Below, piece by piece: positions 1-64,000 of a stretch of 64,000 nt of DNA. A model generated the notes under the pieces. It searched no databases. It worked only from the letters and a program-made list of their open reading frames with translations, and had not been told where the DNA came from. A program made the position numbers and the translations under genes. The DNA comes from Massilia solisilvae (GTDB lineage Bacteria; Pseudomonadota; Gammaproteobacteria; Burkholderiales; Burkholderiaceae_D): positions 124,001 to 188,000 of the forward strand of contig NZ_JANUGV010000007.1 of NCBI RefSeq assembly GCF_024753215.1, written 5' to 3'. Each line of letters begins with the position of its first letter. The stretch's first letter is position 1.

Positions 1-1714
1 TCATCAGGCCGGTGGTGCGCTTGGTGACCAGCGATTCCACGTCGATGCCGTCGATCAGGTCGATCGGGTCGAGCGTGTTGCCCTTCGATTTGGACATCTT
101 CTGGCCGCTCGAATCGCGCACCAGGCCGTGCACGTACACGGTCTCGAACGGCACCTTGCCGGTGAAGTGCGCGGTCATCATGACCATGCGCGCAACCCAG
201 AAGAAGATGATGTCAAAGCCGGTCACCAGCACCGACGACGGCAGGAACGCGCGCAGGTCGGGCGTGTCTTGCGGCCAGCCGAGGGTGGAGAACGGCACCA
301 GCGCCGACGAGAACCAGGTGTCGAGCACGTCCTCGTCGCGGTGCAGCGGGCCGAATTCGCCGGCCGCTTCCGCCTTGGCACGGGCTTCCTCGTCGCTGCG
401 GGCAACGTACACGTGGCCCTTCTCGTCGTACCACGCCGGGATGCGGTGGCCCCACCACAGCTGGCGCGAGATGCACCAGTCCTGGATGTTGCCCAGCCAC
501 TGGTTGTAGGTGGTGGTCCAGTTTTCGGGCACGAACTTGATCTCGCCGCTGGCTACTTTTTCCAGCGCCACGTCGGTGATCGACTTGCCCGGATTGAAGG
601 TGCCTTCCGGCGCCGGCTTGGACATCGCCACGAACCACTGGTCGGTCAGCATCGGCTCGATGATGACGTTGGTGCGGTCGCCGCGCGGCACCATCAGCTT
701 GTGCGGCTTGACCTGCTCCAGGAAGCCCTGCGCTTCCAGGTCGGCCACGATCTGCTTGCGCGCGGCAAAGCGGTCCAGGCCGCGGTACTGTTCCGGCGCG
801 TTGTCGTTGATCTTCGCGTCCAGCGTGAACACGTTGATCATCGGCAGATTGTGGCGCTGGCCCAGCGCGTAGTCGTTAAAGTCGTGCGCCGGCGTGATCT
901 TCACGCAGCCGGTACCGAATTCCTTGTCCACGTACGAGTCGGCCACGATCGGCACTTCGCGGCCGGTCAGCGGCAGCCTGATCATCTTGCCGTGCAGCGG
1001 CTGATAACGCTCGTCGGTCGGGTCCACCGCCACGGCCACGTCACCGAGCATCGTTTCAGGACGGGTGGTGGCCACGGTGATCGAGCCGCTGCCATCGGCC
1101 AGCGGGTAGCGGATGTACCACATCGAGCCGTCTTCTTCTTCCGACACCACTTCCAGGTCGGAGACGGCGGTGCCCAGTTTCGGGTCCCAGTTCACCAGGC
1201 GCTTGCCGCGGTAGATCAGGCCTTGCTCGTACAGGCGCACGAACACTTCCGCCACCACTTCCGAGCGCGTTTCATCCATCGTGAAGTATTCGCGGCTCCA
1301 GTCGGCAGATGCCCCAAGGCGGCGCATCTGGCCGGTGATGGTGTTGCCGGACTTTTCCTTCCACTCCCAGACGCGCTTGACGAATTCCTCGCGGCCCAGG
1401 TCGTGGCGCGAGATCTTTTGTGCGTCGAGCTGGCGCTCCACCACGATCTGGGTGGCGATACCGGCGTGGTCGGTGCCCGGGATCCAGGCCGTGTTATGGC
1501 CGCGCATGCGGTAGTAGCGGGTCAGGCCATCCATGATGGTCTGGTTGAACGCGTGGCCCATGTGCAGGGTGCCCGTCACGTTCGGTGGCGGCAGCTGGAT
1601 GCTGAACGAAGGCTTGGACGGATCGGTGGTGCCGGTGAAGTAACCGCGCTTTTCCCACTCGCTGCGCCAGAACTGTTCAATGTCGGCTGGCTCGAAAGAC
1701 TTGGCTAATTCCAT
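1..1714 (-). CDS. valS: Valine--tRNA ligase, C-terminus beyond the window edge
   Basis: Charges tRNA-Val with valine in the cytoplasm. The first 571 residues are present. The class I HIGH signature appears as HMGH (residues 51-54, after PPPNVTGTL), and KMSKS lies at about 539-543, encoded near position 86-100. The editing (CP1) domain lies between them. Bacterial ValRS is about 950 residues, so the anticodon-binding and coiled-coil C-terminus lies outside the window. The ATG at 1714 begins MELAKSFEP, a normal ValRS N-terminus. The long frames on the opposite strand here are antisense artefacts of high GC. Confidence 0.97.
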
Positions 1715-1779
1715 GGTGGTGGCGTCTAAATTTGGCGAAAAGAACCATTATAGATGACCGGCCGGAAGGTCGGTTGCCT

Positions 1780-2018
1780 GCGTGGTCCCCTTGCCTGGCC
1801 TGCGGTTGAGCTGGGGCAGCGATATCGCACGGGTTTCGGCGGGGATGCTCGCCACCCGCATGGCCGGGCACATTGGCAGCGTCAACGCTCGCTTGATCCC
1901 ACATGATCTGGTCGTGCTCGCGCAGCTGTCGGAGGACTGCCTCGTGGATGCGCTGCCTCTGGACGATCCAGCACCGGCCGTCGCGACGAATCCATCGGTG
2001 TTTGTCACAACAAGACAA
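1780..2018 (-). pseudogene. Remnant of an IS5-family transposase
   Basis: A minus-strand frame contains VLRQLREHDQIMWDQASVDA followed by ANVPGHAGGEHPRRNP. This resembles the conserved IS5/IS427-group stretch, in which a small helix is followed by W-x-x-A-x-V-D-A and then GG-x-x-x-G-x-NP-TD. Only about 80 residues remain. The downstream TD-RGK-GSK segment is scrambled, and no DDE core or terminal inverted repeats were recognised. It fills most of the 382-base gap between valS and the next gene. Assignment rests on motif memory rather than an alignment. Confidence 0.45.
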
Positions 2019-2096
2019 GGCTGCACGTCTTGTAAAGAGCGGCGGGCAGGTCTGCCAGCCACACGACCAATCACCTCACGAAAGGAAGTACGAACA

Positions 2097-2546
2097 ATGA
2101 ATCGCGCAAACTGGTTTCAAGTCTCGCAGGAAGGCGCCAAGGCGCTGGGAGCGCTGCACCACTACGCAACGACGGGGACAGGTCTGGAACCCGAGCTCAT
2201 TCACCTTGTCTTTCTCAGGGTTTCGCAATTAAATGGTTGCGCACACTGTATCGACGTCCACACCCGCGATCTCATCAAACACGGGATGTCTATTGACAAG
2301 ATTGTACTGGTGCCGGTGTGGGAAGAGGTCGAGTATTTGTTTTCGGACCAGGAGCGTGCGGCCCTCGCATGGACGGAAGAGGTAACACGAGTGAGCGAAA
2401 CTCATGCTTCGGATGAGGCATACTCGGCGGCATCAACCGCATTTGGCGAAAAGGCCCTGGTCGAACTGACCATCGTGATCGCCGCCATGAATGCGATCAA
2501 TCGCATGGGTATTAGCTTCCGTTTGAAACCACGTGCTAGAGCTTGA
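2097..2546 (+). CDS. Carboxymuconolactone decarboxylase / AhpD-like protein
   Basis: A 149-residue protein of the CMD/AhpD fold, probably a peroxidase-like or thiol redox enzyme. It carries the hallmark C-x-x-C-x3-H, seen as NGCAHCIDVH (C48, C51, H55). The ATG at 2097 is preceded by GAAAGGAAG at a good distance, so the frame upstream of it is not used. Base composition is visibly less GC-rich than the flanking valS and MFS genes, and it sits beside a transposase remnant, which suggests acquisition by transfer. Many relatives are annotated as alkylhydroperoxidase AhpD family; the substrate is unknown. Confidence 0.85.
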   Translation: MNRANWFQVSQEGAKALGALHHYATTGTGLEPELIHLVFLRVSQLNGCAHCIDVHTRDLIKHGMSIDKIVLVPVWEEVEYLFSDQERAALAWTEEVTRVSETHASDEAYSAASTAFGEKALVELTIVIAAMNAINRMGISFRLKPRARA

Positions 2547-2661
2547 AGAGTTCCGGCGGGGAGCATCCTCGCGCGCTTTGGGTGTTGAATTGGGTAGCGC
2601 AGTAACACGTCCTGGCCCTTGATGATTCGGATGCCCGATGACGACACAGTCCGGCGTCGAA

Positions 2662-3930
2662 TCAGGCGTCAGCAGGGAGTCGCGCAGTCAGCGGTGCTCC
2701 CGTCAACTGGAAGCCCTTGTTGGGCAGCTTGAGCGAAATTGCCGCAGCAAGCAGCAGCAGCACGCCAGCCGCGCCGAACGCAACCCAGTGCGAGCCGAAA
2801 CGCTCGTAGCCCCAGCCGCCCAGCCACGAGCTGATCATCGCGCCAACCTGGTGCAGCAGGTAGGCGTAACCGTACAGCACGCCAACCAGGCGCACGCCGT
2901 ACACGTCCGCGATGATGGCCGACGACGTCGCCACGCTGCCGGCCCACACCAGGCCGCCGATCGCGGCGGCCGCGTACAGCTCGAAGTGCGTTCCCACCAG
3001 CAGCAGCGCAAAGAAGCCGAGCCCGCGCACGAAGTAGATCGTCGCCAGGATGTTCTTGCGCGGCAGTTTGTCGGCCACGCGCCCCAACATCTGGGTGCCG
3101 AAAATGGCGACGATGCCGATCATGCCGATGCCAAAGGCGGCGGTGGTGGCATCAAAGCCGTGGTCCATCAGCATCGGAACACCGTGCGTGCCGAGCAGGT
3201 TCATGCTGAAGCCGCAGGCGAACAGGCCAGCCGACACCTTCCAGAACGGCGCGGTGCGCACCGCCTCGCCGAGCGTCAGGCTGGGCGCCGGCGCGGCCGT
3301 GGCAGCGGGCATGATTTGGCCCGGCAGCAGGTCGGTGTGCTCGGGGGCCTCGTCACGGATGATGAACAGGGCCGCGGGCACGGCGATCAGGGCAAACACG
3401 GCGGCAAAGGCCAGCAAGGTGTTCTGCCAGCCGATCATGCGGATGGCCAGCGAGAACAGCGGCGTGAGGATCGCAATGCCGGCCATCGAGCCGCTCGACA
3501 CGAAAAACAGCGCCATGCCGCGCTGGCGCGTGAACCAGCGGCTGATCACCGGCGTCAACGCCACCTGGCTGGTGAAGGCCAGCCCGATGGACAGCAGAAC
3601 CCCGAACGACAGCAGCAGGGTCAGCGGCGTGCGCGCGACGACCGTCCACAGCACCGAACCGACGACGATGGCGGTGCCGGCGAGCAGCACCGAGCGGGTG
3701 CTGTAGCGCCCGGCCAGGTAGCCGGCCAGCGGCATGCCCGCGCCATAGAACAGCATGCCGATGGCGATAATCGCCGACAGGTCGCTGCGGGAAAAGCCGA
3801 GGCTGGTCGCCATCGGGATGAAGAACGGGCCAATGCCCAGGCGCAGGCCGACCGTGAGCAGGGTCAGCAGGGTGGCGGCGATCACAATGTTCCATCCGAA
3901 ATACCAGCCACCGTTGGTCTTGTCAGTCAC
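2662..3930 (-). CDS. Major facilitator superfamily transporter
   Basis: A 422-residue inner-membrane protein with about 12 hydrophobic segments and an MFS-like loop after helix 2 (AGYLAGRYSTR). The N-terminus NGGWYFGWNIVIAATL and the overall pattern resemble the monocarboxylate/oxalate-formate antiporter-like MFS group. Substrate cannot be read from the sequence. I chose the GTG at 3930 (VTDKTNGGWYF) because upstream in-frame sequence is Arg-rich and does not look like protein. No partner gene is adjacent. Confidence 0.85.
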   Translation of the reverse strand: MTDKTNGGWYFGWNIVIAATLLTLLTVGLRLGIGPFFIPMATSLGFSRSDLSAIIAIGMLFYGAGMPLAGYLAGRYSTRSVLLAGTAIVVGSVLWTVVARTPLTLLLSFGVLLSIGLAFTSQVALTPVISRWFTRQRGMALFFVSSGSMAGIAILTPLFSLAIRMIGWQNTLLAFAAVFALIAVPAALFIIRDEAPEHTDLLPGQIMPAATAAPAPSLTLGEAVRTAPFWKVSAGLFACGFSMNLLGTHGVPMLMDHGFDATTAAFGIGMIGIVAIFGTQMLGRVADKLPRKNILATIYFVRGLGFFALLLVGTHFELYAAAAIGGLVWAGSVATSSAIIADVYGVRLVGVLYGYAYLLHQVGAMISSWLGGWGYERFGSHWVAFGAAGVLLLLAAAISLKLPNKGFQLTGAPLTARLPADA

Positions 3931-4003
3931 TTCAGGTCCCGTTCTGCAGTTCTCTTGGAGCTGAAGATTGTATGCGAACAATATTTGGCGCGCTTGCCAC
4001 CAA

Positions 4004-4031
4004 CAAAAAAAGGGCGTCCTGAGACGCCCTT
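4004..4031 (-). terminator. Rho-independent terminator of the subtilase gene
   Basis: Read on the minus strand, AAGGGCGTC and GACGCCCTT form a perfect 9-bp stem with a 4-base loop (4010-4018 / 4023-4031), followed by a T run (complement of A 4005-4011). It lies just beyond the stop codon of the protease gene at 4053. Confidence 0.85.
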
Positions 4032-4052
4032 GGTTCGCGATGCGAGACGTGC

Positions 4053-5627
4053 TTACTTGCCGCAGCCCAGCGACTTGATGCGGTCGTAGGCGGCCTTGGC
4101 TTGCACCAGGCCGTAGCCGTAGTGGACGTCGCGGCCGGCGGCGCCCAGGTCCAGCGCGCTGTTGTTCAGCGAGGTGCGGATCTGGCTGCCGGTGCAGGTC
4201 GGGAAGTAGCTCCACACCAGCGCGGCCACCGCGGACACGTGCGGGGTTGCCATCGAGGTGCCGTCGAAGTAGGCGTAGTTCGATGCCTTGACCGCCACGG
4301 TTGCACTCTGGCCCAGCTGCGCCTTCATCGCGGCGCCGTCGGTGTCCGACGCCGAGACCGACGGGATGCTGGTCACGGTACCGTTGAGCGTGCCCGAGAA
4401 GCTGCCGGCCGCGTTGTTGTAGATGATCGCGCCCACGCCGCCGCTGTTCTGGCAGTTGGTGACCTTGGTCGCGAAGTCCACGGTGCCGCGCTGGATCAGG
4501 CAGACCTTGCCGGAGACGGCGGTGTTGACCGTGTCGCCGATGCCGAAGTCAGCCAGCGGGGCGGTCGCGGTCTGTTGCGGCGAGCCGTCCATCGGGAACG
4601 ACGAGCCGTAACTGGTCGTGCCGACCGACAGCGACGAATCCTCGCCGGTGCCCATCGGCACGGTCGACAGCACGGACACGCCCGGGCCGGAAATCTCGAC
4701 GTCGTTGTTGTACTGCGAGAACGACGCGTAGGCCTTGTTCTCGTCCACCGCCGCCACCGACATCACGCTGCCGTAGCCGGCCGGGTAGGAGGTGGTGGCG
4801 TTGCCGCTGTTGCCGGCTGCGGCGATCGAGAGCACGCCCTTGGTCTGCAGGCTGTCGAAGGCGCGCTGTTCGGTGATGCTCTTGGAGCCGCCGCCGAGCG
4901 ACATGGTGATGACGTTGGCGCCGGCCGAGCCGCACTTGTTGGCGGCGCTGGCCAGCGTGGACGAGTAGGTCCAGGCGCCGTTGGCGCCGAACACCTTCAC
5001 GATATGCAGTTTGAGTGCCTTGTTCGGGTTCACGCCGACCACGCCCACGCCGCTCTGGTTCACCGCCGCGATGGTGCCGAACACGTGGGTGCCGTGGTGG
5101 GTCTCGTCGGTGTACCACCAGCCGGTGCCCGAGTCGTATTCGCCGGTCACGTTGCTGCCGTTGTCCTTCAGGTCTTCATGGCTGAAGTCCACGCCGGAGT
5201 CGATGATGCAGATCTTGCGGTTGCCGGCGTTGGTGTCCGGCAGCTGGTCGGCCTGCACCAGCTTGATGCCGTACGGGACCAGCTGGCCGCTCGCATACGG
5301 CGTGCCGGTCGACGGCGTGGTCAGCGCGAAGGGCTTGCGCACCACGTCTTCCTCGATGTATTCGACGTTCGGATTGTTGTCCAGGCCCTTGAGCGCGGTG
5401 GTCGGCACTTCGACCGCCATCGCGTTCATGCCGAAGATCTCGAGCTTGACGTTGCCGTGGGCGGCGGCAACGGCGGAGCGAATGCTGGCGGCGGCGCCAG
5501 GCTTGAAGGCAACGATGACACGGGTGGTGTCCGGCGCCGCGGCGGAAGCATTGCCGATCACGCCTGCGGCAAGCGCGGCCAGGCAAAGTCCCAGGGTTTT
5601 TGATGCGCGAGTGTCGTGTTTGGTCAT
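4053..5627 (-). CDS. Secreted S8 family serine peptidase (subtilase) with PA domain
   Basis: A 524-residue subtilisin-like protease. The first 30 or so residues form a signal peptide ending near ASAAAP. An I9-type propeptide occupies roughly residues 35-95. The triad is visible: Asp143 (IIDSGVDFSHEDL), His178 (HHGTHVFGT) and Ser458 (DGTSMATPHV). Between His and Ser there is an inserted protease-associated (PA) domain near 370-440 (VCLIQRGTVDFATKV). The ATG at 5627 follows GGAGAAAAG. It is probably exported and autoprocessed; extracellular protein breakdown is the likely role. Confidence 0.93.
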   Translation of the reverse strand: MTKHDTRASKTLGLCLAALAAGVIGNASAAAPDTTRVIVAFKPGAAASIRSAVAAAHGNVKLEIFGMNAMAVEVPTTALKGLDNNPNVEYIEEDVVRKPFALTTPSTGTPYASGQLVPYGIKLVQADQLPDTNAGNRKICIIDSGVDFSHEDLKDNGSNVTGEYDSGTGWWYTDETHHGTHVFGTIAAVNQSGVGVVGVNPNKALKLHIVKVFGANGAWTYSSTLASAANKCGSAGANVITMSLGGGSKSITEQRAFDSLQTKGVLSIAAAGNSGNATTSYPAGYGSVMSVAAVDENKAYASFSQYNNDVEISGPGVSVLSTVPMGTGEDSSLSVGTTSYGSSFPMDGSPQQTATAPLADFGIGDTVNTAVSGKVCLIQRGTVDFATKVTNCQNSGGVGAIIYNNAAGSFSGTLNGTVTSIPSVSASDTDGAAMKAQLGQSATVAVKASNYAYFDGTSMATPHVSAVAALVWSYFPTCTGSQIRTSLNNSALDLGAAGRDVHYGYGLVQAKAAYDRIKSLGCGK

Positions 5628-5985
5628 TCTACTTTTCTCCGTATGTAAGCCTATCGTTATCGCCGCGGTTCTTTGCCCGCGTGCTCTTGTTGCAGCCGTT
5701 GCCGCATATGCATGCAACCGATCTAGTCTATTTGGAAAGGTTCTGGCTGCGCAATTGCAGGTTCAAGCGTGCGCGAGAACTGTTGTTATGTGGTGGGCCT
5801 GCACTGTTGAAACCGCTGAGTTCGGCAGGCGCGTGCTATATTTTTCGCGCGGCCGCGAGCAGGATGCACGGCGGGTGAGCGGCCTTGGCGGACACGCATT
5901 TGCGCGTGTTCGAAGCGCGGCTTTTCCTGGCTTGATATCATGGCAAACCCCAGCGGCAGTGTCCGCGTCTGAAGAGGAAGAACAC
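5628..5985. other. 358-base divergent intergenic region
   Basis: Lies between the divergently transcribed subtilase and formaldehyde dehydrogenase genes, so it must hold both promoters. I see no strong sigma70 pair. An inverted repeat ACACGC-N6-GCGTGT at 5892-5909 and the palindrome TGATATCA at 5933-5940 sit upstream of the dehydrogenase and could bind a regulator; neither is recognised. No small gene was found. Confidence 0.4.
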
Positions 5986-7092
<1,107 letters not shown>

Positions 7093-7104
7093 CGCATCCA
7101 TTCC

Positions 7105-7200
7105 CCGTCGTCCCGGCGCAGGCCGGGACCCATGCTGAGTTGGTGCGGCACGCGGCTCCGCTCCATTGAGCATGGGTACCGGCGTTCGCCGGTACGACGG
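7105..7200. repeat. REP-like palindromic pair, family A copy 1
   Basis: Two head-to-head units. The left reads CCGTCGTCCCGGC-GCAG-GCCGGGACCCATGCTGAG; the right is its near reverse complement, ending GTACCGGCGTTCGCCGGTACGACGG. Each unit is a hairpin and together they form a BIME-like structure. The same unit recurs at 15.1, 18.1, 51.7, 57.6 and 58.7 kb. It lies just after the formaldehyde dehydrogenase stop codon. Confidence 0.85.
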
Positions 7201-7328
7201 TCCAGGCGCGCGTTTTTGTCGCCTGTTCCGCTTTTCCTGCAGCCTGTCGCACCCCGGTAGCACCCTCCCACGCATTTTCCTAGAGTTGTCATCGGCGGCA
7301 TGCGCCCGCCAGCAAGTAGATAAAAAGT

Positions 7329-7359
7329 TCTAGACAAAATTATCTAGACCTTTTAATCT
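7329..7359 (+). promoter_or_regulatory. Possible promoter overlapped by a TCTAGAC direct repeat
   Basis: TCTAGAC occurs at 7329-7335 and again at 7343-7349; each TCTAGA is itself a palindrome. A candidate sigma70 pair TAGACA (7331-7336), 17 bases, TAATCT (7354-7359) overlaps them. Repressor sites overlapping a promoter fit the BlaI-controlled genes that usually accompany M56 peptidases, but the site does not match the known BlaI consensus. Confidence 0.3.
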
Positions 7360-7383
7360 GGATTCCACAACAACGGAGACCAC

Positions 7384-7425
7384 ATGAACCAGCACCGCCT
7401 TGAGCAGAAAGGGCAGCGCCGATGA
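7384..7425 (+). CDS. 13-residue ORF directly upstream of the M56 gene
   Basis: ATG at 7384 with an ideal ribosome-binding site (GGAGACCAC-ATG), encoding MNQHRLEQKGQRR, whose TGA overlaps the M56 start codon as ATGA. BlaR1/M56 genes normally sit downstream of a blaI/mecI repressor gene with just such an overlap. This could be the two ends of a blaI gene after an internal deletion, or a leader peptide coupling translation. No peptide homology is claimed. Confidence 0.3.
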   Translation: MNQHRLEQKGQRR

Positions 7426-9197
7426 GCCGCTTGCTGTCCTCCATCGTTCCCAGCCTGGGCTGGGCGCTGCTCGACTTCGTGTGGCAGGGCATGCTGGTGG
7501 GCTGGATCGCCGCCTTGCTGCTGGCGCTGCTGCGCAAGGCATCCCCGCAGGCGCGCTACGCCGTGGCGTGCGTGGCGCTGCTGCTGTGTGCGGCGCTGCC
7601 GGTGGCCGGCACGCTGCAACGGGTGCTTGCCGCGCAGTCGGCCACGGCCAGCAGCTTGCCGCTTGCACTGGCGGACGCCGCCGTCCTGCATGCCGCCCCG
7701 GTGCTGGCCCTACCCGCCGGGCAGCTTGCGTCGTGGGAAGGCATGCTCCAGCAGCGGTTGCCGCTCGTGATCTTCTGCTGGGCTTGCGGCGCCGGCGTGC
7801 TGGCGCTGCGCATGCTGCTTGGCCTGGTGTGGGTGCGCAGGCTGTGCCGGCCCGGCCATTATCGGCGCGACCCGGCCTGGCAGGCGCGCCTGGACCGGCT
7901 GGCGCGCGCGATCGGCGTGGGCCGGCGCGTCACGCTTGGCCTGGTGGACGACCTGGCCAGCCCGGTGACGGCGGGCTGGTGGCGTCCGGTCGTGCTGGTG
8001 CCGGCATCGCTGGTGTCAGGCATGCCGCCCGAGTTGCTGGAAGCGCTGCTGGCGCATGAACTGGCGCATGTGCGCCGCCTTGATTACCTGGTCAACCTGA
8101 TCCAGAGCGCGATCGAAATCCTGCTGTTCTACCACCCGGCCGTGTGGTGGCTGTCGAAGCGGATTCGTACCGAGCGCGAACAGATCGCAGACGATTTAGC
8201 CGCAAGCACGCTCGGCGAACCGCGGCGCCTGGCACTTGCACTGTCCGAGCTGGACCTGTTCCGGCTCACCACCCCGCAACTTGCCCATGCAGCACATGGA
8301 GGAAATCTTATGTCTCGCATCAAACGCCTGGTTCGCCCCGAGTCCGAACCGCTGAACTGGAAGCTGGCGCTGCCCATCCTGGGCCTGGCCGCGTGCGCCG
8401 CGCTCTACGCCCACACATCCACCGCGCTGGCAGCGTCGGACACGGCGCCCGCGGCGAAGGCGTTTAAGCGCCACGCCGGCCCCAGCAAGGATGGCGCGTA
8501 TGCCCTGGTGCGCGATACCGACCGCGGCACCAACATGAACGGCGACAGCGTGGACTGGAGCGAAATCGAAGCGGTCAAGAAGAACATGCACGGCCAATTC
8601 CTGTGGTTCCGCGACGGCGGCCAGGCCTGGGTCGTGCAGGACCCGGACATCCTGGCACGCGCCAATGCGGCCTGGGCGCCGGTGGACCGGCTCGGCGAGC
8701 AAATGGACGTGTACGGCAGGCAGATGGACGAGCACAGCAAGAAGATGGAAGCGCTCGGCCGCGAGATGGAGCAGTCGGTTGCACGCGTCCAGCCCGACCA
8801 GCAAGCCACGCGCGAGTTCGAGCGAAAAATGAACGAAATGGGCGCCCGGATGGGAGATCTCGGCGCCAGGTTGGCGAGTACGGATGGTGCGGAGCGCGAC
8901 CGTGTGTCACAGCAGATGCGTGAGCTCGGCAAGAAAATGGACGCCGAGGGCAAGCAGTTCCGCCAGCATGCGGAGAAACAGGACCAGCGCCAGGCGCACG
9001 CGGCCATGGACGACCTGGGCCGGCGCATGCGCGAGGCGAGCAAGCCGATGGATGAATTGGGCCACCAGATGGGCGCGCTCGGCAAGCAGATGGAGCAGGA
9101 GAGCAAGACCGCCGACCAGGTGGTGCGCCAGTTGATCCGTGAATCGCGCGAAAAAGGCCTGGCCCGGCCGGTGCCGCTTACCACGGCCAAGGGCTGA
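7422..9197 (+). CDS. M56 family (BlaR1-like) membrane metallopeptidase with long helical tail
   Basis: A 591-residue membrane protein. N-terminal hydrophobic helices precede a cytoplasmic gluzincin-like peptidase with HELAH at 212-216 and EQIADDLA further on. A further membrane segment lies near 310-330. From about residue 424 to 575 the tail consists of repeated LG-x-QM or LG-x-KM units, predicted to be helical or coiled-coil. BlaR1 relatives sense an external signal and cleave a repressor; here no penicillin-binding sensor domain and no blaI gene are seen. Translation is probably coupled to the 13-residue ORF through ATGA at 7422. Confidence 0.82.
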   Translation: MSRLLSSIVPSLGWALLDFVWQGMLVGWIAALLLALLRKASPQARYAVACVALLLCAALPVAGTLQRVLAAQSATASSLPLALADAAVLHAAPVLALPAGQLASWEGMLQQRLPLVIFCWACGAGVLALRMLLGLVWVRRLCRPGHYRRDPAWQARLDRLARAIGVGRRVTLGLVDDLASPVTAGWWRPVVLVPASLVSGMPPELLEALLAHELAHVRRLDYLVNLIQSAIEILLFYHPAVWWLSKRIRTEREQIADDLAASTLGEPRRLALALSELDLFRLTTPQLAHAAHGGNLMSRIKRLVRPESEPLNWKLALPILGLAACAALYAHTSTALAASDTAPAAKAFKRHAGPSKDGAYALVRDTDRGTNMNGDSVDWSEIEAVKKNMHGQFLWFRDGGQAWVVQDPDILARANAAWAPVDRLGEQMDVYGRQMDEHSKKMEALGREMEQSVARVQPDQQATREFERKMNEMGARMGDLGARLASTDGAERDRVSQQMRELGKKMDAEGKQFRQHAEKQDQRQAHAAMDDLGRRMREASKPMDELGHQMGALGKQMEQESKTADQVVRQLIRESREKGLARPVPLTTAKG

Positions 9198-9300
9198 GTC
9201 CAGGTTGACGTGGCAGGCGCCCGGCGGCTGTCACGTTTCATTGATTCCACCGTGTAACAAATTGTCATCGAGCTATCGAACAGTCAGTTGATGGGTTATC

Positions 9301-9316
9301 ATTGCCGGTTGGCAAT
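9301..9316. promoter_or_regulatory. Perfect inverted repeat upstream of the first barrel gene
   Basis: ATTGCC-GGTT-GGCAAT forms a 6+4+6 palindrome about 60 bases before the start codon at 9379. It could be an operator or the 5' stem of the leader. No regulator family is recognised. Confidence 0.3.
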
Positions 9317-9378
9317 CCAGTCCTCATACGAAAAACTGGGCTGCAACGGTTCTGAAAATTCATCTTAGGAAACTCATC

Positions 9379-9873
9379 ATGATCAAGAAAATCCTCGCTG
9401 CCGCCGCCCTGGCGACCCTGGCTGCTTCGTCGCAAGCTGCCGGTCCGGGCACCACCTACGCCGGTGTTGACGTCGGCGCGACCCACATCAAGGGCGATTC
9501 CAACCAGGTCAGCTACGGCGCCTTCGTTGGCTACAATTTCAACCAGAATTTCGCCGGCGAGGTCGGCGTGCGCCGCCTCTGGTCCGACACCCAGGACTGG
9601 AACGAGGCTCGCATGGACCAGATCGCCGTGTCGGCCATCGGCAGCCTGCCGGTCAACGCCGCGACCAGCGTGTACGGCCGCGTGGGCTACAACCGCCTGA
9701 ACGCCAAGGTCGAGATGGGCAAATACGGCAGCGTTTCCGACAATACCTCGGGTCTCCTGCTGGGCGTTGGCGTGAAGTATGACTTTGACAGCAACATCAG
9801 CGGCCGCGTCGAACTGCAGCGTCCGCACAGCGACGTGCTGAACCTGAGCGCAGGCATCTCGTACGCTTTCTAA
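9379..9873 (+). CDS. Outer-membrane beta-barrel protein (OmpA/OmpW-like fold)
   Basis: A 164-residue precursor with a signal peptide (MIKKILAAAALATLAASSQA). It is followed by alternating hydrophobic strands such as YGAFVGYNFNQNFAGEVGVR and SGRVELQRP, and ends in a C-terminal aromatic residue (SYAF), the BAM recognition signal. The size fits an eight-stranded barrel of the porin-family / OmpA beta-barrel class. It is paralogous to the next gene. Each has its own terminator, so they are separate transcription units. Function is unknown beyond outer-membrane location. Confidence 0.85.
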   Translation: MIKKILAAAALATLAASSQAAGPGTTYAGVDVGATHIKGDSNQVSYGAFVGYNFNQNFAGEVGVRRLWSDTQDWNEARMDQIAVSAIGSLPVNAATSVYGRVGYNRLNAKVEMGKYGSVSDNTSGLLLGVGVKYDFDSNISGRVELQRPHSDVLNLSAGISYAF

Positions 9874-9898
9874 GCTGCGACGATCGAAGCAAAGGGAA

Positions 9899-9923
9899 GG
9901 GGTGCTGCGGCGCCCCTTTTTTT
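9899..9923 (+). terminator. Rho-independent terminator after the first barrel gene
   Basis: GGGGTGC-TGCG-GCGCCCC stem with one G-U pair (9899-9916), followed by seven T residues. Confidence 0.85.
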
Positions 9924-10063
9924 GTTCCCGAGAGAATGTAAGAGTTTGTGACCGATTGTCTGGTTGCTCGATCCCTCTGGTAAATTTCACGTCAGCAACT
10001 AGTTAAATCGATAACGACTGGTTGCGACGATCGATTCTTACAACACAACTGAAAGAGGGTTTC

Positions 10064-10594
10064 ATGATCAAGCAATTTATCGCAGCAACCATGTTGGCGG
10101 GCCTGGGGCTCAGCGCGGCGTCCTACGCCGCCGAGCCGGTGACCAATCCGTTCTACGCCGGCGTGGAGGCCGGGGTGACCAAGAACGATGATTATTCGAA
10201 CACGCGCAGCAGCTACGGCGCCTACCTGGGTTACAACGTCAACCAGAACTTCGCGGTCGAAGCCGGAGCGCGCCGCCTGTCCAGTTATGATGACCCGTGG
10301 AGGTCCCTGCGCTCGGACCAGTATTCGCTGTCGGTCATCGGTTCGCTGCCGGTCAACGAAAAGCTGAGCGTGTTCGGCCGTGTTGGCGCCAGCCACATCG
10401 TGAACAAGGTCAGCTTCAAGGCCGTGGGCCAGCCGGGGGTTCCTGATTTCCAACTCCGTGACGAGGACACCCATCTGCTGCTGGGCGTGGGCGCAAGCTA
10501 CAAACTGACCGAGAAGGTGTCGGCCCGACTTGAATTGCAGCGTCCGCAAAGCGGCGTCAAGAACCTCAGCGCAGGCGTGCATTACGCGTTCTGA
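10064..10594 (+). CDS. Outer-membrane beta-barrel protein, paralog of the preceding gene
   Basis: A 176-residue precursor with a signal peptide ending near SYAAEP. It shares block after block with its neighbour: SYGAYLGYNVNQNFAVEAGA, IGSLPVNEKLSVFGRVG, LLLGVGASYKL, ARLELQRPQSGVKNLSAG and the terminal YAF. The ATG at 10064 follows AAGAGGGTTTC. The intergenic region upstream is 140 bases, enough for its own promoter. Divergence is concentrated in what should be the surface loops. Exact role unknown. Confidence 0.85.
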   Translation: MIKQFIAATMLAGLGLSAASYAAEPVTNPFYAGVEAGVTKNDDYSNTRSSYGAYLGYNVNQNFAVEAGARRLSSYDDPWRSLRSDQYSLSVIGSLPVNEKLSVFGRVGASHIVNKVSFKAVGQPGVPDFQLRDEDTHLLLGVGASYKLTEKVSARLELQRPQSGVKNLSAGVHYAF

Positions 10595-10614
10595 CGTCGA
10601 GGCGCCAACGTAGA

Positions 10615-10646
10615 AGGGCGGCGGCCGCAGGGCTGCCGCCCTTTTT
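10615..10646 (+). terminator. Rho-independent terminator after the second barrel gene
   Basis: GGGCGGC (10616-10622) pairs with GCCGCCC (10635-10641), followed by five T residues. Confidence 0.8.
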
Positions 10647-10774
10647 GTTCGACGGCGCAGTCAATATTGCCGATCAAATAATTGTGTGGCAGCATACGCC
10701 CCATTCGCGCGTACGCTCCCGCCGCTCCCACGCGCCGGAATGCGTGCGCATTGTTCCCGCCTTCCGGAGCCTTC

Positions 10775-12850
10775 ATGCGCCACCTCATTCGCCTTGCATT
10801 TTCCCTGACTGTCGCCGGTGCCGGCGCTGTTGCCGTCGCGCAGACGGCGCCTGCCCAGCCCGATCGTCCTGCCACCGCATTCCCGTACACGCCGGGGCTG
10901 GACGTGAGCTCGATGGACAAGAGCGCCAACCCGTGCGAAGACTTCTACCAGTACGCCTGCGGCGGCTGGATGAAGAACAATCCGATCCCGGCCGACCAGG
11001 CGCGCTGGTCGGTGTATGGCAAGCTGGCGCAGGACAACCAGCGCTTCCTGTGGGGCGTGCTGGACGAACTGGCCAGCAAGAAGGAAGGGCGCAACGCGAC
11101 CCAGCAAAAGATCGGCGACTACTTCGGCGCCTGCATGGACGAGGCGGCGATCGAACAACGCGGCGCCGCGCCGCTCAAGCCGTACTTCGAGCGCATCGCG
11201 GCGATGCGTTCCACGCGCGACTTGCCGGCCGTGCTGGCCGCACTGCACATGGATCTGGCCGATGAAGGTTTCTTCTTCGGCTTTGACTCCGGCCAGGATT
11301 TTGCCGACGCCACCCGCGTGATCGCGTTTGCCGGCGCCGGCGGCCTGGGCCTGCCGGACCGCGACTCCTACCTGAAGGACGACGCCAAATCGAAGGAAAT
11401 CCGCGAGAAATACGTGGCGCACGTGGCCAGCATGTTCCAGCTGTCCGGCGAGATGCCCGAGCAGGCGCAGCGCTCGGCCGCCAAGGTGATGCAGATCGAG
11501 ACGGCGCTGGCCAAGGCATCGCTGTCGCGCGTGGACAAGCGCAACCCCTACAAGCTGTTCCACAAGATGAATGGCAAGGGCCTGCAGGCCCTGACCCCGG
11601 GCTTTGACTGGCACGCCTACCTGGCCGCGCTGGGCGAGCCAAAGCTGAACAATTTCAACGTGACCGAGCCGGGATTCTTCAAGGAATTCGCCAAGCAGCT
11701 GCGCAGCAACGACCTGGCTGCGATCCAGACCTACCTGCGCTGGCACGTGATGCACGCGCTGGCGCCTGCGCTGTCGTCGAGCTTCGACAAGGAGAACTTC
11801 GCGTTCTTCAGCAAGACGCTGCGCGGTGTCCAGCAGCAGCCGCCGCGCTGGAAGCGCTGCGTGCGCCTGGTGGACACCCAGCTGGGCGAAGCGCTGGGCC
11901 AGGAATTCGTCAGCCGCGCGTTCTCGCCGGAGCTCAAGGCCAAGTCGCTGCACATGACGCGCCAGGTCGAGGAAGCGATGAAGAAGGACATCGACTCGCT
12001 CGACTGGATGAGCCCGGAGACGAAAAAGCGTGCGCAGCAGAAGCTGGCTGCAATCGTGAACAAGATCGGCTACCCGGACAAGTGGCGCGACTACACGGCA
12101 TACACCGTGAAACCCGATGACTTCGCCGGCAACGTGGTGCGCGGCAATGTGTTCGAAGTGAAGCGCCACCTGGCCAAGATCGGCAAGCCGCTCGACCGCA
12201 GCGAGTGGGGCATGACGCCGCCGACGGTGAATGCCTACTTCAACCCGCAGATGAACGACATCAACTTCCCGGCCGGCGTGCTGCAGCCGCCGCTGTTCGA
12301 TCCGAAGATGGATGACGCGCCGAACTACGGTAACACCGGCGGCACCATCGGCCACGAACTGACCCACGCCTTCGACGACGAGGGCCGTCAGTTCGACGCC
12401 AACGGCAACCTGAAGGACTGGTGGACCAAGAAGGACGCCAAGGAATTTGAAGAGCGCGCCCAGTGCATCGTGGACCAGTACGCGCAGTACACGGTGGTGG
12501 ACGACATCAAGATCAACAGCAAGCTGACGCTGGGCGAGGACGTGGCCGACCTGGGCGGCCTGATCCTGGGCTGGATGGCGTGGAAAGAGCAAATGGCGAC
12601 CATGCCGCAGCAGGCGCAGCCGCTGCGCGATGGCCTGACGCCGGAGCAGCGCTTCTTCGTCGGCTACGCGCAGTGGGCGTGCGAGAACGACCGCCCCGAG
12701 AACCAGCGCGTGCACGCGATGACCGACCCGCACTCGCCGGGCCGCTACCGCGTCAATGGCCTTTTGGTAAACATGCCGCAGTTCCAGGAGGCGTTCCAGT
12801 GCAAGCCGGGGCAGGCGATGGTCAAGGAGAAGCGCTGCCGGGTTTGGTAA
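10775..12850 (+). CDS. M13 family zinc metallopeptidase (PepO/neprilysin type)
   Basis: A 691-residue secreted or periplasmic peptidase that cleaves small peptides. A signal peptide (RHLIRLAFSLTVAGAGAVAVA) is followed by the M13 N-terminal domain (CEDFYQYACGGW). The zinc site is HELTH at about 527 in IGGHELTHAFDDEGRQFD-type context, with the downstream glutamate in GEDVADLGG. The C-terminus ends CRVW, the conserved M13 ending. The ATG at 10775 follows CCGGAG. It stands alone between a terminator and two unidentified genes. Confidence 0.94.
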   Translation: MRHLIRLAFSLTVAGAGAVAVAQTAPAQPDRPATAFPYTPGLDVSSMDKSANPCEDFYQYACGGWMKNNPIPADQARWSVYGKLAQDNQRFLWGVLDELASKKEGRNATQQKIGDYFGACMDEAAIEQRGAAPLKPYFERIAAMRSTRDLPAVLAALHMDLADEGFFFGFDSGQDFADATRVIAFAGAGGLGLPDRDSYLKDDAKSKEIREKYVAHVASMFQLSGEMPEQAQRSAAKVMQIETALAKASLSRVDKRNPYKLFHKMNGKGLQALTPGFDWHAYLAALGEPKLNNFNVTEPGFFKEFAKQLRSNDLAAIQTYLRWHVMHALAPALSSSFDKENFAFFSKTLRGVQQQPPRWKRCVRLVDTQLGEALGQEFVSRAFSPELKAKSLHMTRQVEEAMKKDIDSLDWMSPETKKRAQQKLAAIVNKIGYPDKWRDYTAYTVKPDDFAGNVVRGNVFEVKRHLAKIGKPLDRSEWGMTPPTVNAYFNPQMNDINFPAGVLQPPLFDPKMDDAPNYGNTGGTIGHELTHAFDDEGRQFDANGNLKDWWTKKDAKEFEERAQCIVDQYAQYTVVDDIKINSKLTLGEDVADLGGLILGWMAWKEQMATMPQQAQPLRDGLTPEQRFFVGYAQWACENDRPENQRVHAMTDPHSPGRYRVNGLLVNMPQFQEAFQCKPGQAMVKEKRCRVW

Positions 12851-12898
12851 GCAGGGCTGAGCGGGACAATGGATAACTACTGATGCAGGAGGCTGAGT

Positions 12899-13312
12899 GT
12901 GACTGATGCGCAGTTGGCCTTCTACAGCTCATGGGCCTCGATTGTTGGCTTGTGCATATCCGTTGTCTCGCTGTTCTATGTGCGAAGCATCAGGAAGAAC
13001 ATCATCCGGTTCAGACGCAAACAGCGGATTCGCAAATTGACCGATGAAATCCTTCAGCTCCAGGACGACGCGACGCCACTCTCCTCGGCGTCGCGCACCA
13101 AGCTCATGGCATTAAAGGGGAACATCCCGACATACGTGTGGTCCCGCTTTACTGAAAAGGGCAGGGCGGCGTTGGAAGTACATAAGCACATTGACGAGGG
13201 CAATATCGTCGCGTCAAGGAAGCCATTTACGACCTGGCCTCGTTTTCGGAGGACGCATGAACAAATACGAAGCCCTGTTCGACGAAATTTTGCAGCAGAC
13301 ACAGGCGCGTGA
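12899..13312 (+). CDS. Unidentified small membrane protein, possibly frameshifted
   Basis: GTG at 12899 follows a strong AGGAGG at 12886-12892. It encodes one N-terminal membrane segment (SWASIVGLCISVVSLFYV), then a basic stretch (RSIRKNIIRFRRKQRIRK) and a soluble domain. I do not recognise it. Near 13211 the frame seems to break. One base more would continue as VKEAIYDLASFSEDA and stop at 13258-13260, giving the usual ATGA overlap with the next gene. The annotated frame instead runs on as a basic tail to 13312, overlapping the next gene by 56 bases. Composition is less GC-rich than the neighbours. Confidence 0.55.
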   Translation: MTDAQLAFYSSWASIVGLCISVVSLFYVRSIRKNIIRFRRKQRIRKLTDEILQLQDDATPLSSASRTKLMALKGNIPTYVWSRFTEKGRAALEVHKHIDEGNIVASRKPFTTWPRFRRTHEQIRSPVRRNFAADTGA

Positions 13313-13517
13313 ACTGGAGTGGAGGCAGCTCAGGCGCAGTGCGAATGCAGACCTCATTTTCAACCTCACCTTGGTCTACCGTCAGTTCTCGGCGGAAATG
13401 CAGCGTCGGGGTCATCTCTTGACATTACTTCTCGTCGAGAAGAAATATGACGACCCAGAGCATGACTTTGCTTATCAGCGCTATTCGCCGGAATTGCTGG
13501 TGGTCGATGAGGGGTGA
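13257..13517 (+). CDS. Unidentified small protein, possibly truncated by a frameshift
   Basis: ATG at 13257 with CGGAGGACGC as ribosome-binding site, giving 86 residues (MNKYEALFDEILQQTQ...). It is rich in charged helix and not recognised. The frame stops right after a GGGG run at 13511-13514. Removing one G would carry on in the next frame as ELVTTLTDSVIEWKDLMRLA and stop near 13629, giving about 123 residues. The pair 12899/13257 looks like a two-gene operon of unknown function inserted between conserved genes. Confidence 0.5.
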   Translation: MNKYEALFDEILQQTQARELEWRQLRRSANADLIFNLTLVYRQFSAEMQRRGHLLTLLLVEKKYDDPEHDFAYQRYSPELLVVDEG

Positions 13518-13689
13518 ACTCGTCACGACATTAACCGATTCTGTGATCGAGTGGAAAGACTTGATGCGGCTCGCTAGCATGGCTGAGGCGCAAAGCGATA
13601 AAGCGAGCAAGCTCTTCGACGCGAGCTAACCAAGTGCCGCCGGCATGGCCCCCGTTGCGCGGAGGCCGGGCCGTCAACCAGATGACTGG

Positions 13690-14265
13690 TCAGTGCGTCG
13701 AGGACGACGACGACTGCTGCGGGATGGTCCCGCGCCAGGCGCCAGTTTCCTTGCCGCGCTCTTCCAGCATATCCTTGAAGCGCTGCAGGTTCTGGCGCGC
13801 CTCCAGGCGCATGGCGCCCAGTGCATCGCCGATCTTTTCCATCGGGCCTTCCGGCTTGTAGCTCATCTGCACCGTGACCCGGGTGCAGCTGTCCGAGAGA
13901 CGATGGAAAGTCACCACGCCGGAGTTCGGTGCGCCGCTGGTGCTGCGCCAGGCAATGCGCTGGTCCGGAATCTGCTCGGTGATTTCGGCATCCCATTCCT
14001 TTTCTTCGCCCATGACGTTGGCCTTCCAGTGCAGGTGACGGTCGTCCAGCTGTTTGACCTCGTGCACGCTAGCCATGAACTTGGGGAAATCCTCGAACTG
14101 GGTCCACTGGTTGTATGCCGAGCGCACCGGCACGTTGACCTCGGCCGATTCCATGATGGTCGAGCTCTCGCTCATGCCGGAACGGCTTTGCTTCTTGTCC
14201 ATCTGCTTTTTCAGCATCATGCCGCCGACTGCGAGGGCGGCGACTGTCACTACTCGATTCAGCAT
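13690..14265 (-). CDS. SRPBCC (START-like) family protein, cyclase/dehydrase type
   Basis: A 191-residue protein. A short N-terminal hydrophobic helix (VVTVAALAVGGMML) is followed by a helix-grip ligand-binding domain with EVNVPVRSAYNQWTQFEDFP, MEW-type strands and a long C-terminal helix (ARQNLQRFKDMLEERGKETG). Relatives are described as polyketide cyclase/dehydrase or COG5637 proteins; ligand unknown. The ATG at 14265 follows AAAGGAGATTTGAC. It ends in a poly-Ser tail. It is transcribed in the same direction as the hemerythrin gene upstream. Confidence 0.82.
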   Translation of the reverse strand: MLNRVVTVAALAVGGMMLKKQMDKKQSRSGMSESSTIMESAEVNVPVRSAYNQWTQFEDFPKFMASVHEVKQLDDRHLHWKANVMGEEKEWDAEITEQIPDQRIAWRSTSGAPNSGVVTFHRLSDSCTRVTVQMSYKPEGPMEKIGDALGAMRLEARQNLQRFKDMLEERGKETGAWRGTIPQQSSSSSTH

Positions 14266-14406
14266 GTCAAATCTCCTTTCGCTGTAAAGCACGCAAACGC
14301 TAAGGTAAGCCAATCGCGCAGCGGGTGGCGCGCGACAGGTTGTGTCCGGCAGGCAGGCCAGGCAGCGGCGCCACCGTTTCCAGTGGCGCCGCTTGCGCAG
14401 TAAAGA

Positions 14407-14914
14407 TCAGCGGTGCATGTCGATGCCGGCCTGCGATTGCATGTGGATCAGGTTCGCTTCGAACGATTGCATCTCGAGCCCGATCGGGGCCATGTCCATA
14501 TTGGCGGCCTCGAGTTTCGGGAAGAACTCTTTTTCCTCCTGCTCGATGTGATGCAGCGTGCTTTGGATCAGTTCGCGCATCAGGCGGTCGGCGTGCGGCT
14601 CGTCAAGCGACATGCCTTGCAGCGTGGCCACCAGGTCGTCGGCCTTTAGGTGTTCCTGCTCGAAGTGCCCGATCATGGCCGGGTCGATCTTGGCGCACGC
14701 CGGGGTAGAACACCGATTCTTCCACGCGCGAGTGGGTGTGCAGCGCCTGCAGCATTTGCTTGGCAGCCTGCTTCTGGACTTCCTTGTCCTGGGTGTGGCA
14801 GTACTTGTCCGCCAGTTTGCGCACCAGTTCGTGGTCGCGGATCAGCAAGTCGAGCGGGTGCTCGACCGGGTCCAGGGTCTGGACGGGTTTGACGGGATCG
14901 TCGTTGGCTTCCAT
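14407..14914 (-). pseudogene. Hemerythrin HHE-domain protein, interrupted by a +1 frameshift
   Basis: The N-terminal half runs from ATG 14914 (MEANDDP..., after GGAGGAGATTCAA) through LLIRDHELVRKLADKY and HTHSRVEESVFYP. The C-terminal half (IGHFEQEHLKADDL, LHHIEQEEKEFFP) is in another frame. The span is 508 bases, one more than a multiple of three. Removing one base from the CCCCGG run near 14699-14705 joins the halves as ESVFYPACAKIDPAMIGHFE. The restored protein would be about 168 residues with the His/Glu ligands of a di-iron four-helix bundle. Either a recent mutation or a sequence error. Confidence 0.8.
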
Positions 14915-15075
14915 TTGAATCTCCTCCTTGAAACAAAGTCGCGTACGCGAAGTCCACAAGGGTGGACCCGTTCCGGGCATATGCCCGTGGCGGGTTGGAT
15001 TTTCAACACCTATCTTTGTGTCTTGGGGGAGGGCAACAGCAAGACCTTGCGATGCTGTAGCGGGCGCTGTGGCCA

Positions 15076-15134
15076 ATGCTGGGCCGCCAGCTCCGGCGGC
15101 CCAGCATGGGTCCCGGCCTTCGCCGGAACGACGG
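15076..15134. repeat. REP-like repeat, family A copy 2 (half unit plus hairpin)
   Basis: CAGCATGGGTCCCGGCC-TTC-GCCGGAACGACGG at 15102-15134 matches one arm of family A. It is preceded by a separate hairpin GCTGGGCCGCC...GGCGGCCCAGC from 15078. It lies between the hemerythrin and AHSA1 genes. Confidence 0.75.
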
Positions 15135-15146
15135 TGCCAATGGTAG

Positions 15147-15632
15147 TCAGCGCGCCTCGACCAGTTCCACCAGCTGCTCGGTGGCCTTGGCCCAGCCTTC
15201 ATGGAAGCCCATCTTTTCGTGCGCCTCGCGGTCTTCCACCGACCAGTGGCGCACGTGGGCGCTGTAGCGGGTCTTGCCGCCGCCAATGTCTTCAAAGTTC
15301 ACTTCGGCCACCATGAACGCCTTGTCCGACGGCTCCCAGGCAGTGGTGAAGGCATCGGTGAACACGATACGGCGGTTGGGCACCACGTCGAGATAGACGC
15401 CGTTGTTGGGGAACTCCTGGCCCTCCGGCCCGTGCATGGTCATGACGCTCGCGCCGCCGGGACGCAGGTCGCTGGAGATCACGGACACGCGCCACGGCTT
15501 GGGGCAAAACCACTTTTCCATCGTCCGCGGGTCGGTCCAGGCCTGGAACAGCTTTTCAGGCGTGGCGTTGATCACGCGCGTCAGGAACAAATCGCGCCCT
15601 TCGGCACGGGTGGTGGTCTGGTTTTCGCTCAT
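15147..15632 (-). CDS. SRPBCC domain protein, AHSA1 (activator of Hsp90 ATPase homolog 1-like) type
   Basis: A 161-residue single-domain protein. It shows the family pattern LTRVINATPEKLFQAWTDP followed by WFCPKPW, a YLDVVPNRRIVFTDAF strand and the C-terminal helix GFHEGWAKATEQLVELV. These small cytoplasmic proteins often sit next to an ArsR-type regulator, which is absent here. The ligand is unknown. The start at 15632 has GGAGATGAG upstream. Confidence 0.9.
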   Translation of the reverse strand: MSENQTTTRAEGRDLFLTRVINATPEKLFQAWTDPRTMEKWFCPKPWRVSVISSDLRPGGASVMTMHGPEGQEFPNNGVYLDVVPNRRIVFTDAFTTAWEPSDKAFMVAEVNFEDIGGGKTRYSAHVRHWSVEDREAHEKMGFHEGWAKATEQLVELVEAR

Positions 15633-15802
15633 CTCATCTCCTCATTGGTCAGGTTGTTCGTCAGACTCCCGAACTCATCGATCAGTTGCCTGTTCATTGT
15701 CGTTCAGGCTTGGCGTAAATCGACAAGTGCGCGAAAAATTTTTGGTGTTTGAAGCCATCAGCTGACAAGCTGGCAACAGCGGCGGCCGCAGACCCCCGGC
15801 GG

Positions 15803-15808
15803 TATAAT
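15803..15808 (+). promoter_or_regulatory. Consensus -10 element 6 bases before the uvrD start
   Basis: TATAAT at 15803-15808 is followed after six bases by the ATG at 15815, so transcription would begin at or next to the start codon and give a leaderless mRNA. No good -35 is seen at the matching distance and the Shine-Dalgarno is weak (ACGGG). Confidence 0.45.
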
Positions 15809-15814
15809 GACGGG

Positions 15815-18127
15815 ATGCAGAATCTCCTCCAGAACCTGAATCCAGAACAACTGGCCGCCGTTACGCTGCCGCCCCAGAGCGCCCTGATTCTCGCGGGTGC
15901 CGGCTCGGGCAAAACGCGGGTGCTGACCACGCGCATCGCATGGCTGATCCAGACCGGACAGGTGTCGCCCGCCGGCATCATGGCCGTGACGTTCACCAAT
16001 AAGGCGGCCAAGGAGATGCTGACCCGCCTGTCCGCCATGCTGCCGGTGAACACGCGCGGCATGTGGATCGGCACTTTCCACGGGTTGTGCAACCGGCTGC
16101 TGCGCACGCACTACCGCGACGCGGCGCTGCCGCAGGCATTCCAGATCCTCGACACGCAGGACCAGCTGTCGATGATCAAGCGCCTGCTCAAGGCCAACAA
16201 TGTGGACGACGAGAAGTACCCGGCCAAGGATCTGCTGTACTTCATCAACAATGCCAAGGAACAAGGGCTGCGCGCGAATGACGTCGAGGCCTATGAGCCG
16301 ATCACGCGCAAGTTTGCCGAGCTGTACGAGGTGTACGACCAGCAGTGCCAGCGCGAGGGCGTGGTCGATTTTGCCGAACTGCTGCTGCGCACCTACGAGC
16401 TGCTGTCGCGCAACCAGCCGCTGCGCCATCACTACCAGATGCGCTTCAAGCACATTTTGGTGGACGAGTTCCAGGACACCAACGACCTGCAGTACAAGCT
16501 GCTCAAGCTGCTGGCCGGCTACGGCGAGGCGCAGGGCGGCGCGCTGTTCGCGGTGGGCGACGACGACCAGAGCATCTACGCCTTCCGCGGCGCCAACGTG
16601 GGCAACATGAGCGCGTTCGAGCGCGACTTCCACGTCCAGAACCTGATCAAGCTGGAGCAGAACTACCGCTCGCACGGCCACATCCTCGACAGCGCCAACT
16701 ACCTAATTTCTTACAACGCCAAGCGCCTTGGCAAGAACCTGCGCACCGACCAGGGCCAGGGCGAGCAGGTGCGCGTGTACGAGGCGTCCTCCGACCTCGA
16801 GGAAGCGCAGTGGATCATCGAGGAAGCCAAGAACCTGATGGCCGACGGCATCCCGCGCAGCGAAATCGCCATCCTGTACCGCTCCAACGCGCAAAGCCGC
16901 GTGATCGAGCACGCGCTGTTCGCGGCCGGCCTGCCGTACACCGTCTATGGCGGCCTGCGCTACTTCCAGCGCGCCGAGGTCAAGCACGCGATCGCCTACC
17001 TGCAGCTGATGGACAACCCGCACAACGACTCGGCCTTCCTGCGCGTGGTGAACTTCCCCACGCGCGGCATCGGCGCGCGCACCATCGAGATGCTGCAGGG
17101 CGCGGCCGAGCAGTACGGCATTTCGCTGTACGCGTCGGTGCCGTACATGACCGGCAAGGCCGGCTCCTCGCTGGGCGCGTTCGTCAAGCTGGTCGAGGGC
17201 GCGCGCTTCGAGACCCAGCAGTTGCCGCTGCCTGAAATGGTGCGCGTGGTGCTCGAGCGCAGCGGCCTGTTGACCCATTACGCCAACGAGAAGGAAGGCG
17301 CGGACCGCGTCGAGAACCTCGAGCAGCTGGTGGACGCCGCCGCCCAGTTCGTTCAGGAAGAAGGCTTCGGCCAGCAAGCGCCGGCGCACCTGGGCCCCCA
17401 GGCGCAGGCGCAGGCGGGCGAGCTGGTGGTCAGCGAAGACGGGGTCGAGATCCTGGACGCCGACGCGCCGTTTCCGGCGGTGATGTCGCCACTGTCTGCC
17501 TTCCTGTCGCACGCGTCGCTGGAAGCGGGCGACGCGCAGGCGCAGGTGGGACAGGACGCGCTGCAGCTCATGACGGTGCACTCGGCCAAGGGCCTGGAGT
17601 TCGACGCGGTGTTCATCACCGGCCTGGAAGAGGGCCTGTTCCCGCACGAGAGCAGCTCGCGCGAGGCGGACGGCGTGGATGAGGAGCGGCGCCTGATGTA
17701 CGTGGCGATCACGCGTGCGCGCCGCCGGCTGTACATGAGCTTTACGCAGCAGCGCATGCTGCACGGGCAGACGCGCTTCAACATGAAGTCGCGCTTCTTC
17801 GACGAGCTGCCGGAGGAGTCGCTCAAGTGGCTGTCGCCGCGCGTGCAGGGGCACTGGTTCGCGAACAAGAAGACGACTGCCTGGGACGACGCCGAGTTTC
17901 GCAATGCGGGCACGGACAACAAGATCGCCCGGCAGATCACGCAGAAATCGGGTAACGGCTCCGGCTGGCGGATCGGCGAGTCGGTCTCGCACGCCAAATT
18001 CGGCGAGGGCGTGATCGTGAACATCGAAGGCGGCGCCGGCGCGGCACGCGCGCAGATCAACTTCGGGTCGGCCGGGATGAAGGTGCTGGACCTGTCGGTG
18101 GCCAAGCTCGAACGCCTGTCGCGCTAA
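15815..18127 (+). CDS. uvrD: UvrD/PcrA-type superfamily 1 DNA helicase
   Basis: A 770-residue 3'-5' helicase for nucleotide excision and mismatch repair. Walker A GAGSGKT lies at 28-34. Walker B is DEFQDTND near 217, then GDDDQSIYAFRGA (motif III), YRS (motif IV) and MTVHSAKGLEFDAVF (motif V). The C-terminal domain FGEGVIVNIEGG-x-A is typical of PcrA/UvrD. A Gln/Ala-rich insertion interrupts domain 2 near 515-570. An in-frame TTG at 15749 is possible, but MQNLLQNLNPEQ from ATG 15815 matches the family N-terminus. Confidence 0.93.
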   Translation: MQNLLQNLNPEQLAAVTLPPQSALILAGAGSGKTRVLTTRIAWLIQTGQVSPAGIMAVTFTNKAAKEMLTRLSAMLPVNTRGMWIGTFHGLCNRLLRTHYRDAALPQAFQILDTQDQLSMIKRLLKANNVDDEKYPAKDLLYFINNAKEQGLRANDVEAYEPITRKFAELYEVYDQQCQREGVVDFAELLLRTYELLSRNQPLRHHYQMRFKHILVDEFQDTNDLQYKLLKLLAGYGEAQGGALFAVGDDDQSIYAFRGANVGNMSAFERDFHVQNLIKLEQNYRSHGHILDSANYLISYNAKRLGKNLRTDQGQGEQVRVYEASSDLEEAQWIIEEAKNLMADGIPRSEIAILYRSNAQSRVIEHALFAAGLPYTVYGGLRYFQRAEVKHAIAYLQLMDNPHNDSAFLRVVNFPTRGIGARTIEMLQGAAEQYGISLYASVPYMTGKAGSSLGAFVKLVEGARFETQQLPLPEMVRVVLERSGLLTHYANEKEGADRVENLEQLVDAAAQFVQEEGFGQQAPAHLGPQAQAQAGELVVSEDGVEILDADAPFPAVMSPLSAFLSHASLEAGDAQAQVGQDALQLMTVHSAKGLEFDAVFITGLEEGLFPHESSSREADGVDEERRLMYVAITRARRRLYMSFTQQRMLHGQTRFNMKSRFFDELPEESLKWLSPRVQGHWFANKKTTAWDDAEFRNAGTDNKIARQITQKSGNGSGWRIGESVSHAKFGEGVIVNIEGGAGAARAQINFGSAGMKVLDLSVAKLERLSR

Positions 18128-18147
18128 GCGTACCAACACCCTTTGTG

Positions 18148-18177
18148 CCGTCGTCCCGGCTTTCGCCGGGATGACGG
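18148..18177. repeat. REP-like repeat, family A copy 3 (single unit)
   Basis: CCGTCGTCCCGGC-TTTC-GCCGGGATGACGG, a nearly perfect palindrome between the convergent uvrD and BPSS1780 genes. It could also act as a bidirectional transcription barrier. Confidence 0.8.
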
Positions 18178-18185
18178 TAACGTTT

Positions 18186-18953
18186 TCAGGCCGGCTGCCC
18201 TTGCGGCTGTACCGGCTTGCCGAAAATCTGGCGGTATCCGACGTAGATCGCGCACTGCAAGAGCAGCACGAAAAGGAAGATCAGCCACATGATGATCACC
18301 TGCGCGATGTGCACCGGCCCCACGACCAGCGCCACCAGCATGCACACCGAGAAGAACAGCCCGAACCACGCCAGCAGCAGCACGCTGAACACGCGCGCGC
18401 TCTTGACCACCGCGAAGAAGCTGTAGAACGTGGCCTTGCCAGGTCCCATCTTCTCCCAGTAGGTGAGCGGCGCGGCAAAGGCCAGCGAAATCAGCGCCGC
18501 AAGGTCGAGCACGAAGATGAGGAACATCGCCAGCACGTCGGACACATCCACCGCCAGCTTCTTCGGGTCCGGCTGCTGCACCGTGATCTGCTCCCAGAAC
18601 GACTGGTCGATGGCGAAACGCGCCAGCAGCGCGAGCAGCAGCGACACAGCCAGGTACACCAGCCCGAGCTTGCACAGCGTGACCACGGCCGGCTTGCGAA
18701 AGCCCGTCAGCAGCACGCCGGGTGTGACGCGCTGGCCGTTGTCGATCATCAGGCAGGCCTGCATGAAAGCCATCGACAGCGACGGAATCAGGACCACGGC
18801 CAGGATCGGGCCCACCACCGGCACGGCGGAAAACGCGATGCTGATCAGGATGTTCGCGAACATCAGCGTGGTCAGCCCGCCGGGCTGCTTGCGAAACAGC
18901 GCGGCGCCTTGCTTGAGCCATGCCCAGCCAGTGCTGGCGGGAAGCTTGCTCAT
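18186..18953 (-). CDS. BPSS1780 family membrane protein
   Basis: A 255-residue integral membrane protein with about six hydrophobic helices. The opening ([19 protein letters not shown]) is characteristic of a conserved betaproteobacterial family of unknown function, often named BPSS1780 family. It overlaps the thrB stop codon as ATGA (18950-18953), so the two are translationally coupled. Role unknown. Confidence 0.82.
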
Positions 18954-19909
18954 GCCGGCAGCTCCTGCGACGCGTGCTCCACGCGGTCGCGCAGGATGCG
19001 TTCGAAATGGGTGGGGTCGTGCGGCGTGAGCAGCTCGGCCTCGCGCGGCAGGTGCAGGTCGTACAGGCGCGACAGCCAGAAGCGCAACGCGGCGGCGCGC
19101 AGCATGGTCTGCCAGGCGGCGCGGTCGGCGTCGGTGAACGGCCGCACCGCGTGGTACGCGTCGAGCAGCGCGGACAGGCGCGCCGGGTCCAGCTTGCCGC
19201 TTTGCTGGTCGATGCACCAGTCGTTGACCGTCACTGCCACGTCGAACAGCCAGGTATCGCAGCCCGCAAAGTAAAAGTCGAAGCAGCCGGTGAGCTTGTC
19301 GCCGACGAACATCACGTTATTGCGGAACAGGTCTGCGTGGACAGGGCCATGCGCGAGCTGACGGTAGGTGTCGGTGCCGGCAAACGCCTGCTGGAACGCG
19401 ATCTCGGACGAGAGCAGCTGCGCGTTTTCCGGCGAAAGGAAGGGCATCACCTTGGGAGCTGTCTCGAGCCACCAGTCCAGCCCGCGCAGGTTCGGCTGCT
19501 GCAGCGGAAAGTCGCGCGCGGCCAGGTGCATGCGGGCCAGCATGGTGCCTGCCTCGGCGCAGTGCACCGGCTGCGGATCCATTTGCGATGCGCCTTCCAG
19601 CTTGGTGACCACCGCCGCCGGCTTGCCGTGCAGGGGCACCACCAGCTCGCCGTGCTCGTTCGGCACCGGATCGGGCACGGGAATGCCGCGCCGCGCCAGG
19701 TGGCGCATCAGCTGCAGGTAGAACGGCAGCTGGTCGAAATCGAGGTTCTCGAAGATCGTGAGCACGTACTCGCCGCGCTCGGTGGTCAGGAAGAAGTTAC
19801 TGTTTTCGATGCCGGAGGCGATGCCCTTGAGCGCGAGCGCCTGGCCGAGAGGGAACTGCTTGATCCACTGGTTGAGGTCGTCCAGCGTGACCGCGGTGAA
19901 AACTGCCAT
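18950..19909 (-). CDS. thrB: Homoserine kinase (aminoglycoside-phosphotransferase fold)
   Basis: Phosphorylates homoserine on the way to threonine. The 319 residues have the choline/aminoglycoside kinase fold used by beta- and alphaproteobacterial ThrB rather than the GHMP type. Visible features are [11 protein letters not shown] at the nucleotide site, [11 protein letters not shown] (catalytic loop, H-x-D-x4-N) and [10 protein letters not shown] (metal-binding Asp). The ATG at 19909 is preferred over a TTG two codons upstream. It lies downstream of the DUF2782 gene on the same strand. Confidence 0.93.
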
Positions 19910-19985
19910 GTTCAAGCAAAAAGTGAGAGTCGGTAGCTGATTCGGGTTGGCGCTTGCGCGCGGTGTTGTTCTGGCGCGGCGCGCG

Positions 19986-20429
19986 TTACTTGGTCGGGCG
20001 CGGCGGCGGCGGCACTTCGGCCGCGGCCGGCGTCTGCTCCGGCGTTTCGCTGCTTGGCTCGCCCTGCTTGCGCTTGCGGTTCAGGTCGAACTCCAGCACC
20101 TGCCACTGCGGCGCGCGAATGCCGCCGGCTTCCTGCGTGCCGGGCGCGGCGTTCCCCGCCGGGACGTTGGGGCGCATGTAGTAGTGGCTGGGGCCGGCCT
20201 GCACCTCGACTTCGGTGACCTGCCCGTTCTGCTTGCGCTCCTTGATCTGGGTGCCGCCTTTGGGCGGAATGGTGGTCGCCGGCACGTCGCTGCCCGGCTC
20301 GATACGCTCGAGCTTGGGCGGCTTGTCGCTGGGCGGCGCGCTTTGCGCCTGCTGCTGTGCGAACGCGCCAGGCGCGAGCGCAAACAGGCAGAGCGAGAAC
20401 AGTCGGAGGGAAGGGAGCTTGCGCTGCAT
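19986..20429 (-). CDS. DUF2782 domain-containing exported protein
   Basis: A 147-residue precursor with a signal peptide ([16 protein letters not shown]). A conserved block follows ([20 protein letters not shown], then [18 protein letters not shown]), then a Pro/Lys-rich tail ending PPPPRPTK. Betaproteobacteria keep this gene between polA and thrB. Function unknown; it is likely periplasmic. It is divergent from polA, with about 175 bases between the starts. Confidence 0.85.
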
Positions 20430-20550
20430 GATGTTTCACCTTTGTCGTTTTGTTCATTGTAACAAAGGGCGTGCCTTCCCAGTGAAAAGTGTGGGCATCG
20501 TCCCCATCTGGATTGACGGGCCGTTGCGTTTTCTTCATGCCGGATTCTGC

Positions 20551-20556
20551 GATAAT
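20551..20556 (+). promoter_or_regulatory. Possible polA -10 element
   Basis: GATAAT at 20551-20556, about 50 bases upstream of the polA ATG. The -35 region is poor (TTTTCT at 16-base spacing), so this is only a candidate. Confidence 0.3.
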
Positions 20557-20605
20557 GCGTGGATCGAACGCGGCGCTGGCCCGCCCATCACCAGATTATC
20601 TCCCT

Positions 20606-23350
20606 ATGCAAAATACCCTGCTGCTCGTTGACGGTTCCAGCTATCTTTATCGCGCCTTCCACGCGCTGCCCGACCTGCGCAGCCCCGACGGCTTCCCGAC
20701 CGGGGCCATGCACGGCATGGTCAACATGCTGCGCCGCTTGCGCGCCGATTACCCGGCCGCCTACATCGCCTGCGTATTTGACGCCTCGGGCAAGACCTTC
20801 CGCGACGAGATGTACCCGGAATACAAGGCCACCCGCGCCTCGATGCCGGACGACTTGCGCAAGCAGATCGAGCCGATCCACGAGGCGGTGCGCTACCTGG
20901 GCTGGCCGATCCTGATGGTGGAGGGCGTGGAGGCCGACGACGTGATCGGCACCCTGGCGGTGCAGGCCGCTGCCCGTGGCATGAATACGATCGTCTCCAC
21001 CGGCGACAAGGACCTGGCCCAGCTCGTCAACGACAAGGTCATGCTGATCAATACCATGACCAACGACAAGCTGGACGAAGCCGGCGTGCTCGCCAAGTTC
21101 GGCGTGCCGCCCAACCGCATCATCGACTACCTCACCCTGGTCGGCGACACCGTGGACAACGTCCCCGGCGTGAACAAGTGCGGCCCCAAGACCGCGGTCA
21201 AGTGGCTCACGCTGCACGGTTCGCTCGACGGCGTGATCGAGAACGCGCACGCGATCACCGGCGCGGTTGGCGAGAACCTGCGCGCCGCGCTCGAATGGCT
21301 GCCCAAGGGCCGCCAGCTCATCACCGTCAAGACCGACTGCGACCTGACGCGGCACGTCGTATCGATCGAGGAAACGCTGGTCGGCCGTCCTGAAGACCGG
21401 GAGGCACTGCAGGCATTCTTCCAGCGCTACGGCTTCAAGACGATGCTGCGCGAGCTGACCGCGAACGGCGGCGTGGCGGCCTCCACGGCGCAGCTCAATT
21501 CGCCGGAAGGCGCGCAGGCCACGCTGCCCGGCATGCCGATCATCCGCGGCGAATACGAAACCGTGCTCACCGAAGAGCAGCTCGCCAAATGGATCGCGCT
21601 GGTCGATGCGGCCGCGCTCACCTCGGTGGATACCGAAACCACCTCGCTGGACCCGATGGCCGCCGAGATGGTCGGCATTTCGCTGTCGGTCGAATCGGGC
21701 AAGGGCTGCTACATTCCGGTGGCGCACCGCTACGCCGGCGTGCCGCAGCAGCTGGCGCGCGAGCTGGTGCTCGAGCGTCTCAAGCCGTGGCTGGAGAACC
21801 CGGACAAGCCCAAGCTCGGCCAGAACCTGAAGTACGACATGCACGTGTTCGAGAACCACGGCGTCAAGCTGCGCGGCATCGTGCACGACACGCTGCTCGA
21901 ATCCTACGTGTTCGAGTCGCACAAGCCGCACGACATGGACACGATGGCCATGCGCCACCTGGGCTACACCACGATTCCCTACGTGGACGTGTGCGGCAAA
22001 GGCGCCAACCAGATCTGCTTCGACCAGGTGGAGCTGGCGCGCGCGACCGAGTACGCGGGCGAGGATTCGGACATCACCCTGCGCCTGCACGAGGTGATGC
22101 TGCCGCATGTGCAGAGCAACGAAGGCCTGAAGTACGTGTACGAGAAGATCGAGCTGCCCACGCAGGTGGTGCTGCAGAAGATCGAGCGCAACGGCGTGCT
22201 GGTGGATGCCGAGCTGCTGGCGGTGCAGTCGAATGAACTGGCCGAGCGCATCATGAAGCTCGAACAGGAGGCTTATGAACTGGCCGGCGGTCCGTTCAAC
22301 CTCGGTTCGCCCAAGCAGATCGGTGAGATCTTCTTTGGCAAGCTCGGGCTCCCGGTCATCAAGAAGACTGCGACCGGCGCCCCCTCCACCGACGAAGAGG
22401 TGCTGCAGAAGCTGGCCGAGGACTTCCCGCTGCCGAAGGTGCTGCTCGAGCACCGCGGGCTGTCCAAGCTCAAATCCACTTACACCGACAAGCTGCCCAA
22501 GATGGTCAACCCGCGCACCGGGCGCGTGCACACCAACTACGCGCAGGCGGTGGCGGTGACCGGACGCCTGGCGTCCAACGATCCCAACCTGCAGAACATC
22601 CCGGTGCGAACGAGCGAAGGGCGCCGCATCCGCGAGGCTTTCATTGCGCCGCCGGGAAGCGTGATCGTCTCGGCCGACTACTCGCAGATCGAGCTGCGCA
22701 TCATGGCCCACATCTCGGGCGACGAGGCGATGCTGCGCGCGTTCGCGCAAGGCGAGGACATCCACCGCGCCACCGCCGCCGAGATTTTCGGCCTGCCGCC
22801 CGAGGAAGTGCAGGCCGAGCAGCGCCGCTACGCCAAGGTCATCAACTTCGGCCTGATCTACGGGATGAGCGCGTTCGGCCTGGCGTCGAACCTGGGCATC
22901 GAGCGTGCGGCCGCCCAGAACTACATCGAGCGCTACTTCAACCGCTTCTCGGGCGTGAAGCAGTACATGGACGAGACGCGCCTGGCGGCCAAGCAGCGCG
23001 GTTATGTGGAGACGGTGTTCGGGCGCCGCCTGTGGCTCCCGGAGATCAATTCGCCCAACGGCCCGCGCCGCGCCGGCGCCGAACGGGCCGCGATCAACGC
23101 GCCGATGCAGGGCACGGCGGCCGACCTGATCAAGCTGGCGATGATCGCCGTGCAGGGCTGGATCGAGCAGGACCGGCTGGCCACGCGCATGGTCATGCAG
23201 GTGCACGACGAGCTGGTGCTCGAAGTGCCCGAGGCCGAGCTCGAGCTGGTGCGCGCACGCCTGCCCGAGCTGATGGCCGGCGTGGCCAAACTCGACGTGC
23301 CGCTGTTGGCGGAAACCGGCGTCGGGCCGAACTGGGAGCAGGCGCACTGA
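20606..23350 (+). CDS. polA: DNA polymerase I
   Basis: A 914-residue enzyme for gap filling and RNA primer removal. The 5' nuclease domain spans about 1-290 (LLLVDGSSYLYRAFHA; VEADDVIGT). The 3'-5' exonuclease domain spans about 320-500, with active residues in VDTETTSLDP and EDSDITLRL. The polymerase domain follows: motif A DYSQIELRI near 691, motif B RRYAKVINFGLIYG near 741 and motif C HDE near 866. All catalytic residues are present. The ATG at 20606 (MQNTLLLVDGSS) matches the family; the GTG at 20489 adds an unlikely extension. Confidence 0.97.
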   Translation: MQNTLLLVDGSSYLYRAFHALPDLRSPDGFPTGAMHGMVNMLRRLRADYPAAYIACVFDASGKTFRDEMYPEYKATRASMPDDLRKQIEPIHEAVRYLGWPILMVEGVEADDVIGTLAVQAAARGMNTIVSTGDKDLAQLVNDKVMLINTMTNDKLDEAGVLAKFGVPPNRIIDYLTLVGDTVDNVPGVNKCGPKTAVKWLTLHGSLDGVIENAHAITGAVGENLRAALEWLPKGRQLITVKTDCDLTRHVVSIEETLVGRPEDREALQAFFQRYGFKTMLRELTANGGVAASTAQLNSPEGAQATLPGMPIIRGEYETVLTEEQLAKWIALVDAAALTSVDTETTSLDPMAAEMVGISLSVESGKGCYIPVAHRYAGVPQQLARELVLERLKPWLENPDKPKLGQNLKYDMHVFENHGVKLRGIVHDTLLESYVFESHKPHDMDTMAMRHLGYTTIPYVDVCGKGANQICFDQVELARATEYAGEDSDITLRLHEVMLPHVQSNEGLKYVYEKIELPTQVVLQKIERNGVLVDAELLAVQSNELAERIMKLEQEAYELAGGPFNLGSPKQIGEIFFGKLGLPVIKKTATGAPSTDEEVLQKLAEDFPLPKVLLEHRGLSKLKSTYTDKLPKMVNPRTGRVHTNYAQAVAVTGRLASNDPNLQNIPVRTSEGRRIREAFIAPPGSVIVSADYSQIELRIMAHISGDEAMLRAFAQGEDIHRATAAEIFGLPPEEVQAEQRRYAKVINFGLIYGMSAFGLASNLGIERAAAQNYIERYFNRFSGVKQYMDETRLAAKQRGYVETVFGRRLWLPEINSPNGPRRAGAERAAINAPMQGTAADLIKLAMIAVQGWIEQDRLATRMVMQVHDELVLEVPEAELELVRARLPELMAGVAKLDVPLLAETGVGPNWEQAH

Positions 23351-23361
23351 TGAACTCGTGA

Positions 23362-23398
23362 TTGACCGCGTGCGCAGGTCTCCTGCCCGCGCGGTCAA
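23362..23398. repeat. Hairpin after polA, degenerate family B-like repeat
   Basis: TTGACCGCG (23362-23370) pairs with CGCGGTCAA (23390-23398) around GCGCAGG-TCT-CCTGCCC. The core GCAGG...CCTGCCC resembles family B units, but the flanking arms differ and there is no T run. It may also end polA transcription. Confidence 0.55.
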
Positions 23399-23606
23399 CC
23401 AGCCGTCGCACTGCTGGCGCCAATTGGAATCCCGATAACGCCTGTTAATACAAGGTTAAATTTCGGTGGCTTCGCCGCAACAGTTCAGCATCTGAAGTGT
23501 AAGCAATGGTTTCAATGTGAGTTCGTTAACTCAAAAGTTGCCAATCGGAATATAGGATGCCTTTCAACCCGCCGTGGTCGTCGGCGATTTTTCTGAAAGG
23601 CATAAC

Positions 23607-24827
23607 ATGAAACAACAGCTCACCAAAATCGGCCTCGTGGCCGGCAGCGCCCTGGCTGCAGCCTCGCTCGTCGCTTGCGGCGGCGGCGGCGGCTCCTCCG
23701 GTTCCTCGACCACGCCGCCCCCGGTGTCCACCGCTGGCACCCTGACCGTTGCGCTCACCGACGCGCCGGCCTGCGGCTTTGACGCGGTCAACGTCACCGT
23801 CAGCAAGGTACGCGTGAACAAGAGCGCCACCGCCAGCGACACCGACGCCGGCTGGGTGGACGTGACCCTGAACCCTGCGCGCAAGATCGACCTGCTCAAG
23901 CTCACCAACGGCGTGCTCGATACGCTGGGCCAGACCTCGCTCGAAGCCGGCCACTACACCCAGGTGCGCCTGGTGCTGGACTCGAACGCGAGCGGCACCG
24001 CCAACACCGTGCTGCCGACCGGTTCCAAGACCGAGCAGCCGCTCGATACGCCGAGCGCGGTCCAGAGCGGCATCAAGCTCACCGGCGAATTCGACGTGGC
24101 CGCAGGTCAGCGTTCGGACATCGTGATCGACTTCGACGCCTGCAAATCGGTGCTCACCAAGGGCAACGGCAAGTATGCGCTCAAGCCGGTGCTGCGCATG
24201 GTTCCGAGCGCCGTCAACAACGGCATCACCGGCGTGATCGCCACCGCTGCGCTGGCCAACCATGTGGTGGTGTCGGCCCAGCAGAACGGCAAGATCGTCG
24301 CTTCCACCGCGCCGGACAGCACCGGCGCGTTCAACCTGTCGCACCTCACGGCCGGTAACTACGATGTCGTCATCACCTCGGACAACAGCGCCGCGTCGGT
24401 GATCAGCGCGGTGCCGGTGACGGCAAGCGGCACCACCGCCATCAGCACCACGGGTGCCCCGATCGCGCTGGCGCTGTCCACCACCGGCTCGATCAGCGGC
24501 ACCGTCACCATGACGCCGCCGAGCGCCACCGAGGCGGCGTACGTCGCGGCCAAGCAGACGTTCGGCACCGGCCCGACGGTCACGATCAAGTACCAGGGCG
24601 CTGACCTGGCGACGGGCGCCTACACCCTGGCGAACCTGCCGGTGGCCGCGCCGCAGTACGCGGTGTACAGCAGCACGCTGCCGCTGATGTTCAACGCAGC
24701 GGTTGGCGTGACGCCGGCGACCTACACGGTCGAGGCAAGCGCCAACGGCTACGCCACCAAGTCGGTGGCGGGCGTGAGCATCGCGACTGCGAACCAGACC
24801 AACCTCAACTTCGCGCTGGCGCCGTAA
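23607..24827 (+). CDS. DUF4382 domain lipoprotein
   Basis: A 406-residue precursor. Its lipobox SLVAC, followed by GGGGGSSGSS, predicts lipidation at Cys24. The N-terminal half is a DUF4382 domain (TLTVALTDAPACGFDAVNVTV, then KIDLLKLTNG, LEAGHYTQVRL). The C-terminal half holds carboxypeptidase-regulatory-like beta repeats (TGAFNLSHLTAGNYDVVI and similar). It is probably on the outer membrane; function is unknown. The ATG at 23607 follows GAAAGG. Confidence 0.85.
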   Translation: MKQQLTKIGLVAGSALAAASLVACGGGGGSSGSSTTPPPVSTAGTLTVALTDAPACGFDAVNVTVSKVRVNKSATASDTDAGWVDVTLNPARKIDLLKLTNGVLDTLGQTSLEAGHYTQVRLVLDSNASGTANTVLPTGSKTEQPLDTPSAVQSGIKLTGEFDVAAGQRSDIVIDFDACKSVLTKGNGKYALKPVLRMVPSAVNNGITGVIATAALANHVVVSAQQNGKIVASTAPDSTGAFNLSHLTAGNYDVVITSDNSAASVISAVPVTASGTTAISTTGAPIALALSTTGSISGTVTMTPPSATEAAYVAAKQTFGTGPTVTIKYQGADLATGAYTLANLPVAAPQYAVYSSTLPLMFNAAVGVTPATYTVEASANGYATKSVAGVSIATANQTNLNFALAP

Positions 24828-24845
24828 GTAAAGCCGGCTTGATTT

Positions 24846-24924
24846 GAACGCGTGGGCAGGAGACCTGCCCACCCTACCGGAGACGATCGTAGGGTGGGCA
24901 GGTTTTCCTGCCCACGCGTTCAGC
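24846..24924. repeat. REP/BIME-like repeat, family B copy
   Basis: Two inverted units around a short spacer. The left reads GAACGCGTGGGCAGG-AGA-CCTGCCCACCCTACC; the right reads GTAGGGTGGGCAGG-TTTT-CCTGCCCACGCGTTCAG. Both arms are perfect hairpins. Related copies are at 34.7, 40.8, 46.1 and 48.2 kb. Confidence 0.88.
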
Positions 24925-24999
24925 CGATGCCTGAATGCGCGCCATCGCTCCGACGCTGATAAGATAGCAAGCCTTTCCCATCACGTCGGAGGATCGCAG

Positions 25000-25884
25000 A
25001 TGAAGGACCTGGTACAGGATGGCGACAGCCTTGTCGCCGACAGCGCTTTCGCGGACGGTGTGGACCGCCGCGTGTTCCTGAAGGCCGCGCTGGGCACCGG
25101 CTTTGCCGCCGCCACGCTGCCGGTCGCGGCGCAGTCCGTGATCAAGACCGATACCGCGGGCCTGACCGCCGGCACCGTCCAGATCAAGGTGGGCGGCACC
25201 ACCGTGCCCGTCTACCGCGCCCAGCCCGAGGGCAAAACCAACCTTCCCGTCATCCTGGTCGTGTCCGAGATCTTCGGCGTGCACGAACACATCGCCGACA
25301 TCGCGCGCCGCTTCGCCAAGCTGGGCTACCTGGCGCTTGCGCCCGAGCTGTTCGTGCGCCAGGGCGACCCGCAGAAGGTGCCCAACATCGCCGACCTTAT
25401 CCGCGACATCATCTCCAAAACCCCCGATGCGCAAGTCATGGGCGACCTCGACGCCTGCGTCGACTGGGCGCGCCACAATGGCGGCAACGTGGACAAGCTG
25501 GGCATCACGGGCTTCTGCTGGGGCGGCCGCATCACGTGGATGTACAGCGCCCACAATCCCAAGGTGAAGGCCGGCGTGGCATGGTACGGCCGCCTGGTGG
25601 GCGAACCGAGCGCCAACACGCCCAAGCACCCGATCGACATCGCGACCAGCCTCAAGGTGCCGGTGCTGGGGCTGTACGGCGCCAAGGACACCGGCATCCC
25701 GGTCGATACGGTCAAGAGGATGGAGGCCGAACTGGCCAAGGGCAGCAGCGGTTCCACCTTCGTGGTGTACCCGGATGCCGGCCACGCCTTCAACGCCGAC
25801 TACCGCCCGAGCTACGTCGAAGCCGACGCCAGGGACGGCTGGTCGCGCGCACTGGCCTGGTTCAAGTCGCACGGCGTCGCGTAG
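25000..25884 (+). CDS. Dienelactone hydrolase family protein with Tat-like signal
   Basis: A 294-residue alpha/beta hydrolase. The N-terminus carries DRRVFLKAALGTGFAAATLP, a twin-arginine-type export signal. The DLH triad is visible: Cys173 (GFCWGGR), Asp230 (GAKDTG) and His262 (DAGHAF). Canonical dienelactone hydrolase opens the lactone in chlorocatechol breakdown, but this exported subgroup has no settled substrate. The ATG at 25000 follows CGGAGGATCGC. Confidence 0.9.
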   Translation: MKDLVQDGDSLVADSAFADGVDRRVFLKAALGTGFAAATLPVAAQSVIKTDTAGLTAGTVQIKVGGTTVPVYRAQPEGKTNLPVILVVSEIFGVHEHIADIARRFAKLGYLALAPELFVRQGDPQKVPNIADLIRDIISKTPDAQVMGDLDACVDWARHNGGNVDKLGITGFCWGGRITWMYSAHNPKVKAGVAWYGRLVGEPSANTPKHPIDIATSLKVPVLGLYGAKDTGIPVDTVKRMEAELAKGSSGSTFVVYPDAGHAFNADYRPSYVEADARDGWSRALAWFKSHGVA

Positions 25885-25961
25885 GCGGCGCACGGCTGCG
25901 GCCCGGCGGCGGTACAATGCTGGGCTGCAGCACTGCACGACCAAGAACAAGAGGCTAACAA

Positions 25962-26735
25962 ATCGACCCGATCCTCATCTCCATCCTGCTGGCGACGCTG
26001 TTCGCCGGCGCCGTCAGCATCACCGCCGCCGCCATCTTCTCGTTCACGCTGCTGTCCAAGGTAGTCGAGCGCATGGTCAGCCTGTCGGTGGGGATCATGC
26101 TGTCCACCTCGCTGCTGCACGCGCTGCCCGAGGCGTTCGAGTCGAAGGCCGATCCGCGCAGCCTGTTCGCCACGCTGCTCGCGGGTCTGCTGGCGTTCTT
26201 CATGCTGGAAAAGCTCGCGGTGCTGCGCCACTCGCACCATCACGAGGGCGACGGCCACCACCACGCGCACGGCCACGACGCGCGCGAGGCAGGCAAGGCG
26301 GGGTGGATGATCCTCGTTGGCGACGGCATGCACAACTTCACCGACGGGATCCTGATCGCGGCGGCCTTCCTGGCCAATCCGCAGCTGGGCATCGTCACGG
26401 GCCTGGCCATCGTCGCGCACGAAATCCCGCAGGAGATCGGCGACTTCATCGTGATGCTCAACGCCGGCTTTACGCGCCTGCGCGCCTACGTGTTCAACCT
26501 GCTGTGCAGCCTGATGGCGGTGGCCGGCGGCCTGCTCGGCTACTTCACGCTGGACCGCGCCAGCAGCCTGATTCCTTACGTGCTGGTGTTCGCGTCCTCG
26601 GGCTTCATCTACATCGCCGTCAGCGACCTGATGCCGCAGATGCAGCGCCGCGCCACCGTGCGCGAGTCGGTGCCGCAGGTGCTCCTGATCGGGCTGGGCG
26701 TGCTGATCGTCCTGTTCCTCACGCGCGGGCACTGA
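25962..26735 (+). CDS. ZIP family divalent metal transporter, apparent ATC start
   Basis: Metal uptake or efflux permease of about 257 residues with eight membrane segments. It has a His-rich loop (RHSHHHEGDGHHHAHGHD) and the metal-site helices VGDGMHNFTDG and VAHEIPQEIGD. The reading frame opens after a TAA at 25956, and the family N-terminus reads DPILISILLATLFAGAVSIT. This must begin at the ATC at 25962, which sits seven bases after AAGAGGC. The first ATG in frame (26073) would remove the whole first membrane helix. So either a rare ATC start is used or an ATG has mutated. Confidence 0.85.
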   Translation: MDPILISILLATLFAGAVSITAAAIFSFTLLSKVVERMVSLSVGIMLSTSLLHALPEAFESKADPRSLFATLLAGLLAFFMLEKLAVLRHSHHHEGDGHHHAHGHDAREAGKAGWMILVGDGMHNFTDGILIAAAFLANPQLGIVTGLAIVAHEIPQEIGDFIVMLNAGFTRLRAYVFNLLCSLMAVAGGLLGYFTLDRASSLIPYVLVFASSGFIYIAVSDLMPQMQRRATVRESVPQVLLIGLGVLIVLFLTRGH

Positions 26736-26759
26736 TCGCCCAAAGCTTGCGCTGCGCCG

Positions 26760-26787
26760 TTGACAGTGCTCACGCCCCGGCCATACT
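26760..26787 (+). promoter_or_regulatory. Sigma70-like promoter of the 48-residue gene
   Basis: TTGACA (26760-26765), 16 bases, CATACT (26782-26787). The first hexamer is a perfect -35. The start codon follows at 26813 with GAGGAGAAG in between. Confidence 0.6.
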
Positions 26788-26812
26788 TGGGTGTGGCCGG
26801 CGAGGAGAAGTC

Positions 26813-26959
26813 ATGAACAGGTTCGATCAGGTACTGGGCGCAATCCGCGCCAATCCGGTGCGTTTCGTCGCATGGATGCTGGCGCTGCTGGTCCTGGCGG
26901 CGGCTGCGCTGACCGTCTTCGACGGTATTGGCCTGGACCTCTGGCTCTTCAGCCACTAA
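26813..26959 (+). CDS. Small single-span membrane protein
   Basis: 48 residues (MNRFDQVLGAIRANP then [19 protein letters not shown]), with one transmembrane helix and a short aromatic tail (DLWLFSH). It has its own promoter and a strong Shine-Dalgarno (GAGGAGAAG). It is not a known family that I recognise. Its independent expression signals argue that it is real. Confidence 0.6.
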   Translation: MNRFDQVLGAIRANPVRFVAWMLALLVLAAAALTVFDGIGLDLWLFSH

Positions 26960-26998
26960 ATCCAAGCCGGCACCCATGCCGAGTGTCCCGGACTGAAA

Positions 26999-27850
26999 TC
27001 AGGCGCCGGTCGCGACGGGGCGCGACGAATCGGCGCACCATTCGCTCCACGACCCCGGATAAAGCGCCGCTTTGCGCAGGCCGGCCACTTCGAGCGCCAG
27101 CAGGTTGTGGCACGCGGTCACTCCCGACCCGCACTGCATGACAGCCTGCTCTGGATCGCTGACGATCGCAGACCACTCCGACTTGAGCTGCGCGGCGTCC
27201 TTGAAGCGCCCGTCCGCGCCCAGGTTGTCCTTGAAGAAGCGGTTCTTCGCTCCCGGGATATGCCCGCCCACCGGATCGATGGTCTCGTTCTCGCCGCGGA
27301 AGCGGTCAGGGGAGCGCGCATCCACCACCACGCGGCCACCGCCGCCAATGTTGGCCAGTACCTGGCTTGCGTCCACGGTGGCCACCAGCGGCGCGCGCGC
27401 TGCGATCGCGCCGCGCGGTTTGGTGTCCACCTCGGCGGACAGCGGCAGCCCCTGTGCCTGCCACGCGGCCATGCCACCGTCCAGCACCGCCACCGCCTCG
27501 TGGCCGATCCAGCGCAGCAGCCACCACAGGCGCGCCGCGAACATGCCGCCGTGCGCGTCATAGGCGACCACTTGCGTGCCCTCGTTCACGCCCCAGCCGC
27601 GCAAGGTTTCGATGAACGCGTCGCGCTCGGGCAGGGGATGGCGGCCACGGAAGGCACCGTCAGCAGCGCGCCTGGCGCCGGACAGTTCGTTTTCCATGTC
27701 GGCGAACGCCGCGTGCGGCAGGTGGGCGACGGCATAGCCTTCGCGGCCCGCGTTCAGGTTGACGAGGTCATGGCGGCAGTCCACCACCACCCAGTTGGGG
27801 TCGTCGATGTGGCGTGCCAGTTCAGCGGCTTGGATCAGCGTGGTGTACAT
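26999..27850 (-). CDS. Sulfurtransferase (3-mercaptopyruvate/thiosulfate type, two rhodanese domains)
   Basis: 283 residues in two rhodanese domains. The first (WVVVDCRHDL...VAYDAHGGMFAARLWW) is catalytically inactive, and the second carries Cys240 in CGSGVTA. That loop is the mercaptopyruvate sulfurtransferase type (SseA) rather than the CRxGx(R/T) of thiosulfate rhodanese. Moves sulfur from 3-mercaptopyruvate to thiol acceptors or cyanide. It is immediately downstream of the EamA gene (8-base gap), so probably co-transcribed. Confidence 0.9.
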   Translation of the reverse strand: MYTTLIQAAELARHIDDPNWVVVDCRHDLVNLNAGREGYAVAHLPHAAFADMENELSGARRAADGAFRGRHPLPERDAFIETLRGWGVNEGTQVVAYDAHGGMFAARLWWLLRWIGHEAVAVLDGGMAAWQAQGLPLSAEVDTKPRGAIAARAPLVATVDASQVLANIGGGGRVVVDARSPDRFRGENETIDPVGGHIPGAKNRFFKDNLGADGRFKDAAQLKSEWSAIVSDPEQAVMQCGSGVTACHNLLALEVAGLRKAALYPGSWSEWCADSSRPVATGA

Positions 27851-27858
27851 GATGCTCC

Positions 27859-28779
27859 TCAGGTTTCGGCTGCAATCGGATCGGTCTCGATGGAGGTGGC
27901 GCCGCGCGGCGCGCTCTTCGTATTGTAGAACGTCGCGGCGATGCCGGAGGCGAGGATCACGCCCATGCCCAGCCACACGTGCCAGTCGAAGCGGTCGCCC
28001 CACAGCGCCATGCCCCACAGGCTGGAGAACACGATGCCGGTGTACTGCAGGTTGGCCACGACCAGCACCTTGCCCACGCGGTAGGCGCGCGTCATCGCCA
28101 TCTGCGCCAGCAGGGCCGACACGCCGATGGCCAGCACCAGCGCCGCCAGGCGCGGGGTGAAGGCGTGGAAGCTGACGCCGGCCGCATCCGGCGTGGCCAG
28201 GCTCAGGAAGAAGCCGGCGATGGCGGTGGTGAGCGAGAAGTAGAACACCACGCGGTATTCCGGCTCGCCCATCTGGCCCAGGCGGCGCACCTGCATGTAG
28301 GCCATCGCCGAGATCACCGACGAGGCCACGCCGGCCAGGCCGCCGAGCCACTGGTTGGTCTGCACGGCCGGCCGCAGCACCAGCGTCACGCCGACAAAGC
28401 TCATCGCCACCGCGAGCGCCAGCGGCCACTCGACGTGCTTCTTGCCGTGCCACCAGCCCAGCGCGAACATCCACACCGCGATCCAGATCGGCGCGGTGTA
28501 GTTGAGCGTGACGGCGGTGGCCAGCGGCAGCGCGCCGATCGCGAAGAACCACAGCCACAGCGAGGTTACGCCGACGATGCTGCGCCAGATGTGCTCCCTT
28601 GGGAAGGCGGTGCGCAGCGTGCCGCCGTGCGCGCGCAGCGAGGCGAACAGGATGACCGAGCCGATCAGGCCGCGGTACATCAGCAGTTCGGAAGTGGAGA
28701 AGGTGGCGGAGGCCAGCTTGACCGCCGCGCCCATGGCGGCGAAGGCAAAGCTGGCAAACAGCATCCAGAGAGAAGGCAT
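27859..28779 (-). CDS. EamA/DMT family permease
   Basis: 306 residues with ten hydrophobic helices in two EamA repeats (MLFASFAFAAMGAAVKLASA; VASSVISAMAYMQVRRLGQMGEPEYRVVFY). Drug/metabolite superfamily exporters of this S-adenosylmethionine/RhaT-like group move small metabolites; substrate not readable. It is upstream of the sulfurtransferase and transcribed the same way. A terminator at 28.8 kb separates it from the Rieske gene. Confidence 0.88.
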   Translation of the reverse strand: MPSLWMLFASFAFAAMGAAVKLASATFSTSELLMYRGLIGSVILFASLRAHGGTLRTAFPREHIWRSIVGVTSLWLWFFAIGALPLATAVTLNYTAPIWIAVWMFALGWWHGKKHVEWPLALAVAMSFVGVTLVLRPAVQTNQWLGGLAGVASSVISAMAYMQVRRLGQMGEPEYRVVFYFSLTTAIAGFFLSLATPDAAGVSFHAFTPRLAALVLAIGVSALLAQMAMTRAYRVGKVLVVANLQYTGIVFSSLWGMALWGDRFDWHVWLGMGVILASGIAATFYNTKSAPRGATSIETDPIAAET

Positions 28780-28797
28780 ATGTACAGCGTGGGGTTA

Positions 28798-28833
28798 TAA
28801 AACAAAACCGCGGCCCATTCGAGGCCGCGGTTT
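28798..28833 (-). terminator. Rho-independent terminator of the Rieske oxygenase gene
   Basis: On the minus strand AAACCGCGGCC and GGCCGCGGTTT (28805-28815 / 28823-28833) form an 11-bp stem, followed by a T-rich tail (TTTTGTTTT). Confidence 0.85.
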
Positions 28834-28850
28834 CAGGGTGCTACAGGTAC

Positions 28851-29951
28851 TTACAGGGCAATCCGGCTCCGGTACCACTCGTGGAAGTGCTGCATGCCGT
28901 CTTCCATCGGCGACTGGTAGGGGCCCACTTCGTTGGTGCCGCGCTCCATCAGGATCTTGCGGCCTGCATCCATGCGCAGGCCGATCTCGTCGTCCTCGAT
29001 GCAGGTTTCCATGTAGGCGGCGCGCTCGGCCTCGACGAATTCGCGCTCGAACAGCACGATCTCTTCGGGGTAGTAGAACTCGACCACGTTGCGAGTCTTC
29101 TGCGGACCGTCCGGCCACAGGGTCGAGACCACCAGCACGTTCGGGTACCACTCGACCATGATGTTGGGGTAGAGCGTGAGCCAGATCGCGCCGAACTTGG
29201 GCGGCACGCCGTTGCTGAACTTGAGCACCTCTTCCTGCCACTTCTTGTACTTGGCCGAGCCGAAGCGCTTCAGGCCGGCGTTCACGCCCACCGTCTGCAC
29301 GCTGTAATCCTCGCCGAACTCCCAGCGCAGGTCGTCGCAGGTGACGAAATTACCCAGGCCCGGATGGAACGGCTCGACATGGTAGTCCTCGAGGTACACC
29401 TCGATGAAGGTCTTCCAGTTGTAGTCGCAGTCGTGCACCTCGACGTGATCGAGCATGAAGCCGGAAAAATCGAGGTCCTTGGTGACTGACAGCTTGGACA
29501 GCTTGTCCATCACGTTGTAGCCGTTCTGCTCGAACAGCATGCCGTTCCAGCTTTGCAGCGGCGTCTTGGACAGGTTCAGGCACGGCGTGTGCTCGAAATG
29601 CGGCGCGCCGATCAGCTCACCCTTCAGGTCATAGGTCCAGCGGTGCAGCGGGCAGACGATGTTGTCGGCATTGCCGCGGCCGTTGAACATGACGGCCTGG
29701 CGGTGGCGGCAGACGTTGGACAGTACTTCGATGCCGGTTGCGTTGCGCACCAGCATGCGGCCTTCCTTTTCCGATGCCAGCGTGTGGAAGTCGCCGACTT
29801 CCGGAACCATGAGTTCGTGCCCGACGTAGCGCGGGCCCTTGAGAAACAACTCCTGCATTTCGCGCTTTTGCAGCGCGTCGTCAAAATAGACATTTACCGG
29901 AAGCTGCGCGCACGAACGCGCAAGCTTCGCCTGGGTCGCCAGATCGGACAT
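28851..29951 (-). CDS. Aromatic ring-hydroxylating dioxygenase-type Rieske protein, alpha subunit-like
   Basis: 366 residues. The Rieske [2Fe-2S] centre is Cys81-x-His83 and Cys100-x2-His103. The mononuclear iron site includes His191 and His196 (EDYHVEPFHPG), with the conserved Asp/Glu further on. A two-component Rieske oxygenase needs a reductase, but none is adjacent and there is no beta subunit. Substrate unknown; the family includes aromatic and quaternary-ammonium oxygenases. The ATG at 29951 follows AAGGGGGG. Confidence 0.9.
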   Translation of the reverse strand: MSDLATQAKLARSCAQLPVNVYFDDALQKREMQELFLKGPRYVGHELMVPEVGDFHTLASEKEGRMLVRNATGIEVLSNVCRHRQAVMFNGRGNADNIVCPLHRWTYDLKGELIGAPHFEHTPCLNLSKTPLQSWNGMLFEQNGYNVMDKLSKLSVTKDLDFSGFMLDHVEVHDCDYNWKTFIEVYLEDYHVEPFHPGLGNFVTCDDLRWEFGEDYSVQTVGVNAGLKRFGSAKYKKWQEEVLKFSNGVPPKFGAIWLTLYPNIMVEWYPNVLVVSTLWPDGPQKTRNVVEFYYPEEIVLFEREFVEAERAAYMETCIEDDEIGLRMDAGRKILMERGTNEVGPYQSPMEDGMQHFHEWYRSRIAL

Positions 29952-30302
29952 CCCAACCCCCCTTATATAAGAGCGAGCCAAAGAAGAGAAAATCCTAAGA
30001 CCAGTATTCGGCTTCGTAATACGGTATTTCGGAACAGAACCGGAGATTATACCGTCTAACAAGCCCTACCGTAATGGGTCGGCGCGAGATTGTGGCAGGC
30101 AGGGTGAAAGATATTGCCTGAACGGCATCGTTTTCATGAGTCGGGGAAGGGCTCCCGTTACATTGTGGACGCACTGACAAGATGGTGACGCGACACGCGA
30201 TTCGCCACCCGAGTGGTTGGATTGTTCTAAAATACGCGATTAGACTGTCCAGTGGCGCACAAGTTGCACTACGGCGGGCCGGTCGTTGAATAAAAGAAAA
30301 CT
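29952..30302. other. 351-base divergent intergenic region
   Basis: Lies between the Rieske gene (minus) and xseB (plus). A minus-strand TATAAT (complement of 30045-30050) could be the -10 of the Rieske gene with a leader of about 90 bases. A plus-strand TAAAAT at 30228-30233 could serve the xseB operon. Neither has a convincing -35. No gene or repeat was found. Confidence 0.4.
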
Positions 30303-30554
30303 ATGTCAAACAACACACCTTCGTCGCCGCCGGAATCGTTCGAGCAGGCGATGGCCGAGCTGGCCCAGCTCGTGAGTCAAATGGAATCCGGCCAGCTGCC
30401 GCTGGAAGCGTCGGTGGCCGCCTATGCGCGCGGCTCCGAGCTGGTCAAGTACTGCGCGGCCCAGCTGGACAAGGTCGAATCGCAGGTGAAGGTGCTGGAG
30501 GGCGACATGCTCAAGCCGTTTGCGGCTGACGCGGCGGGCGAGGGCGCGCAATGA
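30303..30554 (+). CDS. xseB: Exodeoxyribonuclease VII small subunit
   Basis: 83 residues, normal for XseB, with the signature FEQAMAELAQLVSQMESGQLP and YARGSELVKYCAAQLDKVE. With XseA (not in the window) it degrades single-stranded DNA from both ends. First gene of xseB-ispA-dxs; its TGA overlaps the ispA ATG (30551-30554). A weak purine-rich stretch precedes the start. Confidence 0.95.
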   Translation: MSNNTPSSPPESFEQAMAELAQLVSQMESGQLPLEASVAAYARGSELVKYCAAQLDKVESQVKVLEGDMLKPFAADAAGEGAQ

Positions 30555-31441
30555 CGGTTCCTTTCGGCGACTGGATGAAGGGTGTGCAGGACGAGGTCGA
30601 GCACGCGCTTGGCGCCTTCCTGCCCGATGCCGGCGCGGTGCCGCACAAGCTGCACGAGGCCATGCGCTACACCACGCTGGGCGGCGGCAAGCGCGTGCGT
30701 CCGCTGCTGGTGTATGCCAGCGGCGCGCTGTTCGGCGCCGATGCGCGCGCGCTGGCCAGGGCCGCCTGCGCGGTCGAGATGATCCACGCCTATTCGCTGG
30801 TGCACGACGACATGCCGTGCATGGACGACGACGATCTGCGGCGCGGCAAGCCGACGGTGCACGTGGCGTATGACGAGGCGACCGCGCTGCTGGTGGGCGA
30901 CGCGCTGCAGTCGCAGGCCTTCCAGGTGTTGGCCGAGACCGACACGCTGCCGCCGAAACAGGTGGTGGCGATGCTGCGCCTGCTGGCCGCAGCGGCTGGC
31001 TCGGCCGGCATGTGCGGCGGGCAGGCGATCGACCTGGACAGCGTGGGCCATGCGCTCACGCTCGAACAACTGGAGCGCATGCACCAGCTGAAGACCGGCG
31101 CGCTGCTGCGCGCATCGGTGGTGCTGGGCGCGCTGGCCGGGCGCGAGCTCGCACCGCATGAACTGGACGCGCTGGCCGCGTATTCGAAGGCGATCGGCCT
31201 GGCGTTCCAGGTGGTGGACGATGTACTGGACGCGACGGCCGACTCGGCCACGCTGGGTAAGACCGCCGGCAAGGACGCGGCCGACAACAAGCCGACCTAT
31301 GTGTCGATCCTTGGCCTTGAGCCCTCGCGGGCCCTGGCCGAACAACTGCGGCGCGATGCGCATGAAGCGCTGGCGCCGTTCGGAGAACAAGCACTGCGGC
31401 TGCGCGAACTCGCGGACCTCATCGTGCAGCGGAAGGCCTAA
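30551..31441 (+). CDS. ispA: Polyprenyl synthetase, (2E,6E)-farnesyl diphosphate synthase
   Basis: 296 residues. Condenses isopentenyl and dimethylallyl diphosphates to farnesyl diphosphate. The first Asp-rich motif DDMPCMDDDDLRRGKPT starts near residue 86; the second, DDVLD, is at about 222. It is coupled to xseB by ATGA and ends directly against the dxs start codon (TAA-ATG with no gap), so the isoprenoid enzymes are made together. Confidence 0.95.
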   Translation: MTVPFGDWMKGVQDEVEHALGAFLPDAGAVPHKLHEAMRYTTLGGGKRVRPLLVYASGALFGADARALARAACAVEMIHAYSLVHDDMPCMDDDDLRRGKPTVHVAYDEATALLVGDALQSQAFQVLAETDTLPPKQVVAMLRLLAAAAGSAGMCGGQAIDLDSVGHALTLEQLERMHQLKTGALLRASVVLGALAGRELAPHELDALAAYSKAIGLAFQVVDDVLDATADSATLGKTAGKDAADNKPTYVSILGLEPSRALAEQLRRDAHEALAPFGEQALRLRELADLIVQRKA

Positions 31442-33313
31442 ATGAAACTGCTAGAGACCATCAACGATCCCGCCGACCTGCGCAAGCTGCCGCGTACGCA
31501 GCTCACGCCGCTGGCGCACGAGCTGCGCAGCTTCCTGCTCGATTCCGTCTCCAAGACCGGCGGCCACCTGTCGTCGAACCTGGGTACGGTGGAGCTGACC
31601 ATCGCGCTGCACTACGTGTTCAACACACCGCACGACCGCATCGTGTGGGACGTGGGTCACCAGACCTACTCGCACAAGATCCTGACCGGACGGCGCGAGC
31701 GCATGCCCACGCTGCGCCAGCTGAACGGCCTGTCGGGCTTCCCCAAGCGCGACGAAAGCGAATACGACACTTTCGGCACCGCGCACTCGTCCACCTCCAT
31801 TTCGGCGGCGCTGGGCATGGCCCAGGCGGCCAAGCTCAAGGGCGAGCACCGGCATGCGATCGCGGTGATCGGTGACGGCTCCATGACCGCCGGCATGGCC
31901 TTCGAGGCGCTGAACAACGCGGGTGTCGAGGACGACGTCAACCTGCTGGTCATCCTGAACGACAACGACATGTCGATCTCGCCGCCGGTGGGCGCGCTGA
32001 ACCGCTATCTGGCGCGCCTCATGTCGGGCAAGTTCTACGCGGCCGCCAAGAACGTCGGCAAGACCGTGCTGCCGGCCCCGATGCGCGAACTGGCCAAGCG
32101 GCTGGAAGAGCACGCGAAGGGCATGGTGGTGCCGGCCACGATGTTCGAAGAATTCGGCTTTAACTACATCGGCCCGATCGACGGCCACGACCTCGAATCG
32201 CTGATCCCGACGCTGGAAAACATCAAGCAGCTCAAGGGGCCGCAGTTCCTGCACGTGGTGACCAAGAAGGGCCAGGGCTACAAGCTGGCCGAGGCCGAAC
32301 CGATCCTGTACCACGGCACCGGCAAGTTCAACCCGACCGAAGGCATCAAGCCGGCGGCCGCGCCGTCCAAGCTGACCTACACCGAGGTGTTCGGCAACTG
32401 GCTGTGCGACATGGCGGCGGTGGACAAGAAGCTGGTCGGCATCACCCCGGCAATGCGCGAAGGTTCGGGCATGGTGAAGTTTCACCAGCAGTTCCCGAAC
32501 CGCTATTTCGACGTTGGCATCGCCGAGCAGCATTCGGTGACCTTCGGCGCGGGCCTGGCGGCCGAAGGCATGAAGCCGGTGGTGGCGATCTACTCGACCT
32601 TCCTGCAGCGCGCCTACGACCAGCTGATCCACGACGTGGCGCTGCAGAACCTGGACGTGACCTTTGCGCTCGACCGCGCGGGCCTGGTCGGCGCCGACGG
32701 CGCGACCCACGCCGGCAATTACGACATGGCCTACCTGCGCTGCATTCCCAACATGGTGGTGATGGCGCCGTCGGACGAAAACGAGTGCCGCCAGATGCTC
32801 ACCACGGCCTACCACTACCCCGGCCCGGCCGCGGTGCGTTACCCGCGCGGCGCCGGCGTGGGCGCGCAGGTCCAGCAGGAGCTGACCTCGATCGAGATCG
32901 GCAAGGGCGAGATCCGCCGCCAGGGCAAGGGCATCGCGATCCTGGCCTTCGGTTCGATGGTGGCGCCGAGCCTGGCCGCCGCCGGGGAGCTGAATGCGAC
33001 GGTGGCCAACATGCGCTTCGTGAAGCCGCTCGACGTCGAGCTGGTCAAGCAGCTGGCCCGGGAGCACGACTACCTGGTCACGGTGGAGGAGGGCTGCATC
33101 ATGGGCGGCGCCGGCTCGGCAGTGGCCGAGGCGCTGGCTGCCGAGGGCATCGCCAAGCCCATGATCCAGCTGGGCCTGCCCGACAAGTTCATCGACCACG
33201 GCGACCCGGCCCTGCTGCTGGCCTCCGTGGGCCTGGATGCCAAGGGCATCGCGGCCGCGATCCGCGAGCGCGTCGGCATTGCAGAGCCGCGCCTGGTGGT
33301 CAACAACAGCTGA
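31442..33313 (+). CDS. dxs: 1-deoxy-D-xylulose-5-phosphate synthase
   Basis: A 623-residue thiamine diphosphate enzyme. Joins pyruvate and glyceraldehyde 3-phosphate, the entry step of the MEP isoprenoid pathway. The ThDP/Mg motif is [18 protein letters not shown]; the transketolase-like central domain has [18 protein letters not shown]; the C-terminal domain follows from about 490. Length is typical. Its product feeds ispA next door. Confidence 0.97.
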
Positions 33314-33340
33314 CCTGCGCATCCCCAACTCGAAACCATG

Positions 33341-33368
33341 ACGCCGGGTTCGCCCGGCGTTGTTGTTT
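33341..33368 (+). terminator. Terminator of the xseB-ispA-dxs operon
   Basis: ACGCCGGG-TTCG-CCCGGCGT, an 8-bp stem with a stable UUCG loop, followed by TGTTGTTT. Confidence 0.8.
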
Positions 33369-33483
33369 CCGCAATCCAATACAAATTTTGTAGCGGAAAC
33401 GTTACGCTGCGCTAATTCACAATTGGCACTTTCATGGGCTTCGGTTACGCTGGAAGACTGATATTTCAGTTTGGCAAATAGAC

Positions 33484-34656
33484 GTGTACATTGTGCAAGA
33501 CCTTACCGGGTCGCGGGGCCATTTCGAGCCTGCACTCGAGGCGGCCTATCAGGCCGATCTCGCGACGCAGAAAATTGTCGCATTCCACCGCACGGCCTTG
33601 CTGTGCGCGGTGCTGTACAGCTGCTTCGCGGTGCTCGACCTGATGGCGGTGCCCAGCAATGTGGCCGCGGCCTGGGCGATCAGGGCCGTGGTGCTGTGCG
33701 TGACCGCCGCCACCTCGCTTGCCAGCCGATTGTCGCGCGAGACCTTCGTCCGCCGCTACGCCATGCTCACCTGCCTGACCTACCTGATGTGGGGGCTGGG
33801 GATCGAGGCGATCATCATGTTCACCCGCCCCGACGACCCGGGCTGGAGCACCTACTATGCGGGCTTGCTGCTGGTTTCGATGGCGCTGTACGGCGCTACC
33901 TACCTGCGCGTGCTGCACGCCAGCCTGACCGGGCTGGCGCTGACCCTGAGCTACCTGGCGCTGGCGCTGGGCTACCAGCACATGGGCGAGCGCGGCGACT
34001 GGGTCATCCTGGTGCAGAACTGCTTCTTCCTGATCGGCGCCAACTTCATCGGCCTGTTCTCGCTGCACATGCGCGAACACTTCTCGCGCCAGGCCTTCCT
34101 GCTCAAGAATGCGCTCAAGCGCGACCTCGAGCTCGAAGAGGAGGCCAAGCGCCAGAGCGAGCACCTGTCCGAGCATGACGCACTGACCGGCCTGCCCAAC
34201 CGTGTGCGCTTCCTGCGGCGCCTTGGCGAACTGCTGTCCCAGCGCGACGACGGATCGACGGTGGCGGTGCTGTTCCTCGACCTGGATGACTTCAAGCCAG
34301 TCAACGACCGCCACGGCCACGCCGCCGGCGACTACGTGCTGCGCCGCGTGGCCGACCGTGTGCGCGGCGCCATCCGCGCGTCAGACCTGGCCGGCAGGCT
34401 GGGGGGCGACGAATTCGTGGTGGCGCTGCCGCTGGCCGTCGGGCAGGCCGAACTGACCATCGAGCGCCTGAGCGCTGCCCTGCGCGCCGCCATCGGCGAG
34501 CCGATCGCTTTCGGCGGCGAGGTGGTGCGCGTGACCGCGAGCGTTGGCGCGGCGCGGTGTCCCGATCATGGCCAGACGGCCGAGGAACTGCTGCACGCCG
34601 CCGACCAGTGCATGTATCGCTCCAAGCGGCGCAAGGAGACTGCACTGGCGGCGTAG
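33484..34656 (+). CDS. Membrane-bound diguanylate cyclase (GGDEF)
   Basis: 390 residues. Six or so transmembrane helices fill residues 35-210, followed by a short linker helix and a GGDEF domain (DALTGLPNRVRFLRRL; FLDLDDFKPVND; RLGGDEFVVAL). The active GGDEF motif is intact. An RxxD inhibitory site (RASD) lies five residues before it, so product inhibition by c-di-GMP is expected. GTG at 33484 is the first start in frame. The TAG stop lies inside a family B repeat. Confidence 0.9.
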   Translation: MYIVQDLTGSRGHFEPALEAAYQADLATQKIVAFHRTALLCAVLYSCFAVLDLMAVPSNVAAAWAIRAVVLCVTAATSLASRLSRETFVRRYAMLTCLTYLMWGLGIEAIIMFTRPDDPGWSTYYAGLLLVSMALYGATYLRVLHASLTGLALTLSYLALALGYQHMGERGDWVILVQNCFFLIGANFIGLFSLHMREHFSRQAFLLKNALKRDLELEEEAKRQSEHLSEHDALTGLPNRVRFLRRLGELLSQRDDGSTVAVLFLDLDDFKPVNDRHGHAAGDYVLRRVADRVRGAIRASDLAGRLGGDEFVVALPLAVGQAELTIERLSAALRAAIGEPIAFGGEVVRVTASVGAARCPDHGQTAEELLHAADQCMYRSKRRKETALAA

Positions 34657-34745
34657 GGTGGGCGGGTTTCCCGCCCACGCGTTCAGCGACGATCGGCGTA
34701 GCTGCGGCGTTGAACGCGTGGGCAGGAAAACCTGCCCACCCTACC
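34653..34745. repeat. REP/BIME-like repeat, family B copy between convergent genes
   Basis: The left unit GTAGGGTGGGCGGG-TTT-CCCGCCCACGCGTTCAG starts at 34653 and the right unit TTGAACGCGTGGGCAGG-AAAA-CCTGCCCACCCTACC follows. The TAG at 34654-34656 ends the GGDEF gene, and the complementary CTA at 34741-34743 ends the rhomboid gene. Both stop codons are therefore part of the repeat. Confidence 0.9.
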
Positions 34746-35730
34746 GGCGCTGGTCCGGCACGTACAGCGAGCGCGCCAGCAGCAAGCCGGCCAGATAGCC
34801 ACCGGCCAGCCCGCCGATGTGGGCCGCGTTGTCGGTATGCGGGTACACCAGGCCGGCGGCGATGTTAAACATCAAAAAGCCGCCCAGCGAACCGCGCAGG
34901 TCCCGGACAATGGTGGCCGGCACGCCGCTGTCAGGCCGCTGCATGAAGGCGAGCAGCCCGCCGATGATGCCGAAGATCGCGCCCGATGCGCCAACGCTGT
35001 TCACGTGCGGATTCCACAGCACGCTGGCCAGGCTGCCGCACACGCCGGCGATCATGTACAGCGCCAGGAAGCGCGCGCTGCCGAACATGCGCTCGACCAG
35101 GCGCCCAACCTGCCACAGCGCGAACATGTTGAACAGGATGTGCAGCAGCCCCCCGTGCACGAACATCGACGTCACCAGCCGCCACGGTTGGCCGTGCAGC
35201 GTCAGCGGACCGGCGTTCGAGCCCCAGCGCACCAGCTTCATCGACTCGGCAGCCGCCGAACCGTCGCCGGAAGAACTGAGCGACATCAGCACGAACACCA
35301 GGATGTTCATCGCCAGCAGCGCCCAGATGACGGGCGTGCGCGGGGTCCAGTGGTCGATCCGGTCGTGGAAGGTCTCGCGGTCCGACTGCGCGATTCTGAA
35401 TTCCTCGGTCTGGCGGACCGGCAGCAGCTCGAAGATGCGCCACGCGTTCACTTCGTCCGGCACATCGAAGGCCACGGTCTGGTCGCGCTCGACGCCGACG
35501 ACCTCGAATTCCACTTCCTTGCCGTCGCTGCGCACGTTGACGATATCGACCATCTTCAGCCGGTGTTCCTCCGGTTCGGCGGCGCGCAGGTTGCGGTAGC
35601 GCGTGCCGCGCAGGACCAGGAAATCGGGCTCGATCGTGACCGAGCCCTTGCCGTTGAACTGGTAGGGATTGCCCGCGCGACGCCTGCCGCCGGCGCGAAA
35701 GCGGACCTCGAAGGTTTCGCCGGCCGTCAT
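34741..35730 (-). CDS. Rhomboid family intramembrane serine protease
   Basis: 329 residues. The N-terminal 120 residues form a soluble beta-rich domain of PH-like appearance (KMVDIVNVRSDGKEVEFEVV). The rhomboid core of about six helices follows. The catalytic dyad is Ser249 (GASGAIFG) and His304 (HIGGLAGG), with the His/Asn of HILFNMFALW in helix 2. It cleaves membrane proteins within the bilayer; substrates unknown. The start is 13 bases after the adenosyltransferase stop, suggesting one transcript. Confidence 0.92.
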   Translation of the reverse strand: MTAGETFEVRFRAGGRRRAGNPYQFNGKGSVTIEPDFLVLRGTRYRNLRAAEPEEHRLKMVDIVNVRSDGKEVEFEVVGVERDQTVAFDVPDEVNAWRIFELLPVRQTEEFRIAQSDRETFHDRIDHWTPRTPVIWALLAMNILVFVLMSLSSSGDGSAAAESMKLVRWGSNAGPLTLHGQPWRLVTSMFVHGGLLHILFNMFALWQVGRLVERMFGSARFLALYMIAGVCGSLASVLWNPHVNSVGASGAIFGIIGGLLAFMQRPDSGVPATIVRDLRGSLGGFLMFNIAAGLVYPHTDNAAHIGGLAGGYLAGLLLARSLYVPDQRR

Positions 35731-35743
35731 GCGCGCCGGGGTG

Positions 35744-36295
35744 TCAGCGCTTGCGGTCGTGCTGCCACAGCACGTCGCTGCCGCCGGCAAAGCGGTTGAG
35801 CACGCGCGCCAGCACGAACATCAGGTCCGACAGCCGGTTCACGTACTGGCGCGGATAGGCGTTGATGGTCTCGCTGCGGGCCAGGGCCACGATCTCGCGC
35901 TCGGCCCGGCGGCATACGGTGCGGCACACGTGCGCCAGCGCGGCAGCGCGCGAGCCCGCCGGCAAAATGAACTCCTTCAGGATCGGCAGGTCGGCGTTGT
36001 ACTTCTCGAGCAGGGCGTCCAGCCGTGCCACGTGGTCCTCGGTGATCAGCTGGTAGCCCGGGATGCACAGCTCGCCGCCCAGGTCGAACAGGTCGTGCTG
36101 GATCGTGACCAGCTCCTCGCGCAGCTCGCCCGGCATGTCCTCGCACAGCAGCAGGCCGACGAAGGAATTGAGCTCGTCGACCTCGCCCAGCGCATGGATG
36201 CGCACGCTGTCCTTGCCGGTGCGGCTGCCATCTCCCAGTCCGGTAGTGCCATCGTCGCCCGTGCGGGTGGCGATTTTTGAAAGTCGATTGCCCAT
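35744..36295 (-). CDS. Cob(I)yrinic acid a,c-diamide adenosyltransferase, PduO type
   Basis: 183 residues. Transfers the adenosyl group of ATP to cob(I)alamin to make adenosylcobalamin. The N-terminal ATP-binding segment is KIATRTGDDGTTGLGDGSR, and the conserved helix has CRRAEREIVALA and INAYPRQYVNRLSDLMFVLAR. This trimeric PduO/MMAB fold differs from CobA. No other cobalamin gene lies nearby. It is divergent from glcD, with about 70 bases between starts. Confidence 0.94.
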   Translation of the reverse strand: MGNRLSKIATRTGDDGTTGLGDGSRTGKDSVRIHALGEVDELNSFVGLLLCEDMPGELREELVTIQHDLFDLGGELCIPGYQLITEDHVARLDALLEKYNADLPILKEFILPAGSRAAALAHVCRTVCRRAEREIVALARSETINAYPRQYVNRLSDLMFVLARVLNRFAGGSDVLWQHDRKR

Positions 36296-36332
36296 GGTTA
36301 TGTCACACTTGAAAAAAAGATAGGCCGAGGAT

Positions 36333-36362
36333 ACGACAAAACGACAATATTGTGCCTACAAT
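36333..36362 (+). promoter_or_regulatory. Candidate glcDEF promoter, leaderless arrangement
   Basis: ACGACA (36333-36338), 18 bases, TACAAT (36357-36362), then six bases to the glcD ATG at 36369. No Shine-Dalgarno is visible, so the transcript may start at the initiation codon. Confidence 0.4.
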
Positions 36363-36368
36363 CTCCGC

Positions 36369-37850
36369 ATGAGTGCATCCCTTCCTGTCAATACAGGGCG
36401 CCGGGACGAAGTCGCGGCCGCCCTCAAGGCCCGCCTGCCGGCGCGCTGCGTGCTGTCCGACCCCGAAGATACCCGACCCTACGAGTGCGACGGCCTGGCG
36501 GCGTACCGCCAGTTGCCGATGGTCGTCACCCTGCCCGAGAACGAGGAGCAGGTGCTGGCAGTGCTGAACGCATGCCGCGAGCTGAGCGTGCCGATCGTGC
36601 CGCGCGGCGCGGGCACCGGCCTGTCCGGCGGCGCGCTGCCGATTGCCGAGGGCGTGGTGATCTCCACCGCGCGGCTGAACCGGATCGTGCGGGTGGACGC
36701 CCACGCGCGCACGGCCGTGGTGCAGCCCGGCGTGCGCAACCTGGCCATTTCGGACGCGGCCGCGCAGCATGGCCTGTACTACGCGCCGGACCCGTCCTCG
36801 CAGATCGCCTGCACCATCGGCGGCAACGTGGCCGAGAACTCGGGCGGGGTGCACTGCCTCAAGTACGGCCTCACGGTCCACAACGTGCTGCGCGTGCGCG
36901 TGGCCACCATCGACGGCGAGATCATTGAACTGGGCAGCGAAGCGCTGGACGCGCCGGGCCTGGACCTGCTGGCCGTGTTCATCGGCTCGGAAGGCATGCT
37001 CGGCATCGTGACCGAGGTGACGGTCAAGCTGGTGCCCAAGCCGGCCACGGCGCGCGTGATCATGGCTTCGTTCGACGACGTGGTCACCGGCGGCAATGCG
37101 GTGGCGCGCGTGATCGCAGCCGGCATCATCCCGGCCGGGCTGGAGATGATGGACCGCACCTCGGTGCGCATGGTCGAGCCGTTCGTGAAGGCGGGCTACG
37201 ATACCGAGGCCGCCGCGATCCTGCTGTGCGAGGCCGACGGCACCGAGCTCGAAGTGGCCGAGGAAATCGAGCGCATGTCCGAAGTGCTGCAGGCCGCGGG
37301 CGCGACCGCGATCTCGGTGTCGCAGAACGAGGCCGAGCGCATGCGCTTCTGGTCCGGCCGCAAGAACGCCTTCCCGGCCGCCGGCCGCATCTCGCCGGAC
37401 TACTACTGCATGGACGGCACCATCCCGCGCAAGAAGCTGGCCGAGGTGCTGACCGGGATCGAGCGCATGGAAACGACCTTCGGCCTGCGCTGCTCGAACG
37501 TGTTCCATGCCGGCGACGGCAACCTGCACCCCTTGATCCTGTTCGATGCCAACCAGCCCGGCGAATTCGAGCGCGCCGAGGCCTTCGGCGCGGCGATCCT
37601 GGCGCTGTGCGTGGAAGTGGGCGGCACCATCACCGGCGAACACGGCGTGGGCATGGAGAAGATCAACTCGATGTGCGTGCAGTTCCGGCGCGAAGAGCTT
37701 GACGCCTTCATCGAGGTCAAGCGCGCGTTCGACGAGCCGATGCTGCTCAACCCCGACAAGGCCATCCCCACCAAGCACCGTTGTGCCGAATTCGGCAAGA
37801 TGCACGTGAAGGGCGGGGTGCTGCCGTTCGCGGACCTGCCGCGCTTTTAA
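36369..37850 (+). CDS. glcD: Glycolate oxidase subunit GlcD, FAD-linked
   Basis: A 493-residue FAD-binding (PCMH-type) oxidoreductase that oxidises glycolate (or lactate) to the 2-oxoacid. The FAD loop PRGAGTGLSGGALP is at 78-90, and the C-terminal domain ends in VFHAGDGNLHPLILFD and GGTITGEHGVGMEK. First of glcD-glcE-glcF, with gaps of 13 and 3 bases. It passes electrons through the Fe-S subunit to the quinone pool at the membrane. Confidence 0.94.
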   Translation: MSASLPVNTGRRDEVAAALKARLPARCVLSDPEDTRPYECDGLAAYRQLPMVVTLPENEEQVLAVLNACRELSVPIVPRGAGTGLSGGALPIAEGVVISTARLNRIVRVDAHARTAVVQPGVRNLAISDAAAQHGLYYAPDPSSQIACTIGGNVAENSGGVHCLKYGLTVHNVLRVRVATIDGEIIELGSEALDAPGLDLLAVFIGSEGMLGIVTEVTVKLVPKPATARVIMASFDDVVTGGNAVARVIAAGIIPAGLEMMDRTSVRMVEPFVKAGYDTEAAAILLCEADGTELEVAEEIERMSEVLQAAGATAISVSQNEAERMRFWSGRKNAFPAAGRISPDYYCMDGTIPRKKLAEVLTGIERMETTFGLRCSNVFHAGDGNLHPLILFDANQPGEFERAEAFGAAILALCVEVGGTITGEHGVGMEKINSMCVQFRREELDAFIEVKRAFDEPMLLNPDKAIPTKHRCAEFGKMHVKGGVLPFADLPRF

Positions 37851-37863
37851 GTTGGAACACCAG

Positions 37864-38919
37864 ATGCAGGCGATTGAACAATTCAAGGAACAGGTGTGCG
37901 CCGCGGCCGCGAACAAGCGCGCCTTGCGTATCCGTGGTGGCGGCACCAAGGACTGGTACGGCCAGGCGCTGGATGGCGAGATCCTCGACACCCGCACCCA
38001 CACCGGCATCGTCGATTACGAGCCGACCGAACTGGTGATCACCGCGCGCTGCGGCACCCCGCTGGCCGAAATCGAGGCAGTGCTGGCCGAACGCAACCAG
38101 ATGCTCGCCTTCGAGCCGCCGCACTTCGGCGCGGGGGCCACCTTCGGCGGCGCCATCGCTGCCGGCCTGTCCGGGCCGCGCCGCGCCAACAGCGGCGCCG
38201 CGCGCGACTTCGTGCTGGGCGCGACCATCATGGACGGCAAGGGCGAGGTGCTGCGCTTCGGCGGGCAGGTGATGAAGAATGTGGCCGGCTACGACGTGTC
38301 GCGCCTGATGGCGGGCTCGCTCGGCACGCTCGGCCTGCTGCTCGACCTGTCGGTCAAGGTGCTGCCGCGCGCGTTTCGCGAAACCACGCTGCGCTTTGAC
38401 ATCAGCGAGATCGAGGCCCTGCGCAAGCTGAACGAGTGGGGCGGCCAGCCGCTGCCGATCTCCGCCAGCTGCTGGACGGGCGGCGAGCTGACGCTGCGCC
38501 TGTCCGGCGCCCAGGCGGCGGTGGACGCGGCGGTGAAGTCGCTGGGCGGCCAGGTGGTCGAGGACGCCGATCCGTTCTGGGCGTCGCTGCGCGAGCAGCA
38601 GCACGCATTCTTTGCGGGGGAGACCGCGTTGTGGCGCCTGTCTGTGCCGTCCACCACCGGCGCGATCGTGCTGGGCGGAGCGCAGCTGATCGAATGGGGC
38701 GGCGCCCAGCGCTGGCTGCGCGCGGATTCGGACGAGGCAAGCGCGCAGGCGATCCGCGCGACCGCCGCGGCCTGCGGCGGCCATGCCACGCTGTTCCGCG
38801 GCGGCGACAAGCGTGTTGGCGTATTCCAGCCGCTGGCGCCGGCCGTGGCGAAGATCCACGCGCGCCTGAAAGCGGCATTCGACCCGGCGCATATCTTCAA
38901 TCCGGGACGGATGTACTGA
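37864..38919 (+). CDS. glcE: Glycolate oxidase subunit GlcE
   Basis: 351 residues (from ATG 37864) with a second FAD-binding PCMH domain: RIRGGGTKDWYG near the N-terminus, then AGLSGPRRANSGAARDFVLG and GGQVMKNVAGYDVSRLMAGS. The C-terminus ends FNPGRMY, shared with GlcD-type oxidases. A TTG four codons upstream is possible, but the ATG is better placed. It is an essential partner of GlcD and GlcF in the glycolate oxidase complex. Confidence 0.93.
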   Translation: MQAIEQFKEQVCAAAANKRALRIRGGGTKDWYGQALDGEILDTRTHTGIVDYEPTELVITARCGTPLAEIEAVLAERNQMLAFEPPHFGAGATFGGAIAAGLSGPRRANSGAARDFVLGATIMDGKGEVLRFGGQVMKNVAGYDVSRLMAGSLGTLGLLLDLSVKVLPRAFRETTLRFDISEIEALRKLNEWGGQPLPISASCWTGGELTLRLSGAQAAVDAAVKSLGGQVVEDADPFWASLREQQHAFFAGETALWRLSVPSTTGAIVLGGAQLIEWGGAQRWLRADSDEASAQAIRATAAACGGHATLFRGGDKRVGVFQPLAPAVAKIHARLKAAFDPAHIFNPGRMY

Positions 38920-38922
38920 ACC

Positions 38923-40146
38923 ATGCAAACCAATCTGGCTGACTTCATCAAGGGCACGCGCGAAGGCGACGAGGCCGAATCGATCCTGCGCGCCTGCGTG
39001 CACTGCGGCTTTTGCACCGCCACCTGCCCGACCTACCAGCTGCTGGGCGACGAACTCGATGGTCCGCGTGGGCGCATCTACCTGATCAAGCAGGTGCTCG
39101 AAGGTGCCGAGCCCACGCACAAGACCATGCTGCACCTGGACCGCTGCCTCACCTGCCGCAACTGCGAGACGACCTGCCCATCGGGCGTGCGCTACGGCCG
39201 GCTGGTGGACATCGGCCGCAAGGTGGTCGAAGCGCGCGTGGCGCGTCCGCTAGGCGAGCGTATCAAGCGCAACGCGCTCAAGGAAGCGCTGCCGCGCGCG
39301 GGCCTGTTCAAGGCCGCGTTCAAGGCAGGGCAGGCGGTGCGCCCGCTGCTGTCGGAAAACCTGCAGGACAAGCTGCAGCCGGCGCGCCCCAGCGGCCAAT
39401 GGCCACGCCGCGAGCACGCGCGCAAGATGCTGGTGCTGGACGGTTGCGTGCAGCCGGCGATGGCGCCCAACATCAACGCGGCCACTGCCCGCGTGCTCGA
39501 TGCGCTCGGTGTGCAGCTGATCGTTGCGCCCAAGGCGGGCTGCTGCGGCGCGGTGCGCTACCACATGAACGACCAGGAGGGCGGCCTTGACGACATGCGC
39601 CGCAACATCGACGCCTGGTGGCCGTACGTGGACAAGGTGGAGGCCATCGTGATGACCGCCTCCGGCTGCGGTGTGACGGTCAAGGAGTACGGCCACCTGC
39701 TCGCGCATGACAGCGTGTATGCCGCGAAGGCCAAGCGCATTTCGGAGATGACCCTCGACCTGTCCGAGATCATGCCGCAGTTCGAAGCGGAACTGGCAGC
39801 ACGGATGAACGGCAGGATCGGCAAGCGCGTGGCCTACCACCCGCCCTGCACGCTGCAGCATGGCCAGCAGATCCGCGGCAAAGTCGAGGGCGTGCTGCGC
39901 GCCGTCGGCGTGGACGTGGTGCTGTGCGCGGAGAGCCACCTGTGCTGCGGCTCGGCCGGCACCTACTCGATGCTGCATCCGGAGATCGCCCACCAGCTGC
40001 GCGATCGCAAGCTCGCCAACCTGGAAGCGACCGGCGCCGACGAAATCGTTTCGGCCAACATCGGCTGCCTGACGCATCTCCAGTCAGGCACGGATACGCC
40101 GGTCACGCACTGGATCGAGTTCGTGGACCGGGCATTGCAGTTGTAA
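38923..40146 (+). CDS. glcF: Glycolate oxidase iron-sulfur subunit GlcF
   Basis: 407 residues. Two ferredoxin-like clusters bind [4Fe-4S]: C25, C28, C31, C35 and C75, C78, C81, C85. They are followed by two CCG domains (KAGCCGAVRYH; SHLCCGSAGTYS). It carries electrons from GlcD/GlcE to the membrane. The start lies three bases after the glcE stop. Confidence 0.95.
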   Translation: MQTNLADFIKGTREGDEAESILRACVHCGFCTATCPTYQLLGDELDGPRGRIYLIKQVLEGAEPTHKTMLHLDRCLTCRNCETTCPSGVRYGRLVDIGRKVVEARVARPLGERIKRNALKEALPRAGLFKAAFKAGQAVRPLLSENLQDKLQPARPSGQWPRREHARKMLVLDGCVQPAMAPNINAATARVLDALGVQLIVAPKAGCCGAVRYHMNDQEGGLDDMRRNIDAWWPYVDKVEAIVMTASGCGVTVKEYGHLLAHDSVYAAKAKRISEMTLDLSEIMPQFEAELAARMNGRIGKRVAYHPPCTLQHGQQIRGKVEGVLRAVGVDVVLCAESHLCCGSAGTYSMLHPEIAHQLRDRKLANLEATGADEIVSANIGCLTHLQSGTDTPVTHWIEFVDRALQL

Positions 40147-40263
40147 GCATTTGCCAGCGATGTAACGCTTTGTAAAGCCCGTCAACAGGCCGAGGTGGCG
40201 CCCCGTTTCTGGCTCAGTGACACAGCAAATGTGCACGACACCCAAACCAAACGAGGAGCCACC

Positions 40264-40680
40264 ATGAACAAAGTTATCGCTACCCTGATCGCCGGTCTGT
40301 TTGCAACTGCTGCCTTCGCGCAGAACCCGGCTCCGACCACCGCGCCGGCTGCCGCCGTCAAGGCCGAAGCAAAGCATGACAAGACCGTCGCGAAGGCTGA
40401 CGCCAAGGAAGCAGCAACCGTGGCCAAGGCCGATACCAAGGAAGCGAAAGACGTGGCCAAGGCCCAGGCCAAAGAGACCAAGGCTGCCGTGAAGACCACT
40501 GCCAAGGAATCGAAGGAAGCCGCCAAGACCGACGCCAAGGAAACCAAGGCCGACGCCAAGGAAGCCAAGAAGGACGTGGTGACCGCCAAGGCCGAGACCA
40601 AGCACGCCACCAAGGCAGCCAAGGCCGAGAAGAAAGCCGAAGCCAAGGAAGCCAAGGCCGAAGCAGCTCCGGCCAAGTAA
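40264..40680 (+). CDS. Lys/Ala-rich exported repetitive protein
   Basis: 138 residues. A signal peptide (KVIATLIAGLFATAAFAQ) is followed by a low-complexity region of Lys, Ala, Glu and Thr in loose heptad-like units (KADAKEA, KAETKHA, KAEKKAEAK). It resembles histone H1-like/AlgP tails in composition, but the signal peptide argues for the periplasm. Good Shine-Dalgarno (GAGGAGCC). It ends at a strong terminator, so it is monocistronic. Function unknown. Confidence 0.75.
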   Translation: MNKVIATLIAGLFATAAFAQNPAPTTAPAAAVKAEAKHDKTVAKADAKEAATVAKADTKEAKDVAKAQAKETKAAVKTTAKESKEAAKTDAKETKADAKEAKKDVVTAKAETKHATKAAKAEKKAEAKEAKAEAAPAK

Positions 40681-40700
40681 GCAGCTCCCCATCTCCTGGT

Positions 40701-40725
40701 AAAGCCCGCCGCGCGCGGGCTTTTT
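40701..40725 (+). terminator. Terminator of the Lys/Ala-rich protein gene
   Basis: AAAGCCCGC pairs with GCGGGCTTT around a CGCGC loop, with TTTTT at 40721-40725. Confidence 0.85.
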
Positions 40726-40751
40726 CCGTTGGCGCGCTGGCAAGCGCGCCG

Positions 40752-40806
40752 GTAGGGGGGCAGCTCGCTCAGCTGGGCATTGCCCAGTTTCGCCCCACGC
40801 GTCCAA
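40752..40806. repeat. Divergent family B repeat with expanded centre
   Basis: Outer arms GTAGGGGGGCAG and CGCCCCACGCGTCCAAC match family B. The centre is longer than in other copies, holding a second small hairpin (CTGGGCA-TTGCCCAG). The rest of the 318-base gap to the next gene (40681-40998) holds a hairpin GGCGCGC...GCGCGCC and no gene that I can support. Confidence 0.6.
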
Positions 40807-40998
40807 CCGGCGGTGACTCGGCTTGACCGCATTGAATTTCCAAAGTTCAATCACCAGCCCCGACGCTTGATACGCGCAGGTTCGCGCTCCAGTACTTTGC
40901 AAAACGCAGGAACAAGTGCAATTTGCTGAGCTATATTTTCGCCATCCCAATCCGGGATGCATCTCCCATTCCGCTTTGCAACGAAAAGAGGGAACACC

Positions 40999-41400
40999 AT
41001 GCGCAAGAGTGTTGTTGCTGTTGTGGCCGCACTGGCGGCCAACGCTGCCCTTGCTCAGAGCAGCGCCGACCTGGTGCATTTGAGCGCCAAGGATGTGCCA
41101 GTGGAAAACGGCAAACAGCTCGACATGAGTTTCGAGGAAATCCGGCGCGCGCCCGACAATTCACTGGTCGAGGTGACCTATCCGATCACGGCGCGGCCAT
41201 CGTCGATGTTCATTCTCAAGGGCTTGTGTAGCATCGCGGAAAGTCGCGGCAAGCAGTACTTCCGCGCCGTGCTGCTCTCGAAAAAGCCGCTGCGCTACGG
41301 CGTCACGTTCCCGGAAGACGCCGGCCAACCCGACGGCCGGCCCGTCAGCGTGACGGAGAAGGTGTTCTCAGTGGCCGAGTGCGCGCTGCTCAATTTCTAG
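40999..41400 (+). CDS. Hypothetical exported protein
   Basis: 133 residues with a signal peptide (RKSVVAVVAALAANAALAQ). The mature part has mixed strands (LVEVTYPITARPSSMFILKG, KQYFRAVLLSKKPLRYGVTF) and two cysteines (GLCSIAE, AECALL) that could form a disulfide. The ATG at 40999 follows AAGAGGGAACACC. The stop TAG overlaps the stop of the convergent glutathione peroxidase gene in the palindrome CTAG. Family not recognised. Confidence 0.7.
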   Translation: MRKSVVAVVAALAANAALAQSSADLVHLSAKDVPVENGKQLDMSFEEIRRAPDNSLVEVTYPITARPSSMFILKGLCSIAESRGKQYFRAVLLSKKPLRYGVTFPEDAGQPDGRPVSVTEKVFSVAECALLNF

Positions 41401-41882
41401 GATTTGCCGAGCAGCGCTTCGATATCGCCCACGAGTTCTTCGGGCTTGGTCTGCGGCGCATAGCGCTTGACCACGCTGCCGTCCTTGTTGATGAGGAACT
41501 TGGTGAAGTTCCACTTGATGCCTTCCGTGCCGAGCACCCCCGGCGCCTGCTGCTTCAGGTACTTGAACAGCGGGTGCGCCGTGTCCCCGTTCACATCGAC
41601 CTTGGCGAACAGCGGAAAGCTCACCTGGTACTGCTGCTGGCAGAACGCGCGGATTTCGGCCTCGGTGCCCGGCTCCTGCTTGCCGAACTGATTGCAGGGA
41701 AACCCGAGCACCACCAGCCCGCGATCCTTGAATTGGCGGTACAGCTTTTCCAGCCCCTCGTACTGCGGCGTGAACCCGCACTCGCTTGCGGTATTCACGA
41801 TGAGCAGTACCTTGCCGCGCCAGCGCGACAGGTCGGTTGGCGTGCCATCGAGGGCATTGGCCTGGAAGTCGAAGGTGTTCAT
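41397..41882 (-). CDS. Glutathione peroxidase family protein (Cys type)
   Basis: A 161-residue thiol peroxidase reducing H2O2 and organic hydroperoxides. Catalytic residues are Cys35 (TASECGFTPQYEGL), Gln65-type site in FPCNQFGKQEPG, and Trp124-Asn125 (KWNFTKFL). Bacterial members of this family usually use thioredoxin rather than glutathione. It is cytoplasmic, as no signal is present. It is a BtuE/Gpx homolog; a regulatory link to oxyR elsewhere in the window is possible but not shown. Confidence 0.94.
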   Translation of the reverse strand: MNTFDFQANALDGTPTDLSRWRGKVLLIVNTASECGFTPQYEGLEKLYRQFKDRGLVVLGFPCNQFGKQEPGTEAEIRAFCQQQYQVSFPLFAKVDVNGDTAHPLFKYLKQQAPGVLGTEGIKWNFTKFLINKDGSVVKRYAPQTKPEELVGDIEALLGKS

Positions 41883-42003
41883 GACTTAACTATACCAAGC
41901 TTCGCTGCCGGCCGCGCGCGGCGCACACACGACCCCAGTCGCCCGCGCTGGCGCGGCGGCCGTGGTAGCATGCAGCCCGTTTCAACAACAGAGAGTGCCG
42001 ACC

Positions 42004-42318
42004 GTGAGTTCCGTGTTCCGGCTTTGGTCGCAGGACGACGAGACCGAGCCCGCCATCGTATTCGAAGACAGCGCCAGCCCCGGCTTCGTGCCGCTGTGGG
42101 AGGCCGCCGGAGTGTACGACGCGCTCTACAACAGTGACGGCAAACAGGCGCGCGACGTCTCGCGCGCGATTGCCTACGGCGTGGACCGCATCAGCGATGA
42201 CGTCTCGCTCGCCGCGCTCGTTCCATCCAGCCTGTCGCTGGGCGAGGCGATCCGCTTTCTCGAGAACGTGCACAAGGCCTGCGTCACGCACGCGTCGGCG
42301 CGGGTAGCTTCCGCTTAA
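42004..42318 (+). CDS. Hypothetical small soluble protein
   Basis: 104 residues from GTG 42004, preceded by AGAGAG. It has no signal peptide. The composition is ordinary and acidic (FRLWSQDDETEPAIVFEDSA; LSLGEAIRFLENVHKACVTH). Its stop overlaps the end of the convergent pilU gene by four bases. I do not recognise a family. An upstream ATG at 41968 or a GTG at 41962 would add a doubtful N-terminus. Confidence 0.6.
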   Translation: MSSVFRLWSQDDETEPAIVFEDSASPGFVPLWEAAGVYDALYNSDGKQARDVSRAIAYGVDRISDDVSLAALVPSSLSLGEAIRFLENVHKACVTHASARVASA

Positions 42319-43451
42319 ACGATCCCCAGGCCCTCGGTCCCGGCCGAGAAGTCCTTGTTCTTCGCGTGCTTGGAGTTGAGCTTGATGTTCAGGCGCAGGT
42401 CGTTCACCGAATCGGCGTTGCGCAGCGCGTCCTCGTAGGTGATCTTATCTGCCTCGTACAGGTCGAACAGCGCCTGGTCGAAGGTCTGCATGCCCAGCTC
42501 GCGCGACTTCTTCATGATCTCCTTGATCTCGTGAACTTCGCCCTTGAAGATCAGGTCCGAGATCAGCGGCGAGTTGAGCAGGATTTCGATCGCCACCACG
42601 CGGCCCTTGGCTTCCTTGCGCGGAATCAGGCGCTGCGAGATCAGGCCCTTCAGGTTGAGCGACAGGTCCATCAAGAGCTGCTGACGGCGCTCTTCCGGGA
42701 AGAAGTTGATGATGCGGTCCAGCGCCTGGTTGGCGCTGTTGGCGTGCAGCGTGGCCAGGCACAGGTGGCCGGTTTCGGCGAACGCGATCGCGTGCTCCAT
42801 GGTCTCGCGGTCGCGGATCTCGCCGATCTGGATCACGTCCGGCGCCTGCCGCAGCGAGTTCTTCAGCGCCGCTTCGAAGCTCTCGGTGTCCACGCCCACT
42901 TCGCGCTGCGTGATCACGCAGTTGCGGTGCGGGTGGACGAATTCGACCGGGTCCTCGATGGTGAGGATGTGGCCGTAGCTGTTCTCGTTGCGGTAGCCGA
43001 CCATTGCCGCCAGCGTGGTCGATTTACCCGAGCCGGTCGCGCCGACCATGATCACCAGCCCGCGCTTGGTCATGACGACTTCCTTGAGCACCTCCGGCAG
43101 TTCCAGGTCCTCGAACTTCGGGATCGTGGTCGTGATCACCCGCAGCACCATGCCCACCGCGCCCATCTGCTGGAATGCCGACACGCGAAAGCGCCCCAGG
43201 TCGCCAGGACTGATCGCGAAGTTGGCCTCGCGCGAGAGCTCGAAGCTGGCGGCCTGCTTGTCGTTCATGATGGCGCGCGCCAGGTCGGCCGTGTGATTCG
43301 ACGTGAGCGCCTGGCTCGACACGGGCGTCATCTTGCCGTCGATTTTTATCGCGGGCGGGAAACCCGCGGTGATGAACAGGTCCGAGCCACCCTTGCTGAC
43401 CATCAGGCGCAGCAGGTCGAACATGAATTTTGAAGCCTGATCGCGTTCCAT
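42315..43451 (-). CDS. pilU: Type IV pilus retraction ATPase, PilU type
   Basis: 378 residues. Accessory retraction ATPase of the type IV pilus, acting with PilT at the inner membrane. Walker A GATGSGKS is at 137-144, with an Asp box (ILTIEDPVEFVH), Walker B (IQIGEIRDRETM) and His box (LATLHANSANQ). The C-terminus (ISDLIFKGEVHEIKEIMKKS) is PilU-like and lacks the AIRNLIRE of PilT. It follows pilT by 15 bases on the same strand. Confidence 0.92.
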   Translation of the reverse strand: MERDQASKFMFDLLRLMVSKGGSDLFITAGFPPAIKIDGKMTPVSSQALTSNHTADLARAIMNDKQAASFELSREANFAISPGDLGRFRVSAFQQMGAVGMVLRVITTTIPKFEDLELPEVLKEVVMTKRGLVIMVGATGSGKSTTLAAMVGYRNENSYGHILTIEDPVEFVHPHRNCVITQREVGVDTESFEAALKNSLRQAPDVIQIGEIRDRETMEHAIAFAETGHLCLATLHANSANQALDRIINFFPEERRQQLLMDLSLNLKGLISQRLIPRKEAKGRVVAIEILLNSPLISDLIFKGEVHEIKEIMKKSRELGMQTFDQALFDLYEADKITYEDALRNADSVNDLRLNIKLNSKHAKNKDFSAGTEGLGIV

Positions 43452-43466
43452 CGTGTGCTGTCCTTG

Positions 43467-44510
43467 TTAGCCGGGGAAGTTTTCCGGAATCTTGGCGGCC
43501 GAGCGTGCCGCTTGCGCCGAAATCACGTTGCGTCGTGCGAGGTCGGTCAGGTTCTGGTCGAGCGTCTGCATGCCCACGTTGCTGCCGGTCTGGATCGCCG
43601 AGTACATCTGCGCGATCTTCGCCTCGCGGATCAGGTTGCGGATCGCCGGCGTGCCGATCATGATCTCGTGCGCCGCCACGCGGCCCGAGCCGTCCTTGGT
43701 CTTGAGCAGGGTCTGCGAGATCACGGCCTGCAGCGATTCGGACAGCATCGCGCGCACCATCTCCTTTTCCTCGGCCGGGAACACGTCCACGATACGGTCG
43801 ATGGTCTTGGCCGCCGACGAGGTGTGCAGCGTGCCGAACACCAGGTGGCCGGTCTCCGCCGCCGACAGCGCCAGGCGGATCGTCTCCAGGTCGCGCAGCT
43901 CGCCCACCAGGATGCAGTCCGGGTCTTCGCGCAGCGCCGAGCGCAGCGCGTTGTTGAAGGACAGCGTGTGCGGGCCGACTTCGCGCTGGTTGATCAGGCA
44001 GCGCTTCGATTCGTGCACGAATTCGATCGGGTCCTCGATCGTGAGGATGTGGCCGTACTCGTTTTCGTTCAGGTGGTTGACCATCGCCGCCAGCGTGGTC
44101 GATTTGCCCGAACCGGTCGGGCCGGTGACCAGCACCAGGCCGCGCGGCTTGAGCGCGAGGTCGGCAAAAATCTTTGGCGCGTTCAGCTCTTCCAGCGACA
44201 GGATCTTGGACGGAATCGTACGCAGCACCGCGGCTGCGCCACGGCCCTGGTTGAAGGCGTTCACGCGAAAGCGCGCCAGGCCCGGGATCTCGAACGAGAA
44301 GTCGGCCTCGAGCACCTCTTCGTAGTGCTTGCGCTGGCCGTCGTTCATGATGTCATAGATCATGCCGTGGACCTCTTTGTGGTCCATCGCCGGCAGGTTA
44401 ATCCGGCGCACGTCGCCGTGCACGCGGATCATCGGTGGCAGGCCGGCCGACAGGTGCAGGTCCGAAGCTTTGTTCTTGACCGAGAAGGCGAGTAGTTCTG
44501 CGATGTCCAT
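43467..44510 (-). CDS. pilT: Type IV pilus twitching motility ATPase PilT
   Basis: A 347-residue hexameric retraction motor. Walker A GPTGSGKST is at 130-138, with LTIEDPIEFVHES, Walker B ILVGELRDLETI, and the PilT hallmark AIRNLIREAK with QMYSAIQTG near the C-terminus. First gene of pilT-pilU. Divergent from yggS-proC, an arrangement common in beta- and gammaproteobacteria. Confidence 0.96.
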   Translation of the reverse strand: MDIAELLAFSVKNKASDLHLSAGLPPMIRVHGDVRRINLPAMDHKEVHGMIYDIMNDGQRKHYEEVLEADFSFEIPGLARFRVNAFNQGRGAAAVLRTIPSKILSLEELNAPKIFADLALKPRGLVLVTGPTGSGKSTTLAAMVNHLNENEYGHILTIEDPIEFVHESKRCLINQREVGPHTLSFNNALRSALREDPDCILVGELRDLETIRLALSAAETGHLVFGTLHTSSAAKTIDRIVDVFPAEEKEMVRAMLSESLQAVISQTLLKTKDGSGRVAAHEIMIGTPAIRNLIREAKIAQMYSAIQTGSNVGMQTLDQNLTDLARRNVISAQAARSAAKIPENFPG

Positions 44511-44511
44511 T

Positions 44512-44517
44512 TATAAT
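44512..44517 (+). promoter_or_regulatory. Possible yggS-proC -10 element
   Basis: TATAAT at 44512-44517, about 70 bases before the yggS start and adjacent to the divergent pilT start. No good -35 was found at normal spacing. Confidence 0.3.
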
Positions 44518-44584
44518 CCCTGTGCCGTTGGTGCGCCCTTGCGAGTCGCGCGTCAAACCCGAATATTGCCCCGTGTTAATGAAT

Positions 44585-45298
44585 ATGTCCACAATCAGCA
44601 GCAAGCTCCATAACGTTGGCGCCACAATCAAAGCTGCCGCGCAGGCCGCGGGGCGTGCGCCCGACAGCGTGCGCTTGCTGGCCGTCTCCAAGACCTTCGG
44701 GCCCGAGGCGGTGCTCGAAGCGATGAAGGCAGGGCAGCGCGCATTCGGCGAGAACTACCTGCAGGAGGCGCTGGACAAGATCGAGGCCGTGGCGCAGGCG
44801 GCGCCCGGGGTGGCGCTGGAGTGGCACTTCATCGGCCCGATCCAGAGCAACAAGACGCGGCCCATCGCCACCCATTTCGCATGGGTGCATACGGTGGAGC
44901 GCCTGAAGATCGCGCAGCGGCTGTCCGAACAGCGGCCGGCCGGGATGGGGCCGCTCAACATCTGCCTGCAGGTCAATATCAGCGGCGAAGAGACCAAGAG
45001 CGGCGTGACCGAGGCCGACTTGCCCGCACTGGCTCGGCAGGTGGCGGGCCTGCCAAATTTGCGACTGCGCGGGCTGATGGCGATCCCGGAACCGGAAGAA
45101 GACCCGGACAAACAGCACGCCCCGTTCCGGCGCATGCGCGAGCTGCTCGAACAGCTGCGCGGCGAAGGACTCGAACTGGATACGCTGTCGATGGGCATGT
45201 CGGGCGACATGGCCGCGGCGGTGGCCGAAGGCGCGACCATCGTTCGCGTCGGCAGCGCGATTTTCGGCGCGCGCAACTACAACAAGGTGAAGGAATGA
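44585..45298 (+). CDS. yggS: YggS family pyridoxal phosphate homeostasis protein
   Basis: A 237-residue PLP-binding TIM-barrel protein that buffers pyridoxal phosphate. The PLP lysine is in LLAVSKTFG; further motifs are FGENYLQEALDK, WHFIGPIQSNKTR and LSMGMSGDMAAAVAEGATIVRVGSAIFG. ATG at 44585 or 44579 are both possible; MSTISSKL is the more usual form. Its TGA overlaps the proC ATG. Confidence 0.94.
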   Translation: MSTISSKLHNVGATIKAAAQAAGRAPDSVRLLAVSKTFGPEAVLEAMKAGQRAFGENYLQEALDKIEAVAQAAPGVALEWHFIGPIQSNKTRPIATHFAWVHTVERLKIAQRLSEQRPAGMGPLNICLQVNISGEETKSGVTEADLPALARQVAGLPNLRLRGLMAIPEPEEDPDKQHAPFRRMRELLEQLRGEGLELDTLSMGMSGDMAAAVAEGATIVRVGSAIFGARNYNKVKE

Positions 45299-46116
45299 AG
45301 ATCAGTTTTATCGGCGGCGGCAACATGGCCACCGCGCTTATCGCGGGCCTCGTGGGCAGGCTTGCAGCGGGGCCGGACATCCAGGTGGTGGACCCGAACA
45401 GCGAGGCGCTGCACAGGCTCAATGGGCAGTATGGCGTGAACACGGCCGAGACGATCGGCGCGCGCGTGGGCGAAAGCGAAGTGGTGGTGCTGGCCGTGAA
45501 GCCGCAGCAGATGCGCGAGGTGGCCGCGGCGCTGCGCCCGCAGCTGGCGCAATCGCGCCCGCTGGTGTTGTCGATTGCGGCCGGCATTCGCGGCGCGGAT
45601 TTGTCGCGCTGGCTGGGCGATTACGGCGCCATCGTGCGCTGCATGCCCAACACGCCGGCGCTGGTGGGCATGGGCGTGACCGGCATGGTCGCCATGCCGG
45701 GCGTGAGCGAGCAGCAGAAGGCTGCGGCCGACAGCATCCTGCGCGCGGTCGGCAAGACCGTGTGGCTCAGTGATGAGTCGCTGATCGACCCGGTGACGGG
45801 GGTGTCGGGCAGCGGGCCGGCGTACGTGTTCTACTTCATGGAAGCGATGCAGCAGGCGGCGCTGGAGCTGGGGCTGTCGGCGGAGCAGGGCAAGGAGCTG
45901 GCGCTCGAAACCTTCCGTGGCGCGGCGCAATTGGCGGCGCAATCGAGCGAGCCGGTCGAGGTGCTGCGCGAGCGCGTCACCTCCAAGGGCGGCACCACCT
46001 ACGCGGCGATCACGAGCATGGAGCAGGCTGGCGTGAAGCAGGCGATTGTGGAAGCGGTGAAGGCAGCCGCGGCGCGTGGCCGCGAGCTGGGGGAACAGAT
46101 GGGCAGGGATGCCTGA
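45295..46116 (+). CDS. proC: Pyrroline-5-carboxylate reductase
   Basis: 273 residues. Last step of proline synthesis, reducing pyrroline-5-carboxylate with NADPH. The Rossmann motif is ISFIGGGNMATALIAGL. The family signature is MPNTPALVGMGVTGM. The C-terminal dimer domain has PVTGVSGSGPAYVFYFMEAM and TSKGGTT. Coupled to yggS by ATGA. Confidence 0.96.
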   Translation: MKISFIGGGNMATALIAGLVGRLAAGPDIQVVDPNSEALHRLNGQYGVNTAETIGARVGESEVVVLAVKPQQMREVAAALRPQLAQSRPLVLSIAAGIRGADLSRWLGDYGAIVRCMPNTPALVGMGVTGMVAMPGVSEQQKAAADSILRAVGKTVWLSDESLIDPVTGVSGSGPAYVFYFMEAMQQAALELGLSAEQGKELALETFRGAAQLAAQSSEPVEVLRERVTSKGGTTYAAITSMEQAGVKQAIVEAVKAAAARGRELGEQMGRDA

Positions 46117-46137
46117 ACGGGCCTGGCCCGCACGGTT

Positions 46138-46220
46138 TGGACGCGTGGGCGGGAAACCCGCCCACCCTACGAAAGCGGGCAGGCGGTAGGGTGGGCGGCT
46201 GTGCCGCCCACGCGTTCAAC
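46138..46220. repeat. REP/BIME-like repeat, family B copy between proC and the yqj-like operon
   Basis: GGACGCGTGGGCGGG-AAA-CCCGCCCACCCTAC is followed by GGTAGGGTGGGCGGC-TGT-GCCGCCCACGCGTTCAAC. The TCA at 46216-46218 is the stop codon (TGA, minus strand) of the next gene, so this repeat also contributes coding sequence. Confidence 0.88.
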
Positions 46221-46518
46221 CAGCGTTGGGCCGTGTCAGCAGCGGCAGCACCTTCTGCGCCACCTTCCATAACGACAGGCCGGCAGCGGCCAGCTTCAGC
46301 ACGCGCTTGGGCCGCGTGACCGCAAGGCCAAGCGCCACGCCCGCCACCGCGAGCACCACGGGCTTGTTCGCGGCGACAAAGCCGCCAACGCCCGCGCCGC
46401 CGAAAGGCGTCTTGAGCGCCGCGACTTCCTCGGCCAGGAACCCGCGCTGCAGCGCGCACAGTTCAATCAGTTCGGCGCGTCGCTGCGCCAGCAAGACAGC
46501 TTCTTTACTCACTTGCAT
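46216..46518 (-). CDS. YqjK-like small protein
   Basis: 100 residues. An N-terminal helix (SKEAVLLAQRRAELIELCALQR) is followed by an amphipathic or membrane-seeking C-terminus (KPVVLAVAGVALGLAVTRPK; LKLAAAGLSLWKVAQKVLP). Size, position and sequence order fit the third gene of a yqjD-yqjE-yqjK set. ATG at 46518 is chosen; GTG 46512 is an alternative. It overlaps the upstream holin-like gene by 14 bases. Its stop lies in a repeat element. Confidence 0.65.
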   Translation of the reverse strand: MQVSKEAVLLAQRRAELIELCALQRGFLAEEVAALKTPFGGAGVGGFVAANKPVVLAVAGVALGLAVTRPKRVLKLAAAGLSLWKVAQKVLPLLTRPNAG

Positions 46519-46882
46519 GCCCCGCGCCGGTGATGAAATCGAGATCGTTGCGCAGCTCCTTGCGCGTCGCTTCGAAAAGCGCCGGCTTTGCCGCAAAGCT
46601 GGCCTGCACGCGGTTCAGGATCACGAAACCGGCCAGTGCAAGCAGCACCGCCATGGCGCCCACGGCGGCCAGGCGGTAGCTGTCCCAGAACAGCAGCACG
46701 ACGAACAGTGCGGCGAACAGCACCGCGCCGGCGCCCAGCAGCACCGCCATCAGCGTCCAGGCCAGGTAGCCGGACAGGCGACGGGCCTCCTCCTGCACCT
46801 CCACGGCCGCCAGTTCCAGCCGTGTGTGCAGCATGGCGACCAGCGTCGCCCCGATGCGGCCTACCGCCGCCCCGAGTGCCAT
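46505..46882 (-). CDS. Phage holin family protein, YqjE-like
   Basis: 125 residues with two hydrophobic hairpin helices (SGYLAWTLMAVLLGAGAVLF; AAVGAMAVLLALAGFVIL) between charged ends. It is called phage holin family (Pfam holin superfamily 6) in databases, but it is a chromosomal inner-membrane protein, not part of a prophage. It starts one base after the DUF883 gene stop. Confidence 0.8.
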   Translation of the reverse strand: MALGAAVGRIGATLVAMLHTRLELAAVEVQEEARRLSGYLAWTLMAVLLGAGAVLFAALFVVLLFWDSYRLAAVGAMAVLLALAGFVILNRVQASFAAKPALFEATRKELRNDLDFITGAGHASE

Positions 46883-46883
46883 C

Positions 46884-47204
46884 TTACTTGCGTGCGATGA
46901 GCATGCCGATGACCACGCCCACCGCCGCGCCCAGGCCCACCGCCTTCCACGGATTTTCTTTTACGTAGTCGTCGGTGGCCTTGGCCGCAACCTTGGCCTT
47001 TTCCACCGCAGCCTGTTCCAGGCGCATCAGGTCGTCCTTGGCATTGACCAGGGTGCGTTCGAACTTGGCCTTGGCGGCCTTCAGTTCTTCGCCCGACAGC
47101 TGGGTGCCGTGGCGCAGCCAGGCTTCGGCGTCGGCGATGACGGTTTTCAGGTCGGTGACCAGTTGGTCGCGGGCGCCGGTTTGGGTGGGGATGCGTTCGA
47201 TCAT
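46884..47204 (-). CDS. DUF883 (YqjD/ElaB) family protein
   Basis: 106 residues. A long amphipathic helix (ARDQLVTDLKTVIADAEAWL, KAKFERTLVNAKDDLMRLEQ) is followed by DDYVKENPWKAVGLGAAVG and a C-terminal membrane anchor ending LIARK. In E. coli, YqjD and ElaB are membrane-anchored ribosome-associated proteins of stationary phase; that role is by analogy. First gene of the set, with AAGAGG before ATG 47204. Confidence 0.9.
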   Translation of the reverse strand: MIERIPTQTGARDQLVTDLKTVIADAEAWLRHGTQLSGEELKAAKAKFERTLVNAKDDLMRLEQAAVEKAKVAAKATDDYVKENPWKAVGLGAAVGVVIGMLIARK

Positions 47205-47287
47205 GATGAACCTCTTCGTGTTGGTTGGTGTCGGGCCCGGTGCGTATTGCTTGCGTGCATTCGGCACCGAGTGTATTCCGGACAATA

Positions 47288-48142
47288 TTATCCTATTGCA
47301 TAGTCTAACGCGACACCGGCGAACACGGCCGCACCCAACCAGTTGTTGTGGCGGAAGGCCGCAAAGCAACGCATGCGGTCGCGGCCGCGGATCAGGAAAT
47401 AGTGGTAGACCGCCATGGCCACCGCAACGGCGATGCCGGCGACGAACCACCAGCGCAGGCCGATCACCCAGCCGCAGACGAGGTCGATCGCCAGCGCGGC
47501 CGCGTAGCACAGCATCACGGCTGCCACGTCGTAACGGCCAAAGGTGATGGCCGAGGTCTTGATGCCGATCTTCAGGTCGTCATCGCGGTCCACCATCGCG
47601 TATTCGGTATCGTACGCAACAGCCCAGAAAATATTGGCAACCAGCAGCCACCAGGCGACCGCCGGCACTTCGCCCTGCACGGCGGCAAACGCCATCGGGA
47701 TGCCGAAGCCGAATGCGATGCCCAGGTAGGCCTGCGGGATGGCGAAGAAGCGCTTGAAATAGGGGTAGGTGCCGGCAACGATCACGGCGACCACGGACAG
47801 TTCCTTGGTCAGCGCGTTCAGGGGCAGGATCAGCAGGAACGAGATGACGGACAGCGCGGCGGCAACCGCCACCGCTTCCCACGCCCTGATGCGGCCGCTG
47901 GTGAGCGGGCGTTCGGCGGTGCGCTTGACATGCAGGTCGAAGTCGCGGTCGGCGTAGTCGTTGATCGCGCAGCCGGCCGAGCGCATCAGCGCCGTGCCGA
48001 CGACGAAGATGACGATGTACAGCGGATCGGGCTTGCCGCCGGCGGCCATCCACAACGCCCACAGCGTCGGCCACAAGAGGAGGAGGATGCCGATCGGCTT
48101 GTCGGCACGGACCAGGCGGAAATACAGCGCCAGTTTGCTCAT
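47288..48142 (-). CDS. ubiA: 4-hydroxybenzoate octaprenyltransferase
   Basis: A 284-residue membrane prenyltransferase with eight or nine helices. Attaches the polyprenyl tail to 4-hydroxybenzoate in ubiquinone synthesis. Both Asp motifs are present: NDYADRDFD in the first half and [12 protein letters not shown] in the second. The N-terminus [20 protein letters not shown] is diagnostic. Not linked to ubiC here. Confidence 0.95.
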
Positions 48143-48170
48143 GAATTGATTCTTAATAGTTAAAAACAGG

Positions 48171-48255
48171 TAGGGTGGGCAGCTTGTCTGCCCACGCGTT
48201 CAGACAGTGCGCGCGCTGGCCGAACGCGTGGGCAGGAAACCTGCCCACCCTACGT
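48171..48255. repeat. REP/BIME-like repeat, family B copy upstream of ubiA
   Basis: GTAGGGTGGGCAGC-TTGT-CTGCCCACGCGTTCAG and CGAACGCGTGGGCAGG-AAA-CCTGCCCACCCTACG in inverted order. It occupies nearly the whole gap between the ubiA start and the oxyR stop. Confidence 0.88.
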
Positions 48256-48262
48256 TATGACA

Positions 48263-49204
48263 TTACGCGGCCTCCGCCACCGACACCATCTGCACCCCGG
48301 GCAGGTCGCACTCGCCCACCGCCTTGCAGATCGCATCGATCGCTGCGCGCCGGGTAAAGCTCTTGCGCCAGGCGATGACCACGCGGCGCGACGGCACCGG
48401 CGGGGCGAACGGCACGAAGGCGATCATGCCGTTCGGGTCGTGCATGTCGCGTACCGATGCGCGCGGCAGCACCGTCAGGCCAATGCCGCTGGCCACCATA
48501 TGCCGGATGGTCTCGAGCGACGAGCCTTCGAAGGTGCGCTGCATGCCGTTGCCGCCGGACGAGAAACGCGCCATCTCCGGGCACACTTCCAGCACCTGGT
48601 CGCGAAAGCAGTGCCCGCTGCCCAACAGCAGCATGGTTTCCTGCTTCAGGTCCTCCGCCGGTATTTCCTTGCGCGTGGCCCACGGGTGGTTGCGCGGCAC
48701 CGCCACCACGAACGGCTCGTCGTACAGCGGCTGCACCATCAGCCCCTGCTCCGGCAGCGGCAGGGCCATGATGGCGGCATCGAGCTCGCCCTGGCGCAGC
48801 TGCTCGATCAGCTTGACGGTGAAATTCTCTTGCAATATCAGCGGCATCTGCGGGGCCGCATCGATCATGGTCTTGACCAGCGGCGGCAGCAGGTAGGGCG
48901 CGATGGTGTAGATCACGCCCAGGCGCAGCGGGCCGGCCAGCGGGTCCTTGTTCTGCTTGGCCAGTTCCTTGATGGCCGCGGTCTGCTCCAGCACGCGCTC
49001 GGCCTGCGCCACGATCTGCGCGCCGATCGGCGTGACCGACACTTCCGAGCCGCCGCGCTCGAACAGCGTCACCCCCAGTTCGTCCTCGAGCTTCTTGATC
49101 GCGACCGACAGCGTGGGCTGGGCGACGAAGCAGGCCTCGGCCGCGTGGCCGAAATGCCGGGCGCGCGCCACGGCAACGATGTATTTGAGTTCGGTGAGAG
49201 TCAT
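48263..49204 (-). CDS. oxyR: Hydrogen peroxide-sensing LysR-type regulator OxyR
   Basis: 313 residues. N-terminal winged helix (MTLTELKYIVAVARARHFGH; AQPTLSVAIKKLEDELG), then the LysR effector domain. The two redox cysteines fall at C199 and C208 (GSGHCFRDQVLEVCPE), the exact spacing and numbering of E. coli OxyR, so thiol switching by H2O2 is expected. It is divergent from a PilT-family gene. Confidence 0.94.
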   Translation of the reverse strand: MTLTELKYIVAVARARHFGHAAEACFVAQPTLSVAIKKLEDELGVTLFERGGSEVSVTPIGAQIVAQAERVLEQTAAIKELAKQNKDPLAGPLRLGVIYTIAPYLLPPLVKTMIDAAPQMPLILQENFTVKLIEQLRQGELDAAIMALPLPEQGLMVQPLYDEPFVVAVPRNHPWATRKEIPAEDLKQETMLLLGSGHCFRDQVLEVCPEMARFSSGGNGMQRTFEGSSLETIRHMVASGIGLTVLPRASVRDMHDPNGMIAFVPFAPPVPSRRVVIAWRKSFTRRAAIDAICKAVGECDLPGVQMVSVAEAA

Positions 49205-49270
49205 AGGGCCCGGTCGGTCGTATTTGTATTGGAACAACACCGAGTTGGTAATGGTCAGCCAGGAAATACT

Positions 49271-49299
49271 ATTTTACCGGGAATCATAGTCGATATAAT
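49271..49299 (+). promoter_or_regulatory. Candidate promoter of the third PilT-family gene
   Basis: TATAAT at 49294-49299 with a weak TTTTAC-type -35 at 16 bases. The start codon follows at 49345. Confidence 0.35.
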
Positions 49300-49344
49300 T
49301 GCCGGGCTGCCGTTTTGCCCGACCCCACCATTTGAAAGGCGCGC

Positions 49345-50541
49345 ATGTCCTCGACCTTTGGCCCGGCGGAAGCCCAGGCTTACATCCACAAACTGCTGAC
49401 CGTCATGCACCACCAGGGCGGTTCGGACCTGTTCATTTCCGCTGACTTCCCGCCGAGCATGAAGCACCAGGGCGCGATGAAGCCGTTGTCGCAGCAAAAG
49501 CTCACCGGCGAGGTTACGCGCGCGCTGGCCAATTCGCTGATGAACGAGCGCCAGCGCGCCGAGTTTGACGCCGAGATGGAATGCAACTTCGCGATCTCGC
49601 TGCCCAACGTGTGCCGCTTCCGCGTCAACGTATTCATGCAGCAGCAGAACGTGGCCATGGTGATCCGGACCATCGCTTCCGAGATCCCGAACTTCGAGAA
49701 GCTCGACCTGCCCGAAGTGCTCAAGGATGTCATCATGACCAAGCGCGGCCTGGTGCTGGTGGTGGGTGGCACCGGTTCGGGCAAATCGACCACGCTGGCG
49801 GCGATGATCGACTACCGCAACAGCAATTCGGCCGGCCACATCATCACCGTCGAAGACCCGGTCGAGTACGTGCACAAGAACAAAGGCTGCCTGATCACGC
49901 ACCGCGAAGTGGGCGTGGACACGCTGTCGTGGCACAACGCGCTGAAGAACACGCTGCGCCAGGCGCCGGACGTGATCCTGATCGGTGAGATCCGCGACAC
50001 GGAAACCATGGAGCACGCGATCGCGTTCGCCGAAACCGGCCATTTGTGCCTGGGCACGCTGCACGCGAACAACGCCAACCAGACGATGGACCGGATCATC
50101 AACTTCTTCCCGGAAGAGCGGCGCAACCAGCTGCTGTCGGACCTGTCGTCGAACCTGCGCGCGATCATCTCGCAGCGCCTGGTGCGCACCGAGGACGGCA
50201 AGGGCCGCAAGGCCGCCATCGAGATCCTGCTGAACACGGCGACGATCAGCGAGATGATCCTGAAGGGCAACTTCCAGAACATCAAGGAAATCATGCACAA
50301 GTCGCGCGAGCTGGGCATGTGCACGTTTGACCAGGCGCTGTTCGACCTGTACAACAAGGGTTTGATCAGCTATGACGAGGCGATCCGCAACGCCGACTCG
50401 GCCAACGGCCTGCGCCTGCAGATCAAGCTGCATGGCGAGCGCAAGGAGCCGGGCGAGGAGGGCGGCGGTGGCGGCGGGCTGGGCCTGTCGCTGCAGGAGG
50501 AGCCGGAAGAGGACGACAACAGCGAGGCGCCGAAGCACTGA
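49345..50541 (+). CDS. PilT/PilU family ATPase, second PilU-like paralog
   Basis: 398 residues. Walker A GGTGSGKST, ITVEDPVEYVHKN, Walker B ILIGEIRDTETM and LGTLHANNANQ are all intact. The C-terminal part (ISEMILKGNFQNIKEIMHKS, FDLYNKGLISYDEAIRNADS) is PilU-like. It ends with an unusual Gly/Glu-rich acidic tail (EEGGGGGGLGLSLQEEPEED). It lies apart from pilT-pilU, two bases upstream of rfaE2. It is probably a specialised retraction motor of type IV pili; exact role unknown. Confidence 0.88.
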   Translation: MSSTFGPAEAQAYIHKLLTVMHHQGGSDLFISADFPPSMKHQGAMKPLSQQKLTGEVTRALANSLMNERQRAEFDAEMECNFAISLPNVCRFRVNVFMQQQNVAMVIRTIASEIPNFEKLDLPEVLKDVIMTKRGLVLVVGGTGSGKSTTLAAMIDYRNSNSAGHIITVEDPVEYVHKNKGCLITHREVGVDTLSWHNALKNTLRQAPDVILIGEIRDTETMEHAIAFAETGHLCLGTLHANNANQTMDRIINFFPEERRNQLLSDLSSNLRAIISQRLVRTEDGKGRKAAIEILLNTATISEMILKGNFQNIKEIMHKSRELGMCTFDQALFDLYNKGLISYDEAIRNADSANGLRLQIKLHGERKEPGEEGGGGGGLGLSLQEEPEEDDNSEAPKH

Positions 50542-50542
50542 T

Positions 50543-51022
50543 ATGCCAGCATTCGAAGACAAAATCTGCAACCGCGCCGAACTGAAGGCGCGCGTTGCCG
50601 CACTGCCCAAGCCGGTGGTGCTCACCAACGGCGTGTTCGACATCCTGCACCGGGGGCATGTGACCTACCTGGCGCAGGCGCGCGAACTGGGCGCCTCGCT
50701 GGTGGTGGCGGTCAACACCGACGCCTCGGTCAAGCGCCTGGGCAAGGGCGACGACCGGCCGCTCAACACCATGGCCGACCGCGCCGCCGTGCTGGCCGCG
50801 CTCGAATCGGTGAGCCTGGTCGTTGAGTTCGACGAGGACACGGCGCTGGAAGTGGTGCAGGAGGCGCGCCCCGATATCTACGCAAAGGGCGGTGACTACG
50901 TGATGACCGAGATCCCCGAGGGCAAGGCCGTGATCGCCAATGGCGGCAAGGCCGTTGCCATCGACTTCGAGCACGACCGCTCGACCACCAAGCTGCTGGC
51001 GAAGGTGCGTTCGTACTCCTGA
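50543..51022 (+). CDS. rfaE2: D-glycero-beta-D-manno-heptose 1-phosphate adenylyltransferase
   Basis: A 159-residue nucleotidyltransferase of the RfaE2/HldE C-domain. Makes ADP-heptose for the lipopolysaccharide inner core. HRGH at 36-39 is the HxGH ATP motif, and the family block KGGDYVMTEIPEG is present. It stands alone, without the HldE kinase domain, as in many betaproteobacteria. Starts one base after the previous stop. Confidence 0.94.
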   Translation: MPAFEDKICNRAELKARVAALPKPVVLTNGVFDILHRGHVTYLAQARELGASLVVAVNTDASVKRLGKGDDRPLNTMADRAAVLAALESVSLVVEFDEDTALEVVQEARPDIYAKGGDYVMTEIPEGKAVIANGGKAVAIDFEHDRSTTKLLAKVRSYS

Positions 51023-51126
51023 TCAGCAGCGATCGGAACCAGTTCTCTGCTCAAGCCCGAAAGCCGTCGTTCCCGACTTGCCGCCCGCCGGCGCGGGAGC
51101 GACCTTGTTTTTGGTGGGCCAGTTGT

Positions 51127-51597
51127 TCAGCTGCCGCCGTCGTAGCCGTTCTGGCGCCACGCTTCGTACACGACGACGGCCACGGTATTCGACAGGTTCA
51201 GGCTGCGGTTGCCCGGGCGCATCGGCAAGCGGATGCGCTGGGCAGCCGGGAACGATTCGCGCAGCGCCGGGTCGAGCCCACGCGATTCGGCGCCAAAGAT
51301 GAAGAAGTCGCCCGGCCTGAACTGGACGTCGGCAAACGGCGACGAGCCGTGGGTGGTCATCGCGAACATGCGCGCCGGATCAGGTCGGGCCTCGGCCAGA
51401 AACGCGTCCCAGTTCTTGTGCACCTTCATGGTCGCGTAATCGTGGTAATCGAGTCCGGCGCGGCGCATCTTGGCGTCGTCCAGCGGAAAGCCGAGCGGCT
51501 CGATCAGGTGCAGCTGCGCGCCCGTGTTGGCGCACAGGCGGATGACGTTGCCCGTGTTGGGCGGGATCTCGGGTTCGACCAGAACGACGTGAAACAA
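51127..51597 (-). CDS. trmL: tRNA (cytidine(34)-2'-O)-methyltransferase TrmL
   Basis: A 156-residue SPOUT-fold methyltransferase that modifies the wobble base of tRNA-Leu isoacceptors. Motifs: EIPPNTGNVIRLCANTG, FGAESRGLD and PMRPGNRSLNLSNTVAVVVY, the knotted SAM site. Convergent with rfaE2. Confidence 0.95.
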   Translation of the reverse strand: MFHVVLVEPEIPPNTGNVIRLCANTGAQLHLIEPLGFPLDDAKMRRAGLDYHDYATMKVHKNWDAFLAEARPDPARMFAMTTHGSSPFADVQFRPGDFFIFGAESRGLDPALRESFPAAQRIRLPMRPGNRSLNLSNTVAVVVYEAWRQNGYDGGS

Positions 51598-51667
51598 AGC
51601 GATCTCCTTACAAAAACAACTGCTCGATTCCGGGCTTGGTCCCCGTTGTCCGGAATATCTTAGTTAG

Positions 51668-51783
51668 CGTCGTTCCGGCGCAGGCCGGAACCCATAACCC
51701 GTACGCGACGTGCCGCGATTTTCTGCCCACTCGCGGCCCCAGTGGACTCAGCATGGGTCCCGGCGGCGTCGGTCCCCGCGGCT
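51668..51783. repeat. REP-like pair, family A copy 4
   Basis: CGTCGTTCCGGC-GCAG-GCCGGAACCCAT at the left and ACTCAGCATGGGTCCCGGC...GGTCCCCGCGG at the right, in inverted order. The right unit is decayed in its centre. It lies between trmL and comF. Confidence 0.7.
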
Positions 51784-52517
51784 CAACGTGGCGGCGTGCG
51801 CGCGAACACCAGGTTGGTCACGCGCGCCGCGCCAGCTTGCTTGAGCGTGGACGCCAGCTCGTCCAGTGTGCTGCCGGTGGTCATCACGTCGTCCACGATG
51901 CCCACATGGCGGCCGGCCACCGCGTCCAGCATCTGCGGCGCGACCGCAAACGCGCCCCGGATGTTGCGCCTGCGTTCCCCCGGCGCCACGCCCGACTGCG
52001 CCCGCGTATCCACCTCGCGCAGCGCCAGCCGCGCCTGCAGCGGCACACCAAGCGACCGTGCCAGCGGCCGGGCGATTTCCAGCGCCTGGTTGAATCCACG
52101 CTCGACCAGCCGCTGCGGCCCCAGCGGCACCGGGCACAGCAGGTCCGGCAGCGCGGGACCGGCCCGGGCCAGCGCCGCGTCGCGCAGCAGCTGCGCAAAC
52201 CATGGCGCCAAGGCGAGCTGGCTGGCGAATTTGAGCTGCAATACCAGCTGGTCCAGCGGCGCCGCGTAGTCCGCCGCCACCACGGTGGCGTCGAAGGCCG
52301 GCGGGTCGGCCAGGCAGGCGCCGCACAGTGGCGCGGGCGCGGGCAGCGGGTTGGCACACCGCGCGCAGCGTGCACGCTCGCTCACGTACTGCGCGTGGCA
52401 ATCCGTGCACACCACACGCCCGCACGTCTGGCCGCATAGCGCGCAGCACGACGGCAGCAACGCCTGCGCCAGCGCGCGTGGCCAGCGGTGCCACCACAAG
52501 CGCAGGCGGTCGGGCAT
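51783..52517 (-). CDS. ComF family protein (zinc ribbon plus phosphoribosyltransferase fold)
   Basis: 244 residues. An N-terminal set of CxxC pairs (C25/C28, C37/C40, C51/C54, C65/C68) forms a double zinc ribbon. It is followed by a type I PRTase domain with the PRPP loop VDDVMTTGST at 208-217. ComF proteins work in natural transformation in several bacteria; the biochemical role is unsettled. Divergent from bioC with a short gap. ATG 52517 is chosen over a TTG six codons upstream. Confidence 0.9.
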   Translation of the reverse strand: MPDRLRLWWHRWPRALAQALLPSCCALCGQTCGRVVCTDCHAQYVSERARCARCANPLPAPAPLCGACLADPPAFDATVVAADYAAPLDQLVLQLKFASQLALAPWFAQLLRDAALARAGPALPDLLCPVPLGPQRLVERGFNQALEIARPLARSLGVPLQARLALREVDTRAQSGVAPGERRRNIRGAFAVAPQMLDAVAGRHVGIVDDVMTTGSTLDELASTLKQAGAARVTNLVFARTPPR

Positions 52518-52578
52518 CGGCTCGTCTTCCCACAAACATGTACACTCCCGCCATTATCTCACCTGAACGCAACACAAC

Positions 52579-53493
52579 ATGGCTTCTCCCCAATCCTCGT
52601 CCAAAATGAGCGCGCCCATCGACATGGCGTGCGTCCGCCAGCTGTTTTCCCGTCCCGCTCGCGTTGCCGAATCGAACTTTTTGCGGCGCGAGATCGCCGC
52701 GCGCATGCACGAGCGGCTGGCGCTGGTGAAGATCGCGCCCGAGCGCGTGCTCGACGCCGGTTGTGGCACGGGCGAGGACCTCGCCCTGTTACAGAAAACC
52801 TATCCGGCCGCCCAGATCGTGGGCGTCGATGCCGCCCCCGCGCTGCTGGCTGCCGCCAAAGGGCCGGCGCCGCGCCCGCTGAACCAACTGCTCAGCCGTT
52901 TGATGCCGGCCAAGACCGGTGTTGACCTGCTCAGTGGCGACTTCGGCAACCTGCCGCTGGGCCCGAACTCGATCGACCTTGTGTGGTCGAATCTCGCGCT
53001 CCATTGGCATCCCCAGCCCGACAAGGTGTTTGCCGAGTGGCGCCGCGTGTTGCGGGTGGATGGCTTGCTGATGTTCTCCAATTTTGGCCCGGATACATTC
53101 AAGGAACTGCGCACGGCGTTTGCGTCCCTGGACGAAACGCCGCATGCCTTGCCGTTCGTGGACATGCACGATTTTGGCGACCAGTTGGTGGAGGCCGGGT
53201 TTTCCACGCCCGTGATGGACATGGAGCAGATCACGGTCACCTATGACACAGCGGCCGCGCTGCTGGCCGATGTGCGCGCGCTGGGCGGCAACCCGCTGGC
53301 CACGCGCCGCCGCGGCCTGATCGGGCGTGCCGCCTGGCAACGGATGCTGGCGGCGCTGGAGGCCCAGCGCCGTCCCGACGGCAAGCTTGGCCTGACATTC
53401 GAAGTGGTGTACGGCCATGCATTCCGCCCGGTGCCCAAGAAAACGGCAGCCGGCGAATCGATCGTCCGGTTCCAGCCGCGCCCGCCGCAGTAA
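52579..53493 (+). CDS. bioC: BioC-type methyltransferase (malonyl-ACP O-methyltransferase)
   Basis: A 304-residue class I SAM methyltransferase. Motif I is VLDAGCGTGEDLALL, with GVDAAPALL and LVWSNLALHWHPQPD further on; the last is characteristic of BioC-like proteins. BioC masks the malonyl carboxylate at the start of biotin synthesis. No other bio gene is adjacent, so a related methyltransferase is possible. Confidence 0.8.
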   Translation: MASPQSSSKMSAPIDMACVRQLFSRPARVAESNFLRREIAARMHERLALVKIAPERVLDAGCGTGEDLALLQKTYPAAQIVGVDAAPALLAAAKGPAPRPLNQLLSRLMPAKTGVDLLSGDFGNLPLGPNSIDLVWSNLALHWHPQPDKVFAEWRRVLRVDGLLMFSNFGPDTFKELRTAFASLDETPHALPFVDMHDFGDQLVEAGFSTPVMDMEQITVTYDTAAALLADVRALGGNPLATRRRGLIGRAAWQRMLAALEAQRRPDGKLGLTFEVVYGHAFRPVPKKTAAGESIVRFQPRPPQ

Positions 53494-53880
53494 GTGTCAC
53501 GTAAGAATTTTGCAAGATTTGCGTCAGGCCAGTGTAAGATTGGTGAAGTGCAAATTTGCTGCCAAGACTAATTTTCTTGAATAAATGTTAGTGACTTGCG
53601 TATAATCAAAGACAATTTCTTCCGACTGTGGTAGCAGCACGCTGGAAATAAAAGCAGTAACGGCGTTAGAGTCGGACTGAATTACAGCATTTGCAAGAAT
53701 CAGTGGTCATGCGGTGGGAGTGTTTCGCGGATCAATGATGGGCTCCTGCCAAGCCGCAGTGCGTTGTATTGCTGCGCGTGTCGGCCGCGGGCCTTTTGCA
53801 AGAGGTGTTGCGGGCCGGCAGTCAGTCATCGTTGCCGAGCCATTAAAAAATTATTATTTTTTTGGGTGGTTGGGGACAAC
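53494..53880 (+). promoter_or_regulatory. 387-base region with the cytochrome oxidase promoter and long leader
   Basis: TTGAAT (53577-53582), 18 bases, TATAAT (53601-53606) is the best promoter in the window. If used, the coxB leader is about 265 bases, unusually long. Just before the start is an A/T tract (ATTAAAAAATTATTATTTTTTT, here described by position 53842-53863), then GGGTGGTTGGGGACAAC before ATG 53881. No small RNA or ORF is recognised in the leader. Confidence 0.55.
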
Positions 53881-55068
53881 ATGACATATGCAAAGCGACT
53901 TCAAGCTCTGATGCTCGGCCTCGCAGTATCGGCCAGTATCCCAGCTTTGGCAGAACCTGTTATCACTGGGCGGCCAGTTGAGCACCAACTGAACATGCAG
54001 CTCCCGGTGACCGGCATCGGCGAAGAAGTCTATAACCTGCACAACTACATGATGCTGGTCTGCCTGGTGATCTTCATCGGCGTGTTCGGCGTCATGTTCT
54101 ATTCGGTGTTCAAGCACCGCAAATCGCTGGGCCACAAGCCCGCCACCTTCCACGAATCGACCGCCGTCGAAATCGCCTGGACCGTCGTACCGTTCCTGAT
54201 CGTGATCGGCATGGCCCTGCCGGCCACCCGTACCGTGGTCGCAATGAAAGACACCTCCAACGCCGACCTGACCATCAAGGCCACCGGCATGCAATGGAAG
54301 TGGGGCTACGACTACCTGAAGGGCGAAGGCGAGGGCATCTCCTTCCTGTCCAACCTGTCCACCCCGCGCGCGCTCGTCGGCGGCCCGGGCGTCGAGCCGG
54401 TTGGCCAGCGCAACGAAAACTACCTGCTCGAGGTGGACAACGAGGTGGTGGTGCCGGTCAACAAGAAGGTGCGCCTGATCACCACCGCCAACGACGTCAT
54501 CCACTCCTGGACCATCCCCGCCTTCGCCGTCAAGCAGGACGCGATTCCGGGTTTTGTGCGTGACACCTGGTTCAAGGCCGACCAGATCGGCACCTACCGC
54601 GGCAACTGCGTCGAGCTGTGCGGCAAGGACCACGCCTTCATGCCGATCGTCGTGAAGGTTGTCTCGGCCGAGGACTACACCAAGTGGGTCAATGAAAAGA
54701 AAGCCGCCATGGCCGCCAGCGCCGACGACGCCACCAAGACCTGGACCCTGGACGAGCTCAAGACCCGCGGCGAAAAGGTGTACACCACCAACTGCGTGGC
54801 CTGCCACCAGGCCAACGGCAAGGGCGTGCCGAGCGCGTTCGCGTCGCTCGACGGCTCGCCGGTGGTCAACGGCCCCAAGGCCGAGCAGATCAACGTGCTC
54901 CTGAACGGCAAGCACAGCGGCAAGTTCCCGTCGGCCATGCCGGCCTGGAAGCAGCTGTCGGATACCGAGATCGCCTCGGTGATCACGTACACCCGCAACA
55001 GCTGGGGCAACAAAGCAGCTGAAAACATCGTACAGCCGGCCGAAGTGATGGCTGCCCGTAGCAAGTGA
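53881..55068 (+). CDS. coxB: Cytochrome c oxidase subunit II with fused cytochrome c domain
   Basis: 395 residues. A signal peptide (RLQALMLGLAVSASIPALA) is followed by two membrane helices near 55-75 and 95-115 and a cupredoxin domain with the CuA site C243-x3-C247 (CVELCGKDHAFMP). A C-terminal cytochrome c domain has CVACH at 305-309 and MPAW as the axial Met region. It accepts electrons from cytochrome c into the aa3 oxidase. The fused heme c (caa3-like) is common in betaproteobacteria. Confidence 0.96.
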   Translation: MTYAKRLQALMLGLAVSASIPALAEPVITGRPVEHQLNMQLPVTGIGEEVYNLHNYMMLVCLVIFIGVFGVMFYSVFKHRKSLGHKPATFHESTAVEIAWTVVPFLIVIGMALPATRTVVAMKDTSNADLTIKATGMQWKWGYDYLKGEGEGISFLSNLSTPRALVGGPGVEPVGQRNENYLLEVDNEVVVPVNKKVRLITTANDVIHSWTIPAFAVKQDAIPGFVRDTWFKADQIGTYRGNCVELCGKDHAFMPIVVKVVSAEDYTKWVNEKKAAMAASADDATKTWTLDELKTRGEKVYTTNCVACHQANGKGVPSAFASLDGSPVVNGPKAEQINVLLNGKHSGKFPSAMPAWKQLSDTEIASVITYTRNSWGNKAAENIVQPAEVMAARSK

Positions 55069-55103
55069 TACGCAAGTAGAACAAAGATTGCCAGGACACT
55101 GAT

Positions 55104-56705
55104 ATGACTTCCAGCACACTCGATCACGCACACGATCACGCTCACGCCCACGATCACGCGCACGACCACCCGACCGGCATGCGCCGTTGGCTGTTTGCCA
55201 CCAACCACAAGGACATCGGCACCCTGTACCTCTGGTTCTCGCTCACCATGCTGATGTCCGGCGGGGTGCTGGCGCTGATGATCCGCTCCGAGCTGTTCAA
55301 GCCCGGCCTGCAGTTCTTCCAGCCCGAGTTCTTCAACCAGCTCACCACCATGCACGGCGTGGTGATGGTGTTCGGCGCGATCATGCCGGCCTTCGTGGGC
55401 TTCGCCAACTGGATGATCCCGCTGCAGATCGGCGCATCGGACATGGCGTTTGCGCGCATGAACAACTTCTCGTTCTGGCTGCTGCCGCCGGCCGCGCTGC
55501 TGCTGGCCGCCTCGTTCTTCGTGCCGGGCGGCGCCACCGCCGCCGGCTGGACCCTGTACGCGCCGCTGACCGCGCAGATGGGCCCGGGCATGGACATGGC
55601 GATCTTCGCGCTGCACATCATGGGCGCCTCGTCGATCATGGGTTCGATCAACATCATCGTCACCATCCTGAACATGCGCGCACCGGGCATGACCCTGATG
55701 AAGATGCCGATGTTCTGCTGGACCTGGCTGATCACCGCCTACCTGCTGATCGCCGTGATGCCGGTGCTGGCAGGCGCGATCACCATGACGCTGACCGACC
55801 GCCACTTCGGCACCACCTTCTTCAACGCTGCCGGCGGCGGCGACCCGGTCATGTACCAGCACATCTTCTGGTTCTTTGGCCACCCCGAGGTGTACATCAT
55901 GATCCTGCCGGCATTCGGCATCGTCTCGCAGATCATCCCGGCGTTCGCGCGCAAGCCGCTGTTCGGCTACGCCTCGATGGTGTACGCAACCGCCTCGATT
56001 GCGATCCTGTCGTTCATCGTCTGGGCGCACCACATGTTCACCACCGGCATGCCGGTGACCAGCCAGCTGTTCTTCATGTACGCCACCATGCTGATCGCCG
56101 TGCCGACCGGCGTGAAGGTGTTCAACTGGGTGGCCACCATGTGGCGCGGTTCGATGACCTTTGAAACCCCGATGCTGTTCGCGGTGGGCTTCATCTTCGT
56201 GTTCACCATGGGCGGCTTCACCGGCCTGATCCTGGCCGTGACCCCGATCGACATCCAGCTGCAGGACACCTACTACGTGGTGGCGCACTTCCACTACGTG
56301 CTGGTGGCCGGCTCGCTGTTTGCCCTGTTCGCCGGTTTCTACTACTGGGGCCCGAAGTGGACCGGCCACATGTATCCGGAAGGCCGCGGCAAGTTCCACT
56401 TCTGGGCATCGATCATCACCTTTAACATCACCTTCTTCCCGATGCACTTCCTGGGCCTGGCTGGCATGCCGCGCCGCTATGCGGACTACGCCGCCCAGTT
56501 CACCGACTTCAACAGCATCGCGACGATCGGCGCCTTCGGCTTCGGCCTGTCGCAGGTGTACTTCCTGTTCTTCGTGGTGCTGCCGACCATCCGCGGCGGC
56601 GCCAAGGCAGCGGACAAGCCGTGGGAAGCCGCGGAAGGCCTGGAGTGGACCGTGCCGAGCCCGGCGCCGTTCCACACCTTCGAGACCCCGCCGCTGGTGA
56701 AATAA
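55104..56705 (+). CDS. coxA: Cytochrome c oxidase subunit I
   Basis: A 533-residue catalytic subunit with twelve helices. Heme and CuB ligands are visible: [26 protein letters not shown] (His-Tyr crosslink and the helix-VI Glu), [10 protein letters not shown] and VAHFHYVLV. This is the A1 (aa3) type with both proton channels. Oddly, residues 8-22 alternate His with Ala or Asp, giving eight His before [18 protein letters not shown]. Also named ctaD. Confidence 0.97.
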
Positions 56706-56809
56706 TGGACGCGCAAAGGAAACGCAACGCCAAACTCGCATGGACCATCGCGGCGATCCCGCTGTTCTTCTTCGTGATGGTCTTCGTTAAACGCATCTGG
56801 TTCAACTGA
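56705..56809 (+). CDS. Cytochrome oxidase small assembly protein
   Basis: 34 residues ([20 protein letters not shown] then FFFVMVFVKRIWFN) with a single membrane span. The start overlaps the coxA stop as TAATG, and the stop is one base before ctaG. Such small proteins are conserved between coxA and ctaG in Burkholderiales and are annotated as cytochrome oxidase small assembly protein; the function is poorly defined. Confidence 0.8.
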   Translation: MDAQRKRNAKLAWTIAAIPLFFFVMVFVKRIWFN

Positions 56810-56810
56810 C

Positions 56811-57380
56811 GTGAGCAAAGAAGGCACCCGCACCGGCCGGTTGATGCACCTGAACCGCAGCACGCTCGGCAAGCTCGTTGTCATTGCTGTGGCGATGTTC
56901 GGGTTCGGCTATGCGCTGGTGCCGGTGTACCGGCAGATCTGCGAAGAGCTGGGCCTGAACGTGATTACGCAGAAGGACGGCACCGTGGCGCGGCCTGCCA
57001 ACACGCAGGTCGACAAGTCGCGCACCGTGGTCGTTGAGCTGGATGGCAACGCGCAGGGCCCGTGGCGCTTCCGCCCGACGCAAAACAGCGTCAGCGTGCA
57101 CCCGGGCGAACTGACCACGGTCACCTACGAGGTCGTCAACACCCAGGGCAGGACGGTGGCGGCGCAGGCGATTCCGAGCTATGCGCCGCAGTCGGCCACG
57201 CCGTACTTCAAGAAGGTCGAGTGCTTCTGCTTCAAGCAGCAGACGCTGGGCCCAAACGAGGCGCGGCAGATGCCGGTCGTGTTCTTTATCGACCCCAAGC
57301 TGCCCCGGGAAGTGAAGACCATCACGCTGTCGTACACGTTCTTCGAGATCGGCGGCGCGGTGGCAATGAAGGAAGGATGA
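56811..57380 (+). CDS. ctaG: Cytochrome c oxidase assembly protein CtaG (Cox11)
   Basis: 189 residues. One N-terminal membrane anchor, then a periplasmic immunoglobulin-like domain with the copper motif ECFCFKQQ (CFCF) and MPVVFFIDP. Inserts copper into the CuB site of subunit I. GTG at 56811 is the start. The stop overlaps the next ATG as ATGA. Confidence 0.95.
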   Translation: MSKEGTRTGRLMHLNRSTLGKLVVIAVAMFGFGYALVPVYRQICEELGLNVITQKDGTVARPANTQVDKSRTVVVELDGNAQGPWRFRPTQNSVSVHPGELTTVTYEVVNTQGRTVAAQAIPSYAPQSATPYFKKVECFCFKQQTLGPNEARQMPVVFFIDPKLPREVKTITLSYTFFEIGGAVAMKEG

Positions 57381-57595
57381 TGATGGATCCGGACAAGCCG
57401 GTACAGCGCAAGGGATCGTTCGGCGCCACCATGAAGGCCGTGTTCTGGTCGTTCTTTGGCGTGCGCAAGCGCAAGGACTACGAGCACGATTCTGCCAACC
57501 TGAACCCGATCCACGTGATCATCGCCGCGCTGATCGGGGTGGTGCTGTTCATTGGCATCCTGATAACTGTGGTGCGGTTTGCCGTATCGAAGTAG
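57377..57595 (+). CDS. DUF2970 domain-containing small membrane protein
   Basis: 72 residues beginning MMMDPDKPVQ. It contains GSFGATMKAVFWSFFGVRKR and NLNPIHVIIAALIGVVLFIG, one membrane helix at the C-terminus. Typical of the oxidase operon in betaproteobacteria. ATGA overlap with ctaG. Role unknown. Confidence 0.85.
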   Translation: MMMDPDKPVQRKGSFGATMKAVFWSFFGVRKRKDYEHDSANLNPIHVIIAALIGVVLFIGILITVVRFAVSK

Positions 57596-57626
57596 CGGTA
57601 GTTGGAGTGCCCGAACAATAAAACAA

Positions 57627-57729
57627 CGTCATCCCGGCGCAGGCCGGGATCCATAGACAGCGCGATCAGTGGCAAAGCCGCGATGAAACGCAAACTCAGC
57701 ATGGGTCCCCGCCTCCGCGGGGACGACGG
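57627..57729. repeat. REP-like pair, family A copy 5, inside the oxidase cluster
   Basis: CGTCATCCCGGC-GCAG-GCCGGGATCCAT at the left, CTCAGCATGGGTCCCCGC-CTCC-GCGGGGACGACGG at the right. It sits between the DUF2970 gene and coxC, which could reduce read-through or stabilise the upstream mRNA. Confidence 0.83.
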
Positions 57730-57800
57730 ATCAAAGGGTAGTGGTACAAAAATTTAGAGCAGCCAATTCAACAAATATAAGTTTGACTTAGGAGATGAAG

Positions 57801-58658
57801 ATGAGTTTGCCACACACCGCGCCGTACTATTTCGTGCCGGGCCCGTCCCGTTGGCCGCTCGCTGCCGGCATGTCGATGCTTGTCACCATGGCAGGCGCGT
57901 CGGGCTGGGTCAACGGCGCGTCCTGGGGGCCCGCCGTCAACATCGTCGGCATCGTGGCGATGCTGACCGTGCTGTATTTCTGGTTCGGCGACGCGATCCG
58001 CGAGTCCGAAACCGGCAAGTACGGCGCCCGCATCGACAGCTCCTACCGCTGGTCGATGAGCTGGTTCATCTTCTCCGAGGTGATGTTCTTCGGCGCTTTC
58101 TTCGGCGCGCTGTTCTACGCGCGCTCGATCACCATGCCGTGGCTGGCCGACCTCGACCACAAGCTGCTGTGGCCCGACTTTGCCGGGCACTGGGGCAGCG
58201 TCGGCCCGGCCGGCACCGTGGAACACTTCGAGACCATGGGCCCGTTCCCGATCCCGACCATCAACACGGCGCTGCTGCTGACTTCCGGCGTGACCCTGAC
58301 CATCGCCCACCACGCGCTGCGCGCCGGGCACCGCGGCAAGACCGCGTTCTGGCTGTTCCTGACCATCCTGCTGGGCGCGACCTTCATGGGCTTCCAGGCC
58401 TATGAATACCACCATGCGTACACCGAGCTGAACCTGAAGCTGTCGTCGGGCATCTACGGCTCGACCTTCTTCATGCTGACGGGCTTTCACGGCTTCCACG
58501 TGACGATGGGCGCGATCATGCTGTCGGTGATGCTGTACCGCGTGATGCGCGGCGACTTCACCCCCGAAAGCCACTTCGGCTTCGAAGGCGCGGCCTGGTA
58601 CTGGCACTTCGTGGACGTGGTGTGGCTGGGGCTGTACGTGGTTGTGTACTGGATGTAA
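57801..58658 (+). CDS. coxC: Cytochrome c oxidase subunit III
   Basis: 285 residues with seven helices. Conserved stretches are PYYFVPGPSRWP, FIFSEVMFFGAFFGALFYAR, GFQAYEYHHAY and YWHFVDVVWLGLYVVVYWM. Supports subunit I and long-term stability of the oxidase. ATG at 57801 is preferred over 57795 because AGGAG lies at 57790-57794, right against the earlier codon. Also ctaE. Confidence 0.96.
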   Translation: MSLPHTAPYYFVPGPSRWPLAAGMSMLVTMAGASGWVNGASWGPAVNIVGIVAMLTVLYFWFGDAIRESETGKYGARIDSSYRWSMSWFIFSEVMFFGAFFGALFYARSITMPWLADLDHKLLWPDFAGHWGSVGPAGTVEHFETMGPFPIPTINTALLLTSGVTLTIAHHALRAGHRGKTAFWLFLTILLGATFMGFQAYEYHHAYTELNLKLSSGIYGSTFFMLTGFHGFHVTMGAIMLSVMLYRVMRGDFTPESHFGFEGAAWYWHFVDVVWLGLYVVVYWM

Positions 58659-58680
58659 TTCCTCGCTACGGACACGAACC

Positions 58681-58783
58681 CGTCGTCCCGGCGAAAGCCG
58701 GGACCCATGCTGAGTACGCGACACGTACGCATGTGATAGGTGCTGCAGGCGGGTTATGGGTCCCGGCTTTCGCCGGGACGACG
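58681..58783. repeat. REP-like pair, family A copy 6
   Basis: CGTCGTCCCGGC-GAAA-GCCGGGACCCATGCTGAG and, inverted, TATGGGTCCCGGC-TTTC-GCCGGGACGACG. Lies between convergent coxC and the DUF2909 gene. Confidence 0.88.
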
Positions 58784-58835
58784 TGCGGAGGCTGACGAAG
58801 GATATAGGGGCGAGTCGGTATTCGGCCGTCCCTTT

Positions 58836-59039
58836 TTAGTAAGGCAAGCCCTTCGGCTGTATCCACCCCAGCTTGTACATGCCCAGCACGATGAGGAACA
58901 GGGTGATCGACAGCCCGACCCGCATCGCCAGGGCCTGCACCGTGCGGTTGCTCTTGCCCTTGTCGCGCATCAGGAAGAACAGGGCCGACCCGAGGCTCGC
59001 AAGGATCAGGGCGAAAGCGATCGCAACAAAGATTTTCAT
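58836..59039 (-). CDS. Twin-transmembrane DUF2909 family protein
   Basis: 67 residues with two membrane helices (VAIAFALILASLGSALFFLM; VGLSITLFLIVLGMYKLG) separated by a basic loop (RDKGKSNRTVQALAMR). It is on the opposite strand inside the oxidase cluster, as is usual in Burkholderiales. Function unknown. Confidence 0.85.
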   Translation of the reverse strand: MKIFVAIAFALILASLGSALFFLMRDKGKSNRTVQALAMRVGLSITLFLIVLGMYKLGWIQPKGLPY

Positions 59040-59075
59040 GGTCTGCCGGATAACAAAATTGGAAGCTCCATTGTA

Positions 59076-59816
59076 ATGCGTCTGCGCTTTCATTTTCGGC
59101 TGGTCCCCTTCATCGCCACCGTGCTGCTGGTCGCGCTCGGCATTGCACTGGGCAACTGGCAGGAACGCCGCGCCGCCGAGAAAACCGCGCTGCGCGAGCG
59201 CATGGAGCAGCGCGGCGCCCAAGCGCCTGTTGCGCTCGGCCCGGCCATCGTGCCGCTTGAAACGCTCGAATACCGACGCGTCACCGTCACCGGCCAGTTC
59301 GTCCCCGGCTGGCCGGTCTTCCTCGACAACCGCCCATACCAGGGGCGCAGCGGGTTTTATTTGCTGATGCCGTTTAAAATAGCGGGTTCGGATGTCCACG
59401 TGCTGGTCGCGCGCGGCTGGCTCCCGGCCGATCCGACCGTGCATGACCGCCTGCCCGTGTTCTCCACGCCGCCAGGGCAGGTCAGCATCGAAGGCGTTGT
59501 CAGCGGCAACATGGGCCGCGTGCTGCAGCTGGGCGATGCCGTGCCGCTCAAGCCGAACGCGATCGTGCAGAACGTCGCGCCGGGGCAGGTTGAACAGGCC
59601 AGCGGCCTGAAGCTCGAGCCTTTTTTCGTCGAACAGACCGGTCCCAAGGAAGAGGGCGGGGCGCTGGTGCGCGACTGGCCGTTGCCTTCGACCGGCATCG
59701 AAAAACACAAGGGCTACGCCTTCCAGTGGTACGCGCTGGCGGCGATGGCCTTGCTCTTTTTTGTCATCACAGGATTTCGCAGTGGAACAAAACATGACGA
59801 TGCAGCCCGCGCGTAG
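59076..59816 (+). CDS. SURF1 family cytochrome oxidase biogenesis protein
   Basis: 246 residues with N- and C-terminal membrane helices. SURF1 signatures: ALGNWQERRAAEK, VTVTGQFVPGWPVFLDNRP, VARGWLP and the C-terminal HKGYAFQWYALAAMALLFF. Helps deliver heme A to subunit I. Overlaps the start of the following gene by 35 bases. Confidence 0.93.
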   Translation: MRLRFHFRLVPFIATVLLVALGIALGNWQERRAAEKTALRERMEQRGAQAPVALGPAIVPLETLEYRRVTVTGQFVPGWPVFLDNRPYQGRSGFYLLMPFKIAGSDVHVLVARGWLPADPTVHDRLPVFSTPPGQVSIEGVVSGNMGRVLQLGDAVPLKPNAIVQNVAPGQVEQASGLKLEPFFVEQTGPKEEGGALVRDWPLPSTGIEKHKGYAFQWYALAAMALLFFVITGFRSGTKHDDAARA

Positions 59817-60384
59817 CAGCGGGCGCTGGAAGATGTTCGGGGTGCTCGCCGTGTGCGCCGCGCCGCTGGTCGCCTCGTACTTTACTTACTACGTGCTCAA
59901 GCCGGCCGCGCGCAACAACTACGGCGCGCTGATCGACCCGCGTTCCTACCCGATTCCGCGCCTTGCCAGCACCACGCTCGACGGCCGCCCGGAAGGGTTG
60001 GGCGCCTACCGCGGCAAGTGGATCATGCTCAAGGTGGGCGGCGGCGCCTGCCCGGACGCGTGCCGCAAGCAGCTGTTCACGATGCGCCAGGAGCGCCTGA
60101 TGCAGGGCAAGGAGATGGACCGCATCGAGCGCGTATGGCTGATCACCGACAACGAGCCGATCGACACCATGCTGATCCGCGAATACGACGGCATGCACAT
60201 GCTGCACGCCGACGCCCAGGCGGTGGCCAGGTGGCTGCCGGCTGAAAGCGGCACGACGGCGGGCGACCACATCTACCTGATCGACCCGCTGGGCAACCTG
60301 ATGATGCGCTTTCCGGCCGAACCGGACACGCGCAAGATGTACAAGGATATTGCGAAGCTGCTCAAGGCTTCCGCCATCGGTTAA
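59782..60384 (+). CDS. Membrane-anchored SCO-like protein
   Basis: About 200 residues. One N-terminal anchor (FGVLAVCAAPLVASYFTYYV) and a thioredoxin-like domain with CPDAC (GGGACPDACRKQL), the same CxxxC as SCO copper chaperones, followed by GDHIYLIDP in the place of the SCO histidine. GTG 59782 has AGGA seven bases ahead; ATG 59794 is the alternative. Often left as hypothetical or transmembrane protein. Copper delivery to the oxidase is inferred from motif and position. Confidence 0.75.
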   Translation: MEQNMTMQPARSSGRWKMFGVLAVCAAPLVASYFTYYVLKPAARNNYGALIDPRSYPIPRLASTTLDGRPEGLGAYRGKWIMLKVGGGACPDACRKQLFTMRQERLMQGKEMDRIERVWLITDNEPIDTMLIREYDGMHMLHADAQAVARWLPAESGTTAGDHIYLIDPLGNLMMRFPAEPDTRKMYKDIAKLLKASAIG

Positions 60385-60389
60385 TTCAC

Positions 60390-61538
60390 ATGCAAGCTTC
60401 AACCCTCGTTCAACTCGGCATCACCGGGCTGCTGGCGGCTTGCCTGCCGCTGTCGATGGTCTGGATGTCGGCGGACGCCAACAAGTACCGCAAGCTGGTC
60501 TGGGTCGCCGCCTTCCTCACTTTCGACCTGATCGTGTTCGGCGGCTTTACGCGCCTGACCGACTCCGGCCTGGGCTGCCCGGACTGGCCCGGCTGCTACG
60601 GCCTGGCCAACCCGTTCCTGGCGCACGAGCAGATCTCGGCGGCGCAGGCCGCCATGCCGACCGGCCCGGTCACCCACGTCAAGGCCTGGATCGAGATGAT
60701 CCACCGCTACCTGGCGATGGGCATTGGCGTGCTCATCATCACCCTGATGACCAAGGCCTGGCTGCAGTGGCGCCGCTCGCACGAGCGCGCGTTCGCCCCG
60801 CTGATGCCGACCCTGCTGTTCGGCTTCGTCTGCCTGCAGGGCGCGTTCGGCGCCTGGACCGTCACGCTCAAGCTGCAGCCGATCATCGTGACCACCCACC
60901 TGCTGCTGGGCATGACCCTGCTGGCGCTGCTGGTGTGGCTGGGTGGCCGTGAGGACAACATCATCAAGCCACTGCCGGCCGATCCGCGTCCGGCGGGCCT
61001 GTTCGCCGTGCGCCGGCTGGCGTTGCTGTCGGCCGCCGTGCTCGCCGTGCAGCTGTTCCTGGGCGGGTGGGTGAGCACCAACTACGCCACCCTGGCCTGC
61101 AGCGATTTCCCGGCCTGTAACGGCTCGGTCGTCCCGCCCATGGATTTCGAGCATGGCTTTACGCTGTGGCGCGAGCTTGGCAAGACCGCGGCCGGCCACT
61201 ACCTGCCGTTCTCGGCCCTGACCGCGATCCACTGGGTCCACCGCAATTTCGCGCTGGTCGTTCTTGTTGTGCTCGGAGCAACAGCCGCGCGTGCCTGGCC
61301 GCACGCCGGGCTGCGCCCCACCGCGCGCAGGATGGCGCTGGTGCTGGGCCTGCAGGTGATGAGCGGGATCGCCACCGTCTTCTTGAGCTTTCCGCTCGCC
61401 ATTGCAGTGCTGCACAACGCCGGGGCCGCGCTGCTCGTCATTTTGGTGACCATGTTAAACTACAAGGCCAAGCACCAACTCGCCGTGGCGCAGGCTCCTT
61501 CCCGGCAGGAACCCACGCCAGCAAGCCTCCAGCCATGA
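60390..61538 (+). CDS. ctaA: Heme A synthase (COX15/CtaA)
   Basis: A 382-residue eight-helix membrane enzyme that oxidises the methyl group of heme O to give heme A. Conserved elements: [57 protein letters not shown] and [11 protein letters not shown], with four His as heme ligands. Overlaps ctaB by ATGA. Confidence 0.95.
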
Positions 61539-62428
61539 CGACCCAGACTGCCATTCATAAACCGCCCACCCGCTTTGCCCAGTACTGGGCCCTGACCAAG
61601 CCGCGCGTGACGCAGCTGGCCGTGTTCTGCGCGGTGATCGGCATGTTCCTGTCCACCGACGGCTTCCCCGGCTGGCGTCCGCTGATTGGCGGCACCATCG
61701 GCATCTGGCTGCTGGCCGGCGCCGCGTTCGCCGTCAACTGCCTGGTCGAAGCCGAGATCGACGCCCGCATGGCGCGTACCGCCCGCCGCGCCACCGCCAT
61801 GGGCGAGCTCACCCGCGCGCAGACCCTGTCGTTCTCGGGCCTGCTCGGCGGCCTGGGCATGTGGGTGCTGTACACCCAGGTCAATCCGCTGACGATGTGG
61901 CTGACCTTCGTCACCTTTGTCGGCTACGCCATCATCTACACCATCGTGCTCAAGCCGGCCACCCCGCAAAACATCGTGATCGGCGGCCTGTCGGGCGCCA
62001 TGCCGCCGGCGCTGGGCTGGGCGGCAGTTGCCAACGACGTGCCGATGCAGGCCTGGCTGCTGGTGCTGATCATTTTTGTATGGACCCCGCCGCACTTCTG
62101 GGCGCTGGCGATGTACCGCCGCGACGACTACAAGCGCTCGGGCCTGCCCATGCTGCCGATCACCCACGGCATGGAGTTCACTGGCCTGAACGTGTGGCTG
62201 TACACGGTGGTGCTGGCCGCCACCACGCTGCTGCCGTTCGCCGCCGGCATGAGCGGCCTCTTGTACCTGGCCGCGGCCGTGGTCCTGAACGGCATCTTCC
62301 TGCGCTATGCCTGGCTGGTGTGGAAGCATTACACCGACATCATCGCGCGCAAGACCTTTGCCTGGTCGATCATCTACCTGTCGCTGCTGTTCGCGGCGCT
62401 GCTGGTGGACCACTACTTCAGGTTCTGA
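61535..62428 (+). CDS. ctaB: Protoheme IX farnesyltransferase (heme O synthase)
   Basis: 297 residues with about nine helices. UbiA-superfamily enzyme joining farnesyl diphosphate to heme B. Motifs [30 protein letters not shown] and [26 protein letters not shown] are diagnostic. Uses farnesyl diphosphate, the product of IspA encoded earlier in the window. Also cyoE. Confidence 0.96.
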
Positions 62429-62432
62429 CGAG

Positions 62433-63026
62433 ATGAAGAAACTCCTTACCGCCGTACTCCTGTCCGCCCTGGTGGCGGTGCCGCTGGCGGGCTGCGACAA
62501 GCTGGCCGCCAAGCCGAACTTCCAGAATACCGACGTCACCGGCCTGGATTACGCGCGCGCTTTCAACCTCACCGACTACAACGGCAAGCCGCGCACGCTG
62601 GCCGACTTCAAAGGCAAGGTGGTAGTGCTGTTCTTCGGCTACACCCAGTGCCCGGACGTGTGCCCGACCACGCTGGCCGAAATGGCGGCAGCGATGAAGG
62701 AGCTGGGCGCGCAATCGGACCAGGTGCAGGTGCTGTTCGTCACGCTCGACCCAGAGCGCGATACGCCTGACCTGCTCAAGAACTACGTGCCGCAGTTCGA
62801 CAAGCGCTTCCTGGGCCTGTACGGCACGCCGGACCAGATCGCGAAGACCGCCAAGGAATTCAAGGTGTTCTACACCAAGGTGCCGGGCAGTTCGCCGGAC
62901 CAGTATTCGATCGACCATACCGCCGGCAGCTACGTGTTCGACAAGGACGGCAAGCTGCGCCTGTTCGTGCGCCACGGCCAGGGGCCGGGGCCGCTGGTCC
63001 ACGACATCCGACAGCTGCTGGGCTGA
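62433..63026 (+). CDS. SCO family copper chaperone lipoprotein
   Basis: 197 residues with a lipobox (VPLAGC, Cys21). A thioredoxin-like domain carries C73-x3-C77 (CPDVCPT) and His162 (IDHTAG), the copper ligands of SCO1/SenC. Delivers copper to, or reduces, the CuA site of subunit II. Last assembly gene of the cluster; its TGA overlaps the next ATG. Confidence 0.95.
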   Translation: MKKLLTAVLLSALVAVPLAGCDKLAAKPNFQNTDVTGLDYARAFNLTDYNGKPRTLADFKGKVVVLFFGYTQCPDVCPTTLAEMAAAMKELGAQSDQVQVLFVTLDPERDTPDLLKNYVPQFDKRFLGLYGTPDQIAKTAKEFKVFYTKVPGSSPDQYSIDHTAGSYVFDKDGKLRLFVRHGQGPGPLVHDIRQLLG

Positions 63027-64000
63027 TGGAAGCGCAGAACGGCCGGCGTTACACACGCGTCGCGACCATCGTCCTGCTCGCGGTCGGCTGCCTGTACGTG
63101 CTGCGGCCGTTCCTGGCCGCGATCCTGTTCGCGGCTGCCGTGGTCATCTCGTCGTGGCCGATGTACCTGTCCCTGCTGGAGCGCATGCGCGGCCGGCGCA
63201 CGCTTGCGGCGCTGACCATGACGCTCACGCTCACCCTGCTGGTCATCATTCCGCTCGCGCTGGTCGCGTACAACCTGGCGGACAACGTGGCGCATGCCTA
63301 CGAGCAGGCGACCGCCGCCGTCAGGCAGGGCGAGCTGGTGCCGCCGCAGTGGGTGCAGAACCTGCCGCTGGTCGGGCCCTGGCTCGACCAGTACCTGCGC
63401 GATCTCGTCGCCAGCCGCGACAACATGATGGACTTCGCGCAGCGCATGATCGAACCGGCGCGCCACTACCTGCTCACCGGCGGCATCATGCTGGGCACCG
63501 GCGTGGTGCAGATGAGCCTTGCCGCCTTCGTGGCCTTTTTCCTGTACCGCGACGGCCACACCCTGCTGCGCGTGATCATGGTTACCATGCACAAGCTGAT
63601 CGGCGAGGGCTCGGGCGGCGTCGCCGACATCGTCAGCCAGACCGTGCGCGGCGTGATGTACGGCCTGCTGGGCACGGCGCTGGCACAGGCGCTGGTGGCA
63701 GCCCTCGGCTTTGCCATTGCGGGCGTGCCGGCGGTGCCGCTGCTGTCGGTGCTGGTGTTCGTGGCCTCGATCGCGCCGATCGGGCCGCCCGTGGTCTGGA
63801 TCGGCGCCGCGCTGTGGCTGTTCTCGCAGGGCGAGGTCGGCTGGGGCGTGTTCATGCTGGTCTGGGGCACGCTCCTGATCAGCAGCGTGGACAACGTGGT
63901 GCGGCCGATGCTGATCAGCCGCGGCAGCGACCTGCCGTTCCTGCTCACGCTGCTCGGCGTGCTCGGTGGCGTGATCGCGTTCGGCTTCGTCGGCATGTTC
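63026..64000 (+). CDS. AI-2E (PerM) family transporter, C-terminus beyond the window edge
   Basis: 325 residues are present. Pattern of the PerM/AI-2E exporter family: paired N-terminal helices, a soluble middle region (PPQWVQNLPLVGPWLDQYL), then FVAFFLYRDGHTLL and the conserved block SVDNVVRPMLISRGSDLPFLL. Substrates in this family vary (autoinducer, ions). Only the last tens of residues are missing. Confidence 0.9.
   Translation, partial: MEAQNGRRYTRVATIVLLAVGCLYVLRPFLAAILFAAAVVISSWPMYLSLLERMRGRRTLAALTMTLTLTLLVIIPLALVAYNLADNVAHAYEQATAAVRQGELVPPQWVQNLPLVGPWLDQYLRDLVASRDNMMDFAQRMIEPARHYLLTGGIMLGTGVVQMSLAAFVAFFLYRDGHTLLRVIMVTMHKLIGEGSGGVADIVSQTVRGVMYGLLGTALAQALVAALGFAIAGVPAVPLLSVLVFVASIAPIGPPVVWIGAALWLFSQGEVGWGVFMLVWGTLLISSVDNVVRPMLISRGSDLPFLLTLLGVLGGVIAFGFVGMF

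Follow-up and report, generated by a model that had tools for sequence, protein, structure and literature searches.

Stop codons supplied to flanking genes by a GTAG-tagged repeat in Massilia solisilvae

If a gene stops on a codon that belongs to a dispersed repeat, was its product shortened when the repeat arrived, or did the repeat take over the place of a stop that was already there? The question is raised by a stretch of 64,000 nucleotides of the Massilia solisilvae genome (the window; contig NZ_JANUGV010000007.1, positions 124,001 to 188,000), in which three genes end inside units of a repeat here termed family B (Table 1).

Three genes that end in family B units

A sequence-only reading of the window had held that a GGDEF-domain gene and the rhomboid gene convergent with it are each closed by the TAG of one unit of a repeat pair, that a YqjK-like gene stops on a TGA within another copy at 46.2 kb, and that insertion of these repeats may have trimmed or fixed C-termini. 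The coordinates of the ORFs and repeats bear out all three placements. The GGDEF stop (TAG, 34654-34656) is part of the left unit's GTAG (34653-34656), and the rhomboid stop (TAG, 34741-34743, minus strand) is part of the GTAG of the right unit (34741-34744); the YqjK-like ORF is closed by the TGA at the outer end of its unit, opposite the GTAG end. A family B unit can offer a stop to genes coming from both sides: its GTAG end gives TAG, and its opposite end TGA. Pfam support is strong for the GGDEF (3.4e-41) and rhomboid (3.9e-37) proteins, and weak for YqjK (E 3.8e-5, 24.5 bits against a curated cut-off of 28.1).

Table 1. Family B units at two places in the window, and the genes that end on them
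Feature	Coordinates	Strand	Remarks
GGDEF-domain gene	33484..34656	+	390 codons; last sense codon GCG; stop TAG from repeat
Left family B unit	34653..34685	+	Order GTAG, stem, loop, stem, GCGTTCA; begins GTAGGGTGGGCGGG
Right family B unit, inverted	34711..34744	-	Partner of left unit in head-to-head pair, GTAG ends outward
Rhomboid gene	34741..35730	-	Last sense codon CGG; stop TAG from repeat; start as chosen by the in-house gene caller
Family B unit, tail-to-tail partner	46138..46171	-	GTAG ends of the two units face each other
Family B unit with outer end TGAACGCG	46186..46218	+	Outer end, in minus-strand sense, is the source of TGA 46216-46218, the YqjK-like stop
YqjK-like gene	46216..46596	-	Pfam match below curated cut-off

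What kind of repeat is this? A strict pattern, GTAGGGTGGGC(3-20)GCCCACGC, has 381 matches in the 5.2-Mb genome and none when reversed as a control; across 61 genomes of the genus the matches range from 0 to 591 per genome, with at least one in 54. Among 174 core units in 1.46 Mb the tag is GTAG in 154 and GCAG in 11, and GCGTTCA follows GCCCAC in 99. The 105 sites sampled comprise 46 head-to-head pairs, 14 tail-to-tail pairs, 43 single units and two groups, and they lie between convergent (50), unidirectional (51) or divergent (2) genes or inside genes (2). A short palindrome with GTAG unpaired at one end, high copy number in intergenic positions, and a predominance of head-to-head pairs behind genes (101 of the 105 sites being convergent or unidirectional) are the characters of the GTAG REP superfamily, and family B is a GTAG-tagged REP that occurs mostly in pairs (BIMEs). 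One head-to-head pair, at G000:C1:489543-489626 (G000 being the window genome), lies within a called gene some 645 codons long (G000:C1, 488281-490218, minus strand) whose reading frame continues across it.

The 106-base stretch of the 34.6-kb pair is predicted to form a single long RNA hairpin (-81.6 kcal/mol, z -8.9 against shuffles) with both GTAG ends paired near its foot and one stop on each strand. There are no terminator-like sites in 34400-35000 and no T-run follows the hairpins; an intrinsic terminator of the standard type is thereby ruled out.

A further mark of the superfamily is mobilisation by a RAYT that has REPs of its own kind on its flanks. The genome has one gene that we could find for a Y1 transposase (Y1_Tnp; L031, G000:C27:96531-99854, 1396-2160), scoring 68.2 bits against the NCBIfam model REP_Tyr_transpos, below its cut-off of 80. 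By eye, the printed sequence shows GGGGACA motifs at its flanks, not one GTAG unit on each side; in the 3.3-kb stretch family B is represented on the 3' side only, by one regular and one degenerate unit just behind the stop.

Gene ends at family B units and at a control family

Are the three cases part of something more general? Gene ends were surveyed in contig 1 (1-1.2 Mb) and contig 28 (1-260 kb) of the window genome, i.e. 1.46 of 5.21 Mb (28%), where an in-house script, for which this genome was also the training set, called 1282 genes; 198 end on TAG. Units were located by regular expressions (which miss degenerate copies), and those with GTAG or GCAG were taken as tagged (169 units). We counted genes that read toward a tagged end and have their stop either not more than 60 bases before the tag or beyond it, 101 gene ends in all.

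In 82 of these the stop precedes the unit, by 1-15 bases in 60 cases. The remaining 19 genes enter the unit from its tagged side, and 17 of them stop on its TAG; of the other two, one ends 65 bases in, at a GCAG unit, and the second contains the whole unit far from its end. The pile-up on TAG goes beyond chance: no single gap of 1-22 bases before GTAG has more than nine gene ends, against the 17 on TAG, and the TAG frame is used in 17 of 19 where one-third would be expected (p 6.2e-7), although the 19 run-in cases are few. Two stretches of the related genome G014 gave 11 of 12 (p 4.7e-5), several of the loci being common to both genomes. When units were defined by their stem only, with any tag, the TAG frame was found in 16 of 21 and another frame in five (p 7.3e-5); three of these five have neither GTAG nor GCAG, resemble chance palindromes in coding sequence, and drop out under the tagged definition. 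At the opposite end, 52 of 56 genes stop before the unit, three stop on TGA, and one has a unit inside it. The repeat, then, supplies stop codons to flanking genes: in 28% of the genome there are 17 gene ends on its TAG and three on its TGA, and a single repeat family provides 17 of the 198 TAG stops called.

As a control we used the CGTC family, which has no stop at its tagged edge and is represented by 114 units in the same stretches of the window genome. Only three of 61 genes reading toward the tagged edge of a CGTC unit run in, each of them past the 28-base unit and ending at three different positions; this run-in rate is lower than the 19/101 of family B (Fisher p 0.016), and the 61 gene ends show no pile-up at one position. 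Some CGTC units of G014 and of another relative, G038, do sit far within called genes (4 of 54 gene ends for the tagged edge and 5 of 9 for the opposite one), where they are perhaps arrays in doubtful ORFs.

The closing of both convergent genes by one pair, as at 34.6 kb, occurs at two of 26 convergent head-to-head pairs, with about 0.6 expected from the single rate, and by itself is not significant. The second such pair, also giving TAG to both neighbours, is at G000:C1:1072400-1072481.

Protein length and the origin of the repeat-borne stop

It is tempting to read such stops as truncations. For the rhomboid gene, matches were obtained in 41 of 61 genomes, and 30 loci (including that of the window) were cut out; 25 homologues counted as REP-free, in that no REP was found in the interval from 40 bases upstream of the stop to 160 downstream. 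Of these, 24 end 3-6 residues (median 5) past a conserved LP/VP and one (G008) ends 14 past; the window protein ends four past. So does that of G014, where a family B pair is at the same place, while the G017 protein ends five past, on a TAG that is its own, family B units lying farther downstream. The G038 protein, with a CGTC pair, ends two past, and that of G011 (L061) enters a CGTC unit and ends 13 past on a TGA at the repeat's end. Six repeat-free GGDEF homologues end seven (four proteins) or 11 (two proteins; in one of them, G054, the stop is inside the matched region) residues past a conserved KR, and the window protein eight past.

More generally, we compared reciprocal-best pairs in which only one genome has the repeat stop, expressing the change as the length of the repeat-bearing protein minus that of the other. 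The 11 loci, drawn from both genomes (some partners carry another REP nearby), gave the following: G000_C28 gene 223, +3 against G014 and +2 against G038; YqjK, -1 and -1; rhomboid, +2 against G038; G014_C28 gene 111 and G014_C27 gene 158, 0; G014_C27 gene 232, -2; G014_C28 genes 178, 210 and 275, 0, 0 and +1; G014_C28 gene 207 (ending on TGA), +3; and GGDEF, +1 or -3. The range is thus -2 to +3 residues at ten loci, and -3 to +3 when GGDEF is included; G000_C1 genes 190 and 202 were left out of the count, having degenerate units in both genomes. As background, 47 of 190 G014-G038 pairs without units differ in length (one of 191, with a long tail, was dropped). Four conserved proteins that end on the repeat's TAG also extend to the last position of curated family models, or almost to it (HscB, 175 of 176; TrpB, 384 of 385; RluC, 315 of 317; Maf, TIGR00172, 185 of 185), and the open frame of RluC has 349 codons in its own genome, in G014, in G038 and in several other relatives, which fits an unchanged end but is no proof of it.

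Comparison of the GGDEF and rhomboid ends with their homologues does not support trimming: proteins encoded without the repeat finish only a few residues from the same place, mostly on a different stop, an outcome close to the one that the sequence-only reading had named as refuting it. C-terminal trimming as a general rule is rejected by the rhomboid, GGDEF and reciprocal-best comparisons alike, and what stands of the proposal that insertion trimmed or fixed C-termini is the fixing, and this only in so far as the stop is now part of the repeat. On these sequence comparisons the repeats take the place of the stop and, as a rule, do not shorten the proteins, which are nearly constant in length.

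How might the replacement come about? In two close pairs the last residue is kept while TGA or TAA gives way to the repeat's TAG, which indicates that the repeat took over the stop's place; in one of them the other genome has a CGTC pair in that junction. At the joint of G000_C1 gene 138 and G014_C27 gene 158 the empty site reads AAGTAA and the filled one AAGTAG followed by the unit, with GTA in common; in the other exact pair the empty CCTTTGA corresponds to CCTGTAG, with no GT in common. YqjK seems to illustrate a different route. In G014 this repeat is preceded, at a distance of 25 bases, by a native TAA, and in G000 the segment separating the repeat from the body of the gene is about 31 bp shorter (by hand count). 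The simplest reading is a small deletion in G000 that would have exposed the pre-existing TGA of the repeat, and not a repeat insertion that cut the gene, though an insertion in G014 could also account for the size difference.

The explanation that we favour, with a probability of roughly two in three, is that family B settles behind stops and is then filtered for an in-frame TAG. New copies would land in, or substitute for, the sequence immediately downstream of a stop codon, and the majority would come to rest 1-22 bases after that codon. A copy that reached the last codons or the stop itself would be tolerated only with the TAG of its GTAG in frame, because in the other two frames the gene would read on into the hairpin. 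The outcome would be the pile-up of genes ending on the repeat's TAG with protein length nearly unchanged, and the frame bias would have been made by selection and not by the insertion machinery. By a minority route, that of YqjK, the native stop would be lost through a small deletion or mutation and a nearby unit would catch the frame. Against this reading, landing in coding sequence as the main route should have left some C-termini shorter, and few are; the lengths agree equally well with a plain exchange of one stop for another. One feature is not accounted for by selection: the base 5' of GTAG is A in only four of 169 units (C in 94), against 20% A behind stops in general, and this shortage of A is a sequence preference. 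With A so rare, the tag would seldom directly follow TAA or TGA, and the window-genome sample contains no gene that ends immediately before it.

That so common a repeat should meet gene ends by chance can hardly be credited: TAG is a normal stop in this genome, as the 198 among 1282 genes attest, but 17 ends at one exact position, nearly all run-ins being in one frame, and the scattered positions of the three control overlaps lead us to reject it. Another possibility is targeted insertion, with a transposase choosing GTAG-like sites and G-preceded stops (GTAA, GTGA, GTAG) joining the repeat precisely. The GTA shared at AAGTAA/AAGTAG and the two pairs with an identical C-terminus agree with this; the pair without GT at its joint, the C that usually precedes GTAG, and the 82 gene ends lying before the unit, against 17 on TAG, make it an unlikely account.

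Alternatively, units might settle downstream as fail-safe stops, their TAG or TGA coming into use only after the native stop was lost. This is just what YqjK suggests, and gene 223 of G000_C28, which ends on the repeat's TAG three residues later than its G014 orthologue, could be another instance. Length changes, however, go both ways near zero with no consistent extension, and on its own such a history predicts read-through in the other frames too, which is rare (2/19), so that as the general explanation we consider it rather improbable. It may also be asked whether a stop at the foot of a hairpin is itself selected, stalling terminating ribosomes and so lowering or protecting the mRNA. The predicted fold of the pair, with GTAG paired at the stem foot, would suit such a role, and earlier work reported in the accessible part of PMC12306157 counts in its favour; with 77 of 101 gene ends either 1-15 bases before a unit or on its TAG, some effect on ribosomes is possible. 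The variation in copy number across the genus and the frequency of orthologues without the repeat speak against it, and we think selection of this kind quite unlikely to be the cause.

Exchange of repeat families and relation to known systems

The two families also replace each other. In the non-divergent junctions among 188 neighbouring gene pairs common to G014 and G038, there were 20 with family B only in G014; in G038, eight of these have CGTC and 12 have no REP, whereas CGTC is present in G038 at none of 131 junctions that are REP-free in G014 (Fisher p 2.3e-8). The difference persists for junctions of at least 60 bases (8/20 vs 0/37, p 7.6e-5) and of at least 100 bases (8/20 vs 0/20, p 0.003). 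By the pattern used, family B is a single unit in three of the eight exchanged junctions and CGTC in two. Between G000 and G014, both genomes have a REP at 38 junctions, and at six of these the families are opposite. At conserved junctions, then, one REP family stands in for the other at a rate above that expected by chance, which would follow equally from a hotspot for any REP, from REP-by-REP replacement, or from the site requiring a hairpin. It is a tentative and somewhat doubtful idea that junctions are held as REP-bearing sites while the family swaps, as if either hairpin were needed; if it were true, REPs behind genes would act by shape and not by family, and the supplied stop would be part of a swappable gene-end cassette. 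We found no report of such exchange in the literature searched, and it is absent from the accessible parts of PMC3733652 and PMC2680597. Exchange at the same junction makes the function of the site testable by comparison of strains.

For annotation, the lesson is that repeat-borne stops are real, and the tempting view of them as truncations needs correction, since they leave proteins nearly unchanged; the frame bias provides a measure of the insertions tolerated at a gene end.

Family B has close counterparts among described repeats. The GTAG REPs and BIMEs (Di Nocera et al., 2013; PMC3733652, accessible part) are likewise short stem-loops that leave a GTAG unpaired at one end, form predominantly head-to-head pairs in most families, and lie behind genes, between convergent or unidirectional neighbours. 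In REPs of RAYT-bearing genomes (Nunvar et al., 2010; PMC2817692, accessible part), some of the Haemophilus entries (GTAGGGTGGGCTTcAGCCCACC, for example) have GTAGGGTGGGC and GCCCAC in common with family B; the Y1 transposase of the present genome differs from the arrangement there in being flanked by GGGGACA and not by a GTAG unit on each side, and GGGGACA fits the GGGGWSAS motif of TIR-flanked RAYT relatives (PMC3733652, accessible part). QMITE2 in enhC of Coxiella burnetii (PMC5896051, accessible part) resembles our cases in that an indel decides between a stop before the repeat and a run into it; it adds about 33 residues, whereas family B stops the gene at the repeat's edge. The available text of Di Nocera et al. 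(2013) contains no frame test, no length comparison of such stops and no TGA at the opposite end, but it does state that the ends of GTAG REPs often give TAG to flanking ORFs. The stops supplied by family B are non-random and were correctly recognised, and are of a kind already known; to that one-line statement we add numbers (the 17 of 198 sampled TAG stops) and a test of trimming.
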